The translations under genes were made by a program, and so were the position numbers. This document shows, one piece after another, positions 1 through 64,000 of a stretch of DNA of 64,000 nucleotides. The stretch is from Euryarchaeota archaeon. GTDB taxonomy: Archaea > Thermoplasmatota > SW-10-69-26 > JACQPN01. The stretch is from NCBI GenBank assembly GCA_016207515.1, contig JACQPN010000002.1:262350-326349 (forward strand), written 5' to 3'. Position 1 is the stretch's first letter, and each line of letters starts with the position of its first letter. The notes beneath the pieces are model-generated. The model saw nothing but the letters and a program-made list of their open reading frames with translations. It did not search any database and was not told the DNA's origin.

Positions 1-1
1 A

Positions 2-2245
2 AACATAGACTACGATTGTTACCTTCTGAACGTCGTGACCGGTGTACTGGCGGCACTGCCGGACGATTCGGAGTCTCTCGACGGGATGAAGGCCGTCGCG
101 ATGTCTGGCGACGGGAATTTTTCCGCGTGCGGCGCAGGCTACGACGGTTCGGTGGGCGGCCTGAACCTGCCTGGCGCGCCTCCCAATCCCGTGCCATCGA
201 CGGATTTTTGGTTCTTTGACAACCGCAAGGTGAGCGCGTTCGGGAACGGCGAGAACCAAGACTTTGCCGGGAGCAGCGTGGCCGGCAAGCTCAACCCCGA
301 GTGGACGAAGAAACTCCCAGGCACGATCAACGCGATCGCGATCAACTGGGACGGCACTATCGTCGTCGTCGGCACGGGCCTCGCCCCGTCAAATAGCACC
401 GTCTACGGGTTCAACAAACAAGGCGACGATGTCTGGCAGTACAAGACCAAGGGCTCGGTACTCTCGGTCGCGATGAACAGCACCGGCGAATGGATCGTGG
501 CCGGGGCACGCCGCAATGAGGAGAGCGGGCCCGACCAGGGGAAACCGTTTGGGGAGGTCCTCATTTTCAACGAGAAGTACCGCGCGCCGGTGAACACGCC
601 TGCGGCGGGTTCGCGCCTTCTCTTCAACTACACGATCAAAGAGACGGTGGGCGGCGACATCACGAGCATCTCGGTCTCGGAGGACGGCAAGAAAGTGGTC
701 GCCGGTACGGCCGGCGGCAAACTCTACTATTTCCGCAACGGTATGGATTCTAACGGAAACGGCGAAGTGAGCCCGCCACAGGTCATCAACATCGGAAGGA
801 AGATCTATCAAGTGAAGGTGGCGGCGAACGGGAGCCACGTCGTGGTCGGCGACGAATCGTTCGTTTCGCTCTACAAGTTCGAAGGGGACCTGTTGGTGAA
901 GGCGTGGGACGACCAGGTCTTCAACCCCGTGGTTTCGGCCGACATCACGCCCGACGGCAAGTACATCGTCTCGGTCGGACAAGGTGCCATGCACGCCTAT
1001 GTGAACGAGAGCTCGCAGGCGATATGGGCCGTGTCGATGCCGATCCCCCGCGTGGCCATCGCCTACTACAACAACAACCTCACACGGGTCGCCGCTGCGC
1101 CTGATAGCGTGTCCGGTGGAAACGGCCAGTTACGCTCCTTCGAGCTCGCCTACGAGACGCGCCTCGTCATCGTCAACGACGAGCACGTTCCGTTCGAGGT
1201 CATCCCCGGCGCCGAGAACCACATCGCCGTGCAGGTGCGTAACAACGGCAGCGCGTACGAGTCGTACGAAGTGACGATCGGCAACGCATCCGGCCTCGGC
1301 GTGACGCCGAACATCACGAAGTTCTCGATGCGTCCGACCGTCGATGCGTATCCCACGGACATCGAGGTCAACATGACCCTCATCCCGGACTTCGTCCTTC
1401 CCGGCGTGTACCGGTACAACGTCTCCGTCTACGCCTTCGAGTCTAACACGACGACGAACGTCACGGTGAACGTCTCGATCATCCCTCAGAACCGTCTCGA
1501 GCTACGAGTCCCCGGCGGCGACTTGGGCGGGAAACCCGGCGAATCGGTGAGTGCGCTCATCACGGCGAAGAACCTCGGCAACGACCGCCAAGTCGTCACG
1601 TTCGTCGTCGGCCAGAAGCCGCCTGGTGCCTCGAATTGGACGGTGCGCCTCGATCCGGAGACGACCTCGGTCCAGCCCGATTCCACCGCGTCGCTGAATG
1701 CGATCGTCACGATCCCGGCGGGTGCGGCGGACGGCGACATCAATGTCATCACGCTCACGGGTTACGCGGCGGAGGCCGTGGCGAAGGTGCAGTTCAAGGT
1801 CATCGTCAACCCGCAGTTCGACGTCCGGCTGGAGGCGAGCCCGCCCACGCGCGTCGTGAACCCGGGAAAGACGGCGACGATCGTCGTGAAGATAACGAAT
1901 ACCGGCACCCTCCAGGATATTTACACGATCACGCAGCGGCTCGACATAGTCGGTGTGGCAGGCTGGACGTCATCGTTCGACAAGAACCAGTTGACGCTTG
2001 CCCGGGGCGCGTCGGTGTCGCGTGACTTGACGGTTCGTGCCCCGGACGCATCGACCACCGGCGACAAGTTGTCGGTCAGCGTCGAGGCCGTGGGCGCCGG
2101 AGGCTCGAAGGACGCGGTCACGATGTTCTTCAACGCGGAGCCGGCCACGACCACGGGGCCTATCCCGACCCCCGGGTTCGAGCCGTTCGGCTTGATCGGG
2201 GTGGGCATCATAGGGGCATTGTCGACTGGTCGCCGCCGGAAATAA
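2..2245 (+). CDS. Secreted beta-propeller / NEW3-repeat surface protein, 5' end outside window
   Basis: The frame is open to the left edge, so the true start lies upstream; a GTG at 35 is only an internal possibility. The first ~370 residues carry repeated motifs of the type S-x-DG-x-x-I/V-V-x-G, as in WD40/PQQ-like beta-propellers. They are followed by three or so Ig-like modules of the NEW3/CARDB type rich in N-glycosylation sequons (NVT, NMT). The C-terminus has a TPGFEPFG motif, a hydrophobic segment and RRRK. This is the layout of PGF-CTERM proteins, which archaeosortase A processes and anchors to lipid. Role by inference: cell-surface, possibly adhesive or sensory. It sits next to a second surface protein with the same repeat type. 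Confidence 0.75.
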   Translation, partial: NIDYDCYLLNVVTGVLAALPDDSESLDGMKAVAMSGDGNFSACGAGYDGSVGGLNLPGAPPNPVPSTDFWFFDNRKVSAFGNGENQDFAGSSVAGKLNPEWTKKLPGTINAIAINWDGTIVVVGTGLAPSNSTVYGFNKQGDDVWQYKTKGSVLSVAMNSTGEWIVAGARRNEESGPDQGKPFGEVLIFNEKYRAPVNTPAAGSRLLFNYTIKETVGGDITSISVSEDGKKVVAGTAGGKLYYFRNGMDSNGNGEVSPPQVINIGRKIYQVKVAANGSHVVVGDESFVSLYKFEGDLLVKAWDDQVFNPVVSADITPDGKYIVSVGQGAMHAYVNESSQAIWAVSMPIPRVAIAYYNNNLTRVAAAPDSVSGGNGQLRSFELAYETRLVIVNDEHVPFEVIPGAENHIAVQVRNNGSAYESYEVTIGNASGLGVTPNITKFSMRPTVDAYPTDIEVNMTLIPDFVLPGVYRYNVSVYAFESNTTTNVTVNVSIIPQNRLELRVPGGDLGGKPGESVSALITAKNLGNDRQVVTFVVGQKPPGASNWTVRLDPETTSVQPDSTASLNAIVTIPAGAADGDINVITLTGYAAEAVAKVQFKVIVNPQFDVRLEASPPTRVVNPGKTATIVVKITNTGTLQDIYTITQRLDIVGVAGWTSSFDKNQLTLARGASVSRDLTVRAPDASTTGDKLSVSVEAVGAGGSKDAVTMFFNAEPATTTGPIPTPGFEPFGLIGVGIIGALSTGRRRK

Positions 2246-2440
2246 GGGGGCCGGCCGATCGGCACCGCGGGACCGGTAGCGATGTCCGCGGTCAGCCCGT
2301 CCGCGTCGATGCTCATTTCGCGACCGCGTGAAAACATTGTATTTTCACCCAGTTCTAAAGTGAAGACTTTTGTCATTGTCCCATCTGTTGGTACAAAAAT
2401 CGCGCCTCGTGGATTCAATCGCGTGACTCATCCAAAATGG

Positions 2441-2448
2441 TTATATAT
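2441..2448 (+). promoter_or_regulatory. TATA box for the large surface protein
   Basis: TTATATAT lies in an otherwise GC-rich 270-base gap, about 75 bases before the ATG at 2518. The predicted leader is about 45 bases and contains GGGTGA at 2506-2511, a good Shine-Dalgarno match 6 bases from the ATG. The rest of 2246-2517 shows no gene. Confidence 0.6.
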
Positions 2449-2517
2449 CGTCCAAGCGTCCAAGGCGGCATAGGCGCTGCTGGGGTCGTACAGTAAGATA
2501 AGCACGGGTGAACCAAA

Positions 2518-5500
2518 ATGAGCACAGGGATGCGTAAAGTTGCCGTAGCGTCAGCCGCGATTCTCCTCCTCCTTCCGGCGGTGGTCATTCTTGCCCCAGC
2601 GCAGCCGGCCCAAGCCCAGACCCAGACCTTGCCGGAGAACAACCCGGCCCTGATCAAGGCCGCTTGGAAAAACCTCCCCACGGTCACCCAATTGAACTTC
2701 AAGGAACGCAAGAATGGCGACAACTCAAAGGACGCGTCGACAACGAACGAGTTGAACATGGATCCGCGGCGCCTCAACACGTCCGCCACCGGGGGGGAAC
2801 CGGCGACCGGTCCGTTGCTCCAATTCCGGCAACCGGACATCCAAACGCCGAATGGGCCCCAGAACCTCCAGCCAGAGAGTCTTGCCATCCTTGGCGTGGA
2901 GTTCAACGGCGTCACCGAGTATCCGATTACCATCGAACCTGGTTCATTGTCGCTCCGGTTGCCATATCGCGTCACGGCCGGCACCGGCGACGCGACCGTC
3001 ACGTACAACGTGCGCGTGAACACGTTCTACAGGACGGCCACCAGCACGGAACCGATCTCTCGCGACCTCATCACGAAGTCCATTACAGGCGGCCAAACGT
3101 CCACGGACGACGAGATATCTTTGTCCTCCATGACGCTCATCGGGGCGCCGTTCCAGATCCCGCGCGATTCATTGATCTTCATGAACGTGAGCTTCGAGGG
3201 CGGCCTCAACACGGCCACGGGCCAAGCGGTCGCTTCGGGGACGTGGAGCGTCTATACAAATGGCGTCGACCCCCAGAATCCCGACCCCGCGAATCCTTGG
3301 GTTTCATGGCTTACGATTCGCTCGCCAGACGCCATCCAAGTCAATTCATGGATCGAGGATCCGCAGGGCAACGTCAAGACGCAATGGTCCCCGGGCGACC
3401 CGCAGGCGCAGCGGACCGTCCGCCCGATTTTCGCGGTGAAGGACGCTTGGGGCGGGAACGACAATCCCCACAGGAACGACAGCTCGCCCGCAGGCCAGGC
3501 GCAGTGGACCGCGAACATCCTCGACCCCAACAATCGACTCGTGCCGCTTGGTGCCAACGTCACGAACTGTGACGGCGTCAAGGGGGACAACAGCAGCGCA
3601 TGCATGATCAAGTACGACTTCACGGAGGATCGCTCGATCCGGACGTTCCAGCTTTACAAGTTCGGCAGCGTCCCGCAGATGTGGAACTTCACGACCGACG
3701 CGTTGCCGGGTGAATACACGTTCCGCGTGACGGGCAAGTTCCCGCATCGCGATGGTGTCGATCTCCAAAGCGAGGCCAATACGAAGTTCACGATAGGTGG
3801 GTACTCCGTCGACGTCAAGGCGTGGCCAGGAGACCGGGACACGCACACCGTTTTGGCCTCAAGCACGACCACTTTCCTTCTCAATGTCACGAACACTGGG
3901 TCGGTCGTCGACACCTATACGGTGACGGGTTCGATCCAGCTTCCCGTAGGCTCCGATTGGCAGATAATCCTCTCCGGGGACAATCTCTCCGCGGGCGTCG
4001 TGACACTCGGGGCGGGGAAGTACACGCTTGTCAAAGCGCTCGTTTCGCCCCCGGCCAATGCCGTGAAGGATCAGATAAGCACGGCGAAGGTGCGCGTTGC
4101 AAGTGCGTCGGGCGCGACGTCCGAGATCCAACTCACGACGACCGTCACGGACAGCAAGCAACCCGGCGTAGCGCTTTTGTTCCTTCGTGAAACCACGAAA
4201 ACGGTCATTGCGGGAAACAGCACGGAGTACACGGTCCACGTCTGGAACCGGGGCAACGGCTTCGACTCGTTCAACATAACGATAACGAGCGCGGTACCGC
4301 CCAAGTGGACCATCACGCCGCTATCGCAACAGGTCCGCAACGTCGCGGCAGGAGAGCTCGGCGAGTTCAAGATCAGGGTCGCATCCGCGAGCGACGTTAC
4401 CCCGGGATCCTTCATCACGACGCAGATCCAAGCGCAGTCGGTCTCGGGGCCGGTGGCGGTGGCGGATACCGTGTTGAAAACGACAGCGACGTCGGTGAGT
4501 GCATTCACCTTCACCGTCTTCGACATCAACAACCCCGTGGCAATCGACGGGGCCAAACGCTACATCCAGATGAACCAGAGCGCCGGCTTGGGCGGCGGAA
4601 ACGCCGTCACCAACGGTCTGAACCGTGCGTACTTCAGGTTCACGTTGGCCAACACTGGCACCACCATCGAGGACTATCGCGTGGAGATCATAAGCAATGA
4701 AACCGACCTCAGTGATGACCAAAACGGTCTGTGGCCGGAAAATCCCGTCCTCGTGATTGGGGCGAACTCGACGGATTGCTGTTGGAACTCGAGGCAGGAC
4801 GATGGCGTCCTTTTGCCCGTCAGGCTGGCGCCCGGTGAGGCGGCGGCGATCTACATGCTCGTCAAGAGTTGCGACGCGACGGTGGCCGGCAGTTGCGCCG
4901 GATCCGAGGATGCGGATGAAGAGGGGTCGCTCTTCGCAAGAGTCAAAACCGGCGTCTGCGGCAATCCACAATGCACGGAGTTCAGTACGAACGTGCCGAC
5001 GCGAACCATCGAGGCAACGGTCGAAAGGCGTCTCCAGGCGAACGATGGCGACCTCGTCCCCGCCATGATCTTCACGCCCGAGTTCCTGAACATCACGACC
5101 GTCGACAACAAGCGCATCATGAAAGTGGTGCCTACAGAGACGTCCAAGTTCGTGGATCCCGGGCAGACCGTGACCTTCACGGTGTTGCTCACCGACATGT
5201 TGCCTAACAGCGTCACGACGAACTTCAACCTCGTCGGGGCGATCTCGGGCGGCATCGAGGGCCTACGCGCCCGCGGCTGGGCGATAAACGTGACACAGGA
5301 CAACCACACGCGCGACAACGCCACTGGCACGCAAACGCAGGTGAACGTGCGCGTACGCGCTCCGGCCGATGCGCAACTCCTCGAAAGCGCGCCGATAGTC
5401 TTGCAAGCGCTCGCGCCGGGTCTTCCGTCGCCCGCGTCCATCTCGCTCACGGCGACCGTGGGACAGAAGTTCCGATCGGCCCTTGACATACCCGTTGCGC

Positions 5501-7533
5501 AGCGTAGCGTGGAGATCCACGCCGGGGAGACGGCGCCTTTCAGTCTGACCATCCGCAACGAAGGCTCGAGCAAGGACACGTTCGACATCAGCGCCACGCC
5601 TGCGCCCACGGGGTGGACGACGTCGTTCTCGCAGTCGCAGGCCACGATCGCGCCGTTCCAGAACGTCACGGTCACGGTCTTCCTTCGCTCCCCCGCGAAC
5701 GTCCTCCCCGGCACATACGGCGTCACGGTGAACGTCGCCTCCCAGGGCGATGCGGCGAACGCCAGTCAAGAGGTGTCGTTGCAGGCGAACGTCATCTCGT
5801 CCTCGGGCCCGAACGACCTCCGGTTCAGCGTGGACCCGCCGGCGACGAAGCCGGTCGAACCCGCCGGCACGGTCACCTTCCTCCTCACGATAACGAACCC
5901 GAGTCCGGTCCCGGTGAATACGATAACGAAACAGATGATCACGCCTTCCGGATGGCGTGGGACCTTCACGGAAGGCGAAGCGGGCTCTACGGCGATCTCG
6001 GTGCCGGCCGGAGGCGTGAAGAACGTCTCCTTCATCGTCACGCCGCCGACGAGCGTCCTTTCGGGTTCGACGGGCACTTTCCTCCTGAGATCCGAGTCGG
6101 CCGACAACCCCGCGAACTGGGGCCAGACCTTGGTCAACGTCACGATCACCGGCACTGTCGCCGTCGCCATCGAGACGCCGGAGCCCGTGAAGCTCATCGA
6201 GCGCGGGTCGTTCGTCCTCTTCCCGGTCCGCGTGAGGAACATCGGGACCGCGCCGGACAACTTCACGGTCGCCGTCGACGATTCGGTCCTTCCGACGAAT
6301 TGGGCCGTGAAGATCCAGAACGTCACGGGACGCGAAGTGGGCCTTGTAGCCGTGCCCCCGAAGGGCTCGGACGTGGTCTACGTGAACCTCTCGGCGCCGC
6401 CGGCGGTGCCGAAGGGGACCACGGTGGACCTTGCCTTCACCGCCAGGGCCAGTAGCACCGCCCCCGCGACGGCCACGCTGCGCGCCGTGATGCACGATTA
6501 CGGCGTCAACATCTCGACCGCGTCCGATGTGGTGCGCGGTGCCCCGGGAGACCGTTTGACGGTCGCGATAACGGTGGGGAACACCGGCAACGGCAACGAC
6601 CTCTTCTCGCTCACCTTCGAGTCCGGCACGCTCGTAGGGTTCAACATCACGCTCTCGGATCCCACGTTGAACGTCGCGAACGGCACGTCGAACATCACCA
6701 CGATGACCATCGACATCCCCCGGCGCCAGGACGTGACCGTGGGTGGCGAGATCGTGGTCACCGCGCGTTCGCTCGGTGCCGAGAGCGTCAACCTCGACGA
6801 GGCCCGGACCGTGCCGCTCCAAGTCGACATCTTGCCGTTCGTCTCCGACGACGTCGACGACGACGGCCTCATCGAACTCGCGATCGACGAGGATCGGTCG
6901 AACGAGAACGGGTTCGAGTCGTTCAAGGAGATGTTCCCCCGTACCGACCCGCAGAACATCTTCACGACCGTAACGGACGTCTTGAAGGTGAAAGCAGGGT
7001 TCAACGAGGCGAGTTTCCTCCTCGACACCGACGAGGACGGTCGGGCCGACGTCTTCTGGGCGCCAAGCTCCACCGTGAGGACCCTCGTCGCCGGCTACCC
7101 GGACCTCAACAAGGACGGGACCCAGGAGTACCTCTTCGACGCCGATGGCGACGCGAAGGTGGACAAGCTCTACGATCCCGTGACCAAGTCGCTGCACGAG
7201 GTCACCGCGAAGGACTTCGCCGGGAAGGGCACGACCCAATACCTCATCGACACTGACGGCGACGGCCGCCCGGACAGGTACTTCGATGGCGTCTCGCTCG
7301 TCACGAAGGTCGACCCGGCGCCCCGCAGGGCGAACACGTACGCGGTGGACACGACGGGTGCCGGCAAGCCGACGAAGTTCTACAACACGGAGTCGGGAGC
7401 CATCACCGACGCGTCCACGGAGACCATAGGCGACCTATTCACGACCTACTGGTACTTCGGCGTCCTCTTCGCGCTCGCGGTCCTCGCAGGCATATTCGTG
7501 GTACTGCGCCGCCGCAGGATGCGCGTCAAGTAG
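2518..7533 (+). CDS. Giant secreted surface protein with NEW3/CARDB repeats and Ca-binding-type repeats
   Basis: 1,671 residues. A signal peptide (residues 1-34, ending AQPAQAQ) is followed by a unique N-terminal region. Then come many ~100-residue Ig-like repeats with the recurring NTGS/GNGND-x-F phrases of NEW3/CARDB domains and dozens of N-glycosylation sequons. Near residue 1,440 there is a run of acidic calcium-loop-like motifs (DDVDDDGL, DTDEDGR, DLNKDGT, DTDGDGRPD). A C-terminal transmembrane helix is capped by RRRRMRVK. Family knowledge suggests an envelope-anchored glycoprotein, either an S-layer component or an adhesin. The start is supported by a TATA box, GGGTGA and the signal peptide. 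The exact ligand is unknown. Confidence 0.8.
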   Translation: MSTGMRKVAVASAAILLLLPAVVILAPAQPAQAQTQTLPENNPALIKAAWKNLPTVTQLNFKERKNGDNSKDASTTNELNMDPRRLNTSATGGEPATGPLLQFRQPDIQTPNGPQNLQPESLAILGVEFNGVTEYPITIEPGSLSLRLPYRVTAGTGDATVTYNVRVNTFYRTATSTEPISRDLITKSITGGQTSTDDEISLSSMTLIGAPFQIPRDSLIFMNVSFEGGLNTATGQAVASGTWSVYTNGVDPQNPDPANPWVSWLTIRSPDAIQVNSWIEDPQGNVKTQWSPGDPQAQRTVRPIFAVKDAWGGNDNPHRNDSSPAGQAQWTANILDPNNRLVPLGANVTNCDGVKGDNSSACMIKYDFTEDRSIRTFQLYKFGSVPQMWNFTTDALPGEYTFRVTGKFPHRDGVDLQSEANTKFTIGGYSVDVKAWPGDRDTHTVLASSTTTFLLNVTNTGSVVDTYTVTGSIQLPVGSDWQIILSGDNLSAGVVTLGAGKYTLVKALVSPPANAVKDQISTAKVRVASASGATSEIQLTTTVTDSKQPGVALLFLRETTKTVIAGNSTEYTVHVWNRGNGFDSFNITITSAVPPKWTITPLSQQVRNVAAGELGEFKIRVASASDVTPGSFITTQIQAQSVSGPVAVADTVLKTTATSVSAFTFTVFDINNPVAIDGAKRYIQMNQSAGLGGGNAVTNGLNRAYFRFTLANTGTTIEDYRVEIISNETDLSDDQNGLWPENPVLVIGANSTDCCWNSRQDDGVLLPVRLAPGEAAAIYMLVKSCDATVAGSCAGSEDADEEGSLFARVKTGVCGNPQCTEFSTNVPTRTIEATVERRLQANDGDLVPAMIFTPEFLNITTVDNKRIMKVVPTETSKFVDPGQTVTFTVLLTDMLPNSVTTNFNLVGAISGGIEGLRARGWAINVTQDNHTRDNATGTQTQVNVRVRAPADAQLLESAPIVLQALAPGLPSPASISLTATVGQKFRSALDIPVAQRSVEIHAGETAPFSLTIRNEGSSKDTFDISATPAPTGWTTSFSQSQATIAPFQNVTVTVFLRSPANVLPGTYGVTVNVASQGDAANASQEVSLQANVISSSGPNDLRFSVDPPATKPVEPAGTVTFLLTITNPSPVPVNTITKQMITPSGWRGTFTEGEAGSTAISVPAGGVKNVSFIVTPPTSVLSGSTGTFLLRSESADNPANWGQTLVNVTITGTVAVAIETPEPVKLIERGSFVLFPVRVRNIGTAPDNFTVAVDDSVLPTNWAVKIQNVTGREVGLVAVPPKGSDVVYVNLSAPPAVPKGTTVDLAFTARASSTAPATATLRAVMHDYGVNISTASDVVRGAPGDRLTVAITVGNTGNGNDLFSLTFESGTLVGFNITLSDPTLNVANGTSNITTMTIDIPRRQDVTVGGEIVVTARSLGAESVNLDEARTVPLQVDILPFVSDDVDDDGLIELAIDEDRSNENGFESFKEMFPRTDPQNIFTTVTDVLKVKAGFNEASFLLDTDEDGRADVFWAPSSTVRTLVAGYPDLNKDGTQEYLFDADGDAKVDKLYDPVTKSLHEVTAKDFAGKGTTQYLIDTDGDGRPDRYFDGVSLVTKVDPAPRRANTYAVDTTGAGKPTKFYNTESGAITDASTETIGDLFTTYWYFGVLFALAVLAGIFVVLRRRRMRVK

Positions 7534-7685
7534 GGGCGAGGCCCAAGGGACGGCGCAGACGAGCCCTCTCCTTCGCCGGGTGCCGGTGGCGGCGGCGAGA
7601 GCCTCGCCCGGTCGGGGCGAGGTCGTTTCGAGGCTACGGGTTACGGAGGAATCTATATTGCCGGCGCGCCCGTTATCCGGCTTAG

Positions 7686-8921
7686 ATGAAGATGCATTTT
7701 CTCGGCGGCTCCGCCGAAGTGGGCCGCCTAGGCATGGTGCTCGACGCCGACGGCACGCGGCTTCTCTTCGACTACGGGATTGCCCCGACCGACCCGCCGA
7801 AGTACCCGGTGCCGGCGCCGCCGGTTGATGCGGCGCTCCTGAGCCACGCGCACCTTGACCATTCTGGGATGATGGCGGCACTTGCCGGCGACCAGGGTGT
7901 GCCCATATACGCAACGGGGCCGACGCGACCGCTCACGGAACTCCTCGCCAGGGACAGCCTGAAAGTCTGCCGCATCGAAGGCTACCCCCAGCCATACTCC
8001 ATGGCCGACATCGAGACCATGGGCGAGGTCTTCGAGACCGTCCCCCTCTCCGAAGACTTCGACGTCGGGACGCTCTCGATCCACGGGGAGAGCGCAGGGC
8101 ACATCCCTGGAAGCGCCATGTTCGTAGTGGACGGGGGCCGCGAGCGCGTCGTCTTCACCGGCGACATCAACGTCATCGACACGAACCTCATGAAGGGCGC
8201 CCGCCCGGTGGATTGCGACACGCTGGTCATCGAGTCGACCTATTCCGGGCGGGAGCATCCGGACAGGAAGACGTTGCAGCAGCGCTTCCTGGCCCGGATC
8301 GGCGAAGTCAGGGACGCGGGCGGCATAGTGATCGTCCCGGCGTTCGCCACGGGCCGCACCCAGGAGCTTCTCATGATGCTGTCGGGGAGCGGTTACGAGG
8401 TCTGGCTCGACGGCATGGGTAAGCAGGTGACGGAGATGATGCTCGACGACGCCTCCGACCTTCGCGACGCGAGGGCGCTCCGGAAGGCCGCGGGGGAGGC
8501 GAATTTCGTCACGAACCCCCACAGGCGGCACCTCGCCATGTCGGGCGACGTCATCGTCACGACGTCCGGAATGCTCGAAGGGGGGCCGGTGCTCAACTAC
8601 ATCGAGCGGTTCCACAACGACCCGAAGAGCGCGATATTCATGACGGGTTACCAGGTGCGCGGCACGAATGGGCGGATGCTCATCGACGACGGTGTCATCG
8701 ACATCCGGGGTGTCAAGGAGAAGGTGAATTGCCAGGTAGAGTTCTTCGACTTCTCGGCGCACGCGGGCCACGACGAGTTGGTGCGCTACATCGAGGAGTG
8801 CGGCCCGAAACGCGTCGTGCTGTTCCATGGGGACAGCCGCGAGCCTCTTGCCGACGAATTACGCAAGCGCGGCTTCGAGGTGCTTCTTCCCCAGACGGGC
8901 GAGATGATGGACATCGCGTAA
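7686..8921 (+). CDS. Beta-CASP metallo-beta-lactamase ribonuclease, aCPSF2/RNase J-like
   Basis: 411 residues, the usual length of KH-less archaeal CPSF-type nucleases. Visible motifs in order: SHAHLDHSG (zinc motif 2, about residue 53), SAGHIPGS, FTGDIN, IESTYSGREH (beta-CASP motif A), the PAFATGRTQE loop, TTSGMLEGGP, DFSAHAGH (motif B) and a final HGD. These place it among two-zinc RNA exo/endonucleases that act in mRNA 3'-end processing and decay. There is no N-terminal KH pair, so it is not aCPSF1. It stands alone, convergent with the next gene. Confidence 0.85.
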   Translation: MKMHFLGGSAEVGRLGMVLDADGTRLLFDYGIAPTDPPKYPVPAPPVDAALLSHAHLDHSGMMAALAGDQGVPIYATGPTRPLTELLARDSLKVCRIEGYPQPYSMADIETMGEVFETVPLSEDFDVGTLSIHGESAGHIPGSAMFVVDGGRERVVFTGDINVIDTNLMKGARPVDCDTLVIESTYSGREHPDRKTLQQRFLARIGEVRDAGGIVIVPAFATGRTQELLMMLSGSGYEVWLDGMGKQVTEMMLDDASDLRDARALRKAAGEANFVTNPHRRHLAMSGDVIVTTSGMLEGGPVLNYIERFHNDPKSAIFMTGYQVRGTNGRMLIDDGVIDIRGVKEKVNCQVEFFDFSAHAGHDELVRYIEECGPKRVVLFHGDSREPLADELRKRGFEVLLPQTGEMMDIA

Positions 8922-9368
8922 GCGGCCGGAGATCGCTCGCGAAAGGGATGCGGGGAACTCGATACGGGAGCAGCTTGGCGGTCTCCAAGAGGACTCGAGC
9001 TGTATCTCGTTCTCGGGCCGGATATCGTTCGAGGGCCGGTCGAGCGTGATGCAGCGAGCGTCCGCTCGCACCCGTAAAACCGCGGGCCTCCCAGCCCGCA
9101 AGAATCGACGCACGGCGCAGGTCCCCGGGACGCGAGTCCGACGGGGGCGGCGATGAGCGTCGACGATCGGGGCGGGACCGACGCGGCGGACCTGCCCCCT
9201 ACATCCACCCGTACTGGGCGCACGAAAGGGATTGCCTTTTAAGAACTTTTCCCGCCTCCTGGAGGTTCGGTGGCCGTTTGTCCAACGTCGAAGCGTTGTC
9301 TTGGAAAAATGACGGCGAGGTGGGGGCTGAGATTGGATGCAGGGAACACGGGGCCGCTTTCCCGCCTC
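8922..9368. other. Intergenic region between convergent genes
   Basis: No protein or tRNA gene could be supported. It holds a compact hairpin, GCGGGC-CTCCCA-GCCCGC, at 9082-9099 and T-rich stretches near 9236-9250, which would suit transcription termination for one or both flanking genes. Confidence 0.4.
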
Positions 9369-10475
9369 TCACTTTGGGACGGACAGGATGTACAGGAGGA
9401 GGAGGTCCACGACGAAGAGCAGCACTATCATCATCTCCAGGACGAGGCTACGCCGGTTCTGGACCTCCTGCGAAGCTATCGTGTAGAGTTCTGAAAGCGT
9501 CGTCATCTTCTTCTCCACCGCGTCCTCCCATTCGCCAAGGTGGAACCGCTGCGTCAATCCCAGGTAGATCTTCGCGAGGTAGTAGTCGCCGAAGAGCTTC
9601 CCGATGTTGTCGATGTCGTCAGTCACGCGCGTGAGGTCGATGGAGGCCTCTGAGAGCTCCTTCTGCACTTTCTGGGGGGAGAACAGGAGGTCCTTCCCCT
9701 TGAAGAGACGGTCGAGGTCGCCGTATGCCCGCCCGAGGATCCGGTCCAGGTAGGCGTCGTATGTGCGCAGTTCCAACAGTTGGACGTTCGCCACCTCGAT
9801 GACGACCAAGACGTCCTCGTAGCGCCCGCCCGGCTCCACGATTATCGCGCCGTCCCAGTCGATGACGACGAGGTCGTCCTGGTAGTAGCGGAACCAGTAG
9901 CGGAGGTTGTCGCGGACCTCTTCACCGGAAAGCCTGTCGGGCGACGGCTCGTCGGAAAGCAATGCGGCTAGAAGCTGCGGCCGGTCCTCGAGGAGCTCCT
10001 CCACGCTTGCGCCGGTCTCCGTGAAGCAGAAGACGGTGTAGGTCTCGGGCTCCACGCGGACGTTGTAAGGTTCGAGCAGGTACGGACGCACGTTCTCCTC
10101 GATGGCCTTGAAAAGGTCGTCCGTCAAGGACTGGAGCGTCGTCTCGCGGTCGCCGATCTTTACCTTGAGCGTCCCGTACGTCGAGACGTCCCCCAGGCCG
10201 GGCACGTTGAGCGGCGTGCGAAGCGCGAACGACACGGCGCCGATGTCGAATATCTTGGCCGACGCGTCGAAGGTGACGGGCCCGACGCTCGTGTCGAGCG
10301 TGAACGGGCGCAGCTTCACAAGGATCGGGCGCGGAAGCTCGACGTACTTGGGCGCGGCGCGCGAGATCGTGACGCTCGGTATGGCGGGCGAGGCGCCCAA
10401 GACCGATTGGACGCTTTCGAGCCTCACCCTGGCGCCGAGGTCGTAACAGTAGAAGTAGACGACTTCGCCCTTCAC
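9369..10475 (-). CDS. RMD1/DUF155 (COG1723)-like protein with C-terminal membrane helix
   Basis: 368 residues. The middle part (about 175-260) contains the alternating hydrophobic/acidic block LVVIDWDGAIIVEP followed by ANVQLLELRTYDAYLD, as in the DUF155 family. The C-terminus has the family's signature layout: a helical region, NRRSLVLEMM and a single strongly hydrophobic helix (residues 342-365). The eukaryotic members RMD1/RMD8/RMND1 are membrane-tethered proteins; the archaeal role is unknown. It is transcribed alone, and its start lies in a 130-base divergent gap with gatD. Confidence 0.6.
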   Translation of the reverse strand: MKGEVVYFYCYDLGARVRLESVQSVLGASPAIPSVTISRAAPKYVELPRPILVKLRPFTLDTSVGPVTFDASAKIFDIGAVSFALRTPLNVPGLGDVSTYGTLKVKIGDRETTLQSLTDDLFKAIEENVRPYLLEPYNVRVEPETYTVFCFTETGASVEELLEDRPQLLAALLSDEPSPDRLSGEEVRDNLRYWFRYYQDDLVVIDWDGAIIVEPGGRYEDVLVVIEVANVQLLELRTYDAYLDRILGRAYGDLDRLFKGKDLLFSPQKVQKELSEASIDLTRVTDDIDNIGKLFGDYYLAKIYLGLTQRFHLGEWEDAVEKKMTTLSELYTIASQEVQNRRSLVLEMMIVLLFVVDLLLLYILSVPK

Positions 10476-10606
10476 ATTGGCACATGTCCTATTCGTTGTA
10501 AGAGGTAATCAAGCCTCCCAAAGGGCAGCTGTCGTACAACACTTGACGCCGCCTGGACGCCCAACAAAACATTTTTCACACCCGCCAATCTATCGCCACT
10601 GGATCC

Positions 10607-11905
10607 ATGGGACCGACGAGCCAAAGGGAGGTGCATCTTCGTCGCTGCGGCGCCGCCGTCGGCGACATCGTCGAGGTCGACTCCGGGCGCGGCACCTACC
10701 GCGGTGTGCTCATGCCGCACCACGGTTTCTCGGGCGACGACATCGTGACGCTCAAGTTGGACTCCGGGTACAACGTGGGCGTGAGACTCGACGACGGCTC
10801 CCGCGTCCAGCTCATCGAAAGGGCCGCGCCGCGAAGCCCCATGACGAGGAAGATCCTGGGCGCCAAAGGGCTCCCTCGCGTCTCGATCCTCGGCACCGGC
10901 GGCACCATAGCGTCGTACGTCGACTACCGGACGGGGGCCGTCCACCCGGCGACCACCGCGGAGGAGCTCGCTTTCGCGGTCCCCGAGATGTTCGAGCACG
11001 CCGACGTCACGGCGCGTGTCGTGTTCCAGGTCTTTTCCGAGGATTTCACGCCGAAGAATTGGAGCACCCTTGCCGAAGAGGTCAAGCGTGAGTTCGATGC
11101 GGGAAGCATCGGCGTCGTCATCCCCCACGGCACAGACACCCTCGGTTACACGGCCGCCGCCCTTTCCTTCATGGTGTCCGACCTTCCGGGCCCCGTCGTC
11201 CTCGTCGGGTCCCAGCGGTCGAGCGACCGCCCTTCAAGCGACGCGGCGGTGAATCTCCTCTCTGCCGTGCGCGTCGCTGCGGAGGCAGATCTTGGCGAGG
11301 TCGTGGTCGTGATGCACGCCTCCATGGCGGATGACGCCGCCATTATCCTACGCGGCAACAGGGCCCGCAAGATGCACACATCCCGCCGGGACACGTTCAG
11401 AAGCGTCGATGCGGCCCCGCTTGGCGAAGTCACGATAGACGGTCCGGTGGTGGATCCGGGGGCCACGCGCCGTTCCAAAGGCCCCGTGAAGGTCGCCTCC
11501 CGCGTCGACGACCGCGTGAAGCTCATATACTCGCATCCAGGCCTCAAGGCGGCGGACTTCGAGACGGTGGAGCGCGGCGTCGTCATCGCCGGCACGGGAC
11601 TAGGCCACATACCCCAGGCCCTCATCCACCAAGTGGAAAGGCTCGTCGCTTCGGGGAAGGTCGTCGTGATGGCAAGCCAATGCCTCGGGGGGCGCGTCAA
11701 CATGAACGTCTATTCCACGGGACGCGACCTCTTGAAAGCAGGCGCCGTGAGCGCTTTGGACATGACGCCGGAGACCGCGCTCGTGAAGCTCATGTGGGCC
11801 CTCGGCCAAGCGAAGGACACCGCCGGGGCGATAGGGCTTTTCACGGAGGACGTCGCGCGCGAGTCGGATCCGCGCTCGCGAGTCGATGCGGACGGTGTCG
11901 AGTGA
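10607..11905 (+). CDS. gatD: Glu-tRNA(Gln) amidotransferase subunit D
   Basis: 432 residues. After an N-terminal ~80-residue beta domain comes a type I asparaginase core: GTGGTIAS carries the first catalytic Thr (about residue 99) and PHGTDTLG the second Thr-Asp pair (about 173). GatD releases ammonia from Gln or Asn for GatE, which converts Glu-tRNA(Gln) to Gln-tRNA(Gln). The pair is exclusive to archaea. The stop codon overlaps the GTG start of gatE, which gives translational coupling and equal dosage of the heterotetramer. Confidence 0.95.
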   Translation: MGPTSQREVHLRRCGAAVGDIVEVDSGRGTYRGVLMPHHGFSGDDIVTLKLDSGYNVGVRLDDGSRVQLIERAAPRSPMTRKILGAKGLPRVSILGTGGTIASYVDYRTGAVHPATTAEELAFAVPEMFEHADVTARVVFQVFSEDFTPKNWSTLAEEVKREFDAGSIGVVIPHGTDTLGYTAAALSFMVSDLPGPVVLVGSQRSSDRPSSDAAVNLLSAVRVAAEADLGEVVVVMHASMADDAAIILRGNRARKMHTSRRDTFRSVDAAPLGEVTIDGPVVDPGATRRSKGPVKVASRVDDRVKLIYSHPGLKAADFETVERGVVIAGTGLGHIPQALIHQVERLVASGKVVVMASQCLGGRVNMNVYSTGRDLLKAGAVSALDMTPETALVKLMWALGQAKDTAGAIGLFTEDVARESDPRSRVDADGVE

Positions 11906-13848
11906 CGCGAGTCGGGCACAAGACGGCCGACGGCAAGGGATCCGTCCCTGCTGGACTTCTCATCGGACTCGAGATCCATCAACAACTTGACACGGACAAG
12001 CTGTTCTGCCGTTGCCCGTCGACTCTTGACGACGGGGAGGGCATCCAGGTCTCGAGGTCGCTACGGCCCACGCAATCCGAGATGGGCGAGGTGGATCGCG
12101 CCGCCGTGGAAGAGGCGAAGAAACGGCTCGCCTTCGAGTACATCGCCCCGCCGGCCGTGTCGTGCCTTGTGGAACTCGACGAGGAACCGCCCCATCCTGT
12201 GAGCGAGACCGCGCTACAAGTCGGGCTCGAGGTGGCAGCGGACCTTTCATCGTCGCCCGTGGATGAACTCCAGGTCATGCGTAAGATCGTCATCGATGGG
12301 AGCAACACGACGGGGTTCCAGAGGACGGCGCTTCTTGCCCTCGGGGGGCGCGTCGAGACGACGCGGGGACCTGTCGGGATACAGACGATCTGCCTTGAGG
12401 AGGATTCGGCGCGGCGCCTCGGACGAAAAGGCGACGTGGTCACTTTCAGGCTGGACAGGTTAGGGATACCGCTTCTTGAGATCGCGACGGCCCCCGACAT
12501 CAAGGACGGGGACCACGCCCGCGAGACCGCGGAGGCGCTCGGGCGCACGCTCCGTAAGACCGGCAAGGCGAAGCGCGGGATCGGCACCATACGGCAGGAC
12601 GTGAACATCAGCATCCCAGGCGGGGCCCGTGTCGAGCTCAAGGGCGTCCAGGAGCTTCGGACCCTGCCAGGCGCAGTCGATTCCGAGATAGCGCGCCAAG
12701 AGATGCTCATCCGCGTGGCGGCCGAATTGAAGCGCCGCGGCGCCAACACTTCGGATCTCTCGGCCCCGATCCGCGACGTGTCAAGCGTCTTCAAGGCATC
12801 CGCGTCCAAGGTGGTGACGGATGCCCTTTCGGCCGGTGGCTCGGTGCATGCGCTTGCATTGCCGCGCTTCGAAGAGCTTCTTGGGAAGAAAGGCCAACCC
12901 GGTTTCCGGCTCGGCGCGGAGCTTGCCGGAAGGGCGCGGGCACGCTCGGGGGTCGCCGGGCTCTTCCATTCGGACGAATTGCCAGCGTACGGGATAACCG
13001 AAGAGGAGGTCGAGGCGATACGCTCGCTCCTCGGGTTACGTGGCGAAGACGCATTCGCCATAGTCGCCGCAAGCCCCCGCCAGTGCACGGCCGCCCTCGA
13101 AGCGGCAAGGGAAAGGGCCATGCAGGCGATGGAAGGGGTCCCGGAGGAGACGCGCGAGATCCGGCCCGATCTCTCGTCCCATTACCTACGCCCCCTGCCC
13201 GGTAGGGCAAGGATGTACCCGGAGACGGACATCCCGCCAAGACGCGTCACACCCGAGGACCTGGCGGCCGCCGATCGGCGCCGTACCGCGCGGGAGAACG
13301 CGGCGAGGGAGCTCGAGGCCTTCGTCGCCGGCATGGTCGCCCCCGGCGACCTGGTGCAGCTTCAGAACACGGGAAACGTAGAACGCTTCGCGAAGGTGGC
13401 GGGGCAGCTCGGCGTCGGGGGCGCTGCCACCAAGGAGAGGGGGGCCTTGCTTGCGCGCATCTTGCTTCACACGGTCCCCGAGGTCGAGGCCGCGTCCCAG
13501 GAGGGCCGACGCGTCGGCGACGCCCTCTTGGCGGAGGTGATCGCCGGTGTCGAGGCGGGCCTGTTCCCGAAGGACGCGGTGCTCCCCGTCCTCATCGAGG
13601 TGACGAAGACGGGCGGTAGCGTCGGCGCCACCGCCTCGAGGCTCGGCCTCTCGACCGTCGGTGAGGAGGAGGTCCGACGCGTGGTCGCCGCGGTCGTCCA
13701 ACGAAACGCCAAACTCGTGAAGGACCGTGGCGAGGCCGCGCTAGGGCCCTTGATGGGCGATTGCATGAAGGAACTGCGGGGAAAAGTCGATGGGCGCGTC
13801 TTGGGGCGCCTCCTCGCTGAAGAGATAAGGCGATCCGCGGCGAAGTGA
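11902..13848 (+). CDS. gatE: Glu-tRNA(Gln) amidotransferase subunit E
   Basis: 648 residues from a GTG at 11902 that overlaps the gatD stop (GTGA). This start gives the family length and places LIGLEIHQQLDT near residue 20. The GatB-like cradle includes CRCPS, a metal-binding Cys pair, and SCLVELDEEPP; an AspRS-like insertion and a C-terminal YqeY/tail domain (about residues 480-648) follow. It binds the tRNA and performs kinase/transamidase chemistry with ammonia from GatD. The in-frame extension upstream of 11902 lies inside gatD and is not part of the gene. Confidence 0.95.
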   Translation: MTRVGHKTADGKGSVPAGLLIGLEIHQQLDTDKLFCRCPSTLDDGEGIQVSRSLRPTQSEMGEVDRAAVEEAKKRLAFEYIAPPAVSCLVELDEEPPHPVSETALQVGLEVAADLSSSPVDELQVMRKIVIDGSNTTGFQRTALLALGGRVETTRGPVGIQTICLEEDSARRLGRKGDVVTFRLDRLGIPLLEIATAPDIKDGDHARETAEALGRTLRKTGKAKRGIGTIRQDVNISIPGGARVELKGVQELRTLPGAVDSEIARQEMLIRVAAELKRRGANTSDLSAPIRDVSSVFKASASKVVTDALSAGGSVHALALPRFEELLGKKGQPGFRLGAELAGRARARSGVAGLFHSDELPAYGITEEEVEAIRSLLGLRGEDAFAIVAASPRQCTAALEAARERAMQAMEGVPEETREIRPDLSSHYLRPLPGRARMYPETDIPPRRVTPEDLAAADRRRTARENAARELEAFVAGMVAPGDLVQLQNTGNVERFAKVAGQLGVGGAATKERGALLARILLHTVPEVEAASQEGRRVGDALLAEVIAGVEAGLFPKDAVLPVLIEVTKTGGSVGATASRLGLSTVGEEEVRRVVAAVVQRNAKLVKDRGEAALGPLMGDCMKELRGKVDGRVLGRLLAEEIRRSAAK

Positions 13849-13913
13849 ACGACGCGCTCTGGAGGCCGCCACGCGACGCGCCCGTGGGGCAGGCGTTGGC
13901 GAAAGGCGCCGCG

Positions 13914-14633
13914 TCATGGTGAGTCTTGTGGGCTTTGCGCCGCGTTCCTCTTGGATATCACGAGGTACGCGGCGACCCCAAGGGCCGTGAGCCCTACCGT
14001 CACCCCGCCGAGAAGGTCGTTGTCCACACATGGCACCGTGATGGGCCGCGTTCCGGGACACCCGCCGAAAGCGAAGCCCGTGAAACCGTAATCCATGTAG
14101 AGTTCGACGGCGAAGGCGGCCAGGATGACGAAGATGCCGTTCGGGACCCGCACGAGGCCTTTTGCCAGCACAAAAGCCTCGACGACCATTGCGACGTGCA
14201 GCCAGAAGAGGTAGAAGTTCAGGTTCGACAAAGGATCTCGGAAGATGTGGAACGCTGCCTCGTAGTAGGTCAAGACGAAACCGGTCCAAGCGCCTACCTT
14301 TACGAGGTCGATGAACGCGAAGGCCTCCAGCAACCGGTTCCTCACGCCGAACTCGTCGAGGAGGAGGACGAGCGCGATGAGCCCGACGGAAAGGGGACTG
14401 TCCGGCACGAACGGCCACAAAGCGGGAGGAGTGATCGCGAACTGCGGCGCGTAGTAATAGAAGCCGTACGCGACGCCCGCGACGTTGACGAGGATGAGAA
14501 TACGCCGGAGTCCCGCGCGTTCGCGAAATTGCGCGAAGAAACCGAGGATATCGTCGGTCGAGAGCGATCGGGGCGCCTCGGGAAGCCACGACCTCTTTGC
14601 CGCGCCGTTTTCCACGCGGCGTAATCGCGGCAC
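13914..14633 (-). CDS. DUF1405 (YpjA-like) integral membrane protein
   Basis: 239 residues with about six transmembrane helices. Features typical of DUF1405 are a first helix after FRERAGLR, the LLLDEFGVRN loop, FVLTYYEAAFHIF and a long helix pair around residues 120-175. Function is unknown throughout the family. The start is a GTG at 14633; an alternative GTG six codons later cannot be excluded. It is convergent with gatE and separated from it by 65 bases. Confidence 0.7.
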   Translation of the reverse strand: MPRLRRVENGAAKRSWLPEAPRSLSTDDILGFFAQFRERAGLRRILILVNVAGVAYGFYYYAPQFAITPPALWPFVPDSPLSVGLIALVLLLDEFGVRNRLLEAFAFIDLVKVGAWTGFVLTYYEAAFHIFRDPLSNLNFYLFWLHVAMVVEAFVLAKGLVRVPNGIFVILAAFAVELYMDYGFTGFAFGGCPGTRPITVPCVDNDLLGGVTVGLTALGVAAYLVISKRNAAQSPQDSP

Positions 14634-14690
14634 GGGTTAAGAACAGCGACTGAACAGGTCACCCATCAAGTGGCCGCCGGCGTGCGGAGG

Positions 14691-14721
14691 GTTTATTACG
14701 TAGTTACCCCCCATAAACTAC
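14691..14721 (+). promoter_or_regulatory. TATA-like box followed by inverted repeat GTAGTT-N10-AACTAC
   Basis: GTTTATTA (14691-14698) is followed immediately by a perfect 6-base inverted repeat (14700-14705 and 14716-14721), just before the small gene at 14741. It could be an operator or a leader hairpin. Confidence 0.4.
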
Positions 14722-14740
14722 CTCGGTAGGACGAGTCCCG

Positions 14741-14950
14741 GTGGAGCCGAAATACCTTGGCGATATCGCGAGCATGACGGTCCACCGGCCGGCACGCGTC
14801 TCCCCGAAGTGCGGTGTGCCGGAGATCCCCAACCGCTACAAGCTCGGCATCCATTCCGCGGAGCTTGTGAAACACCTTGTCCAAGCGGAGAATTGGCGCA
14901 TCTGCCCGTCGTGTCTTGGGACGTTCGACGACGTGCATGACGATCGTTGA
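14741..14950 (+). CDS. Small Cys-containing protein of unknown function
   Basis: 69 residues from a GTG. SPKCG near residue 23 and RICPSCLG near residue 55 together could bind a metal ion; nothing else is recognisable. It has its own TATA-like box and inverted repeat upstream and reads toward the thiolase gene, 114 bases before the latter's ATG. I do not recognise a family. Confidence 0.45.
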   Translation: MEPKYLGDIASMTVHRPARVSPKCGVPEIPNRYKLGIHSAELVKHLVQAENWRICPSCLGTFDDVHDDR

Positions 14951-15064
14951 AGGCCGCGCACGAATGCGAAACGGGCCGCGCGTGACTTGCTCGTGTTGCC
15001 CTGCGCCTCCTGTGGCGCACCTATTTTAAGGCGCTTGTCGATACCCGGCGAGACTGAATCTGGC

Positions 15065-16240
15065 ATGAACCGAGCGGTCATCGTTGGAGCCGTCCGTACC
15101 CCTGTCGCCAAGTTCAATGGCGCCCTCAAGGACCACAAGGCGACGGAATTCGGAGCGCTCGCGGTGAAGGAGGTCGTCCGCCGCGCACGGATCGAAGCTA
15201 GCGCGGTGGACGAGGTGATCCTCGGAAACGTCATCCAGGCGGGCCAAGGCCAGAACCCGGCCCGGCAGGCAGCGCTCGCGGGCGGACTTCCGGATTCCGT
15301 GGCGTGCTTCACCGTGAACAAGGTGTGCGGTTCGAGCCTCAAGGCAACGATGCTAGCGGCGCAGGCGATTAACGCGGGCGATGCGGAACTCGTGATCGCG
15401 GGTGGGATGGAGAGCATGACGAACGCGCCGTACCTACTCGACCGGGCCCGCTTCGGGTACCGGCTCGGGCACGCGGAGGTCCTGGATTCGATGCTCAAGG
15501 ACGGCCTCCTCGATTCCTACGCCGGCTACCACATGGGCGTCACAGGCGAGATCGTCGCGGACGAGTTCAAGGTCACTCGCGAAGAAGCGGACGCGTTCGC
15601 GCTTCGTAGCCACAAGGCGGCCGCCGCGGCCACCGACGGCGGCCACTTCAAGGAGGAGATCGTGCCCGTCCCCTCGAAGACGCCCGGGGGCGCCGCTTTC
15701 GTCGCGGACGAAGGGATAAGACGCGACACGAGCATCGAGCGTCTTTCGAAGCTGCGGCCTTCGTTCAAGGAGGGGGGGGTCGTGACGGCCGGAAACTCCT
15801 CCCAGATCAGCGATGGCGGCTCCGCCGTGGCGGTCGCGTCCGAGGCGTACGCCAAGTCGCGCGGTCTCGACGTGATGGCGAAGATCCTCGAGTACACGAC
15901 GAGCGGGACTTCGCCGGAACGCGTGATGGCCGCGCCCATACCGGGCGTCAAGGCGCTTCTCAAGAAGACGGGTCTCACAGTGAACGATCTCGACCTTTTC
16001 GAGCATAACGAGGCGTTCGCGACCGCAAGCGTCGCAGTGATGCGCGAATGCGGGGTCGCCGAGGACCGTTTCAACGTGAACGGGGGCGCCGTGGCGCTCG
16101 GACACCCGTTGGGGGCGAGCGGGACGCGGGTTTTGACGACGCTCCTTTACGCTCTAAAGACGCGCAAGAAGTCGCGAGGGCTCGCAACACTTTGTCTTGG
16201 CGGTGGCAACGCTGTCCAGATGATCGTGGAACGGCCTTAG
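15065..16240 (+). CDS. Acetyl-CoA C-acetyltransferase (thiolase)
   Basis: 391 residues from the ATG at 15065; the upstream in-frame extension is not thiolase-like. The acylated Cys is in NKVCGSS (Cys88). The other active-site motifs are NEAFA, GHPLGASG and, near the C-terminus, CLGGGNA. This is the bacterial-type degradative/biosynthetic thiolase that interconverts two acetyl-CoA and acetoacetyl-CoA. A 3-hydroxyacyl-CoA dehydrogenase lies 1.2 kb downstream on the same strand, so the two probably serve consecutive steps of beta-oxidation or C4 acyl-CoA metabolism. Confidence 0.92.
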   Translation: MNRAVIVGAVRTPVAKFNGALKDHKATEFGALAVKEVVRRARIEASAVDEVILGNVIQAGQGQNPARQAALAGGLPDSVACFTVNKVCGSSLKATMLAAQAINAGDAELVIAGGMESMTNAPYLLDRARFGYRLGHAEVLDSMLKDGLLDSYAGYHMGVTGEIVADEFKVTREEADAFALRSHKAAAAATDGGHFKEEIVPVPSKTPGGAAFVADEGIRRDTSIERLSKLRPSFKEGGVVTAGNSSQISDGGSAVAVASEAYAKSRGLDVMAKILEYTTSGTSPERVMAAPIPGVKALLKKTGLTVNDLDLFEHNEAFATASVAVMRECGVAEDRFNVNGGAVALGHPLGASGTRVLTTLLYALKTRKKSRGLATLCLGGGNAVQMIVERP

Positions 16241-16336
16241 CGCATGAGTCGCGCACCAGCGCCGACGCTTCGAGACCTTCCGATGCGAACGCTTCGTGGC
16301 CTCCGAGGCGCAAGGCGACAATTCCGGTGAGTCGTG

Positions 16337-16426
16337 CGCGGGGGGCGAGATTAGAACTCGCGTTGACCGAATCGGCCAGACCCGGTCTTCAGCCAGGCTC
16401 GTTTGACCAACCTCCGACACCCCCGC
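16337..16426 (-). tRNA. Class II (tRNA-Leu-like) tRNA with anticodon GAA
   Basis: Folds as a full 90-nt tRNA with a perfect 7-bp acceptor stem (GCGGGGG/CCCCCGC), a 3-bp D stem with a Leu-type loop (GGTTGGTCAAA), and a 5-bp anticodon stem around loop CTGAAGA. It also has a 6-bp long variable arm (TGGCCG-ATT-CGGTCA) and a 5-bp T stem with loop TTCTAAT. The loop resembles tRNA-Leu(CAA/TAA), CTNAAGA, but the wobble base is G, giving GAA (Phe codons). The discriminator is G, not the A expected for Leu, and T-loop position 57 is T. It is either a real but odd tRNA or a recent pseudogene. Confidence 0.55.
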
Positions 16427-16504
16427 GACTCAGCGCGTGAGCGATTGACCATATCGTTCGGGTGATATCGTCTCCTTCCCGTTCGAATCGAACGAGTGCA
16501 AGGG

Positions 16505-16590
16505 TTTATGCTGTAAGAACCGCAATTGCTCTTTATCGGCCAGACTCGGCCTTCATTCGGAGGCCGTCTTCCAAGCTGCGGCACCCCCGC
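16505..16590 (-). pseudogene. Decayed tRNA-like copy of the neighbouring class II tRNA
   Basis: Begins with the same GCGGGGGTG, keeps a 3-bp D stem (CCG/CGG), TGAAG in the anticodon loop region and the shared GTCTGGCCGAT of the variable arm. The anticodon and T stems no longer pair and there is no matching 3' acceptor strand. It reads as a degenerate tandem duplicate. Confidence 0.45.
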
Positions 16591-16604
16591 AGCCGTTTTG
16601 CGCT

Positions 16605-17393
16605 CTAGCGTGTGCTCGGCGCGTTACGACCCAAGAACGCTTCTAGAACTTCCGCCATGAGGCGCGGCCTCATCGGGTGCCAGAAGTGCTCGGCGTCCGG
16701 CGCCACGAACAGCTCGCCTTTGGGGAGCATCTTGTAGATCTCCACGGGTTGGTCGATGCCCGTGAACTCGTCCCGGTCGCCGACGGCGACGAGCGCCGGG
16801 ACGGTGATGCCGCGGATTCCTTCTGGAGGGATGCCGCCTGTCTTCAGTTCCTCGCGCCAAAGGTCGCGTAGCTTTGCGACCAGCGGCCTCCAATAGTCGG
16901 GACCACCGAGCGATGCGTGTTGCGCCCTCATTGCGCCCACCCATTCGCTGTCCTGCGCCGCTATCTTCTCAACGTCGAACGCCGCGTCGGATCGCTTGAT
17001 GTCATCTTGGTCGAACCTGTAGCCGGTTCCACATGGGACGATGGATGAAACGAGGTCGGGACGCTTGATCGCAAGGCGCAGCGTGATCGCGCCGCCGAGG
17101 CTGAAACCGACGAGATTCACGGGCCCACCGATCTCCTCCACGACGGCTATGGTGTCGTCGACGAGCATCTCAAGCGTCAGCCGGGAAGCGCGGTCTTGCG
17201 ACCGGCCGTGACCACGGAGGTCGACAAGATGCGATTCGAACCCGCGTTTGAACGATTTCACGACACTTCCCCAATGGCGCCCACCGGTCCCGGTGGCTCC
17301 ATGAAGGAAGACCACCTGCGGTCCTGCGCCGACCGTCTCCCACGTAATCGTCGCGTCGTCGCGCTCCACCGTCCGCCACGCCACGAGGCGCAA
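16605..17393 (-). CDS. Alpha/beta-hydrolase
   Basis: 262 residues. Classical hydrolase landmarks are VFLHGATGTGG (oxyanion loop, about residue 30), DLRGHGRS, the nucleophile elbow GFSLGG (Ser about 98), the acid in VGDRDEFTG and the catalytic His in DAEHFWH near residue 238. Most similar in style to 3-oxoadipate enol-lactonase/esterase-type hydrolases; the substrate cannot be told. It is divergent from the 3-hydroxyacyl-CoA dehydrogenase gene across a 68-base shared promoter gap. Confidence 0.8.
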   Translation of the reverse strand: MRLVAWRTVERDDATITWETVGAGPQVVFLHGATGTGGRHWGSVVKSFKRGFESHLVDLRGHGRSQDRASRLTLEMLVDDTIAVVEEIGGPVNLVGFSLGGAITLRLAIKRPDLVSSIVPCGTGYRFDQDDIKRSDAAFDVEKIAAQDSEWVGAMRAQHASLGGPDYWRPLVAKLRDLWREELKTGGIPPEGIRGITVPALVAVGDRDEFTGIDQPVEIYKMLPKGELFVAPDAEHFWHPMRPRLMAEVLEAFLGRNAPSTR

Positions 17394-17461
17394 ACGCGCC
17401 GATGCCGCATCTAGCTGTCGTTACCTATTAATGGAGACTTGGGAATGACGCGGCGATACGC

Positions 17462-18352
17462 ATGGAAGTCAAGAAGATGGCTGTCATGGGCGCCGGTCAG
17501 ATGGGCGCGGGGATTGCACAGGTCGCCGCACAGGCGGGCTACCACGTGGTCGTTCGCGACATCAAACAGGAGTTCGTGGACCACGGCCTGAAAAGCATCC
17601 GCGGGAACCTGGAGCGCGCGCAGTCCAAGGGAAAAATAACGGCCGCGGACGCGGAAGCGACGCTGTCTCGCATCCGTGGAGCCGTCGAACTTTCGACCGC
17701 CGCGCTCGACTGCGACCTCGTCATCGAGGCCGTCATCGAGAACGCGAAGCTCAAACGCGAACTCTTCGCGGAACTCGACAAACTCCTGCGGCCCCACGCG
17801 ATATTGGCGTCGAACACTTCGAGCATCCCCATATCCGACCTCGCGGCGGCCACACGTCGCCCGGACAAGTTCATCGGCATGCATTTCATGAACCCCGTCC
17901 CTGTGATGAAACTCGTCGAGGTCATCCGCGGCGCCGACACGTCGGACGATACGACGAGGTCCATCGTGGAGGTCGCAACGAGGATGGGGAAGACGCCCGT
18001 GGAGGTCCACGACTTCCCTGGCTTCATCTCGAACAGGGTGCTCCTCCCAATGATAAACGAAGCGATCTTCGCGTATCAGGAAGGGGTCGCGACACCGGAC
18101 GCGATCGACACCATCATGAGACTCGGCATGAACCATCCGATGGGCCCCTTGGAGCTTGCGGATTTCATCGGGCTCGACACCTGCCTCTACATCATGGACG
18201 TCCTCCATGACGGTTTCAAGGACTCGAAGTACAGGGCAGCGCCGCTTCTACGAAAGAAGGTGCTCGCCGGGCACTTGGGGAAAAAGACGGGGAAAGGCTT
18301 CTACAAGTACAACGAGAAGGGCGAGAAAGTCGGGACCGCCTTAGTGGGGTGA
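17462..18352 (+). CDS. 3-hydroxyacyl-CoA (3-hydroxybutyryl-CoA) dehydrogenase
   Basis: 296 residues, the length of the stand-alone enzyme. The N-terminal Rossmann motif is [16 protein letters not shown], the catalytic-region [22 protein letters not shown] and [14 protein letters not shown] follow, and it ends in the family's KTGKGFY motif. It oxidises (S)-3-hydroxyacyl-CoA with NAD(P). With the thiolase upstream and the MDR oxidoreductase downstream it suggests a fatty-acid or butyrate-type pathway. Confidence 0.93.
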
Positions 18353-18525
18353 AAGGAGGCGCCGGCCGGATGGGCCGCGCGGCTCGACGGCAAGCGACCC
18401 GGGGGCGGCGGCCCCGTGGGATCGGAAGAATGCGGTTCCCTGGAGCGTCCGCCCATTGGCATAGATGAAAGTAGAAAAGGTAGGAGGGGGAGGCACTTGC
18501 CGCCCCCACGGTAGAGTCTTTAGAC

Positions 18526-18912
18526 CTAGTGCCCGAGGACCTTTTTCGCACTGTTGACATCGTCAACGGTGAAGCAGAGTTCCGTCTCGCTTGGGGAAGG
18601 CGGGGCGAGCGGGTAGCAGGCCTCCACGTTGACCCCGCTTCGGGACAGGTTGTCGCAGATCCGGCCGAGCTCGCCCGGCGTGTTCCTGACGCGCGTCGTG
18701 ACGCACTCGTTGGCGCGGTACCGGTGCCCGCTTGTCTTCAACCACCCCTCCGTCTTCGTCTCCTCGTTGGTGACGAAGCGGAACGTCCCGAACTCGCCTT
18801 GCGGTTGCAGGGCAAATCCCAGGATGTTGATGTTCGCACTCCCCAGGGCCTTCGCGACGGTCGCGAGCGTGCCCGGCTTGTTCTCGAGGGTTATTACAAA
18901 CTCTCGTGTCAT
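18526..18912 (-). CDS. Tandem ACT-domain protein
   Basis: 128 residues made of two ACT folds: ENKPGTLATVAKAL-x-x-ANINI (residues 10-30) and RNTPGELGRICDNL-x-x-SGVNV (residues 77-97). There is no catalytic domain, so it is likely an amino-acid-binding regulatory protein. It is divergent from leuC, which makes a link to branched-chain amino-acid control plausible but unproven. Confidence 0.8.
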   Translation of the reverse strand: MTREFVITLENKPGTLATVAKALGSANINILGFALQPQGEFGTFRFVTNEETKTEGWLKTSGHRYRANECVTTRVRNTPGELGRICDNLSRSGVNVEACYPLAPPSPSETELCFTVDDVNSAKKVLGH

Positions 18913-19030
18913 TCAATCACCCGGCCGTCGACGGCGATTCTCCGTCATAATGGTAGTGACGCTGCATCGACAAACGCAGAAGTTTTCCATATTCTCTACG
19001 AAATACGCTGTAATCATCTGTATTTCGTGC

Positions 19031-19040
19031 AAATATATAT
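19031..19040 (+). promoter_or_regulatory. TATA box of leuC
   Basis: AAATATATAT, 41-50 bases before the ATG at 19081. It excludes the long upstream in-frame extension and an ATG at 19039 that overlaps the box. Confidence 0.65.
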
Positions 19041-19080
19041 GAACGTGGTGCGTATTCGGCGTAACGTGCCAGGCAAGACA

Positions 19081-20331
19081 ATGGCCGAGAAAGCGCTCGC
19101 GAAGGCCTCAGGCCTAGCGCAAGGCGCGGTCTCCGCGGGCCACATCGTCACCGCGAACGTGGACGTGGCGATGAGCCACGACAACTCGGCCTTGATCAAG
19201 AAGATATTCGGCGAATTGGGGGTCGCGAAGGTCTTCGATCCATCGCGGATGGTCTTCGTCCTCGACCATAAGAGCCCCGCCGACGACCTCAAGATCGCCG
19301 AGAACCACCAAACGATACGCAACTTCGCGAAGGAACAAGGCGTCGACAGCTTCTACGACGTGGGCGAAGGAATCTGCCACCAGGTACTCCCAGAGCACGG
19401 CCACGTGGGGCCCGGCATGCTCGTCGTCGGCACCGACAGCCATTCGACGACCTACGGCGCGTTCGGCGCCTTCGGGACGGCGGTAGGGGCCACCGAAATG
19501 GCCGCCATATGGGCGACGGGGGCCCTCTGGATGCAGGTACCGCCCACGATCAAGATCGAGATGAAGGGCACCTTACAAGACGGCGTCTACCCGAAGGACG
19601 CCGTACTGAAGATCATCGGCGAGATCGGCGCCGACGGCGCCAACTACAAGGCCGTCGAATACCATGGCGAAGCAGTCGCGGCCTTCGGGATACCCGAGCG
19701 CATGACGCTTTGCAACATGGCCTGTGAAATGGGCTCAAAGGCCGCCATGGTGCCGCCGGACGAGACCACGCGCGCGTTCGTCGAAGCGAGAGGTGGGCCT
19801 TGGGCGCCCCTTCGACCGGACGCCGATGCCGCATACGAGCGCACGGTCAGATTCGATGCCGCGGGCCTTGAACCACAGATAGCGGCCCCCCACACAGTCG
19901 ACAACGTGCACCCGATCTCGAAGTACCGGGGCCTCGAGATCCAACAGGCCTTCATCGGGAGCTGTACGAACGGCAGGCGCGAAGACCTTGCCGAGGCGGC
20001 GCGCGTTCTCAAAGGCCGCCACATAGCGCCCGGTGTCCGCCTCATAGTCATCGCCGCGTCACGGCAGAATTACCTGGACGCGATGGCGGACGGGTCGTTC
20101 GATTCGATCGTGCGGGCCGGCGGCACCATCATGAACCCGGGCTGCGGGCCGTGCCTCGGCGGGCACCAGGGGATACTCGCACCGGGCGAACGCTGCATCT
20201 CTGGCGCGAACCGCAATTTCAAGGGACGCATGGGGTCCTCCGACGCCGAGATATACCTCGCCTCGCCGGCGACGGTGGCCGCGTCCGCGCTCGAAGGGCG
20301 CATCGCAGACCCACGCGATTATCTCAACTAA
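19081..20331 (+). CDS. leuC: 3-isopropylmalate dehydratase / homoaconitase-family large subunit
   Basis: 416 residues from the ATG at 19081, starting MAEKALAKASG as LeuC proteins do. Aconitase-family features are TDSHSTTYGAFG, the first cluster Cys in GSCTNGRREDL (about residue 300) and the second pair in MNPGCGPCLGGHQG (about 360). The enzyme isomerises 2- to 3-isopropylmalate (or homocitrate-type substrates) using a [4Fe-4S] cluster. The small subunit is not adjacent; it lies at 33078. Homoaconitase or citramalate-pathway use cannot be excluded. Confidence 0.92.
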   Translation: MAEKALAKASGLAQGAVSAGHIVTANVDVAMSHDNSALIKKIFGELGVAKVFDPSRMVFVLDHKSPADDLKIAENHQTIRNFAKEQGVDSFYDVGEGICHQVLPEHGHVGPGMLVVGTDSHSTTYGAFGAFGTAVGATEMAAIWATGALWMQVPPTIKIEMKGTLQDGVYPKDAVLKIIGEIGADGANYKAVEYHGEAVAAFGIPERMTLCNMACEMGSKAAMVPPDETTRAFVEARGGPWAPLRPDADAAYERTVRFDAAGLEPQIAAPHTVDNVHPISKYRGLEIQQAFIGSCTNGRREDLAEAARVLKGRHIAPGVRLIVIAASRQNYLDAMADGSFDSIVRAGGTIMNPGCGPCLGGHQGILAPGERCISGANRNFKGRMGSSDAEIYLASPATVAASALEGRIADPRDYLN

Positions 20332-20555
20332 GGTGCGCGTGCTATCCCCAAGTGGCGGTCACGTGCCTCTTCGGGCTGACGCCCCACGTTACCCCTAAGC
20401 CCGCGACGTACCGTCGTCACATGGGGGTGGATTCCATCGCCCAAGATCCCTCCCCGAAGCCCTCCCGGCTTTCCCATTCAGACTCATCCAAATTCACGCC
20501 AGTGACAGGCGAAAAGGCTTTAGGCGGCCGGGCGGTAATTTCACGGCTGGAAGCA

Positions 20556-21851
20556 ATGGGGCGCTCGGCGACCGCGATAGTCGTGATTCTCGTACTGGGC
20601 TCCATAGTCGGCCTGCCCCAAGGAGCGGCAGCCACCGCACAACCGGATCTTCGGGTAGTCTTTGCGGGGATGAATCCGACGCTACCGACGGCGGGTCAGA
20701 GCATCGTCATCACAGCGAACGTCACGAACATCGGCGCCGCGAGCGTCCCCGCTAACACGACGTGGATCGTCAAATTCTACATCGACGGCGTTGAAGTGGG
20801 TTTCAATTCCACGAACGCGACGCTCGGCGTGGGCGCGTCCATGGTCTTCAGGAACCCGGGTTGGACATCGACAGCCGGAAGCCACGTGATCAACGTCACG
20901 GTCGACCCCGATGGGAACGTGACGGAAGCCTCTGAGACGAACAACAGCGCGGGCACCGGTTGCTTCAAGGTCCTGACACCGGCCGGTCTCATCGACAGCC
21001 GCTTCGAGACCGGTTCCGCATGGTGGGCGAAGAGGTTCTGGCTTCCGGCCACCGCTTCGGTCACCTTGAGCGTCATTACCAGGTTCAATTCGAGCTTCGA
21101 CGCCGCCAATTTCGGCACCGGCCTATGGGTGCGAGACGCCAACGACGGCCTATGGGTGGCGTTTCCAGCGGTCGGGTGGAGCACACGCTCCTTCACGCAC
21201 GTGCAGTCGCGCACGGTCCTCGGCGAGACCTCGGAGCACGAGGACGCCGCGTCGCCGCCCTACACGTCGGCGCCATTCGTGCATTCACGGACCATCACCC
21301 TTCCGGCCGGTAACTACACCTTCACTGGGATAGGGGCTTCCGACCGGATAAGGAACGTCACGCTTTCCCTCTCATCGTCGATCGCCACGTTCTCCGGGAA
21401 CGAAACAGGCGGCGTCGGTGTCCGTCTGTGGCGGGAGTGGCAGTTCACCGGCGACTTGGTGGGAAGCGTGGAGCGGCACGAGGACCATTCGTTCATCCAT
21501 GATGCGTCCACGGCCAGGACGATCCTCAATGCGTCCGTCCCGTTCAACGTGACGGGCCGCTTCTTCGGTGCGATAATCGGTGTGGGGCAGGTCATCGACG
21601 TGGGCTATTCCGGGCCCGGCCCGTTCCACACGTTCGCGTCGGGGTTCATCACGGCGCATTGCGTGTCGTTCGACGGGGCGCACGCCGGGGCGTGGACCAT
21701 GAACGTCCGCCGGTATGTCGGTGTGGGCCAGGAGGTCTTCGCGCCGGCCGTGTTCGATTGCGCCTTGGAAGACACCGCATTCTCTGCGACGTCGTCGAAC
21801 GCGGTCGTGGCGTTCGCGGCCGACGTCACGTTGCCCCCGCCAGATTGCTGA
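20556..21851 (+). CDS. Secreted CARDB-domain protein
   Basis: 431 residues from the ATG at 20556. A signal peptide (residues 1-28, to GAAATA) is followed by a CARDB module (about 32-130) with the typical NVTNIGAASVPANTTW and ASETNNSAG phrases, and then by a ~290-residue unknown beta-rich domain. That second domain is shared with the next protein: compare WREWQFTGDLV with REWAFRGTVV, and FFGAIIGVGQVID with LFGAMIAAGQVAD. A TATA-like AAAGGCTTTA lies about 40 bases upstream. Function unknown; extracellular. Confidence 0.7.
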   Translation: MGRSATAIVVILVLGSIVGLPQGAAATAQPDLRVVFAGMNPTLPTAGQSIVITANVTNIGAASVPANTTWIVKFYIDGVEVGFNSTNATLGVGASMVFRNPGWTSTAGSHVINVTVDPDGNVTEASETNNSAGTGCFKVLTPAGLIDSRFETGSAWWAKRFWLPATASVTLSVITRFNSSFDAANFGTGLWVRDANDGLWVAFPAVGWSTRSFTHVQSRTVLGETSEHEDAASPPYTSAPFVHSRTITLPAGNYTFTGIGASDRIRNVTLSLSSSIATFSGNETGGVGVRLWREWQFTGDLVGSVERHEDHSFIHDASTARTILNASVPFNVTGRFFGAIIGVGQVIDVGYSGPGPFHTFASGFITAHCVSFDGAHAGAWTMNVRRYVGVGQEVFAPAVFDCALEDTAFSATSSNAVVAFAADVTLPPPDC

Positions 21852-21900
21852 AGGCCGCTCCGGTGGCAAGGGTTATCCCGGGGGCCGGGTTTTCCGACCC

Positions 21901-22857
21901 GTGCGGGGCTCATCCCGGGCCGGGTCTATCGCGGTGACTTTCCTACTTGCGGTGCCGGGTCTTTCAGCGGGCGGCGTCGCGCCTTCCTCGATCCTCGCCT
22001 CCCACGATGACACGGTCCCGGGGTGGTGGCTCGTCGGCCTTCATCTTCCCGCAGGAGGGCACGTGGGCATATCAGTCACGGCATGGTCCGAGGACGTCCT
22101 GCACTCGTACGACGTCGGAAGTGGCATCTGGGTCCTCAAAGCACCGGGCCGCGTCCTCTACACGATGTCGACGGTCGCCTTCTCCGAGCCTCGAAACGTG
22201 GTCCACGTCGAGGCCGACACGGACGGCTTCGACCACTACGAGCATGGAGCGCAGGGCGGCCAGGTGATAGATTCGGCCTTCTTCCAACACGCCGCCGCGC
22301 CGTTTCTTCCGGCCGGCGATTATTTCGTTGTCTCGGCCTTGGCCGCGACAAACGTGGCCAGGGTCAGGTACGAGGTCTCCACCGAGCCCGGTGCGTACGT
22401 GACTGCCGAGGCCAACGCGTCGCGCGTGGACATATTTCGCGAGTGGGCTTTCCGGGGCACGGTCGTCGTGAGCGAGGAACGGAACGTCAACGACCGTTTC
22501 AACGGCGGCCTTCCGGTGCAATTCGAGGAATCGCACACGGCTCGCGCCGTGGCCAACGCGACGCTCGCCTACGCCTCGCCGAATAGGTTGTTCGGCGCGA
22601 TGATCGCGGCAGGCCAGGTCGCTGACACGTCGGTCCAAGGGGCCCAGTGGAACGGACTCATGAGATCCTCACCATCGTGTTGGGCCATGGTGGACGCGCC
22701 TCCCGGCGACTACCTCTTCCGCATCGGCCATTACGTGGCCGCCGGGCGCGAGACGGGGCAACGACACACATTGACCTGCGGCGGTGGCGACCCGGCGGGT
22801 GCGGCCGCCGACTTCGATGCGCTCGTCGTGTTCGCGGCCGACGTCGCGTTTCCGTGA
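21901..22857 (+). CDS. Secreted paralogue lacking the CARDB domain
   Basis: 318 residues from a GTG at 21901, chosen because it begins a good signal peptide (MRGSSRAG then a hydrophobic stretch to GLSAGG) and lies 25-30 bases after a TATA-like GGGTTATC. The whole mature part is homologous to the second domain of the preceding protein; both end in VVAFAADV or VVFAADV. This is a tandem duplication with loss or gain of the CARDB module. I do not recognise the domain. Confidence 0.65.
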   Translation: MRGSSRAGSIAVTFLLAVPGLSAGGVAPSSILASHDDTVPGWWLVGLHLPAGGHVGISVTAWSEDVLHSYDVGSGIWVLKAPGRVLYTMSTVAFSEPRNVVHVEADTDGFDHYEHGAQGGQVIDSAFFQHAAAPFLPAGDYFVVSALAATNVARVRYEVSTEPGAYVTAEANASRVDIFREWAFRGTVVVSEERNVNDRFNGGLPVQFEESHTARAVANATLAYASPNRLFGAMIAAGQVADTSVQGAQWNGLMRSSPSCWAMVDAPPGDYLFRIGHYVAAGRETGQRHTLTCGGGDPAGAAADFDALVVFAADVAFP

Positions 22858-22920
22858 CCGCGCCGATGAGGTTGGCGCGCGCGGCGAAGGGGTTTTACGC
22901 CCGTCGACGCTTCGAGCGCC

Positions 22921-23961
22921 GTGGCCGAGACGATGAAGGCCGTGGTCATAGACGAGCACGGCGACATTGAGAGACTGCGTTTCACGGACGTGAGGGTGCC
23001 GGTCGTCGGCGATGGCGAGGCGCTTGTCGAGATCCGCGCGGCCGCGCTCAATTTCCTGGACGTGTTCGTCCGTCGCGGGATCCCGGGCATCAAGTTGGCG
23101 ATGCCGCACATCCTCGGCGCGGATGCGGCCGGCATCGTGCGGCGCCTCGGGGGGGAAGGCGCTGACGTCTCCGAGGGGGACCGGGTCGCGATAAACCCCG
23201 GCCTTTCGTGCGGGGCATGCCTACATTGTGCGCGCGGCGACGACAATGTGTGCGTCGATTACAAGATAATCGGAGAGCACGTCCCCGGCACCTACGCCCA
23301 GTTCATTTCGGTGCCGCGTAAGAACCTCATCAGGATACCGGCTGCGATGCCATTCGACGATGCCGCGGCCTTCCCGCTCGTCTACATGACTGCATGGAGG
23401 ATGTTGAAAACGAGAGCGGGCCTTCGCCCTCGGGAACGCGTGCTCGTGCTCGGGGCCTCGGGCGGCGTCTCTTCGGCGGCCATCCAGATCGCAAAGCACC
23501 TGGGGGCCCTCGTCGCCGCCACGGCCGGCGGCGAAGAGAAGATGGAGCGGGCCGCAAGGCTCGGCGCCGATTTCGTCGTCGACAGCCGGTCCGACTGGGG
23601 GAAGGCGGTCTACGATTGGAGCGGGCGTAACGGCGTCGACGTCGTGATCGACAACGTGGGTCAGGAGACGTGGAAAAGTTCCATCAGGGCCCTCGCGCGA
23701 GGGGGAAGATTGGTCACATGCGGCGCGACGACGGGCCCGTTCGCTGAAACCGATCTCCGCCACGTTTTCTGGAAGCATCTTTCCATCCTCGGGTCCACGA
23801 TGTGCAACATGCAGGAATTCCGTGATGTCATGCAACTCGCCTTCGAAGGCAGGCTCAAGGTGGTCGTGGACAGGGCGATGCCACTAAGTGAAGCCAAGGC
23901 CGCGCAACTCATGCTCGAGGAGCGCCGGCATTTCGGGAAGATCGTGCTCCATCCTTGGTGA
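22921..23961 (+). CDS. Zinc-type MDR alcohol dehydrogenase / quinone oxidoreductase family
   Basis: 346 residues. The N-terminal GroES-like domain has HILGADAAGIV and a structural-zinc Cys set (CGACLHCARGDDNVC, residues 94-108). The cofactor domain has the GASGGVSSAAIQIAK nucleotide loop (about 178). NADPH-dependent reduction of enoyl or quinone substrates is typical of the family. The first start is the GTG at 22921; an ATG four codons later is possible. The tail ending HFGKIVLHPW is characteristic of this family. Confidence 0.88.
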   Translation: MAETMKAVVIDEHGDIERLRFTDVRVPVVGDGEALVEIRAAALNFLDVFVRRGIPGIKLAMPHILGADAAGIVRRLGGEGADVSEGDRVAINPGLSCGACLHCARGDDNVCVDYKIIGEHVPGTYAQFISVPRKNLIRIPAAMPFDDAAAFPLVYMTAWRMLKTRAGLRPRERVLVLGASGGVSSAAIQIAKHLGALVAATAGGEEKMERAARLGADFVVDSRSDWGKAVYDWSGRNGVDVVIDNVGQETWKSSIRALARGGRLVTCGATTGPFAETDLRHVFWKHLSILGSTMCNMQEFRDVMQLAFEGRLKVVVDRAMPLSEAKAAQLMLEERRHFGKIVLHPW

Positions 23962-24158
23962 CGGCCGGCGGGCTTTGATTTCGGATGTAGGCGTGCGTCG
24001 GATGGCGAGATATTGCTCCGTTCTGGTGTCGGCCGATTAGCTTTGTCGTCGGAAAACGTACAAAAAACGACAAATTTGGTGCCAAGATATCAACCTTGAG
24101 GGTGAACGTTAAAGGTTTCATCCACAAATCCCTAATAGGGCCAAACGAAGGTGATTAA

Positions 24159-25331
24159 GTGAAGGGCATGGAGCGAAGACTCGGCGTCTCAATCCTTGCG
24201 TTGGGGCTCATCGTGGGGTCGGCAAGTGCACTTCCCGCGGACGCACCGGCCGCACCCACGGGGCAAACCCACGACGCGGTCACAAAAGTCAAGGCGTTGC
24301 TCGAAGGCGCGACCTCGGCCGCGAGCGCTGCCACGTCGGGCGCTCCAGGCACTGCCGCAGGCGCAGGCGCTGCGGCCAGCTCGATCCTACGATCCATTGC
24401 AAACGCCGTATTGCACGCTGCCGGCACCGTCGCGGCAGCAATCTCGGACGCAATGATGACCGTCGTTGGTGGCGCGTCGCAGGCCTCGAGGCTCGTCGGC
24501 GCCACGGCCGCCATTGCGGGGACCTCTATCGCGTCATCGCTCGCCTTCGGAGGATCCACGCTGGCCGGCGCGGGAAGCGTCGTTCTGGAGATAGGAGCCG
24601 CAGCGCTCGCTTCCGTCGTTACGTTCCTGTCGAACGCAGTCTCGATCGTCTCAATCTCACTCGCCTCCGCTGCCGCGGCGCTCGCCGGCGTTCTCACGAA
24701 CGTTGCAAGCGTCGTGGCCTCCCTCTCACAATCCGCAAGCAAGGCGCGCCTGCAGGTCGACCCGCGGATCGCGGTCTACGGCGGCGCCGCGGTCGCCGGT
24801 TCCGCAGGCCTCTGGGCGGTTGCGGACTGGCTCAAGAAAGCGGGGGTGCTCGCCCCGCTTTACACGCGCCTCGCCCCATCACGACTGCTCGACAACGAGG
24901 TCCGTCAACGGATCTTCAAGCTCATCGAAGAGAACCCAGGCGTCCACGTGAGCGCGATCCGTGCCGAGATGGGCATCGGCTGGGGGACCACCGTCTACCA
25001 CCTTTCGAAGCTCAAAGCAGCCCACATGGTGACGACCATGGGATCGGGAAACCAGGTCTGCTACTTCAAGAACGGATCCGGCGTCTCCGCGTCCGATCAA
25101 AAGGCGATCCCGCTTCTCAAGAACCCGAAGGCCAAGGCCATCCGGGAATTCCTCACGACAAACCCGGGCGCCACCCAGAAGCGCGTCGCAGACATGCTTG
25201 GCATGAGCGCGGCGCTCGTCTCATGGCACGTGGCAAGGCTCGAGGACGCTGGTCTCTTGGAACGCGTGCGCGACGGCCGCGTCACGAGACTTGCATTGAA
25301 GACCATCGATCCCGTGGCCGTCGCCGCGTGA
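24159..25331 (+). CDS. Membrane-tethered protein with two C-terminal winged-helix domains
   Basis: 390 residues. A signal/anchor segment (about 7-26) is followed by an unusual ~190-residue Ala/Ser/Gly/Val-rich stretch with several weakly hydrophobic segments, then a hydrophobic helix near 208-225. Two winged-helix domains follow (about 245-310, ENPGVHVSAIRAEMGI; and about 330-385, NPGATQKRVADMLGMS). Membrane-bound wHTH regulators of this layout are common in Thermoplasmata-like archaea; the regulon is unknown. The GTG at 24159 and the ATG at 24168 are both possible behind GGTGAT. Confidence 0.7.
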   Translation: MKGMERRLGVSILALGLIVGSASALPADAPAAPTGQTHDAVTKVKALLEGATSAASAATSGAPGTAAGAGAAASSILRSIANAVLHAAGTVAAAISDAMMTVVGGASQASRLVGATAAIAGTSIASSLAFGGSTLAGAGSVVLEIGAAALASVVTFLSNAVSIVSISLASAAAALAGVLTNVASVVASLSQSASKARLQVDPRIAVYGGAAVAGSAGLWAVADWLKKAGVLAPLYTRLAPSRLLDNEVRQRIFKLIEENPGVHVSAIRAEMGIGWGTTVYHLSKLKAAHMVTTMGSGNQVCYFKNGSGVSASDQKAIPLLKNPKAKAIREFLTTNPGATQKRVADMLGMSAALVSWHVARLEDAGLLERVRDGRVTRLALKTIDPVAVAA

Positions 25332-25336
25332 GAGCA

Positions 25337-26251
25337 TCAGTCCTTCTTCGTCGACGCCTCGATGCCCTTCACGAGCGCGTGCAGCGTGCGTAGCGTCGGC
25401 GTCTCGGCCTTCACGTTGCGGCCATACTCGCAAAGCTTCCCGACGATCTCGTCGATCTCGGTCCTTCGTCCCCGTTCGATGTCCTGGAGCATGCTGCTCT
25501 TGTTGTCGCGAGTACGCCTCGCCACTTCCCTCGTCCGTTCTAGAAGGTCCACGCGAGGCAGTCCGACCCCGATCCCATCCGCGACCGTCACGCCCTCCTT
25601 CACGGCGCGCTCCATCAATTCCTTCAAAAGAGCGTTGGAAAGCAGTTCACCGTTCTTGAGGCCCGTGATCGCCGTTATCGGGTTGATCCCGCTGTTCACT
25701 ATCGCCTTTGCCCAGATCTCGCCGACCAGGTTCTCGGTGTACTCGGCCGGGATGCCGCATTCGGTGAACGCCGAGACGTAGTCGCTCGCCCAGCTCTTGC
25801 TCTGCCTGATGAGCGGGCCAAGGTAAGTGTAGCCGCGTCCTGCATGATGCACGTGCCCGGGCTCAAGGTAGGTGATACCGTGCGTCGTCACGCCGCCGAA
25901 CGTCCGACCCTCCCCCGCGTACTTCACGAGGACCTCGATGTTGTTCAGGCCGTTTTGCAACGACATGACGGACGTCGTGGGCCCGATGAGGGGAAGAGCG
26001 CCCTTGATCGCGGCCTCGGTGTCGTACGCCTTCACCGCGATGACCAAGAGATCCGGCGTGTCCACGTCCAGTGGGTCGCTTGTGACCTCCGGGTGGGCGA
26101 CGAGTTGCGTCTCCCCAGTGACCCGTAGCCCCGCGGCCTCGATGGCGGTGACCTGTTCCGACCTGCACACCAAAGCCACGTCGTGCTTTTGCGACAGTTT
26201 GGCTCCGATGAAGCTTCCGAGGGCTCCCGCACCCAGGACCACGATCCTCAC
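25337..26251 (-). CDS. panE: 2-dehydropantoate 2-reductase (ketopantoate reductase)
   Basis: 304 residues from a GTG at 26251 that overlaps the stop of the upstream gene (GTGA). The NADPH loop is GAGALGSFIGAKLS (residues 7-20). The family motifs VKAYDTEAAI, SLQNGLNN and the catalytic-Lys helix GEIWAKAIVNSGINP (about 176-190) are present. It reduces ketopantoate for coenzyme A synthesis. The long upstream in-frame extension is antisense noise over thiI. Confidence 0.9.
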   Translation of the reverse strand: MRIVVLGAGALGSFIGAKLSQKHDVALVCRSEQVTAIEAAGLRVTGETQLVAHPEVTSDPLDVDTPDLLVIAVKAYDTEAAIKGALPLIGPTTSVMSLQNGLNNIEVLVKYAGEGRTFGGVTTHGITYLEPGHVHHAGRGYTYLGPLIRQSKSWASDYVSAFTECGIPAEYTENLVGEIWAKAIVNSGINPITAITGLKNGELLSNALLKELMERAVKEGVTVADGIGVGLPRVDLLERTREVARRTRDNKSSMLQDIERGRRTEIDEIVGKLCEYGRNVKAETPTLRTLHALVKGIEASTKKD

Positions 26252-27321
26252 CCTGAAACCTCCTTGTCCGTCGCCTGGTCCAGTGCCCTCACGGCCAACG
26301 CTGCGGCGTCGGCCATGCTGATGAGGTCCGAGGCGTCGCGCGATTGCCCGGTCGGCCATTGACCACGTTTTTCGAACCCGATCCTTTGGGCGAGCCCGTC
26401 CAAGTAGTCGTCTTCGAGGGCCAACACGGGCCTCATTATGGGGAACTCCACTTCCGGGTCGATGAGCGGGATCGTGCCGAGCTCGCCCACACGCTCGCCC
26501 GTCACCACGGCCGCCGCTTTGGTCCGCCGGCAGATGCCCATCGCGACGGCCACCTGGAACCGGTACCGCGATTCCTCCGAAAGACCTGGCAGCACCGGGA
26601 CCATACGGAGTTTGAACCGCGGCGCCCAAGCGGAAAGCGTCTTGAGGATCGAGAGCTTCGCTTCCACGCCGTCCTCAAACACGACGGGAACAAGACCGGC
26701 GCCGCGCTTCATTATCATCCAACACGCGATCGCCGACTCGACGTCGTCGATGATGCCGACGACTTTCCCCTGCGACGAAAGCGGGAGGCCGCCCGGGCCG
26801 GGGAGGATGTGAGCGAACACGAACGCCCGCTTCTGGCGCACTTCCAAATGGATCTCCACATCGGGCTTCGAAAGGTCCACCTTGACGCCCTTTGCCTCAT
26901 TGGCAAGGAAGATCGCGGACCCGGCTTCGCGTCCCGCATCCATTGACGTGAACTTGTGATCTCCAGTGCGACGCGCACGTACGGCAAAACGTTGGCCGGG
27001 CTTGAGAAGCGCCATCGAGTACTCGGCAATGAACGGCTTTATCTCATCCAGCGTCGACCCGCACTCCGACACCGGGCTGAAACTCACGACCCCGAACGTG
27101 CGTCGCAGGATATCGGCGCCCCGCTCCTCGTCGGGCGTGACCACGTAGACCCGCCCGTACTCGCGCTTGACGGCCACCTGCACGCCTTCGCGAAGAAACG
27201 CGTCCTCGATGTTTCTGCAAAGGATGCGTTCGAACCGGCCCCGGACCTGGTCACTCTTGATCCCCAACTCGCCGTAGCGGACGAGGAAGGTGCGCCAGGG
27301 GGTCGACAGGACGGAGACCAT
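26248..27321 (-). CDS. thiI: ThiI-like tRNA sulfurtransferase (THUMP + PP-loop)
   Basis: 357 residues from the ATG at 27321, about 25 bases after a strong TATA box and therefore probably leaderless. An N-terminal ferredoxin-like/THUMP domain starts at VRYGELGIKSDQVRGRFE. The PP-loop nucleotide-binding domain is degenerate-looking near LPLSSQGKVVGIIDDVES. The C-terminus has VVTGERVGELGT. There is no rhodanese domain. It activates U8 of tRNA for 4-thiouridine formation and is translationally coupled to panE. Confidence 0.85.
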   Translation of the reverse strand: MVSVLSTPWRTFLVRYGELGIKSDQVRGRFERILCRNIEDAFLREGVQVAVKREYGRVYVVTPDEERGADILRRTFGVVSFSPVSECGSTLDEIKPFIAEYSMALLKPGQRFAVRARRTGDHKFTSMDAGREAGSAIFLANEAKGVKVDLSKPDVEIHLEVRQKRAFVFAHILPGPGGLPLSSQGKVVGIIDDVESAIACWMIMKRGAGLVPVVFEDGVEAKLSILKTLSAWAPRFKLRMVPVLPGLSEESRYRFQVAVAMGICRRTKAAAVVTGERVGELGTIPLIDPEVEFPIMRPVLALEDDYLDGLAQRIGFEKRGQWPTGQSRDASDLISMADAAALAVRALDQATDKEVSG

Positions 27322-27346
27322 GTGTGGGGGAGGATTCAGGCGGAGG

Positions 27347-27355
27347 TATAAAAGG
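27347..27355 (-). promoter_or_regulatory. TATA box of thiI-panE
   Basis: Read on the minus strand, CCTTTTATA lies 26-34 bases before the thiI ATG, which implies a leaderless transcript. Confidence 0.65.
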
Positions 27356-27434
27356 GGTGGGGCCCGCGCGAATGTAACCGTGGTAGTCGCTCTTCGGATG
27401 TATTCTTGCAGTGGTTCAAAGCAGACATCGCAAC

Positions 27435-27476
27435 TGCGATGACTTCGCGCCTCCGGCGCTACGTCATCTTGCCGCA
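27435..27476 (-). repeat. tRNA-Leu-associated palindromic repeat, copy A
   Basis: About 42 bases with nested inverted repeats: GATGAC...GTCATC outside and GCGCC-tcc-GGCGC inside, followed by TTGCCGCAT. Related copies lie at 27518, 32479 and 39619. Together with copy B it sits 3' of tRNA-Leu(GAG). Confidence 0.6.
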
Positions 27477-27517
27477 TTCTTATCCATCGCCTGCGCTCGG
27501 TCAAAAGAGGTGCGGCT

Positions 27518-27559
27518 GCGATGACTCCGGGCCTTCGGCCCTTCGTCATCTTGCCGCAT
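27518..27559 (-). repeat. tRNA-Leu-associated palindromic repeat, copy B
   Basis: Same outer arms (GATGAC/GTCATC) and TTGCCGCAT end as copy A, but the inner stem is replaced by a compensated GGGCC-ttc-GGCCC. This suggests the hairpin, not the sequence, is what is conserved. It lies 32 bases from the tRNA-Leu(GAG) 3' end. Confidence 0.6.
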
Positions 27560-27590
27560 TTCTGCCGCTCGCTCACGCTCGCGTCAGAAA

Positions 27591-27675
27591 TGCGGGGAGC
27601 AGGATTTGAACCTGCGAACTCCTGCGAGACTAGACCCTCAATCTAGCGCCTTTGACCTGGCTGGGCTATCCCCGC
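27591..27675 (-). tRNA. tRNA-Leu (GAG)
   Basis: 85 nt. Acceptor GCGGGGA/TCCCCGC with discriminator A, Leu-type D loop (AGCCAGGTCAAA), anticodon stem CTAGA/TCTAG with loop TTGAGGG, a long variable arm and a GCAGG-TTCAAAT-CCTGC T arm. CCA is not encoded. Confidence 0.95.
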
Positions 27676-27910
27676 TGACCGCAGGCCGGTAGTCCAAGAC
27701 TTTCCCGGCCGAGGACGCAGTGGACGACCGAAGGGAGTCCACGAGCGCCCGAGCCCGCCACCACGGCGGGCGAGGGAAACTTTCCCCGAAGGGAAACCAA
27801 TATTCCATTCGCCTGAAGTTGACGGTCGCATATCAAGTATTCGGTGGCGCCAATCTGGAGAGGGCCGATGCGATTCGCCATAGCGAGTCGTGGAACTACG
27901 TCTCGGCCCC

Positions 27911-28696
27911 TTACTTCGCCACCGCGATCTCGTCCACAGCCTTGACCCGGCTCATGAGCGTCTGGATTGCGTGCTGCAAGGCTTCCTTTGCAGTGACCGA
28001 GCCGTCCGTCTCGAACCGGAAGATGAATCTCCTTGGCTCGGAGCTTATCTCCACCGCGTCGCCGGCGACGTTCACGCAGTTCATGCAGAGCGTGCACTTC
28101 TCCACGTCAACGAGCGTGATATGGCCGTCTTTCTCGGTGATGGCGTCGGTCGGGCAGATCCGGCCCTCCACGGTCTCGGAAGTGTCGCCCTTGATCTTGA
28201 CGATCGGGTACTCCTTGTACCCGGCACCATGGACGGGCGACCACTTGGCGTGGCGCGTGCCCGTTGCGAGGATCGCATGCGCCTCCAGCATCACGCGCTG
28301 GTTCTCGCCGAGCTTCACGATCGGGACCCTTTCGTCCTTCACTGCGAACTTGCGGTCGGCCGGTTGGAGGTCGCTCGAATAGACCATGCCAGGGCCCTCC
28401 TTCGAAAGTGTGAAGATGACGGTGCATGTGGGACAGCCTTCCCCGTGGCAGGCGGAACAGGTCTCGCGCGGTTGGAAAAGCTTGAGGTCTGTCGGGATAG
28501 GTAGGAGCCCCAACCGGTGGGAGATCATCTCGTCGAACAACGCGGACGTGTTGTCGTAGATCACGACGTCCTCGATCGCGAGCTTCGGGACGTCCGCGAC
28601 GAGCGTACGTCGAAGGGCGTTCACGAAGGCGTGGTTCACGTCGGAGATGACGAGGCTAGCCTTGGTGTCGGTGAGTTCGCGGATCTCAACTTGCAT
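27911..28696 (-). CDS. rpoD: DNA-directed RNA polymerase subunit D (Rpo3)
   Basis: 261 residues. The alpha-like dimerisation core includes NALRRTLVADVP (residues 26-37) and the HRLGLLPIP loop. The inserted ferredoxin-like domain has CSACHGEGCPTC (about 82-93), CPTDAI and CTLCMNCV, so at least one Fe-S or zinc site is retained. It pairs with subunit L to nucleate the archaeal polymerase. It is the last gene of the S13-S4-S11-Rpo3 operon and is separated from S11 by two bases. Confidence 0.95.
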   Translation of the reverse strand: MQVEIRELTDTKASLVISDVNHAFVNALRRTLVADVPKLAIEDVVIYDNTSALFDEMISHRLGLLPIPTDLKLFQPRETCSACHGEGCPTCTVIFTLSKEGPGMVYSSDLQPADRKFAVKDERVPIVKLGENQRVMLEAHAILATGTRHAKWSPVHGAGYKEYPIVKIKGDTSETVEGRICPTDAITEKDGHITLVDVEKCTLCMNCVNVAGDAVEISSEPRRFIFRFETDGSVTAKEALQHAIQTLMSRVKAVDEIAVAK

Positions 28697-28698
28697 CT

Positions 28699-29091
28699 TT
28701 ACACCCTTCGGCCGCGCCTACCGCCCTTTTTCTTCGTGCCATCGTGCGGCACGGGCGTCACGTCTTCGATGCGCCCGATCTTGACGCCGGCCCGGGCAAG
28801 CGCCCTTATCGCGGCCTGCGCGCCGGGACCCGGTGACTTCGATTTGTGACCGCCAGGGGCTCGCACCTTCACGTGCATCGCTTCGATCCCCTTCTCACGA
28901 GCGGCCTCGGCCACCCTTTCGGCGGCCTTCATCGCGGCATAGGGGCTCGATTCGTCCTTGGCGGCCTTTACGACCATGCCGCCGGTGCACTTGGTGATGG
29001 TCTCGGCGCCGGTGAGGTCGGTCACGGTGATGATGATGTTGTTGTACGAGGCGTAGATGTTCGCGATGCCCCATTTCGTGAGCGCGGTCAT
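28699..29091 (-). CDS. rps11: Ribosomal protein S11
   Basis: 130 residues. [26 protein letters not shown] at the N-terminus and the basic tail [20 protein letters not shown] are standard for archaeal S11, which contacts the 690/790 loops of the small-subunit RNA. Its start overlaps the end of rps4 by four bases. Confidence 0.97.
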
Positions 29092-29762
29092 TCCGAGCCT
29101 GCCTCCGTCGTGGCGGCAGCGGCGGGCGCGGAGGCAACCGAAGCCGGCCGTTCTCTCGGCGGTCCTCTGCGCGGCGGGCCGCCGCGACCGAACTTGTCGC
29201 GCGGTTGGAACACCGGTGTTTCAAGGACGATGTTCGCTCGTGGCTTGGGGTGCATCGGGTGGCTGTCCATCGCGACCGCCGAGTCAGCGTGCCAGGCGAT
29301 GGCGCCTTCTTCGCTGCGTTTCACCAAGTGGCCGGGGATCGTCACTACACGGCCGTTGACCGTGACGTGCCGGTGGACTATGAACTGGCGGCCCTGTTCG
29401 ATGGTCCCGGCGAGGCCCTTGAGGTACGCCTGTGTCTGGAGCCTACGCGTAAGGATGGCTTCGGTGTTGAGCGCGAGCACGTCGTCAAGTGTTGCATTAT
29501 CGCTCACGACCCCGAGGGTGTGGAGTCTCGCGAGGAGCTGTTTGGTCTCGCGTTCGACTTGGGCAACGCCCTGCCCTTGGCGGCCCAAAAGGTCACGCGC
29601 CTGCCCGCGGAAGTTGCGAAGGAACGTCTGGGCCTTCCAAAGCTCCGTCTTGTTCTTGAGACCGTACTTGGCCACGAGGACGTTCTCCTCCTGGATGCGG
29701 GTCCCCTGCCATGGGTGGTTCGGCGTTTCGTACTTCTTCCTCGAGAATTTTGGGTCGCCCAT
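29088..29762 (-). CDS. rps4: Ribosomal protein S4
   Basis: 224 residues. [18 protein letters not shown] is the archaeal/eukaryotic S4 (S9e) N-terminus. The S4 RNA-binding domain includes [11 protein letters not shown] and [16 protein letters not shown] (about 105-145). The tail is a low-complexity Arg/Pro then Ala/Thr/Glu stretch longer than in most archaea. It is an early-binding small-subunit assembly protein. Confidence 0.96.
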
Positions 29763-29771
29763 GGGTTCACC

Positions 29772-30353
29772 TTACTTCTTTGCCTCGGCCTTCTTGGCCT
29801 CTGGCTTCTTGCCATCTGGCTTCTTGGCTTCCTTCTTCGCGCCCTTGTCGTCGTCTTTCTTCCCGGCGGCGGCCTGCTGGATGGCCTTGCGCTGCACACC
29901 GACGGTGAGTCCGGTGCGACCATTGCTTTTTGAGCGTTGGCCGCGGACCTTCTGGCCGTCCTCGTGGCGGACGCCCTTGTACGACCGGATCTTCTTCATG
30001 CGGTTGATGTCGTCGCGCCTTTTTCCCTCGAGGTCCGCGCCGACGAGGTGCATGGAAGAGCCGATTTCGACGTCGAGGGCCCTGTTGAGAAGCCACCGGG
30101 GGGCCGTCTCCACGAAGCTATCGACCGCTTCTTCGAGCTTCGCGATGTCCGCGTCCTGAAGGTTACCAAGTTTTTCGAGGCGTCGCACCCCTGCGCGGTC
30201 GGCGATGACGCCGGCCGTTCGGATGCCTATGCCCTTGACGGTGGCGAGGGCGAGCTCGACGTGGTGCTTGCCGTTGAGGTCCGTGTTCGCGATCCGGACG
30301 ATGTACTTGAAGTCCGGTTTCTCCGCCGCGACGGGCGCGCTCTTTTCCGCCAT
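29772..30353 (-). CDS. rps13: Ribosomal protein S13 with Lys/Ala-rich tail
   Basis: 193 residues. The core (about 15-150) has VRIANTDLNGKHHVE, the H2TH-like KGIGIRTA turn and the basic GQKVRGQRSKSNGRTG region. It is followed by about 40 residues of KKDDDKGAKKEAKK-type repeat. The start is supported by AAGGAG at 30357-30367 and a TATA box overlapped by a palindrome at 30400. It is the first gene of the operon. Confidence 0.96.
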   Translation of the reverse strand: MAEKSAPVAAEKPDFKYIVRIANTDLNGKHHVELALATVKGIGIRTAGVIADRAGVRRLEKLGNLQDADIAKLEEAVDSFVETAPRWLLNRALDVEIGSSMHLVGADLEGKRRDDINRMKKIRSYKGVRHEDGQKVRGQRSKSNGRTGLTVGVQRKAIQQAAAGKKDDDKGAKKEAKKPDGKKPEAKKAEAKK

Positions 30354-30399
30354 CGTGAATTCTCCTTGGTATTGGATGAAACTGCCATGCTCCGGCGGG

Positions 30400-30419
30400 T
30401 GGAATGCTTAAATATTCCA
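30400..30419 (-). promoter_or_regulatory. rps13 operon TATA box inside a palindrome
   Basis: TGGAAT and ATTCCA flank the core GCTTAAAT, placing a perfect 6-base inverted repeat around the TATA element about 55 bases before the rps13 ATG. Confidence 0.5.
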
Positions 30420-30494
30420 CAGGGGCCACGGCCGGAAATGGTAGGGCAAGTAATACGGCTCCCCTATTTAAGCGTTAGGCGCACCGAAGAGGGC

Positions 30495-31262
30495 TCAAAT
30501 CTTCATTCGCGAGAATGCCCACGTGCCGACCGCCATCATGACCAGGGCGAAGCCGCTGATGACCGCGAGGTCGTAGACAAGCGGGAACGCGGCGTGCCCG
30601 ATCAGTACTTGGCGCAACGCATCGACGCCGTAGGTCAACGGGTTCAAGGCGACGCCAAGCGCGAGGGCGGGTGGGAGGTCGTCGACGGGGAAGAGCCCGC
30701 CCGAGAGGAAGAACATGGGGAACGCGATGAAACTCACGACCACCTGGAACCCCTCGAAGCTTTCGAAGAAGCTCCCGAGCGTGAGGCCGATCGAAACGGT
30801 CCCGATCGCTACCACGAAAACGATGAGGAGACACGCGACGAAACCGATGGGCGTCACGTCTATCCCAAGCGCGACGCGGGCGAGCACGAGTAGCACGGTC
30901 GCCTGGATGAGGACGTCCGTGCACCCGCCTAGGACCTTTCCGATGAAGATGCTCGAACGTGACACGGGCGCCACGAGGACCTCCTTCAAGAAATCGAGTT
31001 TCCTGTCCCAGACGATGTAGAGCCCGTAAAACAGGGTGGTGAAGAGGACGCTTTGAAGGACTATCCCCGGGAAGATGAACACCTGGTAGTTCGTCCCCTG
31101 TAGTTCAGCGGCCCGCAGCGAGACGGTGTTCCCAAGGCCGCCGCCGAAAACGAAGATCCAAAGAAGCGGCGTGAAAAGCGACGAGATGACCCGTGATCTC
31201 TCCCGTTGGAAGATCTTGAACTCGCGTATCCAGATGGCTTGTATCCCCGAGAATTCGCCCAC
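30495..31262 (-). CDS. ABC-2 type exporter permease
   Basis: 255 residues with six predicted membrane helices and the typical WIREFKIFQRERSRVISSLFTPLLW N-terminus of DrrB/NodJ-type permeases (quoted as two parts: WIREFKIF and SLFTPLLW). The FFLSGGLFPVDDLPPAL loop is also characteristic. The GTG start follows the ATPase stop codon without a gap. The substrate is unknown; drugs, lipids or polysaccharides are typical. Confidence 0.88.
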   Translation of the reverse strand: MGEFSGIQAIWIREFKIFQRERSRVISSLFTPLLWIFVFGGGLGNTVSLRAAELQGTNYQVFIFPGIVLQSVLFTTLFYGLYIVWDRKLDFLKEVLVAPVSRSSIFIGKVLGGCTDVLIQATVLLVLARVALGIDVTPIGFVACLLIVFVVAIGTVSIGLTLGSFFESFEGFQVVVSFIAFPMFFLSGGLFPVDDLPPALALGVALNPLTYGVDALRQVLIGHAAFPLVYDLAVISGFALVMMAVGTWAFSRMKI

Positions 31263-32267
31263 CTAACGTTCCCCCTGCTGGACCGTGCGCATCGCATCGT
31301 CCATCCAACTCGATTCCTGCGCACTCTCGTCGCCGCGGATGCTACGCCCCGTGACCGAGAGGAACACGTCGTTAAGGGTGGGCTTCGATACTTCGACGCC
31401 CTCGACGTCGCGCGCGGCCGCGAAGATCGCCGCGAGGTTGCGTTCGGCGTTGTCCACCGTTAGCATGACCTCGCTTCCAACAAGCTCCGCTCTTTGCACG
31501 AATGGAAGCCTTTCGAAGGGAGCGGTGGCCGGGGCTTTGAGGCGCAGCCTCACGACGTCCCCGCCGAGGCCGGCCTTCAGTTCCTTGGGCGTTCCCAGCG
31601 CGATGATCTTCCCTTTGTCGATGATGCCGATCCGGTGGCAGAGCCGATCCGCCTCCTCCATGTAATGCGTGGTGAGGACGATCGTGGTCTCCATGGAGGT
31701 GGACATCCCCTCGATGTACTTCCAGATGTGTTCGCGCGTCTGAGGGTCAAGGCCCAAAGTCGGCTCGTCGAGGAACAATACCTTCGGCCAATGAAGGAGG
31801 CCGCGCGCGATCTCGAGACGCCGTTTCATGCCGCCCGAATAGGTCTTCACCGCGTGGTCGGCGCGCGCCTCGAGGCCGACCAACGCGAGCAGTTCTGCGA
31901 TCCGAGGCTTCACCTTTATCCTTGGGACATCATAGAGGCGGGCGTGGAGGTCGAGGTTCTCCCTTCCGGTAAGGAGCGAGTCAAGACTAGGTTCTTGGAA
32001 GACTATCCCGACCGATTGCCTGACCCTGTGCGAATCGCGCACCACGTCGAACCCGTTCACCGTGGCCGAACCGCTCGTGGGCGCCTTGAGGGTCGTGAGC
32101 ATTGAGATGGTCGTCGTCTTCCCCGCCCCGTTCGGCCCGAGGAGCCCGAAGATCTCCCCCTTCGGGATCGACAACGATACGCCGTCGACGGCCTTGATCT
32201 CGCCACGTTTCCCGTAGGTCTTCACGAGGTCATGCGTCTCGATGACGGGGTCGGTCAAATCGGGCAC
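31263..32267 (-). CDS. ABC transporter ATP-binding protein, DrrA-type
   Basis: 334 residues from a GTG at 32267; a TTG three codons later is also possible. Walker A is GPNGAGKTT, the Q-loop FQEPSLD, the signature SGGMKRRLEIARGL, Walker B VLFLDEPT and the H-loop TTHYMEE. The extra ~90-residue C-terminal domain is that of the daunorubicin-exporter class. It energises the permease encoded directly downstream. Confidence 0.93.
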   Translation of the reverse strand: MPDLTDPVIETHDLVKTYGKRGEIKAVDGVSLSIPKGEIFGLLGPNGAGKTTTISMLTTLKAPTSGSATVNGFDVVRDSHRVRQSVGIVFQEPSLDSLLTGRENLDLHARLYDVPRIKVKPRIAELLALVGLEARADHAVKTYSGGMKRRLEIARGLLHWPKVLFLDEPTLGLDPQTREHIWKYIEGMSTSMETTIVLTTHYMEEADRLCHRIGIIDKGKIIALGTPKELKAGLGGDVVRLRLKAPATAPFERLPFVQRAELVGSEVMLTVDNAERNLAAIFAAARDVEGVEVSKPTLNDVFLSVTGRSIRGDESAQESSWMDDAMRTVQQGER

Positions 32268-32478
32268 GCGGCTCGATGCAAAAGACAGTAATTGAACATT
32301 GGGTAACCTGGGCGTCGCGCTCCTCGTCCTCATATGCCGGAAGCCCAGTGGCGGATTCCGCCATGAACCGGCGAATCATTCGCGATGCCTTGCGTCCACG
32401 GTGGCCGAGGGGCGCCTAGCGCCCCGAGTGCCGCCGCCTCATCATAGAGATGATACATCTTCTGTAAAAGATGCCGCT

Positions 32479-32520
32479 GCGATGATTTCGCGCCTTCGGC
32501 GCTCCCTCATCTGGCGGCAT
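32479..32520 (-). repeat. tRNA-Leu-associated palindromic repeat, copy C
   Basis: GCGATGATTTCGCGCC-ttc-GGCGC...CTCATCTGGCGGCAT resembles copies A and B. It lies 22 bases beyond the 3' end of tRNA-Leu(CAA), the same position relative to a tRNA-Leu as at 27.5 kb. The surrounding gap, 32268-32542, holds no other feature beyond the promoter of the ABC operon. Confidence 0.55.
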
Positions 32521-32542
32521 GGTTCTCGCTGCGCTCGAATCA

Positions 32543-32627
32543 TGCCGGGAGCAGGATTTGAACCTGCGTACTCCTGCGAGAAGAGATCTTGAGTCTCTCG
32601 CCTTTGACCTGGCTCGGCGATCCCGGC
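32543..32627 (-). tRNA. tRNA-Leu (CAA)
   Basis: 85 nt. Acceptor GCCGGGA/TCCCGGC with discriminator A, anticodon stem AGAGA/TCTCT with loop CTCAAGA, a long variable arm and T arm GCAGG-TTCAAAT-CCTGC. CCA is not encoded. Confidence 0.95.
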
Positions 32628-32686
32628 TTACGGTGCCGACCACCCGTCCCGCGTGGGTATGTCCGAGGCGGCGCGGCACGGAAAAG

Positions 32687-32704
32687 TGGGCCAAACCGGA
32701 TCCG
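32687..32704 (-). repeat. 18-base copy of the tRNA-Ile 3' end
   Basis: Matches the last 18 bases of tRNA-Ile(GAT) (32765-32782) at 17 of 18 positions, 78 bases away and in the same orientation. An inverted copy of part of the T arm (TGAATCCGGTTTA) lies between them at 32738-32750. Confidence 0.5.
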
Positions 32705-32764
32705 TCGTGGGCTCCGCGCTCACCCGCCTCGCCCACTTGAATCCGGTTTATCTTGGGACTTCCA

Positions 32765-32839
32765 TGGGCCAAACCGGATTCGAACCGGTGACCTTCCGGT
32801 TATCAGCCGGATGCTCAAGCCTGGCTAAGCTATTGGCCC
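32765..32839 (-). tRNA. tRNA-Ile (GAT)
   Basis: 75 nt. Acceptor GGGCCAA/TTGGCCC with discriminator A, D stem GCTT/GAGC, anticodon stem TCCGG/CCGGA with loop CTGATAA and T arm ACCGG-TTCGAAT-CCGGT. CCA is not encoded. Confidence 0.96.
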
Positions 32840-33077
32840 CGACCCTCGCGAGGGTCGATCGCGCCGAAGGGGTCACTCGCGAAGCGGGCTTCGCTCGGAC
32901 CCCGACGTGGGCATCTTGCCCAAGTGAACGAACGTCGCCGCGGGGGCACGCGGAAAAAGACGTTACCCTATTTAACCGCTTGCGGGTGGCGCGGTGCCGC
33001 TACCATGGAGGTTCCCCTCACGTCTTGGACATCCGCCACGACGCAACGATTTAGTGGGCACCACCGCTTGTCCGCCC

Positions 33078-33572
33078 ATGAAGGTACGTGGGCCAGCGTT
33101 GGTCCTAGGGGACGACGTCAACACCGACGTGATGCTTCCTGGGCGCTACTTGTTCGAGTGGGAGACCCTGGGCCAGCACGTCCTTGAAGGGCTCGGGTCA
33201 GACTACCCGGCGCGGGTGCGAGGCAAGAAAGTCATCGTAGCCGGCAAGAATTTCGGTTGCGGGTCTTCACGCGAGCAGGCCGTCATGGCGTTCAAGCAGG
33301 CGGGCGTCGAATGCATCGTGGCCAGATCGTTCGCACGCATCTTCTTTCGAAACTGCGTGAACCTGGGCCTTCCCCCGCTCACCGCCGACGTGGACGTGCC
33401 GGACGGCGCCCTGCTCGAAGTGGATCTCGGGACCGGGACGATCACCGACGACTCGACCGGACGCGTTTGGCAAGCCAGGCCTTTGCCTGCGAATGTCCTC
33501 GCCATAATCAAGGACGGCGGGCTCATCGCGCACCTCAAGGGGAAACTTTCAAAAGAGAAAAGCCAGAAGTGA
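33078..33572 (+). CDS. leuD: 3-isopropylmalate dehydratase / homoaconitase-family small subunit
   Basis: 164 residues from the ATG at 33078, about 25 bases after a TATA-like GATTTAGTG. The swivelling-domain motifs are GDDVNTDVMLPGRYL, GKNFGCGSSREQAV (residues 56-69) and RSFARIFFRNCVNLGLPP. It pairs with the LeuC-like subunit encoded 13 kb upstream. The upstream gap (32840-33077) shows no gene. Confidence 0.92.
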   Translation: MKVRGPALVLGDDVNTDVMLPGRYLFEWETLGQHVLEGLGSDYPARVRGKKVIVAGKNFGCGSSREQAVMAFKQAGVECIVARSFARIFFRNCVNLGLPPLTADVDVPDGALLEVDLGTGTITDDSTGRVWQARPLPANVLAIIKDGGLIAHLKGKLSKEKSQK

Positions 33573-33602
33573 TTTTAACAGCCTGGCATCTAACCATGTC
33601 AC

Positions 33603-34250
33603 ATGGAACTGACTGAACTTCGAGGCCTCGGCCCGAGGCGCAAGGAGGCCTTGGAAAAGGCCGGCATCAAGACGGTCGAAGAGCTCGCCCACGCGGACGT
33701 GGACGCCCTCGCGGCACCGACCGGCATATCCGCGGACCAACTACGTGATTGGCAGGCAGAGATCAAGAAACGGGGGACGAAGGCCCCGCAAGCGGCGCCC
33801 CCGAGCGTCGAAGAGGTCGTGAAGGACGCGAAAGTGCTCGCAGAGAAGGCCACCCGCCTTGCAGAGGCGAAGGCCGAGAAGATGCGAGTCATCCTGAAGG
33901 ACAAGGCCGAACGTGCGCGCGTCCGCGTGGGCGAAGCCGTCCACGATGGCGTGCCGATATTCACATTGAAGCGCGGCGAGACCGAGGACGCGGTCATCGC
34001 CAGGATAAAGGCCGATGCCGTGGTCTTGCAGGAAAAGGCCGACACGGCGCTCGTGAAGATCGGAGAGGTGTGGCACCGGGAGGTCCCGATATTCGAGGAG
34101 AAGGTCCAGAAGGCGGGAGAGGGTGCGAAGGACCTCGTCCGCGAAGTGCGGGTGACCGTCGACGAGATCCAGGAAAAGAAGGTCCCGGCGGACCAGGCGA
34201 TAGGCGGCCTGTTCCAAAGGATGAGATCGAAGATAGGGTCGGCCAAGTGA
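33603..34250 (+). CDS. Helix-hairpin-helix protein with long charged helical tail
   Basis: 215 residues. Residues 1-58 form a helix-hairpin-helix/DUF4332-like domain (LRGLGPRRKEALEKAGIKTVEEL then ALAAPTGIS, read as separate pieces). The rest is Lys/Glu/Ala/Val-rich, probably helical, and contains two similar segments ending DGVPIF and REVPIF. It may be a DNA- or protein-binding scaffold. It follows leuD by 30 bases, with a TATA-like ATTTTAAC between them. Function unknown. Confidence 0.65.
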   Translation: MELTELRGLGPRRKEALEKAGIKTVEELAHADVDALAAPTGISADQLRDWQAEIKKRGTKAPQAAPPSVEEVVKDAKVLAEKATRLAEAKAEKMRVILKDKAERARVRVGEAVHDGVPIFTLKRGETEDAVIARIKADAVVLQEKADTALVKIGEVWHREVPIFEEKVQKAGEGAKDLVREVRVTVDEIQEKKVPADQAIGGLFQRMRSKIGSAK

Positions 34251-34271
34251 GGCCGCGGCCCCAACGGCCCC

Positions 34272-34934
34272 CTAGATGTAGCCCAGTGCGTCCTCGATCC
34301 GATTCAGTTCGGGCCCTGTCGTAAGCCGTCCGATGGCCGCCCCTCGGCTGTTGGCGACGAGGCCCGCGCCGACGAAAGGCGCCCCCCGGTTCACCGTCCC
34401 TATCTCGGCGGGGACTTGCAGCGCTGCCTCGACCACGTCTATCTCCTCGGGCGTTATCTTCGGATGACAGAGGACCCCCTTGTTCGTCGCGATGGCCGCC
34501 GAGCCCACGGTGTTGAGGCCCGCGATGGTCCCGCGTAGGCACGGGACCTCCAAGGTGCGTGAGATCTCGGCGACGAGTTCGTCCTCCACTTCGGGGTTGA
34601 CAAGGCCGCCGAGGTCGTTCACAAGGATGTTATTGCCGGCGGCGTTTCGCGTCCCTCCGAGGACCATCACCTTGAGCCCAAGGCGCGTGAGGAGCTTCGT
34701 GTCGGCCGCCGTCCCGAAGTCCGCGATGACGGCGCCGTGCGAATTCATCGCAACGGCGGCTCCGAGTATCTGGCTGCCCCCAAGCGTGAATTGCAGAACG
34801 TCGACGTCGAGCGCTTTCTTGAACTCCTTGAGCGCTTCCTCGGTAAGGTTCGGCGGGGCGACGGCCATCCGCTCGGATGCCCTGGAAAAGACGCCCAAAT
34901 AGGGGCTGCCGAGTATCTCGAGTTGGACCAGCAT
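34272..34934 (-). CDS. eif6: Translation initiation factor aIF6
   Basis: 220 residues built from five pseudo-repeats as in the pentameric IF6 fold. Landmarks are LGVFSRASE, GTAADTKLLTRLGLKV, VNDLGGLVNPE, GTIAGLNTVGSAAIATNKG and NRGAPFVGAGLVANS. It binds the large subunit and blocks joining with the small one. It follows rpl31e by two bases, the usual archaeal pairing. Confidence 0.95.
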   Translation of the reverse strand: MLVQLEILGSPYLGVFSRASERMAVAPPNLTEEALKEFKKALDVDVLQFTLGGSQILGAAVAMNSHGAVIADFGTAADTKLLTRLGLKVMVLGGTRNAAGNNILVNDLGGLVNPEVEDELVAEISRTLEVPCLRGTIAGLNTVGSAAIATNKGVLCHPKITPEEIDVVEAALQVPAEIGTVNRGAPFVGAGLVANSRGAAIGRLTTGPELNRIEDALGYI

Positions 34935-34936
34935 GG

Positions 34937-35362
34937 TTAGGCTAGCGCCTTGGGCTGGTCGGTTTTTTCAGCCGCTGCGGCCTTCTTCCCCTTCGTGGAC
35001 TTGCCCTTCGCCGCCGGTCTGGTTTTGGTCTCACCGGCCGAATCCGCCTCGGCGGCCGCGTCCTCGGGCTTTTTGCGCTTCGAGCCCGCGGTCTCCGCGC
35101 CTTCCTCGGGAAGCGACACCTCGACGACGCCGTCCTCGAACTTGATCATCTTCACGCGGATCCGCGGCGGCGGCTTTTGCATAGAGCGCGCCCAGACGAC
35201 CTCGTTCACTGGGTTGTCGATCCAGATCTTGTCCGCATCCGCCTTCATGTGGCGCGAGGCGAATTTCCTGATGAACGTGACCGCCCGCTCGGCGCGTTGC
35301 GTCCTTGGCACCGTCTTCGCGGTCCGGAGCGGTATGGTGTAGATCCTCTCGTCTTCTGCCAT
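34937..35362 (-). CDS. rpl31e: Ribosomal protein L31e with acidic/basic C-terminal tail
   Basis: 141 residues from the ATG at 35362, five bases after the rpl39e stop; an in-frame ATG at 35395 would overlap rpl39e. The core has RIYTIPLRTAK, RAVTFIRKFASRHMKA and KIWIDNPVNEVVWARS. The last ~55 residues form a Lys/Ala/Glu-rich extension absent from most L31e proteins. It is located near the peptide exit tunnel. Confidence 0.94.
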   Translation of the reverse strand: MAEDERIYTIPLRTAKTVPRTQRAERAVTFIRKFASRHMKADADKIWIDNPVNEVVWARSMQKPPPRIRVKMIKFEDGVVEVSLPEEGAETAGSKRKKPEDAAAEADSAGETKTRPAAKGKSTKGKKAAAAEKTDQPKALA

Positions 35363-35367
35363 TGTTA

Positions 35368-35520
35368 TCACTTCTGGAGTCTTGATCGGCGCCAATGGTG
35401 CCGCTTCGGGTGCGATTGGAAGCGCCGCGACGTCCTCATCATGACCCAGGCTGGGACCCGTCGGTTCGCTTTCTGGGTCTTGGCGAGTCGCGTCTTCTTT
35501 CCTAGGGATTTCTTGCCCAT
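35368..35520 (-). CDS. rpl39e: Ribosomal protein L39e
   Basis: 50 residues, beginning [16 protein letters not shown] and containing [11 protein letters not shown] and [10 protein letters not shown], the hallmark of L39e in the exit tunnel of the large subunit. It lies between PDCD5 and L31e with gaps of four and five bases. Confidence 0.95.
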
Positions 35521-35524
35521 CGTT

Positions 35525-35890
35525 TCACTTCCCGCGACGCTCGATCCGGGTCTCCCGCTTCTTGGGGAGGAGCCTCTCGATGAGGACCCGGAGCGTCTCG
35601 TCGTCTATTTTCCGTTGGATGCGCCCGCTTTGTGCGAGCGCGATGAGCTGGTTCTCGATGGCCGCACCGACATCGGGCCGGGCCATCGATATACGCGTCA
35701 GCCGTTCGCGCGCCTCTGGCTCGAGTATCTGGCGGAGGATCTGCTTCCTCTGCGCGTCCGCCTCGGCCCGCGCCGCCGCCTGTTCGGCAGCCTGCGCCTC
35801 TTGGCCCGCGGCGTTCTGTTGGAGCTGCGCGAGGCGACGCTTGCGCAATTCCTCCAGTTCCTCGTCGTTTCCGCCCACTTCCGGGCTCAC
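35525..35890 (-). CDS. PDCD5/TFAR19-family DNA-binding protein
   Basis: 121 residues. An acidic N-terminus, a helical [14 protein letters not shown] segment and the conserved core [15 protein letters not shown] (about 59-73) and [14 protein letters not shown] (about 82-95) identify the COG2118 family. A double-stranded DNA-binding or chaperone-adaptor role has been proposed for it. It belongs to the S19e-PDCD5-L39e-L31e-aIF6 transcription unit. Confidence 0.9.
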
Positions 35891-35892
35891 CT

Positions 35893-36345
35893 CTAGTATT
35901 TCGCCAAGGCCGGGATCGTCGTGACCAGGGCCTCGGCGACCTCATGGGCCGCGGCGTCGCAGAGTTTCCTGCCTGCGGCACTTACCACGCGGCCGTCGCC
36001 TTTCTGGGTCATGACGAGGCCCGCCGCCTCGAGCTGTTGAAGGGATTCGCGGATGATGCTGCCCGAGCCGCTCCGTGCCCGGTTGGGTGCCGCGCCACGG
36101 TCACGCGTGCCGCCGTACTCTGCGCGGAGTTTCGAGACCCCGATGGGGCCCATCGTGTAGACTTTCCGAAGCACCGCCGCGACGCGGCCATGCCACCATT
36201 CGCGGTCGTACGGCGCCTTCTCCCGGTGAACACCGGTCTTCGCGAATGGCGCCCACGCCGGCGTCGCTATCTTGTCGTTGACGCGAAGCTTCTCAGTGAC
36301 CTTCGCGATGAGCATGTCGGCGGGAACGTCGTAGACGGTAGTCAT
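35893..36345 (-). CDS. rps19e: Ribosomal protein S19e
   Basis: 150 residues. TVYDVPADMLIAKV, the PYDREWWHGRVAAVLRKVY block (about 46-64) and the SGSIIRESLQQLEAAGLV winged-helix region (about 93-110) are diagnostic. GGGGTG precedes the ATG, and a TATA-like GATAAATAG lies about 45 bases upstream on the minus strand. Confidence 0.95.
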   Translation of the reverse strand: MTTVYDVPADMLIAKVTEKLRVNDKIATPAWAPFAKTGVHREKAPYDREWWHGRVAAVLRKVYTMGPIGVSKLRAEYGGTRDRGAAPNRARSGSGSIIRESLQQLEAAGLVMTQKGDGRVVSAAGRKLCDAAAHEVAEALVTTIPALAKY

Positions 36346-36390
36346 TTATACACCCCGTGGCCGCTGGGGGATTCCCCTAATATCGAACCC

Positions 36391-36696
36391 CTATTTATCC
36401 CTATTGGGGCCAGTGATTTGCTTCGTGCGGTGGGCCCGGAAAAAGACGGCGGTGTGGCCCCGGATCTCCACTAGTTCGCAACCGACGACCTCGGCGAGGC
36501 GTCCTGCCAGCACCGATTTTTCCTCGCTCTCGCGCGCCGTCGCAAGGAACCTGACCTTGACGAGCTTGTCCGTTTCGAGGCGTTCGTCGAGTTCCTTCAC
36601 GATGCCTTCGGATATTCCTGCCTTGCCTACTTGGACCATCACGGGCAGTTCGTTGGCGCTTGCCCGCAGGCGTCTCCTCTCTTCACCGGACAGCAT
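36391..36696 (-). CDS. CRS1/YhbY-type RNA-binding protein
   Basis: 101 residues from the ATG at 36696. The CRM domain begins LSGEERRRLRASANEL, continues VQVGKAGISEGIVKELDE and carries the GxxG-like element near VGCELVEIRGHTAVFFR. YhbY-like proteins associate with pre-ribosomal large subunits or introns. The start overlaps the end of the RNase P gene by 14 bases. Confidence 0.88.
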   Translation of the reverse strand: MLSGEERRRLRASANELPVMVQVGKAGISEGIVKELDERLETDKLVKVRFLATARESEEKSVLAGRLAEVVGCELVEIRGHTAVFFRAHRTKQITGPNRDK

Positions 36697-37009
36697 GTTT
36701 CGACCTCCGGCCGATGACCGTCCGACGCACGTCGCCGCAAACGAGACACGTGCGCACGAGTCGCCCCGCAAGCGTCCTTGCCCGAAGAGTGCTCCCGGCG
36801 ACGAGCGGCATGTTGCACTTGCGGCAGAAGGCGAGCCTCATCGTGCGGCTGCGGGCCTTGTAGCGCATGTTGATGCGCCGCGCAAGCTCGCCGTAGCGCT
36901 TGGCCCGGTCGGCCTTTCCGTTGGACAGCGCCTTCGCGGAAAGGGCCGCGAGCTGGTCGATGCGAAGAAGCGCGATGTCGCGCTCCAAGCCCTTATCACG
37001 GCGGGACAC
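36683..37009 (-). CDS. rnp4: RNase P protein subunit 4 (Rpr2/Rpp21)
   Basis: 108 residues. An N-terminal helical bundle contains RYGELARRINMRYKAR. A zinc ribbon follows, with CRKCNMPL (about 62-69) and CLVCGDVRR (about 87-95). It binds the RNase P RNA together with Rpp29. It is first in the run to YhbY and the ribosomal cluster. Confidence 0.92.
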   Translation of the reverse strand: MSRRDKGLERDIALLRIDQLAALSAKALSNGKADRAKRYGELARRINMRYKARSRTMRLAFCRKCNMPLVAGSTLRARTLAGRLVRTCLVCGDVRRTVIGRRSKHAVR

Positions 37010-37050
37010 GCCGCGCCAATCGAGGCCCCTCCTCTTAAGGGTGTCGCGCG

Positions 37051-39480
37051 TCAGGCGGTTGCCTCAAGGCGTATATCGTCCACACCCCACCCGCCGAACG
37101 ACTGACTCTCGAAAACGGACCAGAACAGGACGTCTATGAAGTCCACGGAGGGGGCCCGGACAGTGTAGCGGAACCGAAACTCCACATCGTCCCCGACGAA
37201 TCCGGAGAGGTCGACGGAGCGCTCTGTTGCGAACAGGACGCCCCCGCCCCAGACGAGATTCCCCGTGACGAAATCGACCTGGCTCCATTGGCCGCCCGGC
37301 GCGCGGGCCTCCACGATCATCGGTGCCGTCGATTGACCTTGGACCTTGTAGTACAGGGTCGCTGCCGTCTTCCCCGCAAGATCGATCGGTTCAGCCGGTC
37401 TTATGGTCGCATCTGTGCCTGGCGCGTAAGCGAACCCTGCAATGCCTGCCGTGTTCCTCACGCCACCGTACCAGAAGTGCGTGCCGCTCGTCGGACACGC
37501 GAAGAGGCAGTTTCCGAAGAGCACTTCGCGATGGTCCCAGCCGGCTGCGAGGCCGGTGGTGCCGCCGTTCTCGACGGTCCATTTCGAGGGCCCGGACTCC
37601 ATGTCGTCTGAAAACATTAGCCCCGATGGCGTCACGACACTGACCGTGAACACCGCGCCATCCGAGCCGGAGCCGTCCGAGCCGATAACGAGTACTGTTT
37701 CCTCGCCCACGTTCGCATACGTCCAGGAGACGGAGGCTCCAGATGCGTCCGTGATCGAATCACCATCGAAATCCCATGCATAAGCGTAGGCCCCGTAGAC
37801 TTATCCGCCCGTCGCTTCGGCCGTGTATAAGGTCGGGACGCCTGCGACGATGCTCGCGGGGATAGCCGGTTCTACGCTTATGGGCCCGGCATCTGGCTCC
37901 TCTGCGTTGAGGACCAGCGGCGAGCCCGTCGCCGTGGAGGAGAGGACCGCGTTCCTGATGCTCAAACCATCGCCATGTCGAAGAGCCGCGGCCGTCGCCC
38001 TCGACGCATCGATGAGCCCGCGGCCGAGCGCGAACCCATCGGCGGCATAGGTCTTGCCGGAAGGCATCGAGGCAGTCTCACGCAGTAACTCCTTCACTTC
38101 CGCTGGAGAGAGGTCCTGGTTCGCCTGGAGCAGCTGCGCGACCACGCCGGCCGCCAAGGGCGTCGCCATCGACGTCCCGGTGAAGGACGCATACGGGCCG
38201 ACGATGATCCCCTCCTCTTCCACGGTGAATGGGGTCGGGACAGGGACCACCATCTCGCTTCCAAGGAGAAGGGCGTCCTGGGCGTTCCCGTAGTAAGTGA
38301 CGGGACCGGCCAAAGCCGCCGTGCTTATCAAGTTCGTCCCCACGGCCGCAAAGTCTGGCCACGTCCTTTCCAGGTTCTTCTGTCCCCGGCTCGAACTGCC
38401 ATCAACGTAGGTGAGCGCCTCGTTCCAGTTCGCCACACTGATGACCTCCGGGATGTTAGCCCACGTGCTGGTGGAAATCGTGTTGCCGTCGCCGCCGCTG
38501 TTTCCCGCCGCGAACAGGACGACAAGCCCTTCCTCGTTGACCAGTTTTTGCGCGGCCTTCGTCACCGAGAAATCGGGTTGCCAATCGCCGGCTCCCCCCC
38601 AGGAGTTGGACACGATCCGGATGCCGAGTTCCTCATGGTGCTGGTAGATGTGGTCGAAAGCAGCTAGCGCCAGCCCCACGACGAGCGCTTCGCCCGCCCC
38701 GTAGCCGACTAGGAACGATCCCGGCGCGGATCCCTTGTACTTGCCTTCGGACGCGACTGCCTTTCCTGCCGCCGCCCCGGCCACGTGCGTCCCATGCCCG
38801 CCCGTGTTATCCGTGTGCGCCATGGGGATTGCCAGCATGTTCGCCTGGACCGGGCCGTCGAGCGGCGAATTCGCCACAAGTTCGACGGAGTCGCGGCCGA
38901 CCACCTTGTAGTTCGCCTTCGTGGTCCATGGCTTGCCCGTGGCCTCGCCGAGGTCTTTCAACAAGAGGTCGGGGTGGGTCGCGTCGATGCCGGAGTCGAC
39001 GATGGCGATCCCGATGCCGCTCCCGTCGATGCCCATGGCGACGGGCGTCGACGAGCCGTTTGCGGCCCAGCGTGTGTGCGAGCTTGTCCACAATGGTCTT
39101 GCCCCGACGGCCTCAGTCGCCGTGTCAAGAAGATATGGAATGGTCCGGTCGGCCTCGACGAACTCCACGCCGCTTATGGACGCAAGGCTCGGGGCCAGGA
39201 CGGCGGGGCCCGTGACGAGCACCGTGGGAAGGATCTTGTATGTCACAAGCGGCGTGAATCCGCGCTCGTATAGCGCCTTGAACTGCGCGGGGCCCGGAGG
39301 CGACGAAAACCGGACTAGGATCGAAACGGACTCGCCGGCACGTTCCTCGGCCCACGACGAAACGAGCGGGTCAAGACGACCTTGCGTAGGCGATCCATCG
39401 GTTGCGGTCACGATTGCTGTCGGAATCACCAGTATGAGAGTTAGGAACACTGCCCCCGGTTTCACTTTGCCAGCCTCCAT
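37051..39480 (-). pseudogene. Secreted subtilisin-like protease (S8) with PKD and jelly-roll domains, interrupted by an in-frame TAA
   Basis: Start ATG at 39480, supported by a signal peptide (residues 1-26) and an AT-rich element at 39497-39508. A propeptide region (about 40-115) precedes the S8 domain: Asp in IAIVDSGIDATHPDL, His in GGHGTHVAG, the Asn site FAAGNSGGDG and Ser in FTGTSMATPLAAG. At 37801-37803 a TAA interrupts the frame between EATGG and VYGAYAYAWDFDGDS, that is, inside a PKD domain. The same frame stays open to 37051 and adds a ~170-residue domain like those of M6 immune-inhibitor peptidases. The 559-residue product would still contain the whole catalytic domain. Nonsense mutation, readthrough or sequencing error are all possible. 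Confidence 0.75.
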
Positions 39481-39486
39481 GGGGAG

Positions 39487-39846
39487 GACCTTGGAGGGGT
39501 AATCAATGTTTCTGTGGCGCAAGGTCGGTGACACACCGCAACGGCGGCAAGAGTCCATACGAATTGCCAACATGATTTGCCGGGCGTTGGACGGAATGCT
39601 CCTGATGGCATTCGACTTCGATGACTCGCCTGCGGCTCGTGATCTTGCCGTCGGCCGCTTTGCGTCCGACGGACCCAGGGACCTGGCTTCAAATCGAAAT
39701 GCTCCTGCCGGGAAGTAGCCCTATGCTATACTTGATAGGCGAAGCGACAAAACGCGGAAAAACGGCATGTCGATTCGGGCCCTGAGCCGATGGGGGCTGC
39801 AAGGCCCCCTCTTTCTCCCCTTGTGTCCGCATAGCGTCGGTCGCGT
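39487..39846. other. Gene-free junction between chromosome core and accessory region
   Basis: About 360 bases without a convincing gene. It holds an inverted repeat GAATGC/GCATTC (39594-39612), repeat copy D (39619-39650) and a GGGGGC-tgcaag-GCCCCC hairpin at 39792-39809 followed by a pyrimidine tract. Genes to the left are core functions; genes to the right are accessory. Confidence 0.45.
39619..39650 (+). repeat. Palindromic repeat copy D, diverged
   Basis: CGATGACTCGCC-tgc-GGCTCGTGATCTTGCCG shares the outer arm and the ATCTTGCCG end with the copies flanking tRNA-Leu genes. No functional tRNA was found beside this copy. Confidence 0.4.
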
Positions 39847-40824
39847 TCACGGGTTGCAGGCGGGGCACTTGCCTCCTTTGAGGCCGACCGATTCCAGCGC
39901 TTGAAGCCCTCTGACCAGTCCACCACTGGCCTCTTTCGCGGCATCGTGCGTTGCGCGCAGCCGCGCCATAGCGTCAGCGAGTCCGCGCCTTTCTACCATT
40001 TTGAGGCAGACGGCCTTGAGATCCACCAACTCGTCGCGTTGGCCCATGGCGAGAATGGCTGATGCTTTCCAACGGAGTTCGGTCTGTGGCGCGCCGCGAA
40101 TCCGATTCCCCAAGATGTCGTCTATGGCTTGACCAGTCTCGCGACCCACGTCAAGGTCATGATCAAGTGCCTCCACGGCGCTGGACGCGTCTTCTCGGTA
40201 TTCATCGCTGGCCACGTAGCTGAAGAGAATCGACGTCAGAAAGTCAAAGCGCGCCTGCCCACCTTGCAGTGATTCCTCGCCCGCGTCCTTCAATCCATCT
40301 TCAGCTTGAAGGAGGGCCATGGCCCGAGCGCCTTCCTCACGCCAAGCGACGACGAATCCAGTCACGGCCTGTTCCGCCCCAAGGCGAAGTTCCCGATAGG
40401 TTGCGTCATGACTTTCCAACCAAGACCAGTGGGGTTGCGGGAACCGTAATTCATTCCGGGGCGTTGGACCGGCGAATACCCCTGCCCGTGCAAGACCGCT
40501 TATCATTCTGTCAAAACCGTCCATGGACCAGTGCTCGCTGACGTACGGTAACGTAGCCGATGTCACGCGATTAGCGAGTTGATTCAAATGAGTCTTTTGT
40601 CGGTCTCTTTCCTCCGATAGACGCGCATTCACATAGGGCACAACGATCGAGCCGACGAGAAGTGACGGAAGGCCCCACAAGGCCGATGCGAGGGGCTCGA
40701 TGCCGCTTTGAACAAGTAACCAAAAGGTGCCAAAATATGCCAAAAGCCCGCCAGTCAATCCGGAGGCATCCGGAACCAGCAATTTCGGCATCACGGCCAT
40801 AGAAGCGAGCGGCCCTAAGACCAT
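39847..40824 (-). CDS. Hypothetical membrane-anchored protein
   Basis: 325 residues. Two hydrophobic segments (about residues 25-40 and 46-64) are followed by a long, probably helical and cytoplasmic region starting RLSEERDRQKTHLNQLANRV. The C-terminus has LKGGKCPACNP, a single CxxC. I recognise no family. It is the first gene of the accessory region and is read leftward; a short in-frame uncertainty about the start (ATG at 40824 or at 40797) remains. Confidence 0.6.
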   Translation of the reverse strand: MVLGPLASMAVMPKLLVPDASGLTGGLLAYFGTFWLLVQSGIEPLASALWGLPSLLVGSIVVPYVNARLSEERDRQKTHLNQLANRVTSATLPYVSEHWSMDGFDRMISGLARAGVFAGPTPRNELRFPQPHWSWLESHDATYRELRLGAEQAVTGFVVAWREEGARAMALLQAEDGLKDAGEESLQGGQARFDFLTSILFSYVASDEYREDASSAVEALDHDLDVGRETGQAIDDILGNRIRGAPQTELRWKASAILAMGQRDELVDLKAVCLKMVERRGLADAMARLRATHDAAKEASGGLVRGLQALESVGLKGGKCPACNP

Positions 40825-41676
40825 TGCGCCGTGGGGCCCCGTACAACTTCAAGAAGCCAGGCCCATGGCGGCGAAGGGCATGCAGGAAAAGACCGTTTCC
40901 TCACATGGGAAGATCCGGGAACGAGAGCTACAGCACTGTCCGAATTTGCCACGATTCTAAGATAGGGAATGCGACGACGAACCCCCCGAAATAGGGGGGA
41001 GCGGAACATGGACGCCGGCACGAAGCCTATTTGAAAGGGGCCAAGAAGGCCCCTTCTTCCCTCTTTTTTCCCCCAGAGCCCAGTTCTACGAGGCGTTCGA
41101 TGGCGGGGGGGGGGGACGACCAAGAGCGGAAGCGTTGCATATCGACCGAGGCCCTAATCGAATTGGGGCCGGCCACGGCCCCAGCGTGTGTCGTGGAACT
41201 GTTACCGAATGTCGCCTCGTGCCAGCATGTTGCGCGAGGAACTCTCAATGGACAAGGCGGAATCCGGCTCCACAGGGAATCCAAAGGTCCGCGCGCTCGC
41301 CCAATGGGCCTCAAACGACACGCCCTGAAAATGCACATACATTCCGTTGTTCGGGCGATCAAGACTTTGCCCTTGGGGAATCGACTCACGTGAAGGGGTA
41401 GACGGAACGTTTTGGTTCTAGCAGCTCCGCCGAAAAGACCGTGGGCCGGGGGAAAAGACAATCCACGAATTCGCAAAAACAGTTGCACGTCAGAAAGCGC
41501 CAGGAACCGTCGCCAAACGCCTTGACGCGGCCGTGAAGGGCCGACTCGAAACGGACCCGGTTGCTATAAATAGCGATGTTTCTTATGAGGATTATGAAGA
41601 TTAGGATGATGAGGATGAGCATGAGGGATTTAGACCTGCGTCGGGGTTCTTCTACAAAGCGGTGTACGAATTGAGA
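40825..41676. other. Region without a convincing gene
   Basis: Overlapping open frames on both strands lack coding character. Visible structures are a CCCCCC-gaaata-GGGGGG hairpin (40982-40999), the terminator at 41035, an 11-base G run (41105-41115), a palindromic TATA-like GCTATAAATAGC near 41564 and a short GATGAG-type purine repeat at 41584-41628. Confidence 0.4.
41035..41069 (+). terminator. Strong intrinsic-type hairpin with T tract
   Basis: AAGGGGCC-aagaa-GGCCCCTT (8 bp) is followed by TTCCC and a run of six Ts. It may end a short transcript that includes the hairpin at 40982-40999. Similar hairpins occur at 39792 and 45053. Confidence 0.55.
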
Positions 41677-41838
41677 ATGCGGAAAATCAAGCGGATTTAT
41701 TGCTTGAGACCCTCATGCAAGAACGACTGGACGCCGCGGATAAAGAACAGGTTGCCAAAGGAATGCCCTGATTGCAAGGGCCGTCTCAGGCCCGGAAAGT
41801 ATCGGGTCGTGTATGCACAAGAGGATGATGGAAAATGA
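41677..41838 (+). CDS. Small zinc-ribbon protein
   Basis: 53 residues from the ATG at 41677; in-frame TTG and GTG codons lie just upstream. CLRPSC (residues 9-14) and CPDC (30-33) form a four-Cys site. The intervening NDWTPRIKN-x-x-PKE is a common feature of tiny archaeal zinc ribbons with a CxxxxC...W-x-PR...P-x-x-CPxC pattern. It lies 135 bases before the phosphoribosyltransferase gene on the same strand. A nucleic-acid-binding role is inferred only. Confidence 0.6.
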   Translation: MRKIKRIYCLRPSCKNDWTPRIKNRLPKECPDCKGRLRPGKYRVVYAQEDDGK

Positions 41839-41973
41839 TTCGCCGAAATCAGCTAAGTGGGTCGATTGACCTGCGATTCTTGCGTTTCCTGGTTCCTCGA
41901 TGGAGTCTAGGCCCTTCAAAAGACTTTCCGGAAAAGCGCTTATTTTTGCGCCAGATGGTAGGTGCCTGCTAAC

Positions 41974-43122
41974 ATGGATCCTGCGTTGAAGGATTTGCCA
42001 GACGTCGCGCCAAAGCTGGCCCAGTTTGTTGCGGAAACCGCAGCACGCCCACAGAGCACAGAACATCTCACCGGGCTTTTACGAGCCCTCGAACGACCAA
42101 TGGAAACAGGAGGCGCCCACGGGGTCGCGGGAAAGGCCTACCTGATGGGACTTTTCGCAGACCGCGCGATTGAAGGGCTCATCGAAGAGGATTATGTGCC
42201 TCACCGCGACCTCCGAGAATTCTTCCAGGCGCTAGGCGCAAACTACAATCGTTTGATTACGAACGATTGGGAGTTGCCGTTGGAATGGACCGAGTTACTC
42301 GAATCATACCAGAACGCCCTCATGGCCGCTGACAAAATCGACAAGCGCACGCTCCAAACCTTCGATTACATGGTTCCAATTAGCCACCACGATAGCGTCG
42401 CGGTAAAGGTATATCTCGCGCCAATCACCGGGCCATTCAAGGTCTCGGGATACAGTTATCCTTATTATCTTGACCTAGACTCGGCGCTTGCCGATCCAAA
42501 GAAAATTGAGGCCGTCGTCGACGCTTATGTGTGGAAGCTTCGCCTTCTTGAGGAAAAGATGACGGCCGAAAACGGCGAAAAGATTGATAAGATTTGCATG
42601 ATAGCCAAGAGGAAAGGGCCGGTCGGGGCGTTGTCACTGGCAAGCCACATTGCCGCAAAATTCGAACGCCCCGCCATGGTGTTCCGCGAGCGCGAGGTCG
42701 AAAGACCCCACAAGCTCCAAGGTGCGCCGCTCGAGCCAGGTGACCAGATTGCGATTGTTTATGACCTTAGTGTCGGCGGAGGAGGAATTGAAAGCGCTGC
42801 TGAATATCTGGTCGCAGAGGAGCCTACTTGCCGCGTCAGGGGCGCAGTCGTTCTGTGTGATTATGGACACCGCGCGAAAAGCCGACTGAAGGCCAAGAAC
42901 ATCGACCTAAATGCCATCGCCACACTGACACCGGACGATTACCGCGCAATCCGGGAACCTCAGTTGAAACGCGAAGCCGAAGGGCTCGATCAGGCCCTTC
43001 ATGACGGCCGCTTGACAGAACAAGAATATTTTGAGCGGCGGGGAGCGCTTAAGAACGATTTCGCTGACCTCGCATGGTTGAAGTTGTGTCCCACGTATGA
43101 TTCCGCCCAGTCCACCGAATGA
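41974..43122 (+). CDS. Phosphoribosyltransferase-fold protein with N-terminal helical extension
   Basis: 382 residues from the ATG at 41974; an in-frame GTG at 41962 is an alternative, and a TATA-like CTTATTTTT lies about 30 bases upstream. The N-terminal ~190 residues are unassigned. From about 205 an orotate-PRTase-like fold is visible: KRKGPVGALSLASHIAAKF, then the PRPP-binding-type motif IVYDLSVGGGGIESAAEYL. This motif lacks the second acidic residue of the usual DD pair. The end overlaps the SIR2 gene by 26 bases, so the two are coupled and probably work together. Confidence 0.65.
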   Translation: MDPALKDLPDVAPKLAQFVAETAARPQSTEHLTGLLRALERPMETGGAHGVAGKAYLMGLFADRAIEGLIEEDYVPHRDLREFFQALGANYNRLITNDWELPLEWTELLESYQNALMAADKIDKRTLQTFDYMVPISHHDSVAVKVYLAPITGPFKVSGYSYPYYLDLDSALADPKKIEAVVDAYVWKLRLLEEKMTAENGEKIDKICMIAKRKGPVGALSLASHIAAKFERPAMVFREREVERPHKLQGAPLEPGDQIAIVYDLSVGGGGIESAAEYLVAEEPTCRVRGAVVLCDYGHRAKSRLKAKNIDLNAIATLTPDDYRAIREPQLKREAEGLDQALHDGRLTEQEYFERRGALKNDFADLAWLKLCPTYDSAQSTE

Positions 43123-44239
43123 CCCAACCGACTTCCAAGCTGCCATGGCGACCGTCAAGGGCGACGTGCTTAACAAATATCAAACGGAGGCAAGCGTAGA
43201 TCCGTTCTTTGAAGCGGTTGTTGACTTCTTTGTTGTTCGTACGGCCACACGGTTTTACCAGGCTCACATGGAAAACAGACCTCCAGACGATTCCGAACTT
43301 GAACCTGCGTTTGACACTTCGTTGCTCATGAATTACCTTCCAAAGTATCCCCAGCTTCCATCCGTCTTCCTTATTGATTTGCTTGTGCAACGGTACGTCA
43401 CTCAAGACCGAGCGAAATTGTACAAGGTTGCGACCCAGTTAGATGGGAACGGGGGTCTCGTCATTGCCGGCGCGGGAATCTCATACGGGCCTGGCGTCGG
43501 AATCGCGTACCCGGAGATGGTGCGCTCCTGCGCGAAAGGCCTAGGGATTGACGTAGTCGAAAGTGACCCCGCCTCTCCGCATCTTCTGGAACCGTGGTGC
43601 CGTGCCCTTGAAGAGAAAGGTCTTCAACAACAATTCCAACTTGAGTTTAAGAACGCCAGCGAGGAATGCAACCCGACACGGGCACATGATTGGATAAGCG
43701 CATGGCAGTATGGAGGGGTCGTAGACCACGTAGCCACCACAAATTGGGACGACCTCTTCGAAAAGGCGTTCGAAAAAATCGCGAGCGCCGCGATCCTGAG
43801 AGGAAAATTACCGGAGGTCATTATTGGGAACCAGACGGCTACACTTACACGCGTCCTCTGGAAGTTGCACGGTTCCGTGCGCCAACCAAATCAACCTTGG
43901 ATCCTTTGCCATAGGAGCACAGTTGCAGAAGCCCTGAAGGAAACCTACCGAAAAGGCCACAAGAGTCATTGTGTGCTGGTAGTCGGCTCTCGGCTCGCCG
44001 ACAGTGCCCTCAACGAGTTCTTAGAGGTCGAGATGCGCCACAAGGTGAAGGGGCGAGATATGCTCCGAATTGAACCGGCCGAATCGTCAAAGGCCGACCC
44101 TTGGGTTGTGGTCCTGTCCGCTGACATCGCCTGTGAGATAATAGGTAAACACATGAAAAGCGGAAAAGCTAGCCACATTCTTGCGTGGATGGAGCACCTT
44201 CATGCCGACGCGTCCGGTATGAAGAAAGTGGCATCCTAG
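43097..44239 (+). CDS. SIR2-domain protein (predicted NADase/deacylase effector)
   Basis: 380 residues. A unique helical N-terminus (about 1-115) precedes the SIR2 fold: LVIAGAGISYG (NAD loop, residues 121-131), HVATTNWDDLFEKAF (211-225), LWKLHGSV (255-262) and VVGSRLADSALNEFL. This pattern (GAGIS, TTN-x-D, KLHGS) is that of SIR2-like effectors which cleave NAD in several prokaryotic immune systems. No zinc-ribbon Cys set of classical sirtuins is seen. It is coupled to the PRTase upstream. Confidence 0.8.
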   Translation: MIPPSPPNDPTDFQAAMATVKGDVLNKYQTEASVDPFFEAVVDFFVVRTATRFYQAHMENRPPDDSELEPAFDTSLLMNYLPKYPQLPSVFLIDLLVQRYVTQDRAKLYKVATQLDGNGGLVIAGAGISYGPGVGIAYPEMVRSCAKGLGIDVVESDPASPHLLEPWCRALEEKGLQQQFQLEFKNASEECNPTRAHDWISAWQYGGVVDHVATTNWDDLFEKAFEKIASAAILRGKLPEVIIGNQTATLTRVLWKLHGSVRQPNQPWILCHRSTVAEALKETYRKGHKSHCVLVVGSRLADSALNEFLEVEMRHKVKGRDMLRIEPAESSKADPWVVVLSADIACEIIGKHMKSGKASHILAWMEHLHADASGMKKVAS

Positions 44240-44391
44240 GCGCGGACAGCGAAGCCCGTACGTTCCCGCCTTCACCGCTTGGACATCGGTCTGGTCTTAT
44301 CGCTCCCTTTGGCGGCTCGGTTCGGAATGGTTCGAAACAGCGACCCTTCTTTTCGACCCGAATTAGGGCGCTTCGGATGAGCCCGGGGCAA

Positions 44392-44403
44392 AGGTTCTAA
44401 CCT
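44392..44403 (+). promoter_or_regulatory. Palindrome AGGTTCTAACCT at the probable promoter of the ubiquitin-like operon
   Basis: A perfect 5-base inverted repeat with a 2-base spacer overlaps a weak TATA-like TTCTAA, 16-27 bases before the TTG start at 44419. This fits a leaderless start and possible repressor control. The gap 44240-44418 shows no gene. Confidence 0.35.
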
Positions 44404-44418
44404 CTGGGCGAACACGAA

Positions 44419-44742
44419 TTGTTTTGCCCGCTAGGGGCAGATGGTGAATGCACGAAGATCGTCGTAACACCGACAATCGGAAACACGGAGCCAGTACCGT
44501 TGGACGTGAATCCTTTGGATTCCGTCCGACAAGTGCGCGACAAGGCGGCAACGACCATGCTGGTCGAGAACGACTCAATCGAACTCGTCCACAAGGGAGA
44601 GAAGCTGCCGCTTGACGCGACGTTGCAGAACGCCGGCATCACCGAGGGAACCAGCCTCAAGGCGATGCCGGTCAAGCAATATGGGTACCGTTTTCTTGGA
44701 TTTTCATCCCGAAAAATTTACCCAAAATCTCGGCGATGCTGA
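44419..44742 (+). CDS. Ubiquitin-like beta-grasp protein
   Basis: 107 residues from a TTG; the only other in-frame start-like codon after the upstream stop at 44398 is a CTG. Residues 12-86 form a ubiquitin-type fold: a beta hairpin TKIVVTPTIG...PVPLDV, helix SVRQVRDKAATTM, then SIELVHKGEKLPLDATLQNAGITEGTSL (equivalent to ubiquitin's L-I-F-x-G-K-x-L-x-D-x-x-T-L-x-x-Y-x-I), given here in pieces. It is clearly paralogous to the Ubl half of the next protein. The tail after KAMPVK (about 20 residues) lacks a terminal Gly-Gly, so conjugation by its own end is doubtful unless the reading frame is wrong or the tail is processed. Confidence 0.75.
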   Translation: MFCPLGADGECTKIVVTPTIGNTEPVPLDVNPLDSVRQVRDKAATTMLVENDSIELVHKGEKLPLDATLQNAGITEGTSLKAMPVKQYGYRFLGFSSRKIYPKSRRC

Positions 44743-44815
44743 CGACGGCGACGTGCATCCTTTTTGTATCAAGAAGCCGCAAACTCCTCCTGCCCATCTC
44801 GGGCCGGAGAATTGA
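44681..44815 (+). CDS. Possible 44-residue protein overlapping the Ubl gene end
   Basis: The ATG at 44681 lies in a different frame from the Ubl gene and runs to six bases before the Ubl-E2 start. The product contains FLDFHPEKFTQNLGDADDGD and ends PPAHLGPEN; it is acidic and Pro-containing, with no known motif. It could be a real small subunit, or the true C-terminal part of the Ubl if a frameshift exists. Confidence 0.3.
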   Translation: MGTVFLDFHPEKFTQNLGDADDGDVHPFCIKKPQTPPAHLGPEN

Positions 44816-44821
44816 AAAAAC

Positions 44822-45508
44822 GTGAAACTGCGTGTATCGTCGAGCATTGGAGTTGGGAAGGATTGTGAGGTGGATGCTGAAGCCCTGGAGACCGTTCGGC
44901 AACTGAAAGGACGCGTCGCCGAGATTCAGGCGGTGGACGCGGACTCCATCAGTCTTGCGCACAAGGACCAGACGCTTCCTGATGGTGCCACGGTGAAGAA
45001 CTGTGGCCTCAAGGAAGGCGACAGCCTCAGCGTCATCCCACGCGATCCCAAAGGGGGCCTCAATGGAGTGGGCCCCTCTTCTCCTTTTTCCAATAACATC
45101 CTGAAAAACAGGCTTGTAGTCGAAGCGCAACGCATCCACGACGCCCGCATCCCGCTCCGCGCGGTCACGCCCCTCGAATGGACCGCTACGCTACCGGGCC
45201 GGGGACGGTGGAGGCACCAGACTTTCCAGATAACGATCCTTCTCCCGTACAACTACCCGGCGCGGCCGCCGATGGTCACGTTCGTGACGAAGCCTAGCCC
45301 ACGGCACCCGAACGTGAGCGACGAGGGCTGGGTGTGCTTGAACTACTTGCAGGACTCGTGGACTCCCGTCCACAACCTCGTGAGCGTCTACCGTGGCCTC
45401 GAATGGCTCCTCGAGAACCCGAACTACCACCACCCCTTGAACTTCGACGCGATGCCCCCGATGGACCTGGGGTTTGGGAGGTTTTGGCGTGCCCTCACCC
45501 GCATATAA
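44822..45508 (+). CDS. Ubiquitin-like protein fused to an E2 conjugating enzyme
   Basis: 228 residues from a GTG. Residues 1-75 are a ubiquitin-like fold (ETVRQLKGRVAEI helix, SISLAHKDQTLPDGATVKNCGLKEGDSL split across strands). It ends in RDPKGG, Gly78-Gly79, followed by a short linker. Residues ~92-228 are a full E2 core: the YNYPARPPMVTF strand-loop (144-155), HPN (162-164), the catalytic Cys in DEGWVCLNYL (Cys172), W180-TP, and the C-terminal ENPNYHHPLN. All hallmark E2 positions are present, so the enzyme should form a thioester. The Gly-Gly at the junction could be cut by the JAMM protease encoded next, releasing a conjugatable Ubl. Confidence 0.88.
   Translation: MKLRVSSSIGVGKDCEVDAEALETVRQLKGRVAEIQAVDADSISLAHKDQTLPDGATVKNCGLKEGDSLSVIPRDPKGGLNGVGPSSPFSNNILKNRLVVEAQRIHDARIPLRAVTPLEWTATLPGRGRWRHQTFQITILLPYNYPARPPMVTFVTKPSPRHPNVSDEGWVCLNYLQDSWTPVHNLVSVYRGLEWLLENPNYHHPLNFDAMPPMDLGFGRFWRALTRI
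45053..45089 (+). other. Terminator-like hairpin at the Ubl/E2 junction
   Basis: GGGGGCC (45053-45059) can pair with GGCCCCT (45071-45077) and is followed by a pyrimidine tract ending in five Ts (45085-45089). The 5' arm includes the codons for Gly78 and Gly79. Related hairpin-plus-pyrimidine elements are at 39792 and 41035. Confidence 0.45.
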
Positions 45509-46094
45509 CGCCATCATGGGCCTCCTCATCGGCGGCCTCGTTCTAGCCGGGTTTCAACTTCTCAAAAAGCGAAATGAACACGACAAGGTAACGGAGATCA
45601 CGCTCAAGGAGCACCCGACGACGGTCGCCGAAACCGACCTCGCCAAACTCGCGAAGACGGACACCATCCTGATCGATCCGTCCGTGGTCGCGCTCATCTT
45701 CGCCTGGGCCGCCAACCATCCCAAGAACGAGGTCGGCGCCCTACTCATCGGCCAACCCGATGGAAGATTCCTCAAAATCCATGACCTGGTCCGCGCCGAG
45801 AACGTGGGAACGGCAACCGAGATTGATTTCACGCCCCGGGACTTCGAGCGCGCACGCGCGAAGACAGGGAACGGTCGCATGGTCGTGGGCTGGGCACACT
45901 CGCATCCCACGTACACCGCCTTCATGTCCGGAACCGATCAACGGTTCCAATCGCAGGGCCAGGGCCTCTACCCGGACTACGTTGGACTCGTCATCGACCC
46001 GTTCAGGCCACGGGGCGTGGAGTTCGCCTTCTACCGCGTCACGAATGACGAGGTCGTGCAACTGCCGCACCACTACTGGAGGCGCTCAGAGTGA
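45489..46094 (+). CDS. Membrane-anchored JAMM/JAB-family isopeptidase
   Basis: 201 residues from a GTG at 45489, chosen because GGAGG lies 7 bases upstream (45477-45481); it overlaps the E2 gene end by 20 bases. A TM helix (about residues 8-25) is followed by a JAB1/MPN domain with the full metalloprotease signature: Glu81 in NEVGALLIG, His137-x-His139 in WAHSHP, Ser147 and Asp150 in FMSGTD (HxH-x7-S-x2-D). The predicted role is to mature Ubl precursors after Gly-Gly and/or remove Ubl from targets at the membrane. Confidence 0.9.
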   Translation: MPSPAYNAIMGLLIGGLVLAGFQLLKKRNEHDKVTEITLKEHPTTVAETDLAKLAKTDTILIDPSVVALIFAWAANHPKNEVGALLIGQPDGRFLKIHDLVRAENVGTATEIDFTPRDFERARAKTGNGRMVVGWAHSHPTYTAFMSGTDQRFQSQGQGLYPDYVGLVIDPFRPRGVEFAFYRVTNDEVVQLPHHYWRRSE

Positions 46095-46795
46095 AGCATG
46101 AACGCCAGACGCTTATCAAGGGATGGGACCAAGCGGCCATCAGCCGGGCTTCGGTGCTGGTGGCGGGGGCGGGCGCCATTGGGTCCGCCCTCGTCACCAT
46201 GCTCACCCGACTAGGCGTTGGCGCGATCACCATCATCGACCCCGACAGGCTCGAAGCGCAAAATCTGGAGAATCAGGCCTACGACGAGAGCGACCTCGGG
46301 AAATCGAAGGCATTCGCGCTCGCCGAGCGGATGCACCGTATCGACCCAGCGCTCCGCGTCACGCCGGTCGCGTGCCGGATTGAGGACTATCGGGGACCCG
46401 TTGACGCGGATTACTTGTTCGGTTGCTTCGACAACGTCGCAGCGCGCCACTACATCAATTTCATGGCCGTCACCGGCGGGAAGACGCTGGTTGACGCTGG
46501 AATCGAGAACTTTTGGGGCGCGATTAAAACCATCATCCCAGGCAAGACCGCGTGCCAAGGGTGCCTTCCGACGGTCCAGTCGAGTGCAGTGAAGGCGTCT
46601 TGTTCCAGCGACCCGATTCCAAGCACGTTCGTGACGGCAAACATGGCCGCAGGCTTGCAGGCGATCCAGTTCCTAAAACTGGTACGCGGCGAACGGGTTC
46701 ACTCGTACGTCTACTTCGACCTCGCCCGCAGTACCCTCTACAACTACGATTACAAGCCGAACCCCAAATGCGAGATTTGCGGGGGATCGACGTGA
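46091..46795 (+). CDS. E1-like ThiF/MoeB-family activating enzyme
   Basis: 234 residues; the GTG overlaps the JAB stop (GTGA). ERQTLIKGWDQ resembles the E1 N-terminal Arg motif, followed by the nucleotide loop GAGAIGS (26-32), IIDPDRLEAQNLENQ (49-62) and DLGKSKA. Zinc-binding pairs are CQGC (155-158) and CEIC (227-230). A candidate catalytic Cys171 lies in KASCSSDP, just before the AAGLQAIQFLKL helix. The usual NLxRQ motif reads NLENQ, so the conserved Arg is replaced. It should adenylate the Ubl C-terminus and pass it to the E2. Confidence 0.87.
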   Translation: MKHERQTLIKGWDQAAISRASVLVAGAGAIGSALVTMLTRLGVGAITIIDPDRLEAQNLENQAYDESDLGKSKAFALAERMHRIDPALRVTPVACRIEDYRGPVDADYLFGCFDNVAARHYINFMAVTGGKTLVDAGIENFWGAIKTIIPGKTACQGCLPTVQSSAVKASCSSDPIPSTFVTANMAAGLQAIQFLKLVRGERVHSYVYFDLARSTLYNYDYKPNPKCEICGGST

Positions 46796-46998
46796 CGGGT
46801 ATCGTCGACCGAATCGCTTCGCAGTTCCTCTTCACCTTCGCACTGATGGGTGACCTCATGCTGAAGACGCGAGTTCCGTTGCTCCTTCCTTTGGCGTTGC
46901 TCGCGTTGGTCTACGTGTGGCCCTTCGCCTTGTTCCTCATCTTCTGCGCATGGGCGTCCGTGGGGAAGACGGAGTGGTTGGAGAGGTATCGACGATGA
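46792..46998 (+). CDS. Small two-helix membrane protein 1
   Basis: 68 residues; its GTG overlaps the E1 stop (GTGA). Residues 30-56 form a hydrophobic hairpin (VPLLLPLALLALVYVW, FALFLIFCAW) after a short amphipathic N-terminus, with a charged end KTEWLERYRR. No family recognised. Strict coupling indicates a component of the Ubl system. Confidence 0.65.
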   Translation: MTGIVDRIASQFLFTFALMGDLMLKTRVPLLLPLALLALVYVWPFALFLIFCAWASVGKTEWLERYRR

Positions 46999-47186
46999 AG
47001 ACCATTCCGGCCAACGTGCGACTACTTCCCTGGTGGCATGTCTTTGGCCAAGGCCTCATCGTCGGCCTCCTAGTCGGCTTCTTCGTCACGTTCAACATAC
47101 TGCTACTGGTACTCGTCGGCGTCGTCACCCTGGCCTACCATGTGGAGTACGCGTGGCGAACCGAGTGGAGGAAACAGCGTGGCTGA
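46995..47186 (+). CDS. Small two-helix membrane protein 2
   Basis: 63 residues; the ATG overlaps the previous stop (ATGA). A hydrophobic stretch covers about residues 19-48 (GLIVGLLVGFF, ILLLVLVGVVTLAY), and the tail is basic (TEWRKQRG). No family recognised. Confidence 0.65.
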   Translation: MKTIPANVRLLPWWHVFGQGLIVGLLVGFFVTFNILLLVLVGVVTLAYHVEYAWRTEWRKQRG

Positions 47187-47367
47187 CTACTCGCCCCACG
47201 TCAAGATCCTCACGTTCTTCCTGATCCTAGTCCTCACGTACTTCATCATGGCCTTCACCTTCAACATCGAGAACCTCTGGCGAAGCCTCATCATCGTCAT
47301 CGCCGTCATCGTCCTCGTAATCACGGTCCTCGCACGCTTCGGAGGCAACCTTGGCGGGACCGACTAG
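47179..47367 (+). CDS. Small two-helix membrane protein 3
   Basis: 62 residues; the GTG overlaps the previous gene by 8 bases. Two hydrophobic helices (about 9-25 and 31-49) are followed by the tail ARFGGNLGGTD, which carries two Gly-Gly pairs. Its end overlaps the ATPase gene by 17 bases. Confidence 0.62.
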   Translation: MADYSPHVKILTFFLILVLTYFIMAFTFNIENLWRSLIIVIAVIVLVITVLARFGGNLGGTD

Positions 47368-49714
47368 AATCCTAGGCTTCAACCCGAAGCAGGCCCAGCA
47401 CAAGGTTCCCTGGATCCCCGCCGACTGGATTCTGACGATTGATCTGGATGGCGTGCCGCGGCTCTACTTCGACTTCTGGCGGACCGGCCTGCTCGGGCGG
47501 GAAAGGAACGGGAAAATCCAGCAACGCGCGATTGAAGCCTTGTCGAGCGACTACGTTCTTCACGCCAGGCCCGAAGCGCCACCACAAACGAACCTCCGTT
47601 ACGCCTATTCGTGCACGTACTCGAACGACCGCCTCCCGGAAGCCTGCATGACCCTACTCCAACTCGGCATCAAAACGCGCCTCCACCTACTCGTTCAAGA
47701 CCGTGGACATCTGGCGAGCTTCGCCGTCGCCACGGAGCGGCCCGTGCCCCACGTGCTTCGTCAATTCTTCCGCGACCTCGAAGAAATCACGTCCCAAGAT
47801 TTCGAAGCCGTCGCGGCCGGCCACACGCTGCGACCCAAGCACCTAACGCGATTCACGCTACCAACTCTTCCGGGTCTTCTCTCAGCAGCGCCAACGGTTC
47901 TTCCGCTCGAGTCCTCGACGCCCCCGCATGGCGCGGCAATCCAGCTGGGCGAAATTCTGAGCCCCATCAACGGCAAACCCATCGGGCCCGCTTTCCTCAC
48001 TCTTGACGCCCTGAACCATCATGTATTGGTCGCTGGAACGACTGGCGCAGGAAAGACGAACACCGTCCTCCGCATGATCCAAGAGACCCACGGTCAAGTC
48101 GAAGGGATACTCGTTTTCGACGTGAAACAAGAATACCGAACCCTGCACGCTTCTCTGAACGCCAAAGTCTATGGCTTCACCGGTCGAAACCTCCTCACCC
48201 ACAACCTCCTGAAACCAAGTGGCCCGCCCGCGCAATGGGTCAAGGAATTCTCATCGATCTTCAGCGAAGTGATCAATCGCTACGTCCCGGCTGTCGGAAG
48301 CAAGGACATCGTGGCCGAAACCCTCGACAAACTCTACCGGGAACGAGGCATCTACGAAGACGGAGTCAACTACCCACACATCGGAGACCTCATAGAAGCA
48401 CTTGAAAAGAGGCCCACGAGCGGCCGGGAAGCCGGATGGAGCTCGTCGGCGCTACGCGTCCTTCGCTCGCTCATGATCGGCACCACTCGACAGGCCTTCT
48501 GCGTTCGAGAAGGAATCGCCCTCGAAGCACTCCTCAACGGAGTAACGGTCGTAGAACTCGACGGCCTCGGAGATCCCGCAGGCAGCGCGCTTCTCGTCAG
48601 CGTCCTTCTCCAAAAAATACGCGACCGCCTCCAACGCGAAAAAACGGAAGGCCTACGACACCTCATCGTGTTCGAAGAAGCCCAACACTTACTCGCACTC
48701 GGGCAAGAATCCACGTCAGTCCTCACGACCACATGTCGGGAAATACGATACCTCGGCGTCGGACTAGTCTTCGTGACCCAGATGCCGAACGAGTTCAGCA
48801 AACACGCCCTCGCAAACGTCAACACCACCATCATCCACAAACTCATCCGACCACAGGACCAGCACACGGCCGCCGCTCTACTCCGACTAAACGACGACGC
48901 GGAGGACGCCCAAGCACGGCTTGGCGTGGGACAAGCCCTCGTTCGATCGGACGCGCTCAATCTCGTCCAAATCCCCGAAATCCAGCGGCCCGAAGTAAGG
49001 GACGTTGACCTGTCCCAAACAGTCCCAAACCCCGAAGAGCGGTCCCCAACACATGCGGAGCGCCACGAAGTCGAAAAACGCCTCACAAGGCTCACGCCTC
49101 GCGATTGGGCCGTCTTCAACGCCATCGCCGGGTCCCGGGCAATCAGCCCACGCGCCATCCGGGAACTCCTCAAGCGCAGCCAAAGCGCCGTCAGAGCCAG
49201 TCTGACGAGACTCATCAACCTCGGCCTCGTAGCCTACCTCGAAGCCAAAACCAACGAAGGGAGACCACCAAGCATCTACTTCCTACGCCCCTACGGCACC
49301 GACGCCTACACGATGAAAGCCGGAAGGTCGCCAGATCGAATCCACGCCGCCGCAGCGGACCACAAGGAACTCGTCGAGGAAGTAACCCGTATCCTCGGAG
49401 TCGAACGAATCCCGGACCGACACTTTGACCTCCTCTACGCCGCCGAAGGCCACGAACGAGCAATCGAGATCGAAACCGGCGCCAACAAGAACGACCAGAT
49501 ACTCATCAACGTCACCAAATCCATCGAACTCCAAGGAGAGGCACACTTTGTAGCCGCCGACGACACCACCCTCAACAGAATCCTCCAAATCACCGCCAAG
49601 CACAGCTTCGACACGAGGACCATGATCGCAGTCAATGTCACGACTCTGAACGAGATTCGAACGGGCCGATGGCGCGCCTACACGTTTGAGACCGAGAAAC
49701 CCCAGACTACGTGA
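47351..49714 (+). CDS. HerA/FtsK-type ATPase with winged-helix and nuclease-like C-terminal domains
   Basis: 787 residues from a TTG overlapping the preceding gene. An N-terminal ~215-residue unassigned domain is followed by a HerA-type P-loop core: Walker A GTTGAGKT (229-236), FDVKQEY and Walker B LIVFEEAQ (438-445), then a TQMP sensor. A winged helix lies near 585-650 (RAISPRAIRELLKRS). The C-terminal ~90 residues contain HFDLLYAAEG...AIEIETG, resembling the (D)...E-x-E core of restriction-endonuclease-fold domains, which is uncertain. It is the last gene of the Ubl operon and is likely a hexameric DNA-translocating motor. Confidence 0.78.
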   Translation: MAGPTRILGFNPKQAQHKVPWIPADWILTIDLDGVPRLYFDFWRTGLLGRERNGKIQQRAIEALSSDYVLHARPEAPPQTNLRYAYSCTYSNDRLPEACMTLLQLGIKTRLHLLVQDRGHLASFAVATERPVPHVLRQFFRDLEEITSQDFEAVAAGHTLRPKHLTRFTLPTLPGLLSAAPTVLPLESSTPPHGAAIQLGEILSPINGKPIGPAFLTLDALNHHVLVAGTTGAGKTNTVLRMIQETHGQVEGILVFDVKQEYRTLHASLNAKVYGFTGRNLLTHNLLKPSGPPAQWVKEFSSIFSEVINRYVPAVGSKDIVAETLDKLYRERGIYEDGVNYPHIGDLIEALEKRPTSGREAGWSSSALRVLRSLMIGTTRQAFCVREGIALEALLNGVTVVELDGLGDPAGSALLVSVLLQKIRDRLQREKTEGLRHLIVFEEAQHLLALGQESTSVLTTTCREIRYLGVGLVFVTQMPNEFSKHALANVNTTIIHKLIRPQDQHTAAALLRLNDDAEDAQARLGVGQALVRSDALNLVQIPEIQRPEVRDVDLSQTVPNPEERSPTHAERHEVEKRLTRLTPRDWAVFNAIAGSRAISPRAIRELLKRSQSAVRASLTRLINLGLVAYLEAKTNEGRPPSIYFLRPYGTDAYTMKAGRSPDRIHAAAADHKELVEEVTRILGVERIPDRHFDLLYAAEGHERAIEIETGANKNDQILINVTKSIELQGEAHFVAADDTTLNRILQITAKHSFDTRTMIAVNVTTLNEIRTGRWRAYTFETEKPQTT

Positions 49715-49932
49715 GAAGACAAAGAGGTCCCAAACGGTCGACGTCGACCTATTCCGCGGCGGCTTGGTCGCGAGCGGAATCGCGCTGCCTAGCTTTGACA
49801 GGTACCGCTATCTTGCTTCGCCTTGCACTCATTGCACAATTCTCCGGACGTTGGCTTATCGTATCGCTCATCGTAGTCGGAGATTGGGCAGCTTGAGCAG
49901 TTCCGACACCAGTGCCACGTATCACTCCCTCG

Positions 49933-49962
49933 TTTCTTCCTTTAAGAAATTGGTGCGCACCA
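49933..49962. promoter_or_regulatory. Paired palindromes in an intergenic region
   Basis: TTTCTT-cctttAAGAAA (49933-49949) is followed two bases later by the perfect 12-base palindrome TGGTGCGCACCA (49951-49962). They lie in the 408-base gap between the ATPase and cyclase-like genes, which otherwise shows no gene. Confidence 0.35.
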
Positions 49963-50122
49963 CCAGAGGAAGCCTTCAAAAGGAGAACGAAAGGCTGTCC
50001 ACAACATTGGTCGTGTAATGAGTAGAACTGGGTGGGCCGTGCCCATGATCACCCTCCTTTTCGTAGCGAAAATCGCCTTCCTTGAAACGAATCTATTTCA
50101 TGTCGCGACCTGTTCTCTCTAA

Positions 50123-50875
50123 GTGATGGAGTCCAATACGGACGAAGCAAAACCTCTGGCCATTGCCATGATGGACATTCTTGGCTTTGGGAACTCCTTT
50201 CGCCGGCACGGACCCACAAGAATGGCTCATCTCTACAAACGGCTTATTGCCCTGACGGATGAGCAAGCTGAAGGCGGTCTAGTCATCAAGCCCGTTCCAA
50301 ATGGCAAGGGGTCATTCAACCCCGCAATCGGTTGGTTTCATCCTCAACACACGCAATTTAGTGACACCATCCTTTTTTGGGTACCTTGGAACCCTATTTC
50401 GTTATCCTGCCTTACGGAGCTTTGTGCCGAAGCAGTCTGTTCGGCCTTAGAGATTGGCCTAGCCCTACGCGGTGCGATTACGATTGGACTGGCAGAGATG
50501 GATAACGAGGAGCGCCTGTATCTCGGTGAGCCGCTCATTGAGGCGGCTGAAACCGAGAAAGCCCAGGAATGGATTGGCATTTCCTTTGGGCCATCGATCG
50601 CTAAGACACCCTATAATCGCGGCCTCTACCTTGATGGCCTTACGGCCTACAAAAGCCATGTGAAACCCGGAAAAGAAGCAGCTGTGCCCGGGCTTGTCGT
50701 TGATTGGCCTCGCCGGTGGCGAGATTCACGAAAGGAGAACGTGGGCGACCTGTTGCGAAGACTCGATGACGATCCTCTTTTCTCGACGTACTACAATCGG
50801 ACTCTGGATTTTCTTACGTTTTCAGCGCAAAATGAGAATTGGTTCCATCGACGCACTAACCTACCGCCTGGGTAG
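50123..50875 (+). CDS. Class III nucleotidyl-cyclase-fold protein
   Basis: 250 residues from a GTG about 25-30 bases after an AT-rich TCTATTT. MMDILGFG (Asp18) resembles the first metal-binding motif of class III cyclases (F-x-D-I-x-G-F). FSDTILFW (Asp81) and LRGAITIGLAE...YLGEPLIEAAETEKA match the second metal site and the R-x-G-I-x-x-G...Y-x-G-x-x-V-x-x-A-x-x-x-E run. A cyclase-homology fold is likely; whether it makes a cyclic nucleotide is uncertain. It stands alone between the Ubl operon and the R-M-like pair. Confidence 0.5.
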   Translation: MMESNTDEAKPLAIAMMDILGFGNSFRRHGPTRMAHLYKRLIALTDEQAEGGLVIKPVPNGKGSFNPAIGWFHPQHTQFSDTILFWVPWNPISLSCLTELCAEAVCSALEIGLALRGAITIGLAEMDNEERLYLGEPLIEAAETEKAQEWIGISFGPSIAKTPYNRGLYLDGLTAYKSHVKPGKEAAVPGLVVDWPRRWRDSRKENVGDLLRRLDDDPLFSTYYNRTLDFLTFSAQNENWFHRRTNLPPG

Positions 50876-51013
50876 GCAGCTTGACGACAAGCGCCCCGCT
50901 GCTTCACGGGCCGTCGATTCTCAGCAAAGACCGTTAACAAGGGAATCAAAGCCGGAGCCGAAGCGTGGTCCCACATTATCAGTCTTGCCTCCCACCGGAT
51001 GATCGAGGCTACA

Positions 51014-52366
51014 TCAAGACTTCTGCAAAACTATGATGGATTCCTTCTCAATCTTAGCGTTGTGCTTCGTCGGATACTGCATTACCCGGTTCTTGATGTC
51101 GTACCGGGCGGTCTTAACATGCTCGAACCCGACCTCCTCCCCCAACCAGGTCAAGGTCTTCGCGGTTGGAACGGTACGGCCTCCCGTCGTACTGTTGCCG
51201 ACTATTATGACGCAATGGCCGCCGGAAGGAAGGTAGTCGAAAAAGATCTTCAGCCGCGAACTCATATCATTGAAGTATTGCCACAGAACGCGCGCTTTGT
51301 GGGAGCGCTGTTCGTCGATCAGGCCTTCGATTAGTCCGTCAAGTGGACGGAATCCGAGTGCTGGCGGAACCTGGACGGTCTCTCCGACTATGGTCCGTCC
51401 GACAAACTTCCTTTTTAGTACGACTACTTGTTCCTCGTCCAAAAAGCGGCCGACGAAGTACTCGAGACGGTGTCGCCGCCAGTACTCGATTGCATTGCAG
51501 TACGGTGGAGAGAAAAGGATGAGGTCTGCCTCCAGCTTTGCGGCTCGCTTTGACGTGCCTAGGCCGGCGGAATCTGATTGTGATATGGTAGAAGGCGTTA
51601 GGCGCGTCTTGTTCTCTTGAAGATACTGAGTGAACTCGCCCATCCTTTGGAGGCCCAACGTTGCCCGGCGCTCGAACTCGCTGAACACATCAATCTCGTA
51701 TCCTTCCCGAATCTTCTCCTTCATGTGCTTCGTGATTTCGAGCCCGCTTACCGGTTGAGGGTCAGCCAGACTGATGCGGCGAATCGAGCTCAGGAGGCAG
51801 GCCCAGAAGAATCTCCTAACGTCGCTTCCTCGCTGGGGCAGGCCGCCGTTGAAGATAGAATGGTCAATCCGCGCGTAGTCGACGAGGGCGTAGCGGCGAA
51901 ACCAGTAGGTCAGACGCTCTAGGTCCCGCGCCTTCACCTGGGCAAGGCTCTTTCGCATAACGTCGTGCCGAATGTCTCGGAACTTCCGGATCTCAATCTC
52001 ATCCTGGTTGCGTCGGAATCTCTGGAGGGCGTCCGACAGGTCCTTCCAAGCTGCGGCCAGCGTCTCTTCAGAAATTGGAGTGGTCTTTACGCGAGCGAAG
52101 AACACGCTCACGGGATCAATGTCTATTGAGAGGGACGGGATTCCGGCGGCTTTGGCCTCGACGGCCACTGTCCCGACGCCAGCCATGGGGTCGATGACGG
52201 CCTTAGGATCTGCGGACCGAAGAACGTGCTCCACAAGGGGTGGGTGAAACTTGCCCGGGAAGCGAAAAAGGTCGTGGGTGAACCTATGTCCGTGACCTCC
52301 CTCCCATTCAAGCAAGTTTATGTCTGGTACCATGTGACTACCCATGAGTGGCGTCCTTGACGTCAA
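51014..52366 (-). CDS. DNA methyltransferase (N4-cytosine/N6-adenine type)
   Basis: 450 residues. Motif I DPMAGVGTVAVEA lies at 59-71, the acidic SIDIDPVSV follows, and the catalytic motif SPPYCNAIEYW is near residue 285, after a long insertion that probably includes the target-recognition region. SPPY is typical of amino-methylating enzymes. The start (TTG at 52366) overlaps the stop of the GHKL-nuclease gene; ATGs at 52345 and 52333 are alternatives. Coupling to that gene suggests the modification half of a restriction-modification-like system. Confidence 0.85.
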   Translation of the reverse strand: MTSRTPLMGSHMVPDINLLEWEGGHGHRFTHDLFRFPGKFHPPLVEHVLRSADPKAVIDPMAGVGTVAVEAKAAGIPSLSIDIDPVSVFFARVKTTPISEETLAAAWKDLSDALQRFRRNQDEIEIRKFRDIRHDVMRKSLAQVKARDLERLTYWFRRYALVDYARIDHSIFNGGLPQRGSDVRRFFWACLLSSIRRISLADPQPVSGLEITKHMKEKIREGYEIDVFSEFERRATLGLQRMGEFTQYLQENKTRLTPSTISQSDSAGLGTSKRAAKLEADLILFSPPYCNAIEYWRRHRLEYFVGRFLDEEQVVVLKRKFVGRTIVGETVQVPPALGFRPLDGLIEGLIDEQRSHKARVLWQYFNDMSSRLKIFFDYLPSGGHCVIIVGNSTTGGRTVPTAKTLTWLGEEVGFEHVKTARYDIKNRVMQYPTKHNAKIEKESIIVLQKS

Positions 52367-54861
52367 CCTTTCGGTAATTTGCCCTGTATGGCGCCCTTCG
52401 GCGGAGGCGGGGCGACCGTGACGCCTTCCCCAGTCGGGTCACGTTTTAGCGCATCGAGGATTGTCTCCGGCGGGGCTTTCAGCTCGAATTCGTAAGTTTG
52501 GGGATTCTTGATGTAGATCATCCCAGTCGTGATTTGTATGGTCTCCAGGATGTGGATTAGTTCCGGCCGCCTGAGCTTCCGCTTGCGGATCCTTTCGTCG
52601 GCCAGAATCATTCCGGGCTCAGGAACATTCGTGTCGTCCTTTGTCATCTGTTCGTGCGCGACCTGAAGAACCAGTTTCATGACGCCTAGGTCCGGCATCT
52701 CGCGCCACGTTTCTTCAATGAAGGCCTCCAAATCATCCGGATAGGTCCAAGTTGTGAGGATTTTCTCAATCTTGTCATAGGTGAATGGACGCCGCTTGTG
52801 CAGCCGAAGCAACTTGGCTACGCCCGCAACCGTGATGAGCGGAACCTTTCCTTTCGTTTCGCGCAACAGCGCCGCGTCCTTTCCTCCGAGCCCATCCTTG
52901 GCGAATTCGCGGGCAATCGCAATCGCGTTCGTGCATCCGTTCTCTTCGCTGTGGCGAGTAACCTCCGCTTCCGCGAGACCCTTATGTGTGATGACGCCCT
53001 TGCTGCCTTTCGCCTCCACTGAGATTTTCAGATTTGGCGCCCCTGGCTTAGGGATCTCGATGATACCGTCCGGTTGGTCTGATTCTCCTAGGTGCTGCGC
53101 AACGAGCCGTAAGCTCTGGAAAGCGCTGATAATCGCCTTCTCGAATGGCGTATCACCCGCATACGAGGCCTCTTCGATAGCTTTGATGTGCTCTTCCACT
53201 TCGTCGATGACGAAGCCAGCGGCGCTGCGGACGGCCACGTCGATGATTTCGGCGGTGCGCTCCACGATCGGCTCGTCGACACCCTCGGAACGCAGGTAAC
53301 CGGTGGCCATCTGCGTCCCCGCCAGCACTTCTCCGATTACCTGCCGAAGCTGTTTCGAATTCGGCCCCAGTTCATCCAGCGCCGTAATCAGCGGGTGGTC
53401 CTCGTTGACGAGGATTTTCGTGGCCTGCGGATCGTATCTGGCCGCCGGTCCCGACTCTCCAAGCGTCGAAAACTCGATTTCCAGCGACTCGAGCCCTTTT
53501 GCAGCAGTGTCGCCGCGCGTCAATCCGGCCAGCGCCATCTGGCCCAGAATCGGCGAAAACGTCTTCACTCTGCGGCCGAAGGCCTGCGGTTCGTACTCCT
53601 CCGCCTTCTCGATTTCTTGGGCCTTGCCTCGAGTATAGTTAAAGAGAGTCCGCATCACGGTCCTTGCTATCTGCGCCTCGTGGGTGTTCTCCGAAACGGC
53701 GTTACGCTGAACGAGGAGAACCCCGTCGAGTCCTGGTATCTCCACACGAGCCAAGAATTTGGACCAGTACGCGTGGCTGCGCTGGGTAACTCCGAACAAC
53801 TCATCTTCGGGGTTGATTAGCTTCCCGTTGGCGTAAATGGCAAATCCGTTGTTGGTGTAACCCCTCTCAATCAGTTTGTCCGTGGTCAAAGAATTCTTCG
53901 TGAGCACCGCGTTTCCTATGACAGGCCCAAGTTCAGGGATCACGAGCCCCTTGACATTTTGCTGCACGTTCTGTGGGTTTGGGACGCCTTCAGTTCTTAA
54001 GTCGAAATACTTCTCAGGCACATCCTCGGGCTTTGCCTCTCCCAGAGCCTCGGCCCAGTAAGCCTGAAGGGCCTCCTTCAGCTTCTTGCGAAAGCCCAGA
54101 TCGATCATGTCGACCTTGACTTCAATTTCGTCTGCCGCGATGTCTCTCCGCGGGACCTCTTGCTTCTCGAGAAGGACCTTGAATCTGGCCGAGATCGGCA
54201 AGGCGGTCGCAATCATGCGTCGGAGGATTCCGATCTTTAGCGCGCGTCCCAGATGGTCCTCGTCAATCTCCTCAACGAGCGCTAGCGTCCAGTTCGGCCA
54301 ACCTTCTTCCCAGGGCTTTGGCAACTCCTTCAAGTATGGTTCAAGGAGCGGCTTCGCTTCATTGATCGTCGTCCGAAAGACTGTAAATGTCGGGGCTTTT
54401 CCGCCCTTCTTTTCTTTGATCTCGTCTTGTCCGACGGAGACGACCCGTACGTTGCCGCCGACGCACGCGACATGCGTTAACCTGGCGCCTAACGCAAAGG
54501 CGGCGAGCTTGCCGACGCCGAACTTCCCAATCTGCATACGGTTGTTGTCGATTCGTGCCTGGCCGCCCTTCTTGACCTTCGGACTATCCGCGACTCGCCA
54601 AAGATTCTTGAGGCCCTTGAGGTCCATCGATTTGCCGTCGTCGAGCACCGCAAGAGCGCCCTTGCTGTCCGCAGGAAGAGATACGTGGCACGTGGTCGCG
54701 CCCGCGTCGTAGCTGTTGCAAATCAACTCCTCGATCGCCTTGCGAGGGTTGGAGTAGAGTTGTGCAGAGACGTGGCGGATAATGTCGTAACTGATGTCCA
54801 CTTCGACGACGTCCTCGGCCGTGGCTCCAGCCGCCTTGAACCTGGTTCCAATTTTTGCCAT
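52363..54861 (-). CDS. GHKL-ATPase (MORC/Hsp90-like) fused to a PD-(D/E)XK nuclease-like domain
   Basis: 832 residues. The N-terminal Bergerat fold has the N-box AIEELICNSYDAGA (about 42-55), VLDDGKSMD and GKFGVGKLAAFALG (about 112-125). A transducer-like middle follows. Around residues 580-640, QPDGIIEIP...ISVEAKGSKG gives a D...E-x-K nuclease core, and the C-terminal ~130 residues are unassigned. GHKL plus nuclease fusions next to methyltransferases are known in restriction-like loci. It is transcribed first, with the methyltransferase coupled downstream; no specificity subunit is seen. Confidence 0.78.
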   Translation of the reverse strand: MAKIGTRFKAAGATAEDVVEVDISYDIIRHVSAQLYSNPRKAIEELICNSYDAGATTCHVSLPADSKGALAVLDDGKSMDLKGLKNLWRVADSPKVKKGGQARIDNNRMQIGKFGVGKLAAFALGARLTHVACVGGNVRVVSVGQDEIKEKKGGKAPTFTVFRTTINEAKPLLEPYLKELPKPWEEGWPNWTLALVEEIDEDHLGRALKIGILRRMIATALPISARFKVLLEKQEVPRRDIAADEIEVKVDMIDLGFRKKLKEALQAYWAEALGEAKPEDVPEKYFDLRTEGVPNPQNVQQNVKGLVIPELGPVIGNAVLTKNSLTTDKLIERGYTNNGFAIYANGKLINPEDELFGVTQRSHAYWSKFLARVEIPGLDGVLLVQRNAVSENTHEAQIARTVMRTLFNYTRGKAQEIEKAEEYEPQAFGRRVKTFSPILGQMALAGLTRGDTAAKGLESLEIEFSTLGESGPAARYDPQATKILVNEDHPLITALDELGPNSKQLRQVIGEVLAGTQMATGYLRSEGVDEPIVERTAEIIDVAVRSAAGFVIDEVEEHIKAIEEASYAGDTPFEKAIISAFQSLRLVAQHLGESDQPDGIIEIPKPGAPNLKISVEAKGSKGVITHKGLAEAEVTRHSEENGCTNAIAIAREFAKDGLGGKDAALLRETKGKVPLITVAGVAKLLRLHKRRPFTYDKIEKILTTWTYPDDLEAFIEETWREMPDLGVMKLVLQVAHEQMTKDDTNVPEPGMILADERIRKRKLRRPELIHILETIQITTGMIYIKNPQTYEFELKAPPETILDALKRDPTGEGVTVAPPPPKGAIQGKLPKG

Positions 54862-55081
54862 CAGCCCACCACCCGTAGTTTCAGTCGTTGTAATCCCCTA
54901 AAAACTCAATCCGTGAAACATTGATTGTAAAGATGGCTTTATATTCTTGGGCCCACCAACAAGATAGGACATCCAAATTAATGCTGACCTTGCGCCGCTC
55001 GTTGTCTTTAAATAGACAGGGGCTGGCGGGGCAAGGCTTGCGCGTTCGGGTTTAAGGGGTGTCCGGAGGAATAGGTAGTTT

Positions 55082-56323
55082 ATGGATGCACCCTGGTTGG
55101 AAGAACAGCGACAGCGAGACCTCGAAAGAGAACTCGCGCCCCAGCACTTTTCAAAGGAGCAATACGAGACGCTCACGCGCCTGGATCGGCGGTGGGCGAC
55201 AAACGGTCTCGCGCAACGAACGCGCGAACTTAAGGCGAAGATGGCGCGACAATTCGCCCGCTTCCTCAAGAAACCCTTCGAAGACGCGACCCGCGAAGAC
55301 ATCGAAACGTTCCTCGCCCAAGTGACGCCCACGAGCGCGGTGAACACGCAAGAGAACGTGAAACGGTTCCTGAAGAGCTTCTACAAAGACCTCCTCGCCC
55401 CCGAGGAAGACCGCCACCCGAAACTCGTCTCATGGATCAAATTGAGAAACCCATTCAAGTCTTCGAAATTGCCGAAGGATCTCTTGACGCTCGACGAGGT
55501 GAAGAGAATCGCCGCCGCAACGACACACCTACGGGACAGAGCACTCGTGCTTATCCTCTACGAGACGGCAGCGCGAGCGTCGGAACTCATCGCAGCCCGG
55601 ATCGGGGACGTGACCTTCGACCAATACGGCGCACGCATCACCCTGAGCGGCAAGACCGGCGAACGCAAAGTCCGACTCATCAACTCCGTTCCAGACCTAC
55701 AAGCATGGCTAGAAACACACCCCTCCAAGGAGGATCCGGAGGGCCCACTCTTCGTCTCCTGGGGCGCCCAAAACAGGTACCAAGCGCTCCTCTACACGGG
55801 CGTGTGGCGAATCGTTTATAACGCCTGCAAACTCGCCGGGATCAACAAGCATGTGCATCCGCACCTCTTCCGCCACTCACGCCTGACTGAACTCGCAAAA
55901 CAATTGAGCGAAGCGGAACTGAAGGTATTCGCTGGCTGGGCCGGCGGCAGCCAGATGGCCAAGGTCTACGTCCACCTCGGCGGAGACGATGTTGACCGCA
56001 AACTACTCGAAAAAGCTGGCCTCCTCAAAGGGGAAGACCAACCAAAACCCGACCCACTGAAAACGCGAACGTGCCAACGCTGCGGAACCCCGAATAGTCC
56101 CACGAGCCGCTACTGCACCAAATGCACGCTACCACTCGACGAAGCCGAGAGGTTGCGCGAAGAGAACCTCATGGCGAGACTGCAAGCCAAGCTGCCGCTC
56201 CTGGCACGCATCCTCGAAGACCCCGGCCTGATCGACAAATTCAGTGGCCAAGAAACGGTGGAAGGCCGGGTCCCGCTATCGGCTCATCCACCGACACCAT
56301 CAACGCCACCAGCGGCCGCCTGA
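55082..56323 (+). CDS. Tyrosine recombinase (integrase) with zinc ribbon
   Basis: 413 residues; GGAGGA lies 11 bases before the ATG. A SAM-like N-terminal domain (about 30-115) precedes the catalytic domain: Arg165 (AARASEL), Lys191 (SGKTGE), His261-x-x-Arg264 (HLFRHS), Trp286 (GWAGGS) and Tyr296 (KVYVHLG). An added zinc ribbon (Cys331, 334, 345, 348) and a helical tail follow. The full catalytic set predicts an active enzyme, probably the integrase that brought in or mobilises part of this region. The divergent gap to 54861 holds both promoters. Confidence 0.92.
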   Translation: MDAPWLEEQRQRDLERELAPQHFSKEQYETLTRLDRRWATNGLAQRTRELKAKMARQFARFLKKPFEDATREDIETFLAQVTPTSAVNTQENVKRFLKSFYKDLLAPEEDRHPKLVSWIKLRNPFKSSKLPKDLLTLDEVKRIAAATTHLRDRALVLILYETAARASELIAARIGDVTFDQYGARITLSGKTGERKVRLINSVPDLQAWLETHPSKEDPEGPLFVSWGAQNRYQALLYTGVWRIVYNACKLAGINKHVHPHLFRHSRLTELAKQLSEAELKVFAGWAGGSQMAKVYVHLGGDDVDRKLLEKAGLLKGEDQPKPDPLKTRTCQRCGTPNSPTSRYCTKCTLPLDEAERLREENLMARLQAKLPLLARILEDPGLIDKFSGQETVEGRVPLSAHPPTPSTPPAAA

Positions 56324-56718
56324 TCAAAGGGACCATCGAAATCGAGCGGCCCGTCTGGATCCACCGAGGGTTCATCATCCAGCGGCTCATCGTTTTCGTC
56401 CTCCTCTTGTAGGTCGCGTGCCGTCGCCTCGTAACTGACGCGCGGGCCGGTTTCGCCTTGGAGGTGGCCGCTCGGGATTTTCAGACCCCGACACGAGAAA
56501 ACGACTCCCGGGTACGCAATGGTCAGCATTCCCAAGACTCGACGAGTATGCTCCTTATCGTAGCGCCACCACCACGAGAAATACCGCCACAAGGCCTTCT
56601 TCATGATCACGCGATCCATCAAGACCTGCGAACCAAATTTCCTCAACAACCCCGTATGGAATTGGACCAGGAAGTAGCACCGATCGTCCTCGCCTTGGCA
56701 CGGACTACGAACGGTCAC
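56284..56718 (-). CDS. Hypothetical protein, third of a three-gene cluster
   Basis: 144 residues from a GTG, overlapping the preceding 30-codon gene by 14 bases and, tail to tail, the integrase gene by 40 bases. The N-terminal ~75 residues are basic and aromatic (KKALWRYFSWWWRYDKEH), while the last ~45 are acidic and Pro/Gly-rich. No family recognised. Confidence 0.5.
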   Translation of the reverse strand: MTVRSPCQGEDDRCYFLVQFHTGLLRKFGSQVLMDRVIMKKALWRYFSWWWRYDKEHTRRVLGMLTIAYPGVVFSCRGLKIPSGHLQGETGPRVSYEATARDLQEEDENDEPLDDEPSVDPDGPLDFDGPFDQAAAGGVDGVGG

Positions 56719-56797
56719 GGATTCTCCCCTCCCACTCGTCCAAGAGCCTCAAAACGCGATCCAACGACTCCGCACGATTCTCTGGCTGGTCCGTCAT
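56705..56797 (-). CDS. Very small acidic helical protein
   Basis: 30 residues (MTDQPENRAESLDRVLRLL to RIRDRS); the ATG overlaps the upstream stop (ATGA). It is a predicted amphipathic helix. Coupling on both sides supports it despite its size. Confidence 0.4.
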   Translation of the reverse strand: MTDQPENRAESLDRVLRLLDEWEGRIRDRS

Positions 56798-56982
56798 GAC
56801 GCTCGCCTCGCTTTTCTGGCCTTGTTCCTTGGTTGCCGGTACGTTCGATGCCCGTCGGCACAGACATACACCTCCCGCAACCCGCTCCCGTCCCGCGTCG
56901 GCTCTACGTCGGTCAACACCGCCATCTCTGGACATTCCCCACACTGCTTCGTTATCAATGCTCCATCCCCTCCCCCTTGCAA
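56794..56982 (-). CDS. Small zinc-ribbon-like protein
   Basis: 62 residues from a TTG at 56982; a second TTG at 56958 is equally possible. CGECPEM near residue 14 and VCADGH near residue 40 could make a Cys/His metal site, and the tail is very basic (RQPRNKARKARRAS). A TATA-like element at 57054-57064 lies upstream. Perhaps a DNA-binding regulator for the integrase-linked cluster. Confidence 0.5.
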   Translation of the reverse strand: MQGGGDGALITKQCGECPEMAVLTDVEPTRDGSGLREVYVCADGHRTYRQPRNKARKARRAS

Positions 56983-57053
56983 GACTCAAAACCAAGCGCC
57001 TCAACGAAAAAATGGCGCCAAGCTCGGCCGTGAACCAACCCTTGCCCAGGGCA

Positions 57054-57064
57054 CTATTTAAATA
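57054..57064 (-). promoter_or_regulatory. TATA-like element of the small three-gene cluster
   Basis: CTATTTAAATA in the divergent gap before the HD gene. Read on the minus strand, it would start transcription about 50 bases before the zinc-ribbon gene. The HD gene has its own CTATATG at 57215-57221. The rest of 57065-57250 holds no gene. Confidence 0.45.
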
Positions 57065-57250
57065 CCAATGACCACCGCACGGAGACAACAACGAGGAGGC
57101 CCGATTGAGGCGGCCAAGAGTCATTGGAGCCCAAAACACGATGACCCTTCGACTCTGCCTGACGCCGCGTGGGCGCCCTCCAAACCCCTGGGGCTTTAAC
57201 CCTTTGACAAACGTCTATATGAGAGCCACGATTTTAATCGGGCGCAGGCC

Positions 57251-58813
57251 ATGAAAATCGAGGAGGCTACTTTTGACCGCGAAATCCGGGATCCAATCCA
57301 CCGCTACGTGAAACTTACGACAATCGAAAGTCGGATCGTAGACTCGCGCTACTTTCAACGCCTTGCCCACATCTCGCAGATGCACTCGGCACACCTCGTT
57401 TACCCCGGCGCCCAGTACCCACGGAAGGTCCATTGCCTCGGCGCGATGCACCTCGCTCATCGAATCATATGCCGAATACTCCATCAACAGTACCAAAGCG
57501 TAATCGACAGGAAATCCCACGCCCTGACCTACATCGACAACCCCAAACGGCGCAATTGGAAATGCGAAACCGACCTGCCGCTCAAGGAAGGCCTCGAAAA
57601 ACTCGGTATCAAGCCAGCCGCCGACGACGACATCCCGGCATATATCGTCCAATACGTAAGACTCGCGGGCCTGCTACACGACATCGGCCACGGTCCCTTC
57701 TCTCACCTATTCGAATACGCGTCCAAGGAAAAGGTGTCCGACGAAGAACTAGCGAAACAAGGACGAAAGGCGAAAAGGTTCGACCACGAAGAGAAAGGCC
57801 TTCAAATCATTACGAAGCGCCTCACGACAGCAGACCCAAACACCGGGAAGCCATTACTTGACCAAAAAGATGCTGAAGTCGTGGCCGCGATCATCGAAGG
57901 CGGCGAACACGGAAAGTACCCTCTTCCGACCGAACTCCAGTTTCTATCCCAAATCATCAGCGGGCCTCTCGATGCCGACAAAATGGATTACCTTTTGCGC
58001 GACGCGTACTATGCCGGGACCCCAGAGTACGGTACCATCGACGTCGACCGAATTTTGGACTCACTTGTCGTGAACGACGGTCGTCTCTGTTACGTATCTG
58101 AATCTCTTGATGCCGTGGTAAATGCATTGAATGCGATGTTCTTCATGTACAACAACGTTTATCTTCATAAGACCGTCCGAGCGTTCGACATAACGGCGGG
58201 TAAAGGACTTGGAAAAGTAAACGACGTACTAAGAGACTTCATCAAGGACGACGATCAATTTTTCGAGATTGACGAAACAAATTTCGCAGAATTCCTGAAG
58301 GAAAAGGCAAAAGGTCACGCGGGCCTGGACGAAGCGCTTGAAGCGTTGGAAACGCTCCGATGGCGACGAAAATCACTCAAGACCGTTGCAGACCATCGCG
58401 TAGGCATTCCGTTCCGAATTGTGAAAGAAGCGAAGAGCTTCGAAAGCGAAATCAAAGACATAACCCGCCTTCTCGAACCCCTTATGCGAAAATTTAGGGA
58501 GGAGACCGGCATCACTGTCGAGCTCGACCTGGAAAAGAATATTCGCCCGATCGGCCTCAAGGTCCCTGAGCTTGGCACGTTTTTGAATTCCGACGTCATC
58601 TACGACGTAAACTCGAAAGACACGCGGCGCTTCAGGGACTATGCGCCTCAATACAAGACACTGACGAGAATAGTTGTTCCAATCCGAATGTACGGACCCC
58701 ACAAGGAGGCAAGCGCGAAGGAAATTGAGGGCAACATCGAAGCGCTTCACCTGGCCGTGGGGGAAGCCCTGAAGGATTACCAAGACGAAATCTTGACGTC
58801 GCTGACGCTCTAG
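57251..58813 (+). CDS. HD-domain phosphohydrolase (SAMHD1/dGTPase-like)
   Basis: 520 residues; the ATG lies about 30 bases after a TATA-like CTATATG. RDPIHRYVKL, FQRLAHISQMHSAHLVYPGA and RKVHCLGAMHLA (His61), LLHDIGHGPFSH (His143-Asp144) and LDADKMDYLLRDAYYAGT are in the order and spacing of the SAMHD1/YdhJ branch of HD dNTP triphosphohydrolases. Members lower dNTP pools and some act against viruses. The C-terminal ~200 residues are less conserved. Confidence 0.85.
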   Translation: MKIEEATFDREIRDPIHRYVKLTTIESRIVDSRYFQRLAHISQMHSAHLVYPGAQYPRKVHCLGAMHLAHRIICRILHQQYQSVIDRKSHALTYIDNPKRRNWKCETDLPLKEGLEKLGIKPAADDDIPAYIVQYVRLAGLLHDIGHGPFSHLFEYASKEKVSDEELAKQGRKAKRFDHEEKGLQIITKRLTTADPNTGKPLLDQKDAEVVAAIIEGGEHGKYPLPTELQFLSQIISGPLDADKMDYLLRDAYYAGTPEYGTIDVDRILDSLVVNDGRLCYVSESLDAVVNALNAMFFMYNNVYLHKTVRAFDITAGKGLGKVNDVLRDFIKDDDQFFEIDETNFAEFLKEKAKGHAGLDEALEALETLRWRRKSLKTVADHRVGIPFRIVKEAKSFESEIKDITRLLEPLMRKFREETGITVELDLEKNIRPIGLKVPELGTFLNSDVIYDVNSKDTRRFRDYAPQYKTLTRIVVPIRMYGPHKEASAKEIEGNIEALHLAVGEALKDYQDEILTSLTL

Positions 58814-59358
58814 GCGGCTAGCGAGCGCCGTATATCTTCTAACGCACTCCTGGCGCGACCACGGTCCGCCTCATGAACGGACGTTTCACTGAGCAAATAG
58901 CGCCCAAGAAGGTCCAAGTCCGCAGCCGAGTATCTCCTCAGCGCGACGCCAAGGCGAACGAATGCGTCGTACTGCGGATCAGGGCTCAGAGCGCGGGAGC
59001 GCCTTGCGTACGGCTTGCTTCCCGCTTGCAACCAAATCCGTTCAGAGACCACTTTCGTCTTGTACGCAACCACAAAATCGGAAAGAGGGGGAGCAATTCC
59101 GGCGCTCTGACCAACCAGCCATGCACTGGAAAGCGAGTCAACGCCGTCCCGTCCTAGTCCGAAGGCAAGTGCATCGATAGCCCCACGAAATTCCGGATCC
59201 TTTCCATTCGCAACGTAATGGAAGTCCTCTAGCTTTGTTTCCTTGGAAATGGCACTCACCGACGGCGTGAAAATTCCTCCATGTGCCCCGGGCCCGGGGC
59301 GGTAGGCCGCGTTAAACCGCCAACGCTTATGAAACCTCCAAATCGAGTTCCCGTGCAT
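58810..59358 (-). CDS. Hypothetical protein convergent with the HD gene
   Basis: 182 residues. A CTATTTATTG element about 45-50 bases upstream on the minus strand supports the start. Nothing is recognisable; LSDFVVAYKTKVVSERIWL and the helical C-terminus SALEDIRRSLAA suggest a compact soluble protein. Its end overlaps the HD gene by four bases. Confidence 0.5.
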   Translation of the reverse strand: MHGNSIWRFHKRWRFNAAYRPGPGAHGGIFTPSVSAISKETKLEDFHYVANGKDPEFRGAIDALAFGLGRDGVDSLSSAWLVGQSAGIAPPLSDFVVAYKTKVVSERIWLQAGSKPYARRSRALSPDPQYDAFVRLGVALRRYSAADLDLLGRYLLSETSVHEADRGRARSALEDIRRSLAA

Positions 59359-59673
59359 CCCTTGGTGCGCGTGGAGATTGCCTCAGGTTGGAAGCATAAC
59401 AATAAATAGTCCAATGCGCCCCCGGCGACCCGCGATACCCGTGAAAACATTGCGCGCAGCGTCCGGCCTCGATGCCATGCGATGTTCGTCCACGACCGGC
59501 AAAAAGCTTTTCCCCGGAAGGATGAAACTTGTCCATAATGCATGAAGAACTTCCCCCGCAAACGGCAATCGCCCCGAATCTTGGATTTGAGAACCTTAAG
59601 AACGCCAATGTAGCCACCGTCCATCGTCCATGTTCGTTCGATTTCAAGAGGTGGCTTCGAAAAGAAGTCCAAT
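59359..59673. other. Divergent intergenic region
   Basis: About 315 bases between the hypothetical gene on the minus strand and the gene at 59674. Apart from the minus-strand TATA-like element near 59399-59410, nothing could be identified; short frames here have no coding character. Confidence 0.4.
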
Positions 59674-60426
59674 ATGGCAATCACCGACGGCACCCAATAC
59701 GAGGGACTCAGGGACCGCTACATCGGCAGCCCTGAGGGATTCCACAACCCCCACGAGCGGGGCGAATGGACCCTCTACGAGGATTTCGGCGACAAGAATG
59801 ACTACAACAAGAGCCTCGCACAACTCCTTGCGCGTAAGCTGCGTACGACCGTCATAGGACGCGAATACTGGCGACTTGGAACCGAATGCCGAGCCTACGG
59901 CAGCGAAGTACGAGTTTACCGAACCAAACACCAACTCCTTCACGATGACGTCCAGCACGGTCGCATCCCCAGGCCGCAAGGCCTCATCTACAGCGCGAAC
60001 GAATTCTACGGCAAGCCGCCCAAATTCACAGGCCAATACACGATCTGGCGCGACAAACGCGAGATTCCGGTCACGAAATACTATCCCGGACTCGTCGTCG
60101 CGCTCGCCGGAGAGTATCAGGCCAAGCTACGACCCCACGACGGCCAACTCGCGACCATCACGAAGATCGTTGACCCGTACCACTTCAAAGCCGACCTCGA
60201 CGGAACCAAGAACCTCTCAATCCGCGACACGGACGTCACCTACTGGCACAGCGACCCCAACAACCGATACCAACTCTTGCCGAAACGCGCGACGGAGAAG
60301 AGCCTAAAAAGACTCGACGAAGAGTGGACTAGGAAGAGGCCTCCGCTGCGCGTCGCGCGCCAGGTCGATCAAGTGCTCGAACGAGAAGTACCCTCGCTCG
60401 CAGAATTCGAAATCGAAACTCTCTAA
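59674..60426 (+). CDS. Hypothetical protein of a nuclease-HerA cassette
   Basis: 250 residues, soluble, rich in Tyr and Arg. No family recognised. The mid-region GQYTIWRDKREIPVTKYYPG and a later stretch around residue 160 (GQLATITKIVDPYHFKAD) look like small beta domains. It is followed one base later by the nuclease gene, so the two are co-transcribed. Confidence 0.55.
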   Translation: MAITDGTQYEGLRDRYIGSPEGFHNPHERGEWTLYEDFGDKNDYNKSLAQLLARKLRTTVIGREYWRLGTECRAYGSEVRVYRTKHQLLHDDVQHGRIPRPQGLIYSANEFYGKPPKFTGQYTIWRDKREIPVTKYYPGLVVALAGEYQAKLRPHDGQLATITKIVDPYHFKADLDGTKNLSIRDTDVTYWHSDPNNRYQLLPKRATEKSLKRLDEEWTRKRPPLRVARQVDQVLEREVPSLAEFEIETL

Positions 60427-60427
60427 G

Positions 60428-61030
60428 GTGATCAGAATCTCCCACAAGAAACCAAACTACCTCCGCTCACGCGGGCAAAAAACCATCGAACTACCATACC
60501 TCATGAGCTGCGCATCCTACCTACTCGACAGACGCTACTGGATCCTTGGAATCCGCTACCCATGGCACGGAACCAGATTCGACCTCGTGATACGAGACCC
60601 AAGCCTCAACGCACAAGTCGTCCTCGTAGAGGCAAAATACCGGGCAGACGGAAGACCAGTACGACCATACGAAATAGAACGCTTCCACCAGGAACTCGCC
60701 AAGGCAACCGCAGACAACAACTTCTACCTCGGACGAGCCTTCTTCATGACGAACACGAACTACTCACCACAAGCATTGGAGACAGCGCGAAAATACGGAA
60801 TCAGAACCTTCAGCAACGTACCACTGATCTACAGACTTGCGAAGAACGGACAGAGCGGGAAAAACGGGGAGACGGCGAAGACAACCGACACGAAACCAGA
60901 ACACCAGAGAGGAAACAACGAAGCGAACAACCCAAACAGCGCCAGGAGAACGAAGGAAAAGAAAACAACAAACGAAGGGAATGGATCGAGGGAAGGGAAC
61001 GAAGAAAGGAGCAGGAAGAGAGAAGAGTGA
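60428..61030 (+). CDS. PD-(D/E)XK nuclease-like protein with disordered charged tail
   Basis: 200 residues from a GTG. Residues 20-130 fit a restriction-endonuclease fold: Asp52 in TRFDLVIRD, Glu68-x-Lys70 in VLVEAKYRADG, then a helix and the strand FFMTNTNYS. From about 140 the protein becomes a Lys/Glu/Asn/Arg-rich tail encoded by an almost T-free strand. Predicted DNA endonuclease or DNA-end-processing enzyme, linked to the HerA ATPase downstream. Confidence 0.65.
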   Translation: MIRISHKKPNYLRSRGQKTIELPYLMSCASYLLDRRYWILGIRYPWHGTRFDLVIRDPSLNAQVVLVEAKYRADGRPVRPYEIERFHQELAKATADNNFYLGRAFFMTNTNYSPQALETARKYGIRTFSNVPLIYRLAKNGQSGKNGETAKTTDTKPEHQRGNNEANNPNSARRTKEKKTTNEGNGSREGNEERSRKREE

Positions 61031-61130
61031 GAAGAGAAAGACAGAAAGAAACCAAGAGAACAAAGAAAAAAAGGAAAACAATTAGACGAACGGACGGGAC
61101 GGAAAAGAAGGACCGGTCATCCAAAATCCT
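60840..61130 (+). other. T-depleted, purine-rich strand segment
   Basis: For almost 300 bases the plus strand is dominated by A and G with very few Ts, covering the nuclease tail and continuing past its stop codon to about 61125. Frames beyond 61030 have no convincing coding potential. Confidence 0.5.
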
Positions 61131-61206
61131 GGATAAGGTCCAATTGTAGTATTCGTGCGTCCCCATGCGCTCGCATGCGGGGGGCAAACCATGAAGGTGA
61201 ACTCTT

Positions 61207-63492
61207 TTGCGAATCACGTATCTCGGCAACTACGGACGAGACCCCGTCAAGGTCAGCCTCTTCCTTGAAACCGAACACGATGTCGTCATATCCGCCCTGA
61301 GTGCAAACGGACCTTCGGTCATCCAGGCATTCAAGAAATTCGTCCTCAAGCCCTCGAATCCCAAAAACGGCATCGACTACGCGCAACTCTCAACGCTCTT
61401 ACAGGGCCACAACACTAACCTTGAGATACACACGACCAAGGCCACCATACCGATGGTCGAACGGGTTGCGCCGCCCCGGACTCAGGACTTCGACTGGCTC
61501 GCGAACGCGCTCAAGAAGCTAGACCGGGACTTGGCCAAGGAGAAACGGGAATACGATGAATGGAAGGGCGTCAGGGACCTAGACGAAGCGAAGGACCATT
61601 TTCACCGCCGCCGCGAAGAGATCTTCGACCTGAATCAAAAGATCGTCTCGAACCTCCAAGAACCCCACTTCGCCGTCGCCAGCCACTACGTTCCGAGCCA
61701 CGCCCAAACCGTCAACAGGTTCCGCCTCGACGAACTACGAGACCGGGCGAAAGAGCGGCACAGTACCCTCAAGCAACGAATAGACTTCACGCGACGAAAC
61801 CGCATCCAAGAACTAGAGAAGAAACGCGCCGGCCTGGTGAAAGACATTGAGGCGGAGCGAAAGACCGCCCGCGCTAGAGACGATGACGCGGCAACGGCAT
61901 TGGATGAAGGAATCGGGGTCGCCGCCATCCTGACTATCCGAAGTGGCCCAATCCTTGCACGAGGAAAGAAGAATCAGGCAATCGGTCGCGCCTTTGACCA
62001 AGTGCTGTCCGAGACGGAGAGCCTTCGAGCAAAACTGGACGCGTCAGGCGTGACAATGGGCGACGCTGATCCTCGTCTTGCCCTTTCGTCCATCTTCGCA
62101 GCAAGTCTTCCTGGATCCGACGCCAATGAAAACCACGTAGCCCAAGAGTTAAACCGCGCCATCGAAACAGCCTTCCATCTCCAACCCCGCGACGTCACGA
62201 ACGCATCATTGTCAAAGATGGTATCAGGACTTCTGGGTCAAGCACCGCCCCCGATGCAGATCCCCACGCTCGACAGATTTCCGTCGCCCGCGCACACGAA
62301 GGGTCCGCGGTTGACGTACCTGGGCCTCGCCTTGTCAAATGGCTTGCGACCAACGACGCATCCAATGTTCTACAACTTGGATGAGCAGGGCCCTCGTCAC
62401 ACGGCCGTCATAGGCGGCTCCGGATCGGGCAAGAGCGTGACCGCTTCCCTGATCGTCGAGGGCGCGCTTCTCAACAAGATTCCCGTCCTCGTCATGGACC
62501 CGACTCGCTCGTGGACGGGTTTTCTCGTGCCCGCGTCCACGTTCGCATTGAAAAAGTACGAACGCTTCTCGATGAAGCCCGAGATGGCGCGGCCGTTCGA
62601 GCTTGAAGTGCGGGACTCGTGGGACACGACAATCGAGAAAGTCATGGAACGGCGAAGCCTCACGATACTCTCCTCGCCGAACCTGACCGACGAGCAAGAG
62701 GCCGGCCTGGTCGACCAGATTCTCGGCGAACTCTTGGAGAAAATGAAGACTTGGCCGGACTCGAAGGAGCTGCGCCTGCTCCTCGTTCTCGAAGAAGCGC
62801 ACCGCTATCTTCGGGACAAGAAACTTCAACCAACACTCGAACTCTTCGCGCGAACTGCGCGGGCGAAAGGCGTCGGACTAATGGCCGTCTCCCAGAACGC
62901 CATAGACCTACCGCCGGCCATCAGGAACAACTGCGCCACAGTCATCCAGATGAACACGCACTACGGGGAAGACCTGAAACGCGCCGCCCAGACCTTCGGC
63001 TCCGACTTCCAGAAAACGATCCCGAAGCTCCAGCAGGGCCAAGGCGCATTCCATTATCCCGAATACGGCTCGACGTTCGTCGCATTTCGTCCGCCCCTGC
63101 ATAACCACCACGCCGCGTCTGAAGCGGTCGTTCAGTTCTTTTCGGTGACGAAGGAATTGAAACGCACCGTGGACGACCTTTTCGCGCTCCAAGCGGTGCC
63201 GGACGAACACGTGACGCGCATGCCAAGTGCCAGTGCCAATGGCACAAGTGGCACAGAATCAACGCCAAGCGTTCCTGAGGCCGTAAACGAGTCTTTGGGG
63301 CGTGCAAGTGCCAAAGTGGCACGCGATTGGCACGACGTGGTGGCACAGTTGGCACAGGGTGGCACTCGCCCGCGTCTCATGGAAGTTCGCAACGCAATCA
63401 CGGCGGCCGATCTCAAATGTCCGAGCCGACGTTCCATCTATCGTCATTTGCGTCAACTAGCGCGCCAGTCCAATGGATTGGCGCAAGAATAG
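61207..63492 (+). CDS. HerA-type ATPase with coiled-coil insertion and C-terminal winged helix
   Basis: 761 residues from a TTG preceded by GGTGA (61195-61199). An N-terminal beta domain (about 1-90) and a long charged helical region (about 95-230, KKLDRDLAKEKREYDEWK and ELEKKRAGLVKDIEAERK) come first. The HerA core follows: Walker A GGSGSGKS (403-410), MDPTRSW, Walker B LLLVLEEAHRYL (524-535) and an arginine-bearing ARTARAKG. A Ser/Thr-rich linker leads to a terminal helix-turn-helix (SRRSIYRHLRQLA). Probably a hexameric DNA pump acting with the nuclease encoded upstream. Confidence 0.8.
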   Translation: MRITYLGNYGRDPVKVSLFLETEHDVVISALSANGPSVIQAFKKFVLKPSNPKNGIDYAQLSTLLQGHNTNLEIHTTKATIPMVERVAPPRTQDFDWLANALKKLDRDLAKEKREYDEWKGVRDLDEAKDHFHRRREEIFDLNQKIVSNLQEPHFAVASHYVPSHAQTVNRFRLDELRDRAKERHSTLKQRIDFTRRNRIQELEKKRAGLVKDIEAERKTARARDDDAATALDEGIGVAAILTIRSGPILARGKKNQAIGRAFDQVLSETESLRAKLDASGVTMGDADPRLALSSIFAASLPGSDANENHVAQELNRAIETAFHLQPRDVTNASLSKMVSGLLGQAPPPMQIPTLDRFPSPAHTKGPRLTYLGLALSNGLRPTTHPMFYNLDEQGPRHTAVIGGSGSGKSVTASLIVEGALLNKIPVLVMDPTRSWTGFLVPASTFALKKYERFSMKPEMARPFELEVRDSWDTTIEKVMERRSLTILSSPNLTDEQEAGLVDQILGELLEKMKTWPDSKELRLLLVLEEAHRYLRDKKLQPTLELFARTARAKGVGLMAVSQNAIDLPPAIRNNCATVIQMNTHYGEDLKRAAQTFGSDFQKTIPKLQQGQGAFHYPEYGSTFVAFRPPLHNHHAASEAVVQFFSVTKELKRTVDDLFALQAVPDEHVTRMPSASANGTSGTESTPSVPEAVNESLGRASAKVARDWHDVVAQLAQGGTRPRLMEVRNAITAADLKCPSRRSIYRHLRQLARQSNGLAQE
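63227..63365 (+). repeat. Cluster of TGGCAC / GTGCCA hexamers
   Basis: Within 139 bases near the end of the HerA gene there are seven TGGCAC (63240, 63249, 63317, 63328, 63341, 63350, 63360) and three of the reverse complement GTGCCA (63227, 63233, 63308). The encoded linker varies, so the pattern is not simply a peptide repeat. Confidence 0.55.
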
Positions 63493-63504
63493 GGAGGTGT
63501 TTTC

Positions 63505-63801
63505 ATGGCAAAGTTCGAGGGGCGCAACGATGCGCTCTACATAGACGGCAAGCCCGTCCTGAAAGGATGGGAATCATTCTCGGGATGGTATTGGTTCGCA
63601 ACCGAAGACCACGGCGAAGACGTATACGTTATCGACGGCCGCGACGTCCCAGGCCGCGAGTATTTTGGCCTGGTCCAAGGCCACGAGGAAGAATGGGGCT
63701 ACTGGACGACGGCCGAGATGGATCCGCTAGTCGAGAAGGGCAAGGTTTGGGAAATCAAAAAACACGATTTGCCATACGCTGGACGACCCGGCCCCGAGTG
63801 A
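63505..63801 (+). CDS. Small hypothetical protein
   Basis: 98 residues, ATG 12 bases after the HerA stop, with GGAGG just after that stop. Acidic and aromatic (GWYWFATEDHGEDVYVIDG, EEEWGYWTTAEMD), probably a single small beta domain. No family recognised; co-transcribed with the HerA gene. Confidence 0.6.
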   Translation: MAKFEGRNDALYIDGKPVLKGWESFSGWYWFATEDHGEDVYVIDGRDVPGREYFGLVQGHEEEWGYWTTAEMDPLVEKGKVWEIKKHDLPYAGRPGPE

Positions 63802-63824
63802 GACAACGGCGCACTCGATGGTGT

Positions 63825-64000
63825 TCAAGGGGCGCGCCTTACCGCGCGAACGCTCATGCCAAGGCGCGCAAGACTCGTGTTGATGACCTTCAGATCGAAG
63901 CGGTCAGCATCCCACGCGCCCCCGACCCAATCGAGCATCTCCTTGTGCTCTTCGTGTTTTGGGTTCGCGAGGATTTTCACGAGGTTCTCGTAGCCCCCGA
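63825..64000 (-). CDS. pRiA4b ORF-3-like protein, C-terminal part only
   Basis: A frame open to the right edge and ending with TGA at 63825. The visible 58 codons contain GGYENLVKILANPKHEEH, EMLDWVGGAWDADRFD and a final helix. This closely follows the C-terminal signature of the plasmid pRiA4b ORF-3 family (GGYEDFL...A-x-P-x-H-x-E-H-x-E-M-L-x-W-x-G-x-x-x-D-x-x-x-F). These proteins are common on mobile elements; the function is unknown. Confidence 0.7.
   Translation of the reverse strand, partial: GGYENLVKILANPKHEEHKEMLDWVGGAWDADRFDLKVINTSLARLGMSVRAVRRAP

What the first reader, a model, noticed from the sequence alone, without database searches (positions are those of the whole stretch)
44392..49714. 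Membrane-associated archaeal ubiquitin-like conjugation operon ending in a HerA-type ATPase
Seen directly: eight genes in one direction, most joined by GTGA/ATGA-type overlaps. They encode a Ubl, a Ubl-E2 fusion with intact HPN and Cys, a JAMM protease with a TM helix and full Glu/His/His/Asp site, an E1-like enzyme, three two-helix membrane proteins and a HerA-type motor. Known relatives are bacterial Bil-type operons (Ubl, E2, JAB, E1), CBASS Cap2/Cap3 and the Ubl loci of some archaea. To my knowledge the combination with tiny membrane proteins, a fused Ubl-E2 and a HerA ATPase is not a described system. Inference: a membrane-localised conjugation cycle, possibly antiviral given its neighbourhood, in which the motor senses or moves DNA.
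Basis: partly seen in the sequence, partly recalled or inferred. Interest (0 to 1): 0.93.

Follow-up and report, generated by a model that had tools for sequence, protein, structure and literature searches.

The report
Archaeal ubiquitin-like system with DNA motor
An archaeal gene cluster joins a complete ubiquitin-like protein-tagging kit to tiny membrane proteins and a DNA-pumping motor; the same set recurs in distant archaea with its two halves swapped like interchangeable parts, so it is probably a real, undescribed machine, perhaps an immune one.

Summary
Confirmed: eight co-directed ORFs, mostly overlapping: Ubl, Ubl-E2 fusion (HPN and Cys intact), JAB, E1, three two-helix membrane proteins, HerA-family ATPase.

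New: the grouping recurs. The same genome has a second diverged copy. A Thermoplasmatota-wide search (390 genomes) plus follow-up found nine loci in seven genomes of at least six families. Six of the seven loci readable past the E1 continue into small membrane genes and the ATPase.

The parts form two exchangeable modules. A conjugation cassette (Ubl-E2, JAB, E1, first membrane protein) occurs as type I (HPN E2) or type II (no HPN; Cys plus downstream His). A motor module (last membrane protein, ATPase) occurs as alpha or beta. All four combinations exist, with incompatible, fully supported E1 and ATPase splits. This strongly supports a functional link.

Every fused Ubl has Gly at the ubiquitin Gly75/76 position, and one relative splits the gene there, so the fusion is probably a JAB-processed precursor. 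The E1 is UBA5/MoeB-like. The ATPase tail carries a winged helix and an invariant D...ExETG...N motif; its nearest curated model is archaeal CedD, below cut-off.

Antiviral role and mechanism remain inference. Corrections: the JAB anchor is not conserved; the standalone Ubl is optional.

The parts
44419..44742 (+). Standalone Ubl gene (107 aa, TTG start only); optional component, possibly decaying; no C-terminal Gly
   Evidence: Pfam ubiquitin 6e-6; a standalone Ubl also precedes Ubl-E2 in L150 but not in L004, L037, L064, L139
44822..45508 (+). Ubl-E2 fusion (228 aa): Ubl about residues 1-79, E2 about 96-228 with HPN 162-164 and Cys172
   Evidence: Pfam ubiquitin 7e-9 and UQ_con 5e-22; alignment with three relatives; PDB E2s at 2e-14
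45053..45058 (+). Gly78-Gly79, predicted JAB processing site between Ubl and E2
   Evidence: Gly at the ubiquitin Gly75/76 column in all fused Ubls; split gene ending FGA-stop in L159
45516..46094 (+). JAB/JAMM metalloprotease (192 aa), Glu72, His128, His130, Asp141; short hydrophobic N-terminus not conserved
   Evidence: Prok-JAB 7e-9; alignment
46091..46795 (+). E1 (234 aa), single adenylation domain, zinc CxxC/CxxC, candidate catalytic Cys171 (SCSxDPIPS)
   Evidence: ThiF 2e-41; UBA5/MoeB-like family profile; Cys aligned in all
46792..46998 (+). TM1, two-helix membrane mini-protein that travels with the conjugation cassette
   Evidence: Hydropathy; co-inheritance with cassette type
46995..47186 (+). 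TM2, membrane mini-protein present in the two G000 copies only
47179..47367 (+). TM3, two-helix mini-protein that travels with the ATPase; 88% identical to the C8 copy
47351..49714 (+). HerA/VirB4-superfamily ATPase (787 aa), Walker A about residues 229-236, Walker B LIVFEEAQ
   Evidence: HerA_C 2e-11, DUF87 5e-10; nearest NCBIfam model CedD 1e-18, below cut-off; PDB HerA 1e-26 by family profile
49043..49711 (+). ATPase tail: winged helix (residues 565-632) and C-terminal domain with invariant D, ExETG, N (nuclease-like or MobC-like, unproven)

Best explanation
A dedicated ubiquitin-like conjugation cassette coupled to a membrane-docked HerA/VirB4-superfamily DNA motor. Proposed cycle: (1) the JAB cuts the Ubl-E2 precursor after the Gly at the ubiquitin Gly75/76 position, freeing a mature Ubl and the E2; (2) the minimal UBA5-like E1 adenylates the Ubl and passes it to the E2 Cys; (3) the E2 tags targets at the membrane, with TM1 as adaptor or substrate; (4) a ring of the ATPase, held at the membrane by TM3, binds DNA through its winged helix and C-terminal domain; (5) Ubl attachment and JAB removal switch the motor complex on and off. 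The likeliest use is handling of foreign DNA (defence). Shown by sequence: intact active sites, recurrence, module swapping, Gly position. Inferred: steps 1 to 5 as chemistry, the direction of control and the immune role.
For: Second copy in the same genome with the same order. Same order in G195, G221 and two loci of G321. All four pairings of two cassette types with two motor types, with incompatible E1 and ATPase splits, bootstrap 100 each. TM1 follows the cassette, TM3 or its beta counterpart follows the ATPase. Active sites conserved. Gly at the Ub Gly75/76 column and split gene at that point in L159. Winged helix and ExETG tail in both motor types. Island-like GC with SIR2 and restriction-modification-like genes around the window copy; TIR and HNH genes at L139.
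Against: No experiment. L159 has a cassette without the ATPase. L004 and L037 do not lie in obvious defence islands. Gly is followed by different residues in different loci and only two have Gly-Gly. Type II E2 and JAB have no significant family hit. Structure predictions failed.
Confidence: 0.5

Rival explanations
1. A Ced/type IV-like DNA transfer machine regulated by Ubl conjugation: the two-helix mini-proteins form a pilus or pore and the ATPase moves DNA between cells or into the cell.
For: CedD is the best curated model for all four scanned ATPases (1e-18 to 9e-30), VirB4 next for the beta type; CedA1 and CedA2 are also two-helix proteins beside a HerA-clade ATPase (PMC9905601, PMC11868833).
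Against: Similarity covers only the ATPase domain and is far below the CedD cut-off; no CedA-like multi-helix channel seen in the operons; the ATPase itself has no predicted N-terminal membrane segment; PDB profile search favours HerA and DptH over VirB4.
Confidence: 0.25
2. A membrane protein quality-control or stress system in which the motor is a segregase-like partner of Ubl tagging and no invader is involved.
For: Chromosomal, ordinary surroundings of L004 and L037; retained in two copies.
Against: DNA-binding winged helix and ExETG tail on the motor; patchy distribution (7 of 390 genomes) and island-like setting of the window copy.
Confidence: 0.12
3. Accidental neighbours: a Ubl operon inserted beside an unrelated ATPase gene.
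For: L159 has a type II cassette without ATPase; other Ubl/E1/E2/JAB clusters of the phylum showed no relative of this ATPase nearby.
Against: Two copies in one genome, six of seven readable loci with the same order, swapped modules that keep the pairing.
Confidence: 0.03

Closest known systems
BilABCD (bacterial ISG15-like antiphage operon)
   Same: Ubl, E2, JAB and E1 in one operon; JAB processing of the Ubl to expose a Gly (PMC11354881)
   Different: Single Ubl domain fused to an HPN-type E2, one-domain E1, membrane mini-proteins and a HerA-family motor
CBASS Cap2/Cap3 and the Iyer 6a/6b operons
   Same: E1, E2 and JAB chemistry in a mobile setting
   Different: Separate genes, no nucleotidyltransferase, own Ubl, added membrane proteins and motor
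Iyer 2006 class 6d operons (Ubl, JAB, E1, E2)
   Same: Type II cassette: E2 without HPN and with a conserved His after the Cys (PMC1779556)
   Different: Type II Ubl is fused to the E2 and linked to membrane proteins and ATPase; homology to 6d proteins was not tested
Caldiarchaeum-type archaeal ubiquitin cluster
   Same: Archaeal Ubl, E1, HPN-type E2 and JAMM that processes the precursor (PMC6043591)
   Different: No RING E3, Ubl fused to E2, motor and membrane module
Ced/Ted DNA exchange systems
   Same: Two-helix mini-proteins plus a HerA-clade ATPase; CedD is the best curated ATPase model
   Different: No CedA-like channel seen; winged helix and ExETG tail on the ATPase; coupled to Ubl enzymes
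Sulfolobales Urm1 neighbourhood with a membrane-associated HerA-like ATPase (SSO0283 family)
   Same: Published link of a Ubl gene, a small protein and a HerA-like ATPase (PMC2948915)
   Different: That neighbourhood has no E2, JAB or E1 and includes a ribosomal protein gene; homology of its ATPase to this one was not tested

Membership tests
BilABCD | BilA with two tandem Ubl domains | tested here: not met
   Each fused gene has one Ubl domain
BilABCD | E1 with inactive plus active adenylation domains | tested here: not met
   One adenylation domain in 234 residues
BilABCD | JAB gene in the same operon | tested here: met
Type II CBASS | CD-NTase gene in the operon and fused E2-E1 (Cap2) | tested here: not met
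   E2 and E1 are separate genes; no nucleotidyltransferase among the eight genes
Caldiarchaeum-type ubiquitin cluster | RING-type E3 gene in the cluster | tested here: not met
   No RING hit among the operon proteins
Caldiarchaeum-type ubiquitin cluster | HPN-type E2 with catalytic Cys | tested here: met
   HPN 162-164, Cys172
Iyer class 6d (type II cassette only) | E2 without HPN His, with conserved His C-terminal to the Cys | tested here: met
   Invariant Cys and GWYxxH in four loci; no profile link to 6d proteins was made
Ced DNA import | ATPase reaching the CedD or CedB model cut-off | tested here: not met
   67-104 bits against a cut-off of 600
Ced DNA import | CedA multi-helix channel gene nearby | tested here: inconclusive
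   None seen by inspection of the operon ORF lists; rest of genome not searched
Ced DNA import | Two-helix mini-proteins homologous to CedA1/VirB2 pilins | not tested
   Only hydropathy was compared
HerA/FtsK/VirB4 superfamily ATPase | DUF87/HerA_C domains with Walker motifs | tested here: met
PD-(D/E)XK nuclease or MobC-like tail | Significant family or fold match of the tail | tested here: inconclusive
   MobC 0.026 for L135 only, none for the window or L150 tail; model pLDDT 36

The most novel reading that the evidence does not exclude
A new class of prokaryotic machine in which reversible ubiquitin-like tagging gates a membrane-bound DNA translocase or nuclease, built from two interchangeable modules (tagging cassette and motor) and used for archaeal immunity or control of DNA entry.
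Probability: 0.4. Interest if true: 0.93.

Novelty: new variant of a known kind. Interest (0 to 1): 0.8.

Why it matters
Prokaryotic Ubl systems with a known role tag a cyclase (CBASS) or serve antiphage defence (Bil). A recurrent pairing of a Ubl cassette with a membrane-docked DNA motor would give such tagging a new kind of partner and a directly testable switch. The fused Ubl-E2 precursor with a Gly processing site, plus a relative split at that Gly, offers a simple model of how Ubl and E2 are co-supplied. The two-by-two swapping of cassettes and motors is a natural experiment that says which mini-protein goes with which enzyme.

Tried and rejected
Chance grouping: rejected by recurrence and module swapping. 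Inactive E2: disfavoured, HPN and Cys conserved in type I, Cys and His in type II. JAB as an integral membrane protein: not general; the segment is short and missing in L004, L037, L139, L150 and L158, though L159 has two fused helices. Profile-profile comparison of type II with type I E2 and JAB was weak (P 0.036 and 0.13), although the aligned motifs are collinear. No relative of the type II Ubl-E2 or JAB in plasmids; ATPase relatives in plasmids and phages are distant, and the four plasmid neighbourhoods inspected show no Ubl genes in their annotation. The ATPase scan of viral contigs found no relative; the E1 scan found only distant ThiF relatives, not inspected further. G072 and G186 ATPases are TraG-like loci without Ubl genes.
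Full report
WHAT IS THERE. The window lies in G000:C2:262350-326349 of a 2.67 Mb, 98% complete archaeal MAG. Its phylum is Thermoplasmatota: a genome that the search places in the same phylum (G195) was recovered as LSSG01000004, Thermoplasmatales archaeon SG8-52-3. Eight + strand ORFs run from 44419 to 49714: Ubl, Ubl-E2 fusion, JAB, E1, three membrane mini-proteins and a 787-residue ATPase, with the Pfam assignments and residues given under the observation check. TM1 starts at the GTG of a GTGA overlap (46792), TM2 at an ATGA overlap (46995); TM3 overlaps the ATPase by 17 nt.

SECOND COPY IN THE SAME GENOME. Pfam UQ_con finds two E2 genes in the genome. The other, on contig C8 (L004), is followed by JAB, E1, three membrane mini-proteins and an ATPase in the same order. 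Identity to the window copy: Ubl-E2 39-43%, JAB 38-39%, E1 49%, TM3 88%, ATPase 70%. dN/dS is 0.11-0.38 for the six genes compared, with synonymous sites near saturation, which indicates purifying selection. The gradient, motor end most conserved and conjugation end least, is an observation; fast evolution of the recognition side would explain it but was not tested.

RELATIVES. E2 domains occur in 82 of 390 Thermoplasmatota genomes. In the loci that I fetched, most belong to a different cluster (E1, Ubl, E2, JAB), and none of those had a detectable relative of the window ATPase in the fetched flanks. A profile of the window-type E1 separates four loci at E<1e-87 (both G000 copies, G195, G221) from everything else (next 3.5e-41). 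G195 (L037) has Ubl-E2, JAB, E1, two membrane mini-proteins and an ATPase cut by the contig end just after Walker A. G221 (L135) has the JAB end, E1, two mini-proteins and a complete ATPase with the same kind of winged helix and ExETG tail. G254 (L064) has Ubl-E2 and the JAB start before its contig ends.

THE SWAP. Searching with the ATPase found G321 contig C42 (6e-175) and contig C142 (1e-161, beta profile). Both lie downstream of a different conjugation cassette: a Ubl fused to an E2-like domain without HPN but with an invariant Cys and a downstream His, a JAB with HxHx10SxxD and an upstream Glu, and an E1 only 23-30% identical to the window type. I call the cassettes I and II and the ATPases alpha (window, C8, G321 C42) and beta (G221, G195, G321 C142). 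The observed loci are I-alpha, I-beta, II-alpha and II-beta. The E1 tree separates I from II and the ATPase tree separates alpha from beta, each with bootstrap 100, and the two splits are incompatible. The first mini-protein follows the cassette (65% identity between the two type II loci, although their ATPases are 24% identical). The mini-protein just before the ATPase follows the ATPase (window versus G321 C42 z 18.9, versus the beta loci below 1). The exchange point is therefore between these two mini-proteins. Retention of the pairing through exchange is hard to explain without a functional link. Two further type II cassettes were found: G356 (L158) ends at its contig edge after an alpha-like mini-protein (z 7-8 against the G000 copies), and G360 (L159) has no ATPase, but its JAB carries two N-terminal hydrophobic helices. 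In total nine loci in seven genomes; of the seven readable past the E1 and its next gene, six have the ATPase.

PRECURSOR MODEL. Aligned with ubiquitin, all fused Ubl domains have a Gly at the column of Gly75 or Gly76: PRDPKGG, PANPIGG, PKHAPGS, PSHRTVG, PESELGW, PSAELGG, PESRLGD. In L159 the Ubl is a separate gene ending PEAKFGA-stop, with the E2 as the next gene. The simplest reading is that the fusion is a precursor cut by the neighbouring JAB, as the Caldiarchaeum JAMM cuts its ubiquitin precursor after Gly-Gly (PMC6043591). This is inference. The standalone Ubls of the window and L150 do not end at a Gly and may be decaying or regulatory.

E1 AND MOTOR. The E1 family profile is closest to UBA5 (4e-33) and MoeB/ThiF, which are single-domain E1s. 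Its candidate catalytic Cys is shared by types I and II; the printed alignment does not place it exactly on a UBA5 Cys, so the assignment is inference. The ATPase belongs to the HerA/VirB4 superfamily: PDB profile hits are HerA 1e-26, antiphage HerAs, DptH 4.5e-18 and VirB4-like 2e-6. The best curated NCBIfam model is CedD in all four scanned, always below cut-off and only over the ATPase domain; PADLOC gives mad8, HerA and DndH. The tail keeps H, D, ExETG and N in both motor types. A nuclease-like or MobC-like fold is possible but not shown.

CONTEXT. GC is 61-64% up to 40 kb and 54-60% from there to the window end. The low-GC part holds a SIR2 gene (ThsA-like), a type II methyltransferase, a GHKL-type ATPase gene weakly resembling a type II restriction enzyme, an HD-domain gene and a second HerA gene, and an ORF that reads like a tyrosine integrase (by inspection). 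L139 has TIR and HNH neighbours, and L158 an integrase-like ORF directly upstream (by inspection). L004 and L037 are in ordinary surroundings. This is compatible with a mobile defence system, but no enrichment test was run.

RELATION TO KNOWN SYSTEMS. It works like Bil and other Ubl operons in chemistry, and like HerA/Ced/DptH in its motor. It fails defining features of Bil, CBASS, the Caldiarchaeum cluster and Ced (see table). The nearest published hint of a Ubl/HerA link that I found is the Sulfolobales Urm1 neighbourhood with a membrane-associated HerA-like ATPase (PMC2948915). I found no description of a Ubl cassette with membrane mini-proteins and a HerA ATPase in the searchable papers. 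Subscription papers, including the Bub papers, could not be read.

LIMITS.

Noticed in passing
L159:5911-8260 (G360): Type II cassette without ATPase: separate Ubl ending FGA-stop, E2, JAB with two N-terminal hydrophobic helices, E1, then a winged-helix-like gene.
   Followed up: partly
L003 (G001, same order as the window genome): A different Ubl cluster with a cysteine-rich RING-like ORF, E1, Ubl, E2 and JAB overlapping genes.
   Followed up: no
Other E2 loci of the phylum (L038-L072): A widespread E1, Ubl, E2, JAB cluster in Thermoplasmatota, distinct from the motor-linked system.
   Followed up: no
window 43097-44239: SIR2-domain gene directly upstream, weakly ThsA-like (PADLOC 7e-9), overlapping an unassigned 386-residue ORF.
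   Followed up: no
window 51014-54861 (-): Type II methyltransferase and overlapping GHKL-type ATPase gene that resembles a restriction partner.
   Followed up: no
window 61207-63492: A second, different HerA-family gene in the same low-GC region, beside a small gene that looks like a nuclease.
   Followed up: no
L150:4280-4492: A 70-residue standalone Ubl directly upstream of the type II Ubl-E2, as in the window, ending without Gly.
   Followed up: partly
L151:8364-9752 (G195 contig C6): A beta-type ATPase fragment that appears to continue from the end of contig C4 but runs into an Orc/Cdc6-like AAA sequence; possibly a misassembly.
   Followed up: no

Follow-up and report, generated by a model that had tools for sequence, protein, structure and literature searches.

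The question raised by this locus is whether a reading frame that joins a ubiquitin-like (Ubl) domain to an E2 across a Gly-Gly motif encodes a precursor that is cut into modifier and enzyme, or a protein whose two halves stay permanently tethered. The locus lies in a 64,000-nucleotide stretch (hereafter the window) of Euryarchaeota archaeon contig JACQPN010000002.1, positions 262,350 to 326,349 of the forward strand. A preliminary description had placed the two glycines at residues 78-79, exactly where a mature ubiquitin would end, with a complete E2 beginning about 12 residues later and a JAMM protease as the next gene; such a precursor, it suggested, may supply modifier and enzyme in a 1:1 ratio. 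The features concerned are as follows.

44419-44742, + strand: second Ubl ORF, immediately 5' of the fusion, TTG start, without Gly-Gly (PF00240, 6e-6)
44822-45508, + strand: Ubl-E2 fusion ORF, GTG start at 44822, stop at 45506-45508, 228 aa
44822-45058, + strand: ubiquitin-like domain, residues 1-79, ending Pro-Lys-Gly-Gly (PF00240, 7e-9, at residues 12-71; 6fnn fold match; Gly-Gly column)
45059-45094, + strand: linker, residues 80-91 (LNGVGPSSPFSN), predicted disordered (pLDDT < 50), with the proposed cut before Leu80
45095-45508, + strand: E2 (UBC) domain, residues 92-228 plus stop (PF00179, UQ_con, 5e-22, at residues 118-211; PDB E2s up to 2e-14)
45516-46094, + strand: JAB/JAMM protease, Rpn11-like, with E72, HSHP...SGTD and a short hydrophobic N-terminus (PF14464, 9e-9; PF01398, 3e-8; 6fjv, 1.1e-13)
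46091-46795, + strand: ThiF-type E1 with GAGAIGS and zinc cysteines C155/C158/C227/C230 (PF00899, 1.7e-41)
46792-46998, + strand: small hydrophobic protein A, 68 aa (reading frame and translation)
46995-47186, + strand: small hydrophobic protein B, 63 aa (reading frame; end matches the paralogous operon)
47179-47367, + strand: small protein C (62 aa) with two predicted membrane helices (two hydrophobic segments; 83.6% identity to the paralogous operon)
47351-49714, + strand: ATPase of HerA/CedD/VirB4 type that includes a winged-helix region; the operon ends with this gene (HerA_C, 2e-11; DUF87, 5e-10)

The glycines were found at the residues claimed, encoded by GGG GGC at 45053-45058. In the E2 part, HPN occupies residues 162-164 and is followed at the usual spacing by the catalytic Cys172 (45335-45337). 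The AlphaFold model of the fusion had a moderate mean pLDDT of 66; within it the Ubl was confident up to about residue 73, pLDDT fell below 50 over residues 76-93, indicating disorder, and residues 91-107 formed the first E2 helix, which agrees with the distance to the E2 that had been proposed. Foldseek searches with the model returned, among the best matches, the archaeal ubiquitin CsUb in the CsUb:CsRpn11 complex (6fnn), and eukaryotic E2s and ubiquitin were also matched. Judged on sequence and on the predicted fold, the N-terminal part is a ubiquitin-family domain, having the ubiquitin fold with Gly-Gly at its end, and the C-terminal part is by its sequence an E2, with UBC fold, HPN and Cys.

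The following gene was likewise as proposed, a JAB protein in which the JAMM residues (E, HxH, SxxD) are intact, including HSHPx6SGTD. The glutamate earlier numbered Glu81 corresponds to Glu72 when translation is taken from the ATG at 45516, alternative starts being GTG at 45489 and TTG at 45474. The closest solved structure was CsRpn11 (6fjv, above), and the motif together with this similarity identifies the putative product as an Rpn11-type JAMM; its structure model (pLDDT 47) was too poor for the substrate groove to be read. The start of the E1 gene (46091) overlaps the JAB stop, and alignment of three fused-clade E1s placed a candidate catalytic Cys171 within SCSxDPIPS. Overlaps of a few bases between several adjacent genes make the arrangement operon-like, in the order Ubl-E2, JAB, E1, small membrane proteins and HerA ATPase. 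NCBIfam models of CedD (1e-18), HerA and VirB4 matched the ATPase only in part. Among named anti-virus defence systems, the E1-E2, JAB and HerA models of PADLOC gave only partial matches. No RING was matched by Pfam among the operon proteins scanned, which were all but small protein A (46792-46998). The layout of the small hydrophobic proteins and the HerA-like ATPase (46792-49714) is reminiscent of archaeal DNA-transfer machinery.

The Ubl encoded directly upstream of the fusion was 36% identical to the fused Ubl, carried MPVKQYGY in place of the Gly-Gly tail and matched only positions 2-74 of the 79 of the model. Its lack of Gly-Gly ruled it out as the true modifier, and it is possibly a decayed tandem duplicate. 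A small ORF (44681-44815, beginning MGTVFLDFHPEKFTQNLGD) overlaps its end in another frame and had no Pfam or PADLOC match. Further upstream, a SIR2-like protein (43097-44239) showed weak similarity to ThsA of Thoeris; no counterpart was found in the paralogous operon.

Searching a sample of 389 Thermoplasmatota genomes with a two-sequence profile brought the number of fusions to five, in four genomes that are in many contigs. A second fusion in the window genome (contig C8, read as L021) was 42% identical to the first and open through the junction, and its operon keeps the order Ubl-E2, JAB, E1, small membrane proteins and HerA. Three further fusions, without internal stops, were found in genomes G253, G195 (Thermoplasmatales archaeon SG8-52-3, contig LSSG01000004.1) and G151, and HPN and the catalytic Cys are kept in all four full-length fusions. 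The order Ubl-E2, JAB, E1 was common to the three fused-clade operons read through E1 (window, C8 and G195); the HerA gene of G195 runs off the end of its contig and was identified by weak matches only. The G151 fusion (L070:2451-2834) is truncated in its E2, and no JAB was found after it; either this copy has decayed or the assembly is faulty there. Between the window and C8, identity was 70% for HerA and 84% for small protein C, against 49% for E1, 40% for JAB and 27% for the Ubl, so the conjugation genes are the faster-diverging; on these sequence comparisons, two parallel systems may have become insulated from each other.

Scans of genome-contig and viral-contig collections with the fusion-alignment pattern found no relative, and the E1-alignment pattern matched only SG8-52-3 among genome contigs. 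Plasmid HerA matches were dismissed as related operons, the genes around them being unrelated. Viral contigs (L079-L127) encode distant ThiF/E1-like proteins that share about 23-44% identity with the E1 of the fused clade. In genome G320, an operon (L140:7332-12195) holds a 38% identical HerA, a ThiF E1 and a JAB-like protein, and its first gene appears by eye to be a Ubl ending in ELGG joined to another domain. As a second type of Ubl-Gly-Gly-E2 fusion it was left unconfirmed: Pfam, NCBIfam and PDB gave no match, and the profile scores fell in the range of shuffled controls. In G072 (L147:5814-9561), a JAB-domain protein whose C-terminal part is Ubl-like by eye lies shortly before another HerA-type ATPase.

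The origin of the fusion was addressed by comparison with 39 Thermoplasmatota loci in which ubl and e2 are separate genes. All 39 Ubls had Gly-Gly at the column of the fusion junction, with a stop codon reached after a further 0-9 residues, so the junction corresponds to the ancestral Ubl C-terminus, in line with the preliminary description, which had placed the glycines where a mature ubiquitin would end. In 22 of these loci the E2 lies in the same frame as the Ubl, often as GG-stop-ATG, such that one stop-codon change would yield a fusion. The fused forms grouped in one clade in the trees of E2 (98/100), E1 (99/97) and JAB (100/99), in which the inner order was unsure and branches were long; the Ubl tree had too few columns to decide. 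A single fusion event fits this grouping, and the fusion would have arisen once, when ubl and e2 genes lying side by side lost the stop codon that separated them.

Within the fused clade the junction itself varies. Gly-Gly is kept in three of the five fusions (window, PKGG/LNG; C8, PIGG/ASP; G151, PEGG/APT), a small sample that includes the truncated G151, and is therefore not universal there, being absent from G253 (RTVG/EFS) and G195 (HAPGS/SNA). Another Gly-Gly occurs about ten residues downstream in G195, and a cut there would leave an unusually long tail. The preliminary description had tied cutting to a conserved position of the two glycines among relatives; this held for the window, C8, G151 and every separate-gene Ubl and failed for G253 and G195. 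The position of Gly-Gly is in any case insufficient on its own to demonstrate cutting, since loss of a stop codon would itself leave the motif at the junction.

The best explanation for the window fusion, reached by analogy, is that it is probably a polyprotein precursor, arisen once by stop loss and cut by the JAMM of its own operon. The Rpn11-like JAMM would cut after Gly79 to give a mature Ubl ending in PKGG and an E2 starting at Leu80; the ThiF-type E1 would then activate the Ubl and pass it to Cys172 of the E2, and the JAMM may later strip the Ubl from its targets. The precedent comes from Caldiarchaeum, in which CsRpn11 cuts pro-ubiquitin exactly after Gly-Gly as well as linear ubiquitin fusions to GFP, lactalbumin and DHFR, folded DHFR needing only a short linker, and in which the E1 is inactive on uncut pro-ubiquitin (PMC6043591, PMC5654768). 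Cutting appears the better reading given an adjacent JAB with an intact JAMM motif whose nearest solved structure is that of CsRpn11. The linker of about 12 residues, predicted to be disordered, also favours it when set against the short linker that suffices for CsRpn11 on DHFR, as does the retention of Gly-Gly in both fusions of the window genome despite Ubl bodies just 27% identical and JAB and E1 at 40-49% identity.

A further argument concerns substrates. A PF00240 search of the window genome (98% complete) returned only the two fusions and the upstream Ubl without Gly-Gly, SAMP/MoaD-type modifiers being invisible to this model. With no other ubiquitin-family protein bearing Gly-Gly, the E1s and JAB seem to be without a ubiquitin-family substrate unless the fusions are cut. 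This argument is not airtight, as G195 keeps E1 and JAB with intact motifs and yet lacks Gly-Gly at its fusion, no other ubiquitin-family Ubl having been detected in that genome (78% complete). The present analysis covers anatomy, neighbours, conservation and the single fused clade, and the cut is extrapolated from a homologue in another archaeon, by which analogy cutting in the window is likely. The earlier proposal of cutting by the JAMM is thus partly supported: it gained an ancestral Gly-Gly, a CsRpn11-like JAB and the lack of another Gly-Gly substrate, and lost ground as a general rule in G253 and G195, two sequences that in part bear out the refuting observation named in the preliminary description.

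Both of these junctions bear on the alternative that the fusion remains uncut, the Ubl serving the E2 as an integral domain that acts non-covalently (for activation, targeting or partner binding) and the Gly-Gly of the window being a relic of stop loss. CsRpn11 does not cleave substrates in which Val replaces the first Gly, Val or Glu replaces the second, or Glu directly follows the cut site, but it tolerates Ala in place of the second Gly (PMC6043591). The G253 fusion, with Val at P2 and Glu at P1', should accordingly resist cutting, as either residue alone blocks CsRpn11 (PMC6043591), although rules derived from one enzyme may not transfer; the Ser at the second position of G195 is outside the substitutions tried in that work (PMC6043591). 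A permanent tether would also be in keeping with the absence of Gly-Gly from the upstream Ubl, and has a parallel in Giardia, where one ubiquitin-ribosomal protein fusion (ubiquitin-eS31) lost a junction glycine and stays uncut (PMC11354881). For the window genome, however, this reading is unlikely, given that Gly-Gly outlasted the divergence of the two Ubls and that an active-looking Rpn11-like JAB and an E1 stand in the operon with no other Gly-Gly substrate of the ubiquitin family in the genome. Some fused relatives are perhaps permanently tethered.

An intermediate outcome, in which the cut is slow or signal-dependent, tethered and free forms both work and the JAMM acts as a switch, draws on the strong dependence of the CsRpn11 rate on the residues after Gly-Gly (PMC6043591); the window has Leu and Asn at P1' and P2', outside the residues tried on CsRpn11. 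No sequence feature suggests regulation, however, and such an outcome is considered improbable. It is very improbable that translation also begins at an internal start codon in the linker to give a separate E2, with the fusion not the functional form. Codon 83 of the window fusion is indeed an in-frame GTG that follows a G-rich stretch, and the paralog has an in-frame ATG in its linker, but no start codon is conserved: the G151 linker has none, and in G195 and G253 the sole candidates either precede the junction or fall within the first E2 helix. Moreover, with no stop after the Ubl the fusion would be made regardless, and an internal start was dismissed. That an assembly artefact or sequencing frameshift joined two genes is scarcely credible and was rejected, for although the genomes are in many contigs and the G151 E2 is truncated, the reading frame crosses the junction unbroken and unshifted at five separate loci in four genomes.

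With cutting as the preferred reading, a wider interpretation can be offered more tentatively, as somewhat doubtful in its entirety: the modifier may be produced solely in polyprotein form, joined to its own active E2, a single JAMM cut maturing the tag and freeing the enzyme in the service of the HerA ATPase and small membrane proteins, with loss of the junction leaving a permanent Ubl-E2 tether in some relatives. Having members that keep and members that lose Gly-Gly, the fused clade provides a natural comparison of cleavable precursor and tether, and the two diverged copies in one cell allow it to be asked whether each Ubl pairs solely with its own E1, E2 and JAMM. No paper on a Ubl-E2 fusion with an active E2, or on the ubiquitin genes of SG8-52 genomes, was found in the open-access literature; in the papers that were found, ubiquitin is joined to ribosomal proteins, to short tails or to E2-like domains that are inactive, and not to an active cognate E2.

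Among the nearest known arrangements are the separate-gene Thermoplasmatota operons, which have homologous E2, JAB, E1 and Ubl and the same Gly-Gly position. They differ in that Ubl and E2 are unfused and the E1 usually precedes the Ubl, and no HerA gene was found by similarity in the stretches read. Eukaryotic ubiquitin-ribosomal protein fusions likewise place ubiquitin at the N-terminus and are cut after Gly-Gly; there, however, the partner is a ribosomal protein rather than the modifier's own E2, and other protease families release the ubiquitin. The earlier statement that ubiquitin is not normally fused to its own E2 stands with a qualifier, as poly-Ubls joined to an E2-like domain that is inactive are on record in bacteria (Iyer 2006, row 6e, PMC1779556). 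These operons share with the window operon a Ubl and an E2-like domain on one chain, but have two or three Ubls, an inactive E2-like domain and a JAB fused to the E1 (PMC1779556); the single Ubl of the window fusion and its E2 with HPN and Cys rule out membership. The ubiquitin operon of Candidatus Caldiarchaeum subterraneum (CsUb, E1, E2, a small RING protein and Rpn11) resembles the window operon in having Gly-Gly with extra residues, an E2, an E1 and a JAMM, a likeness that extends to the window JAB, closest to CsRpn11 among solved structures, and to the Ubl model, closest to CsUb of the CsUb:CsRpn11 complex. It was ruled out as the type to which the window operon belongs, as in the latter no RING was matched in the scanned proteins, the E1 is small and ThiF-type, and HerA and membrane genes are present. 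In Caldiarchaeum the extension after Gly-Gly is a nine-residue tail, whereas in the window it is a whole E2; judged by its genes, the window operon is thus an archaeal ubiquitin-type operon whose putative pro-peptide is the E2 itself.
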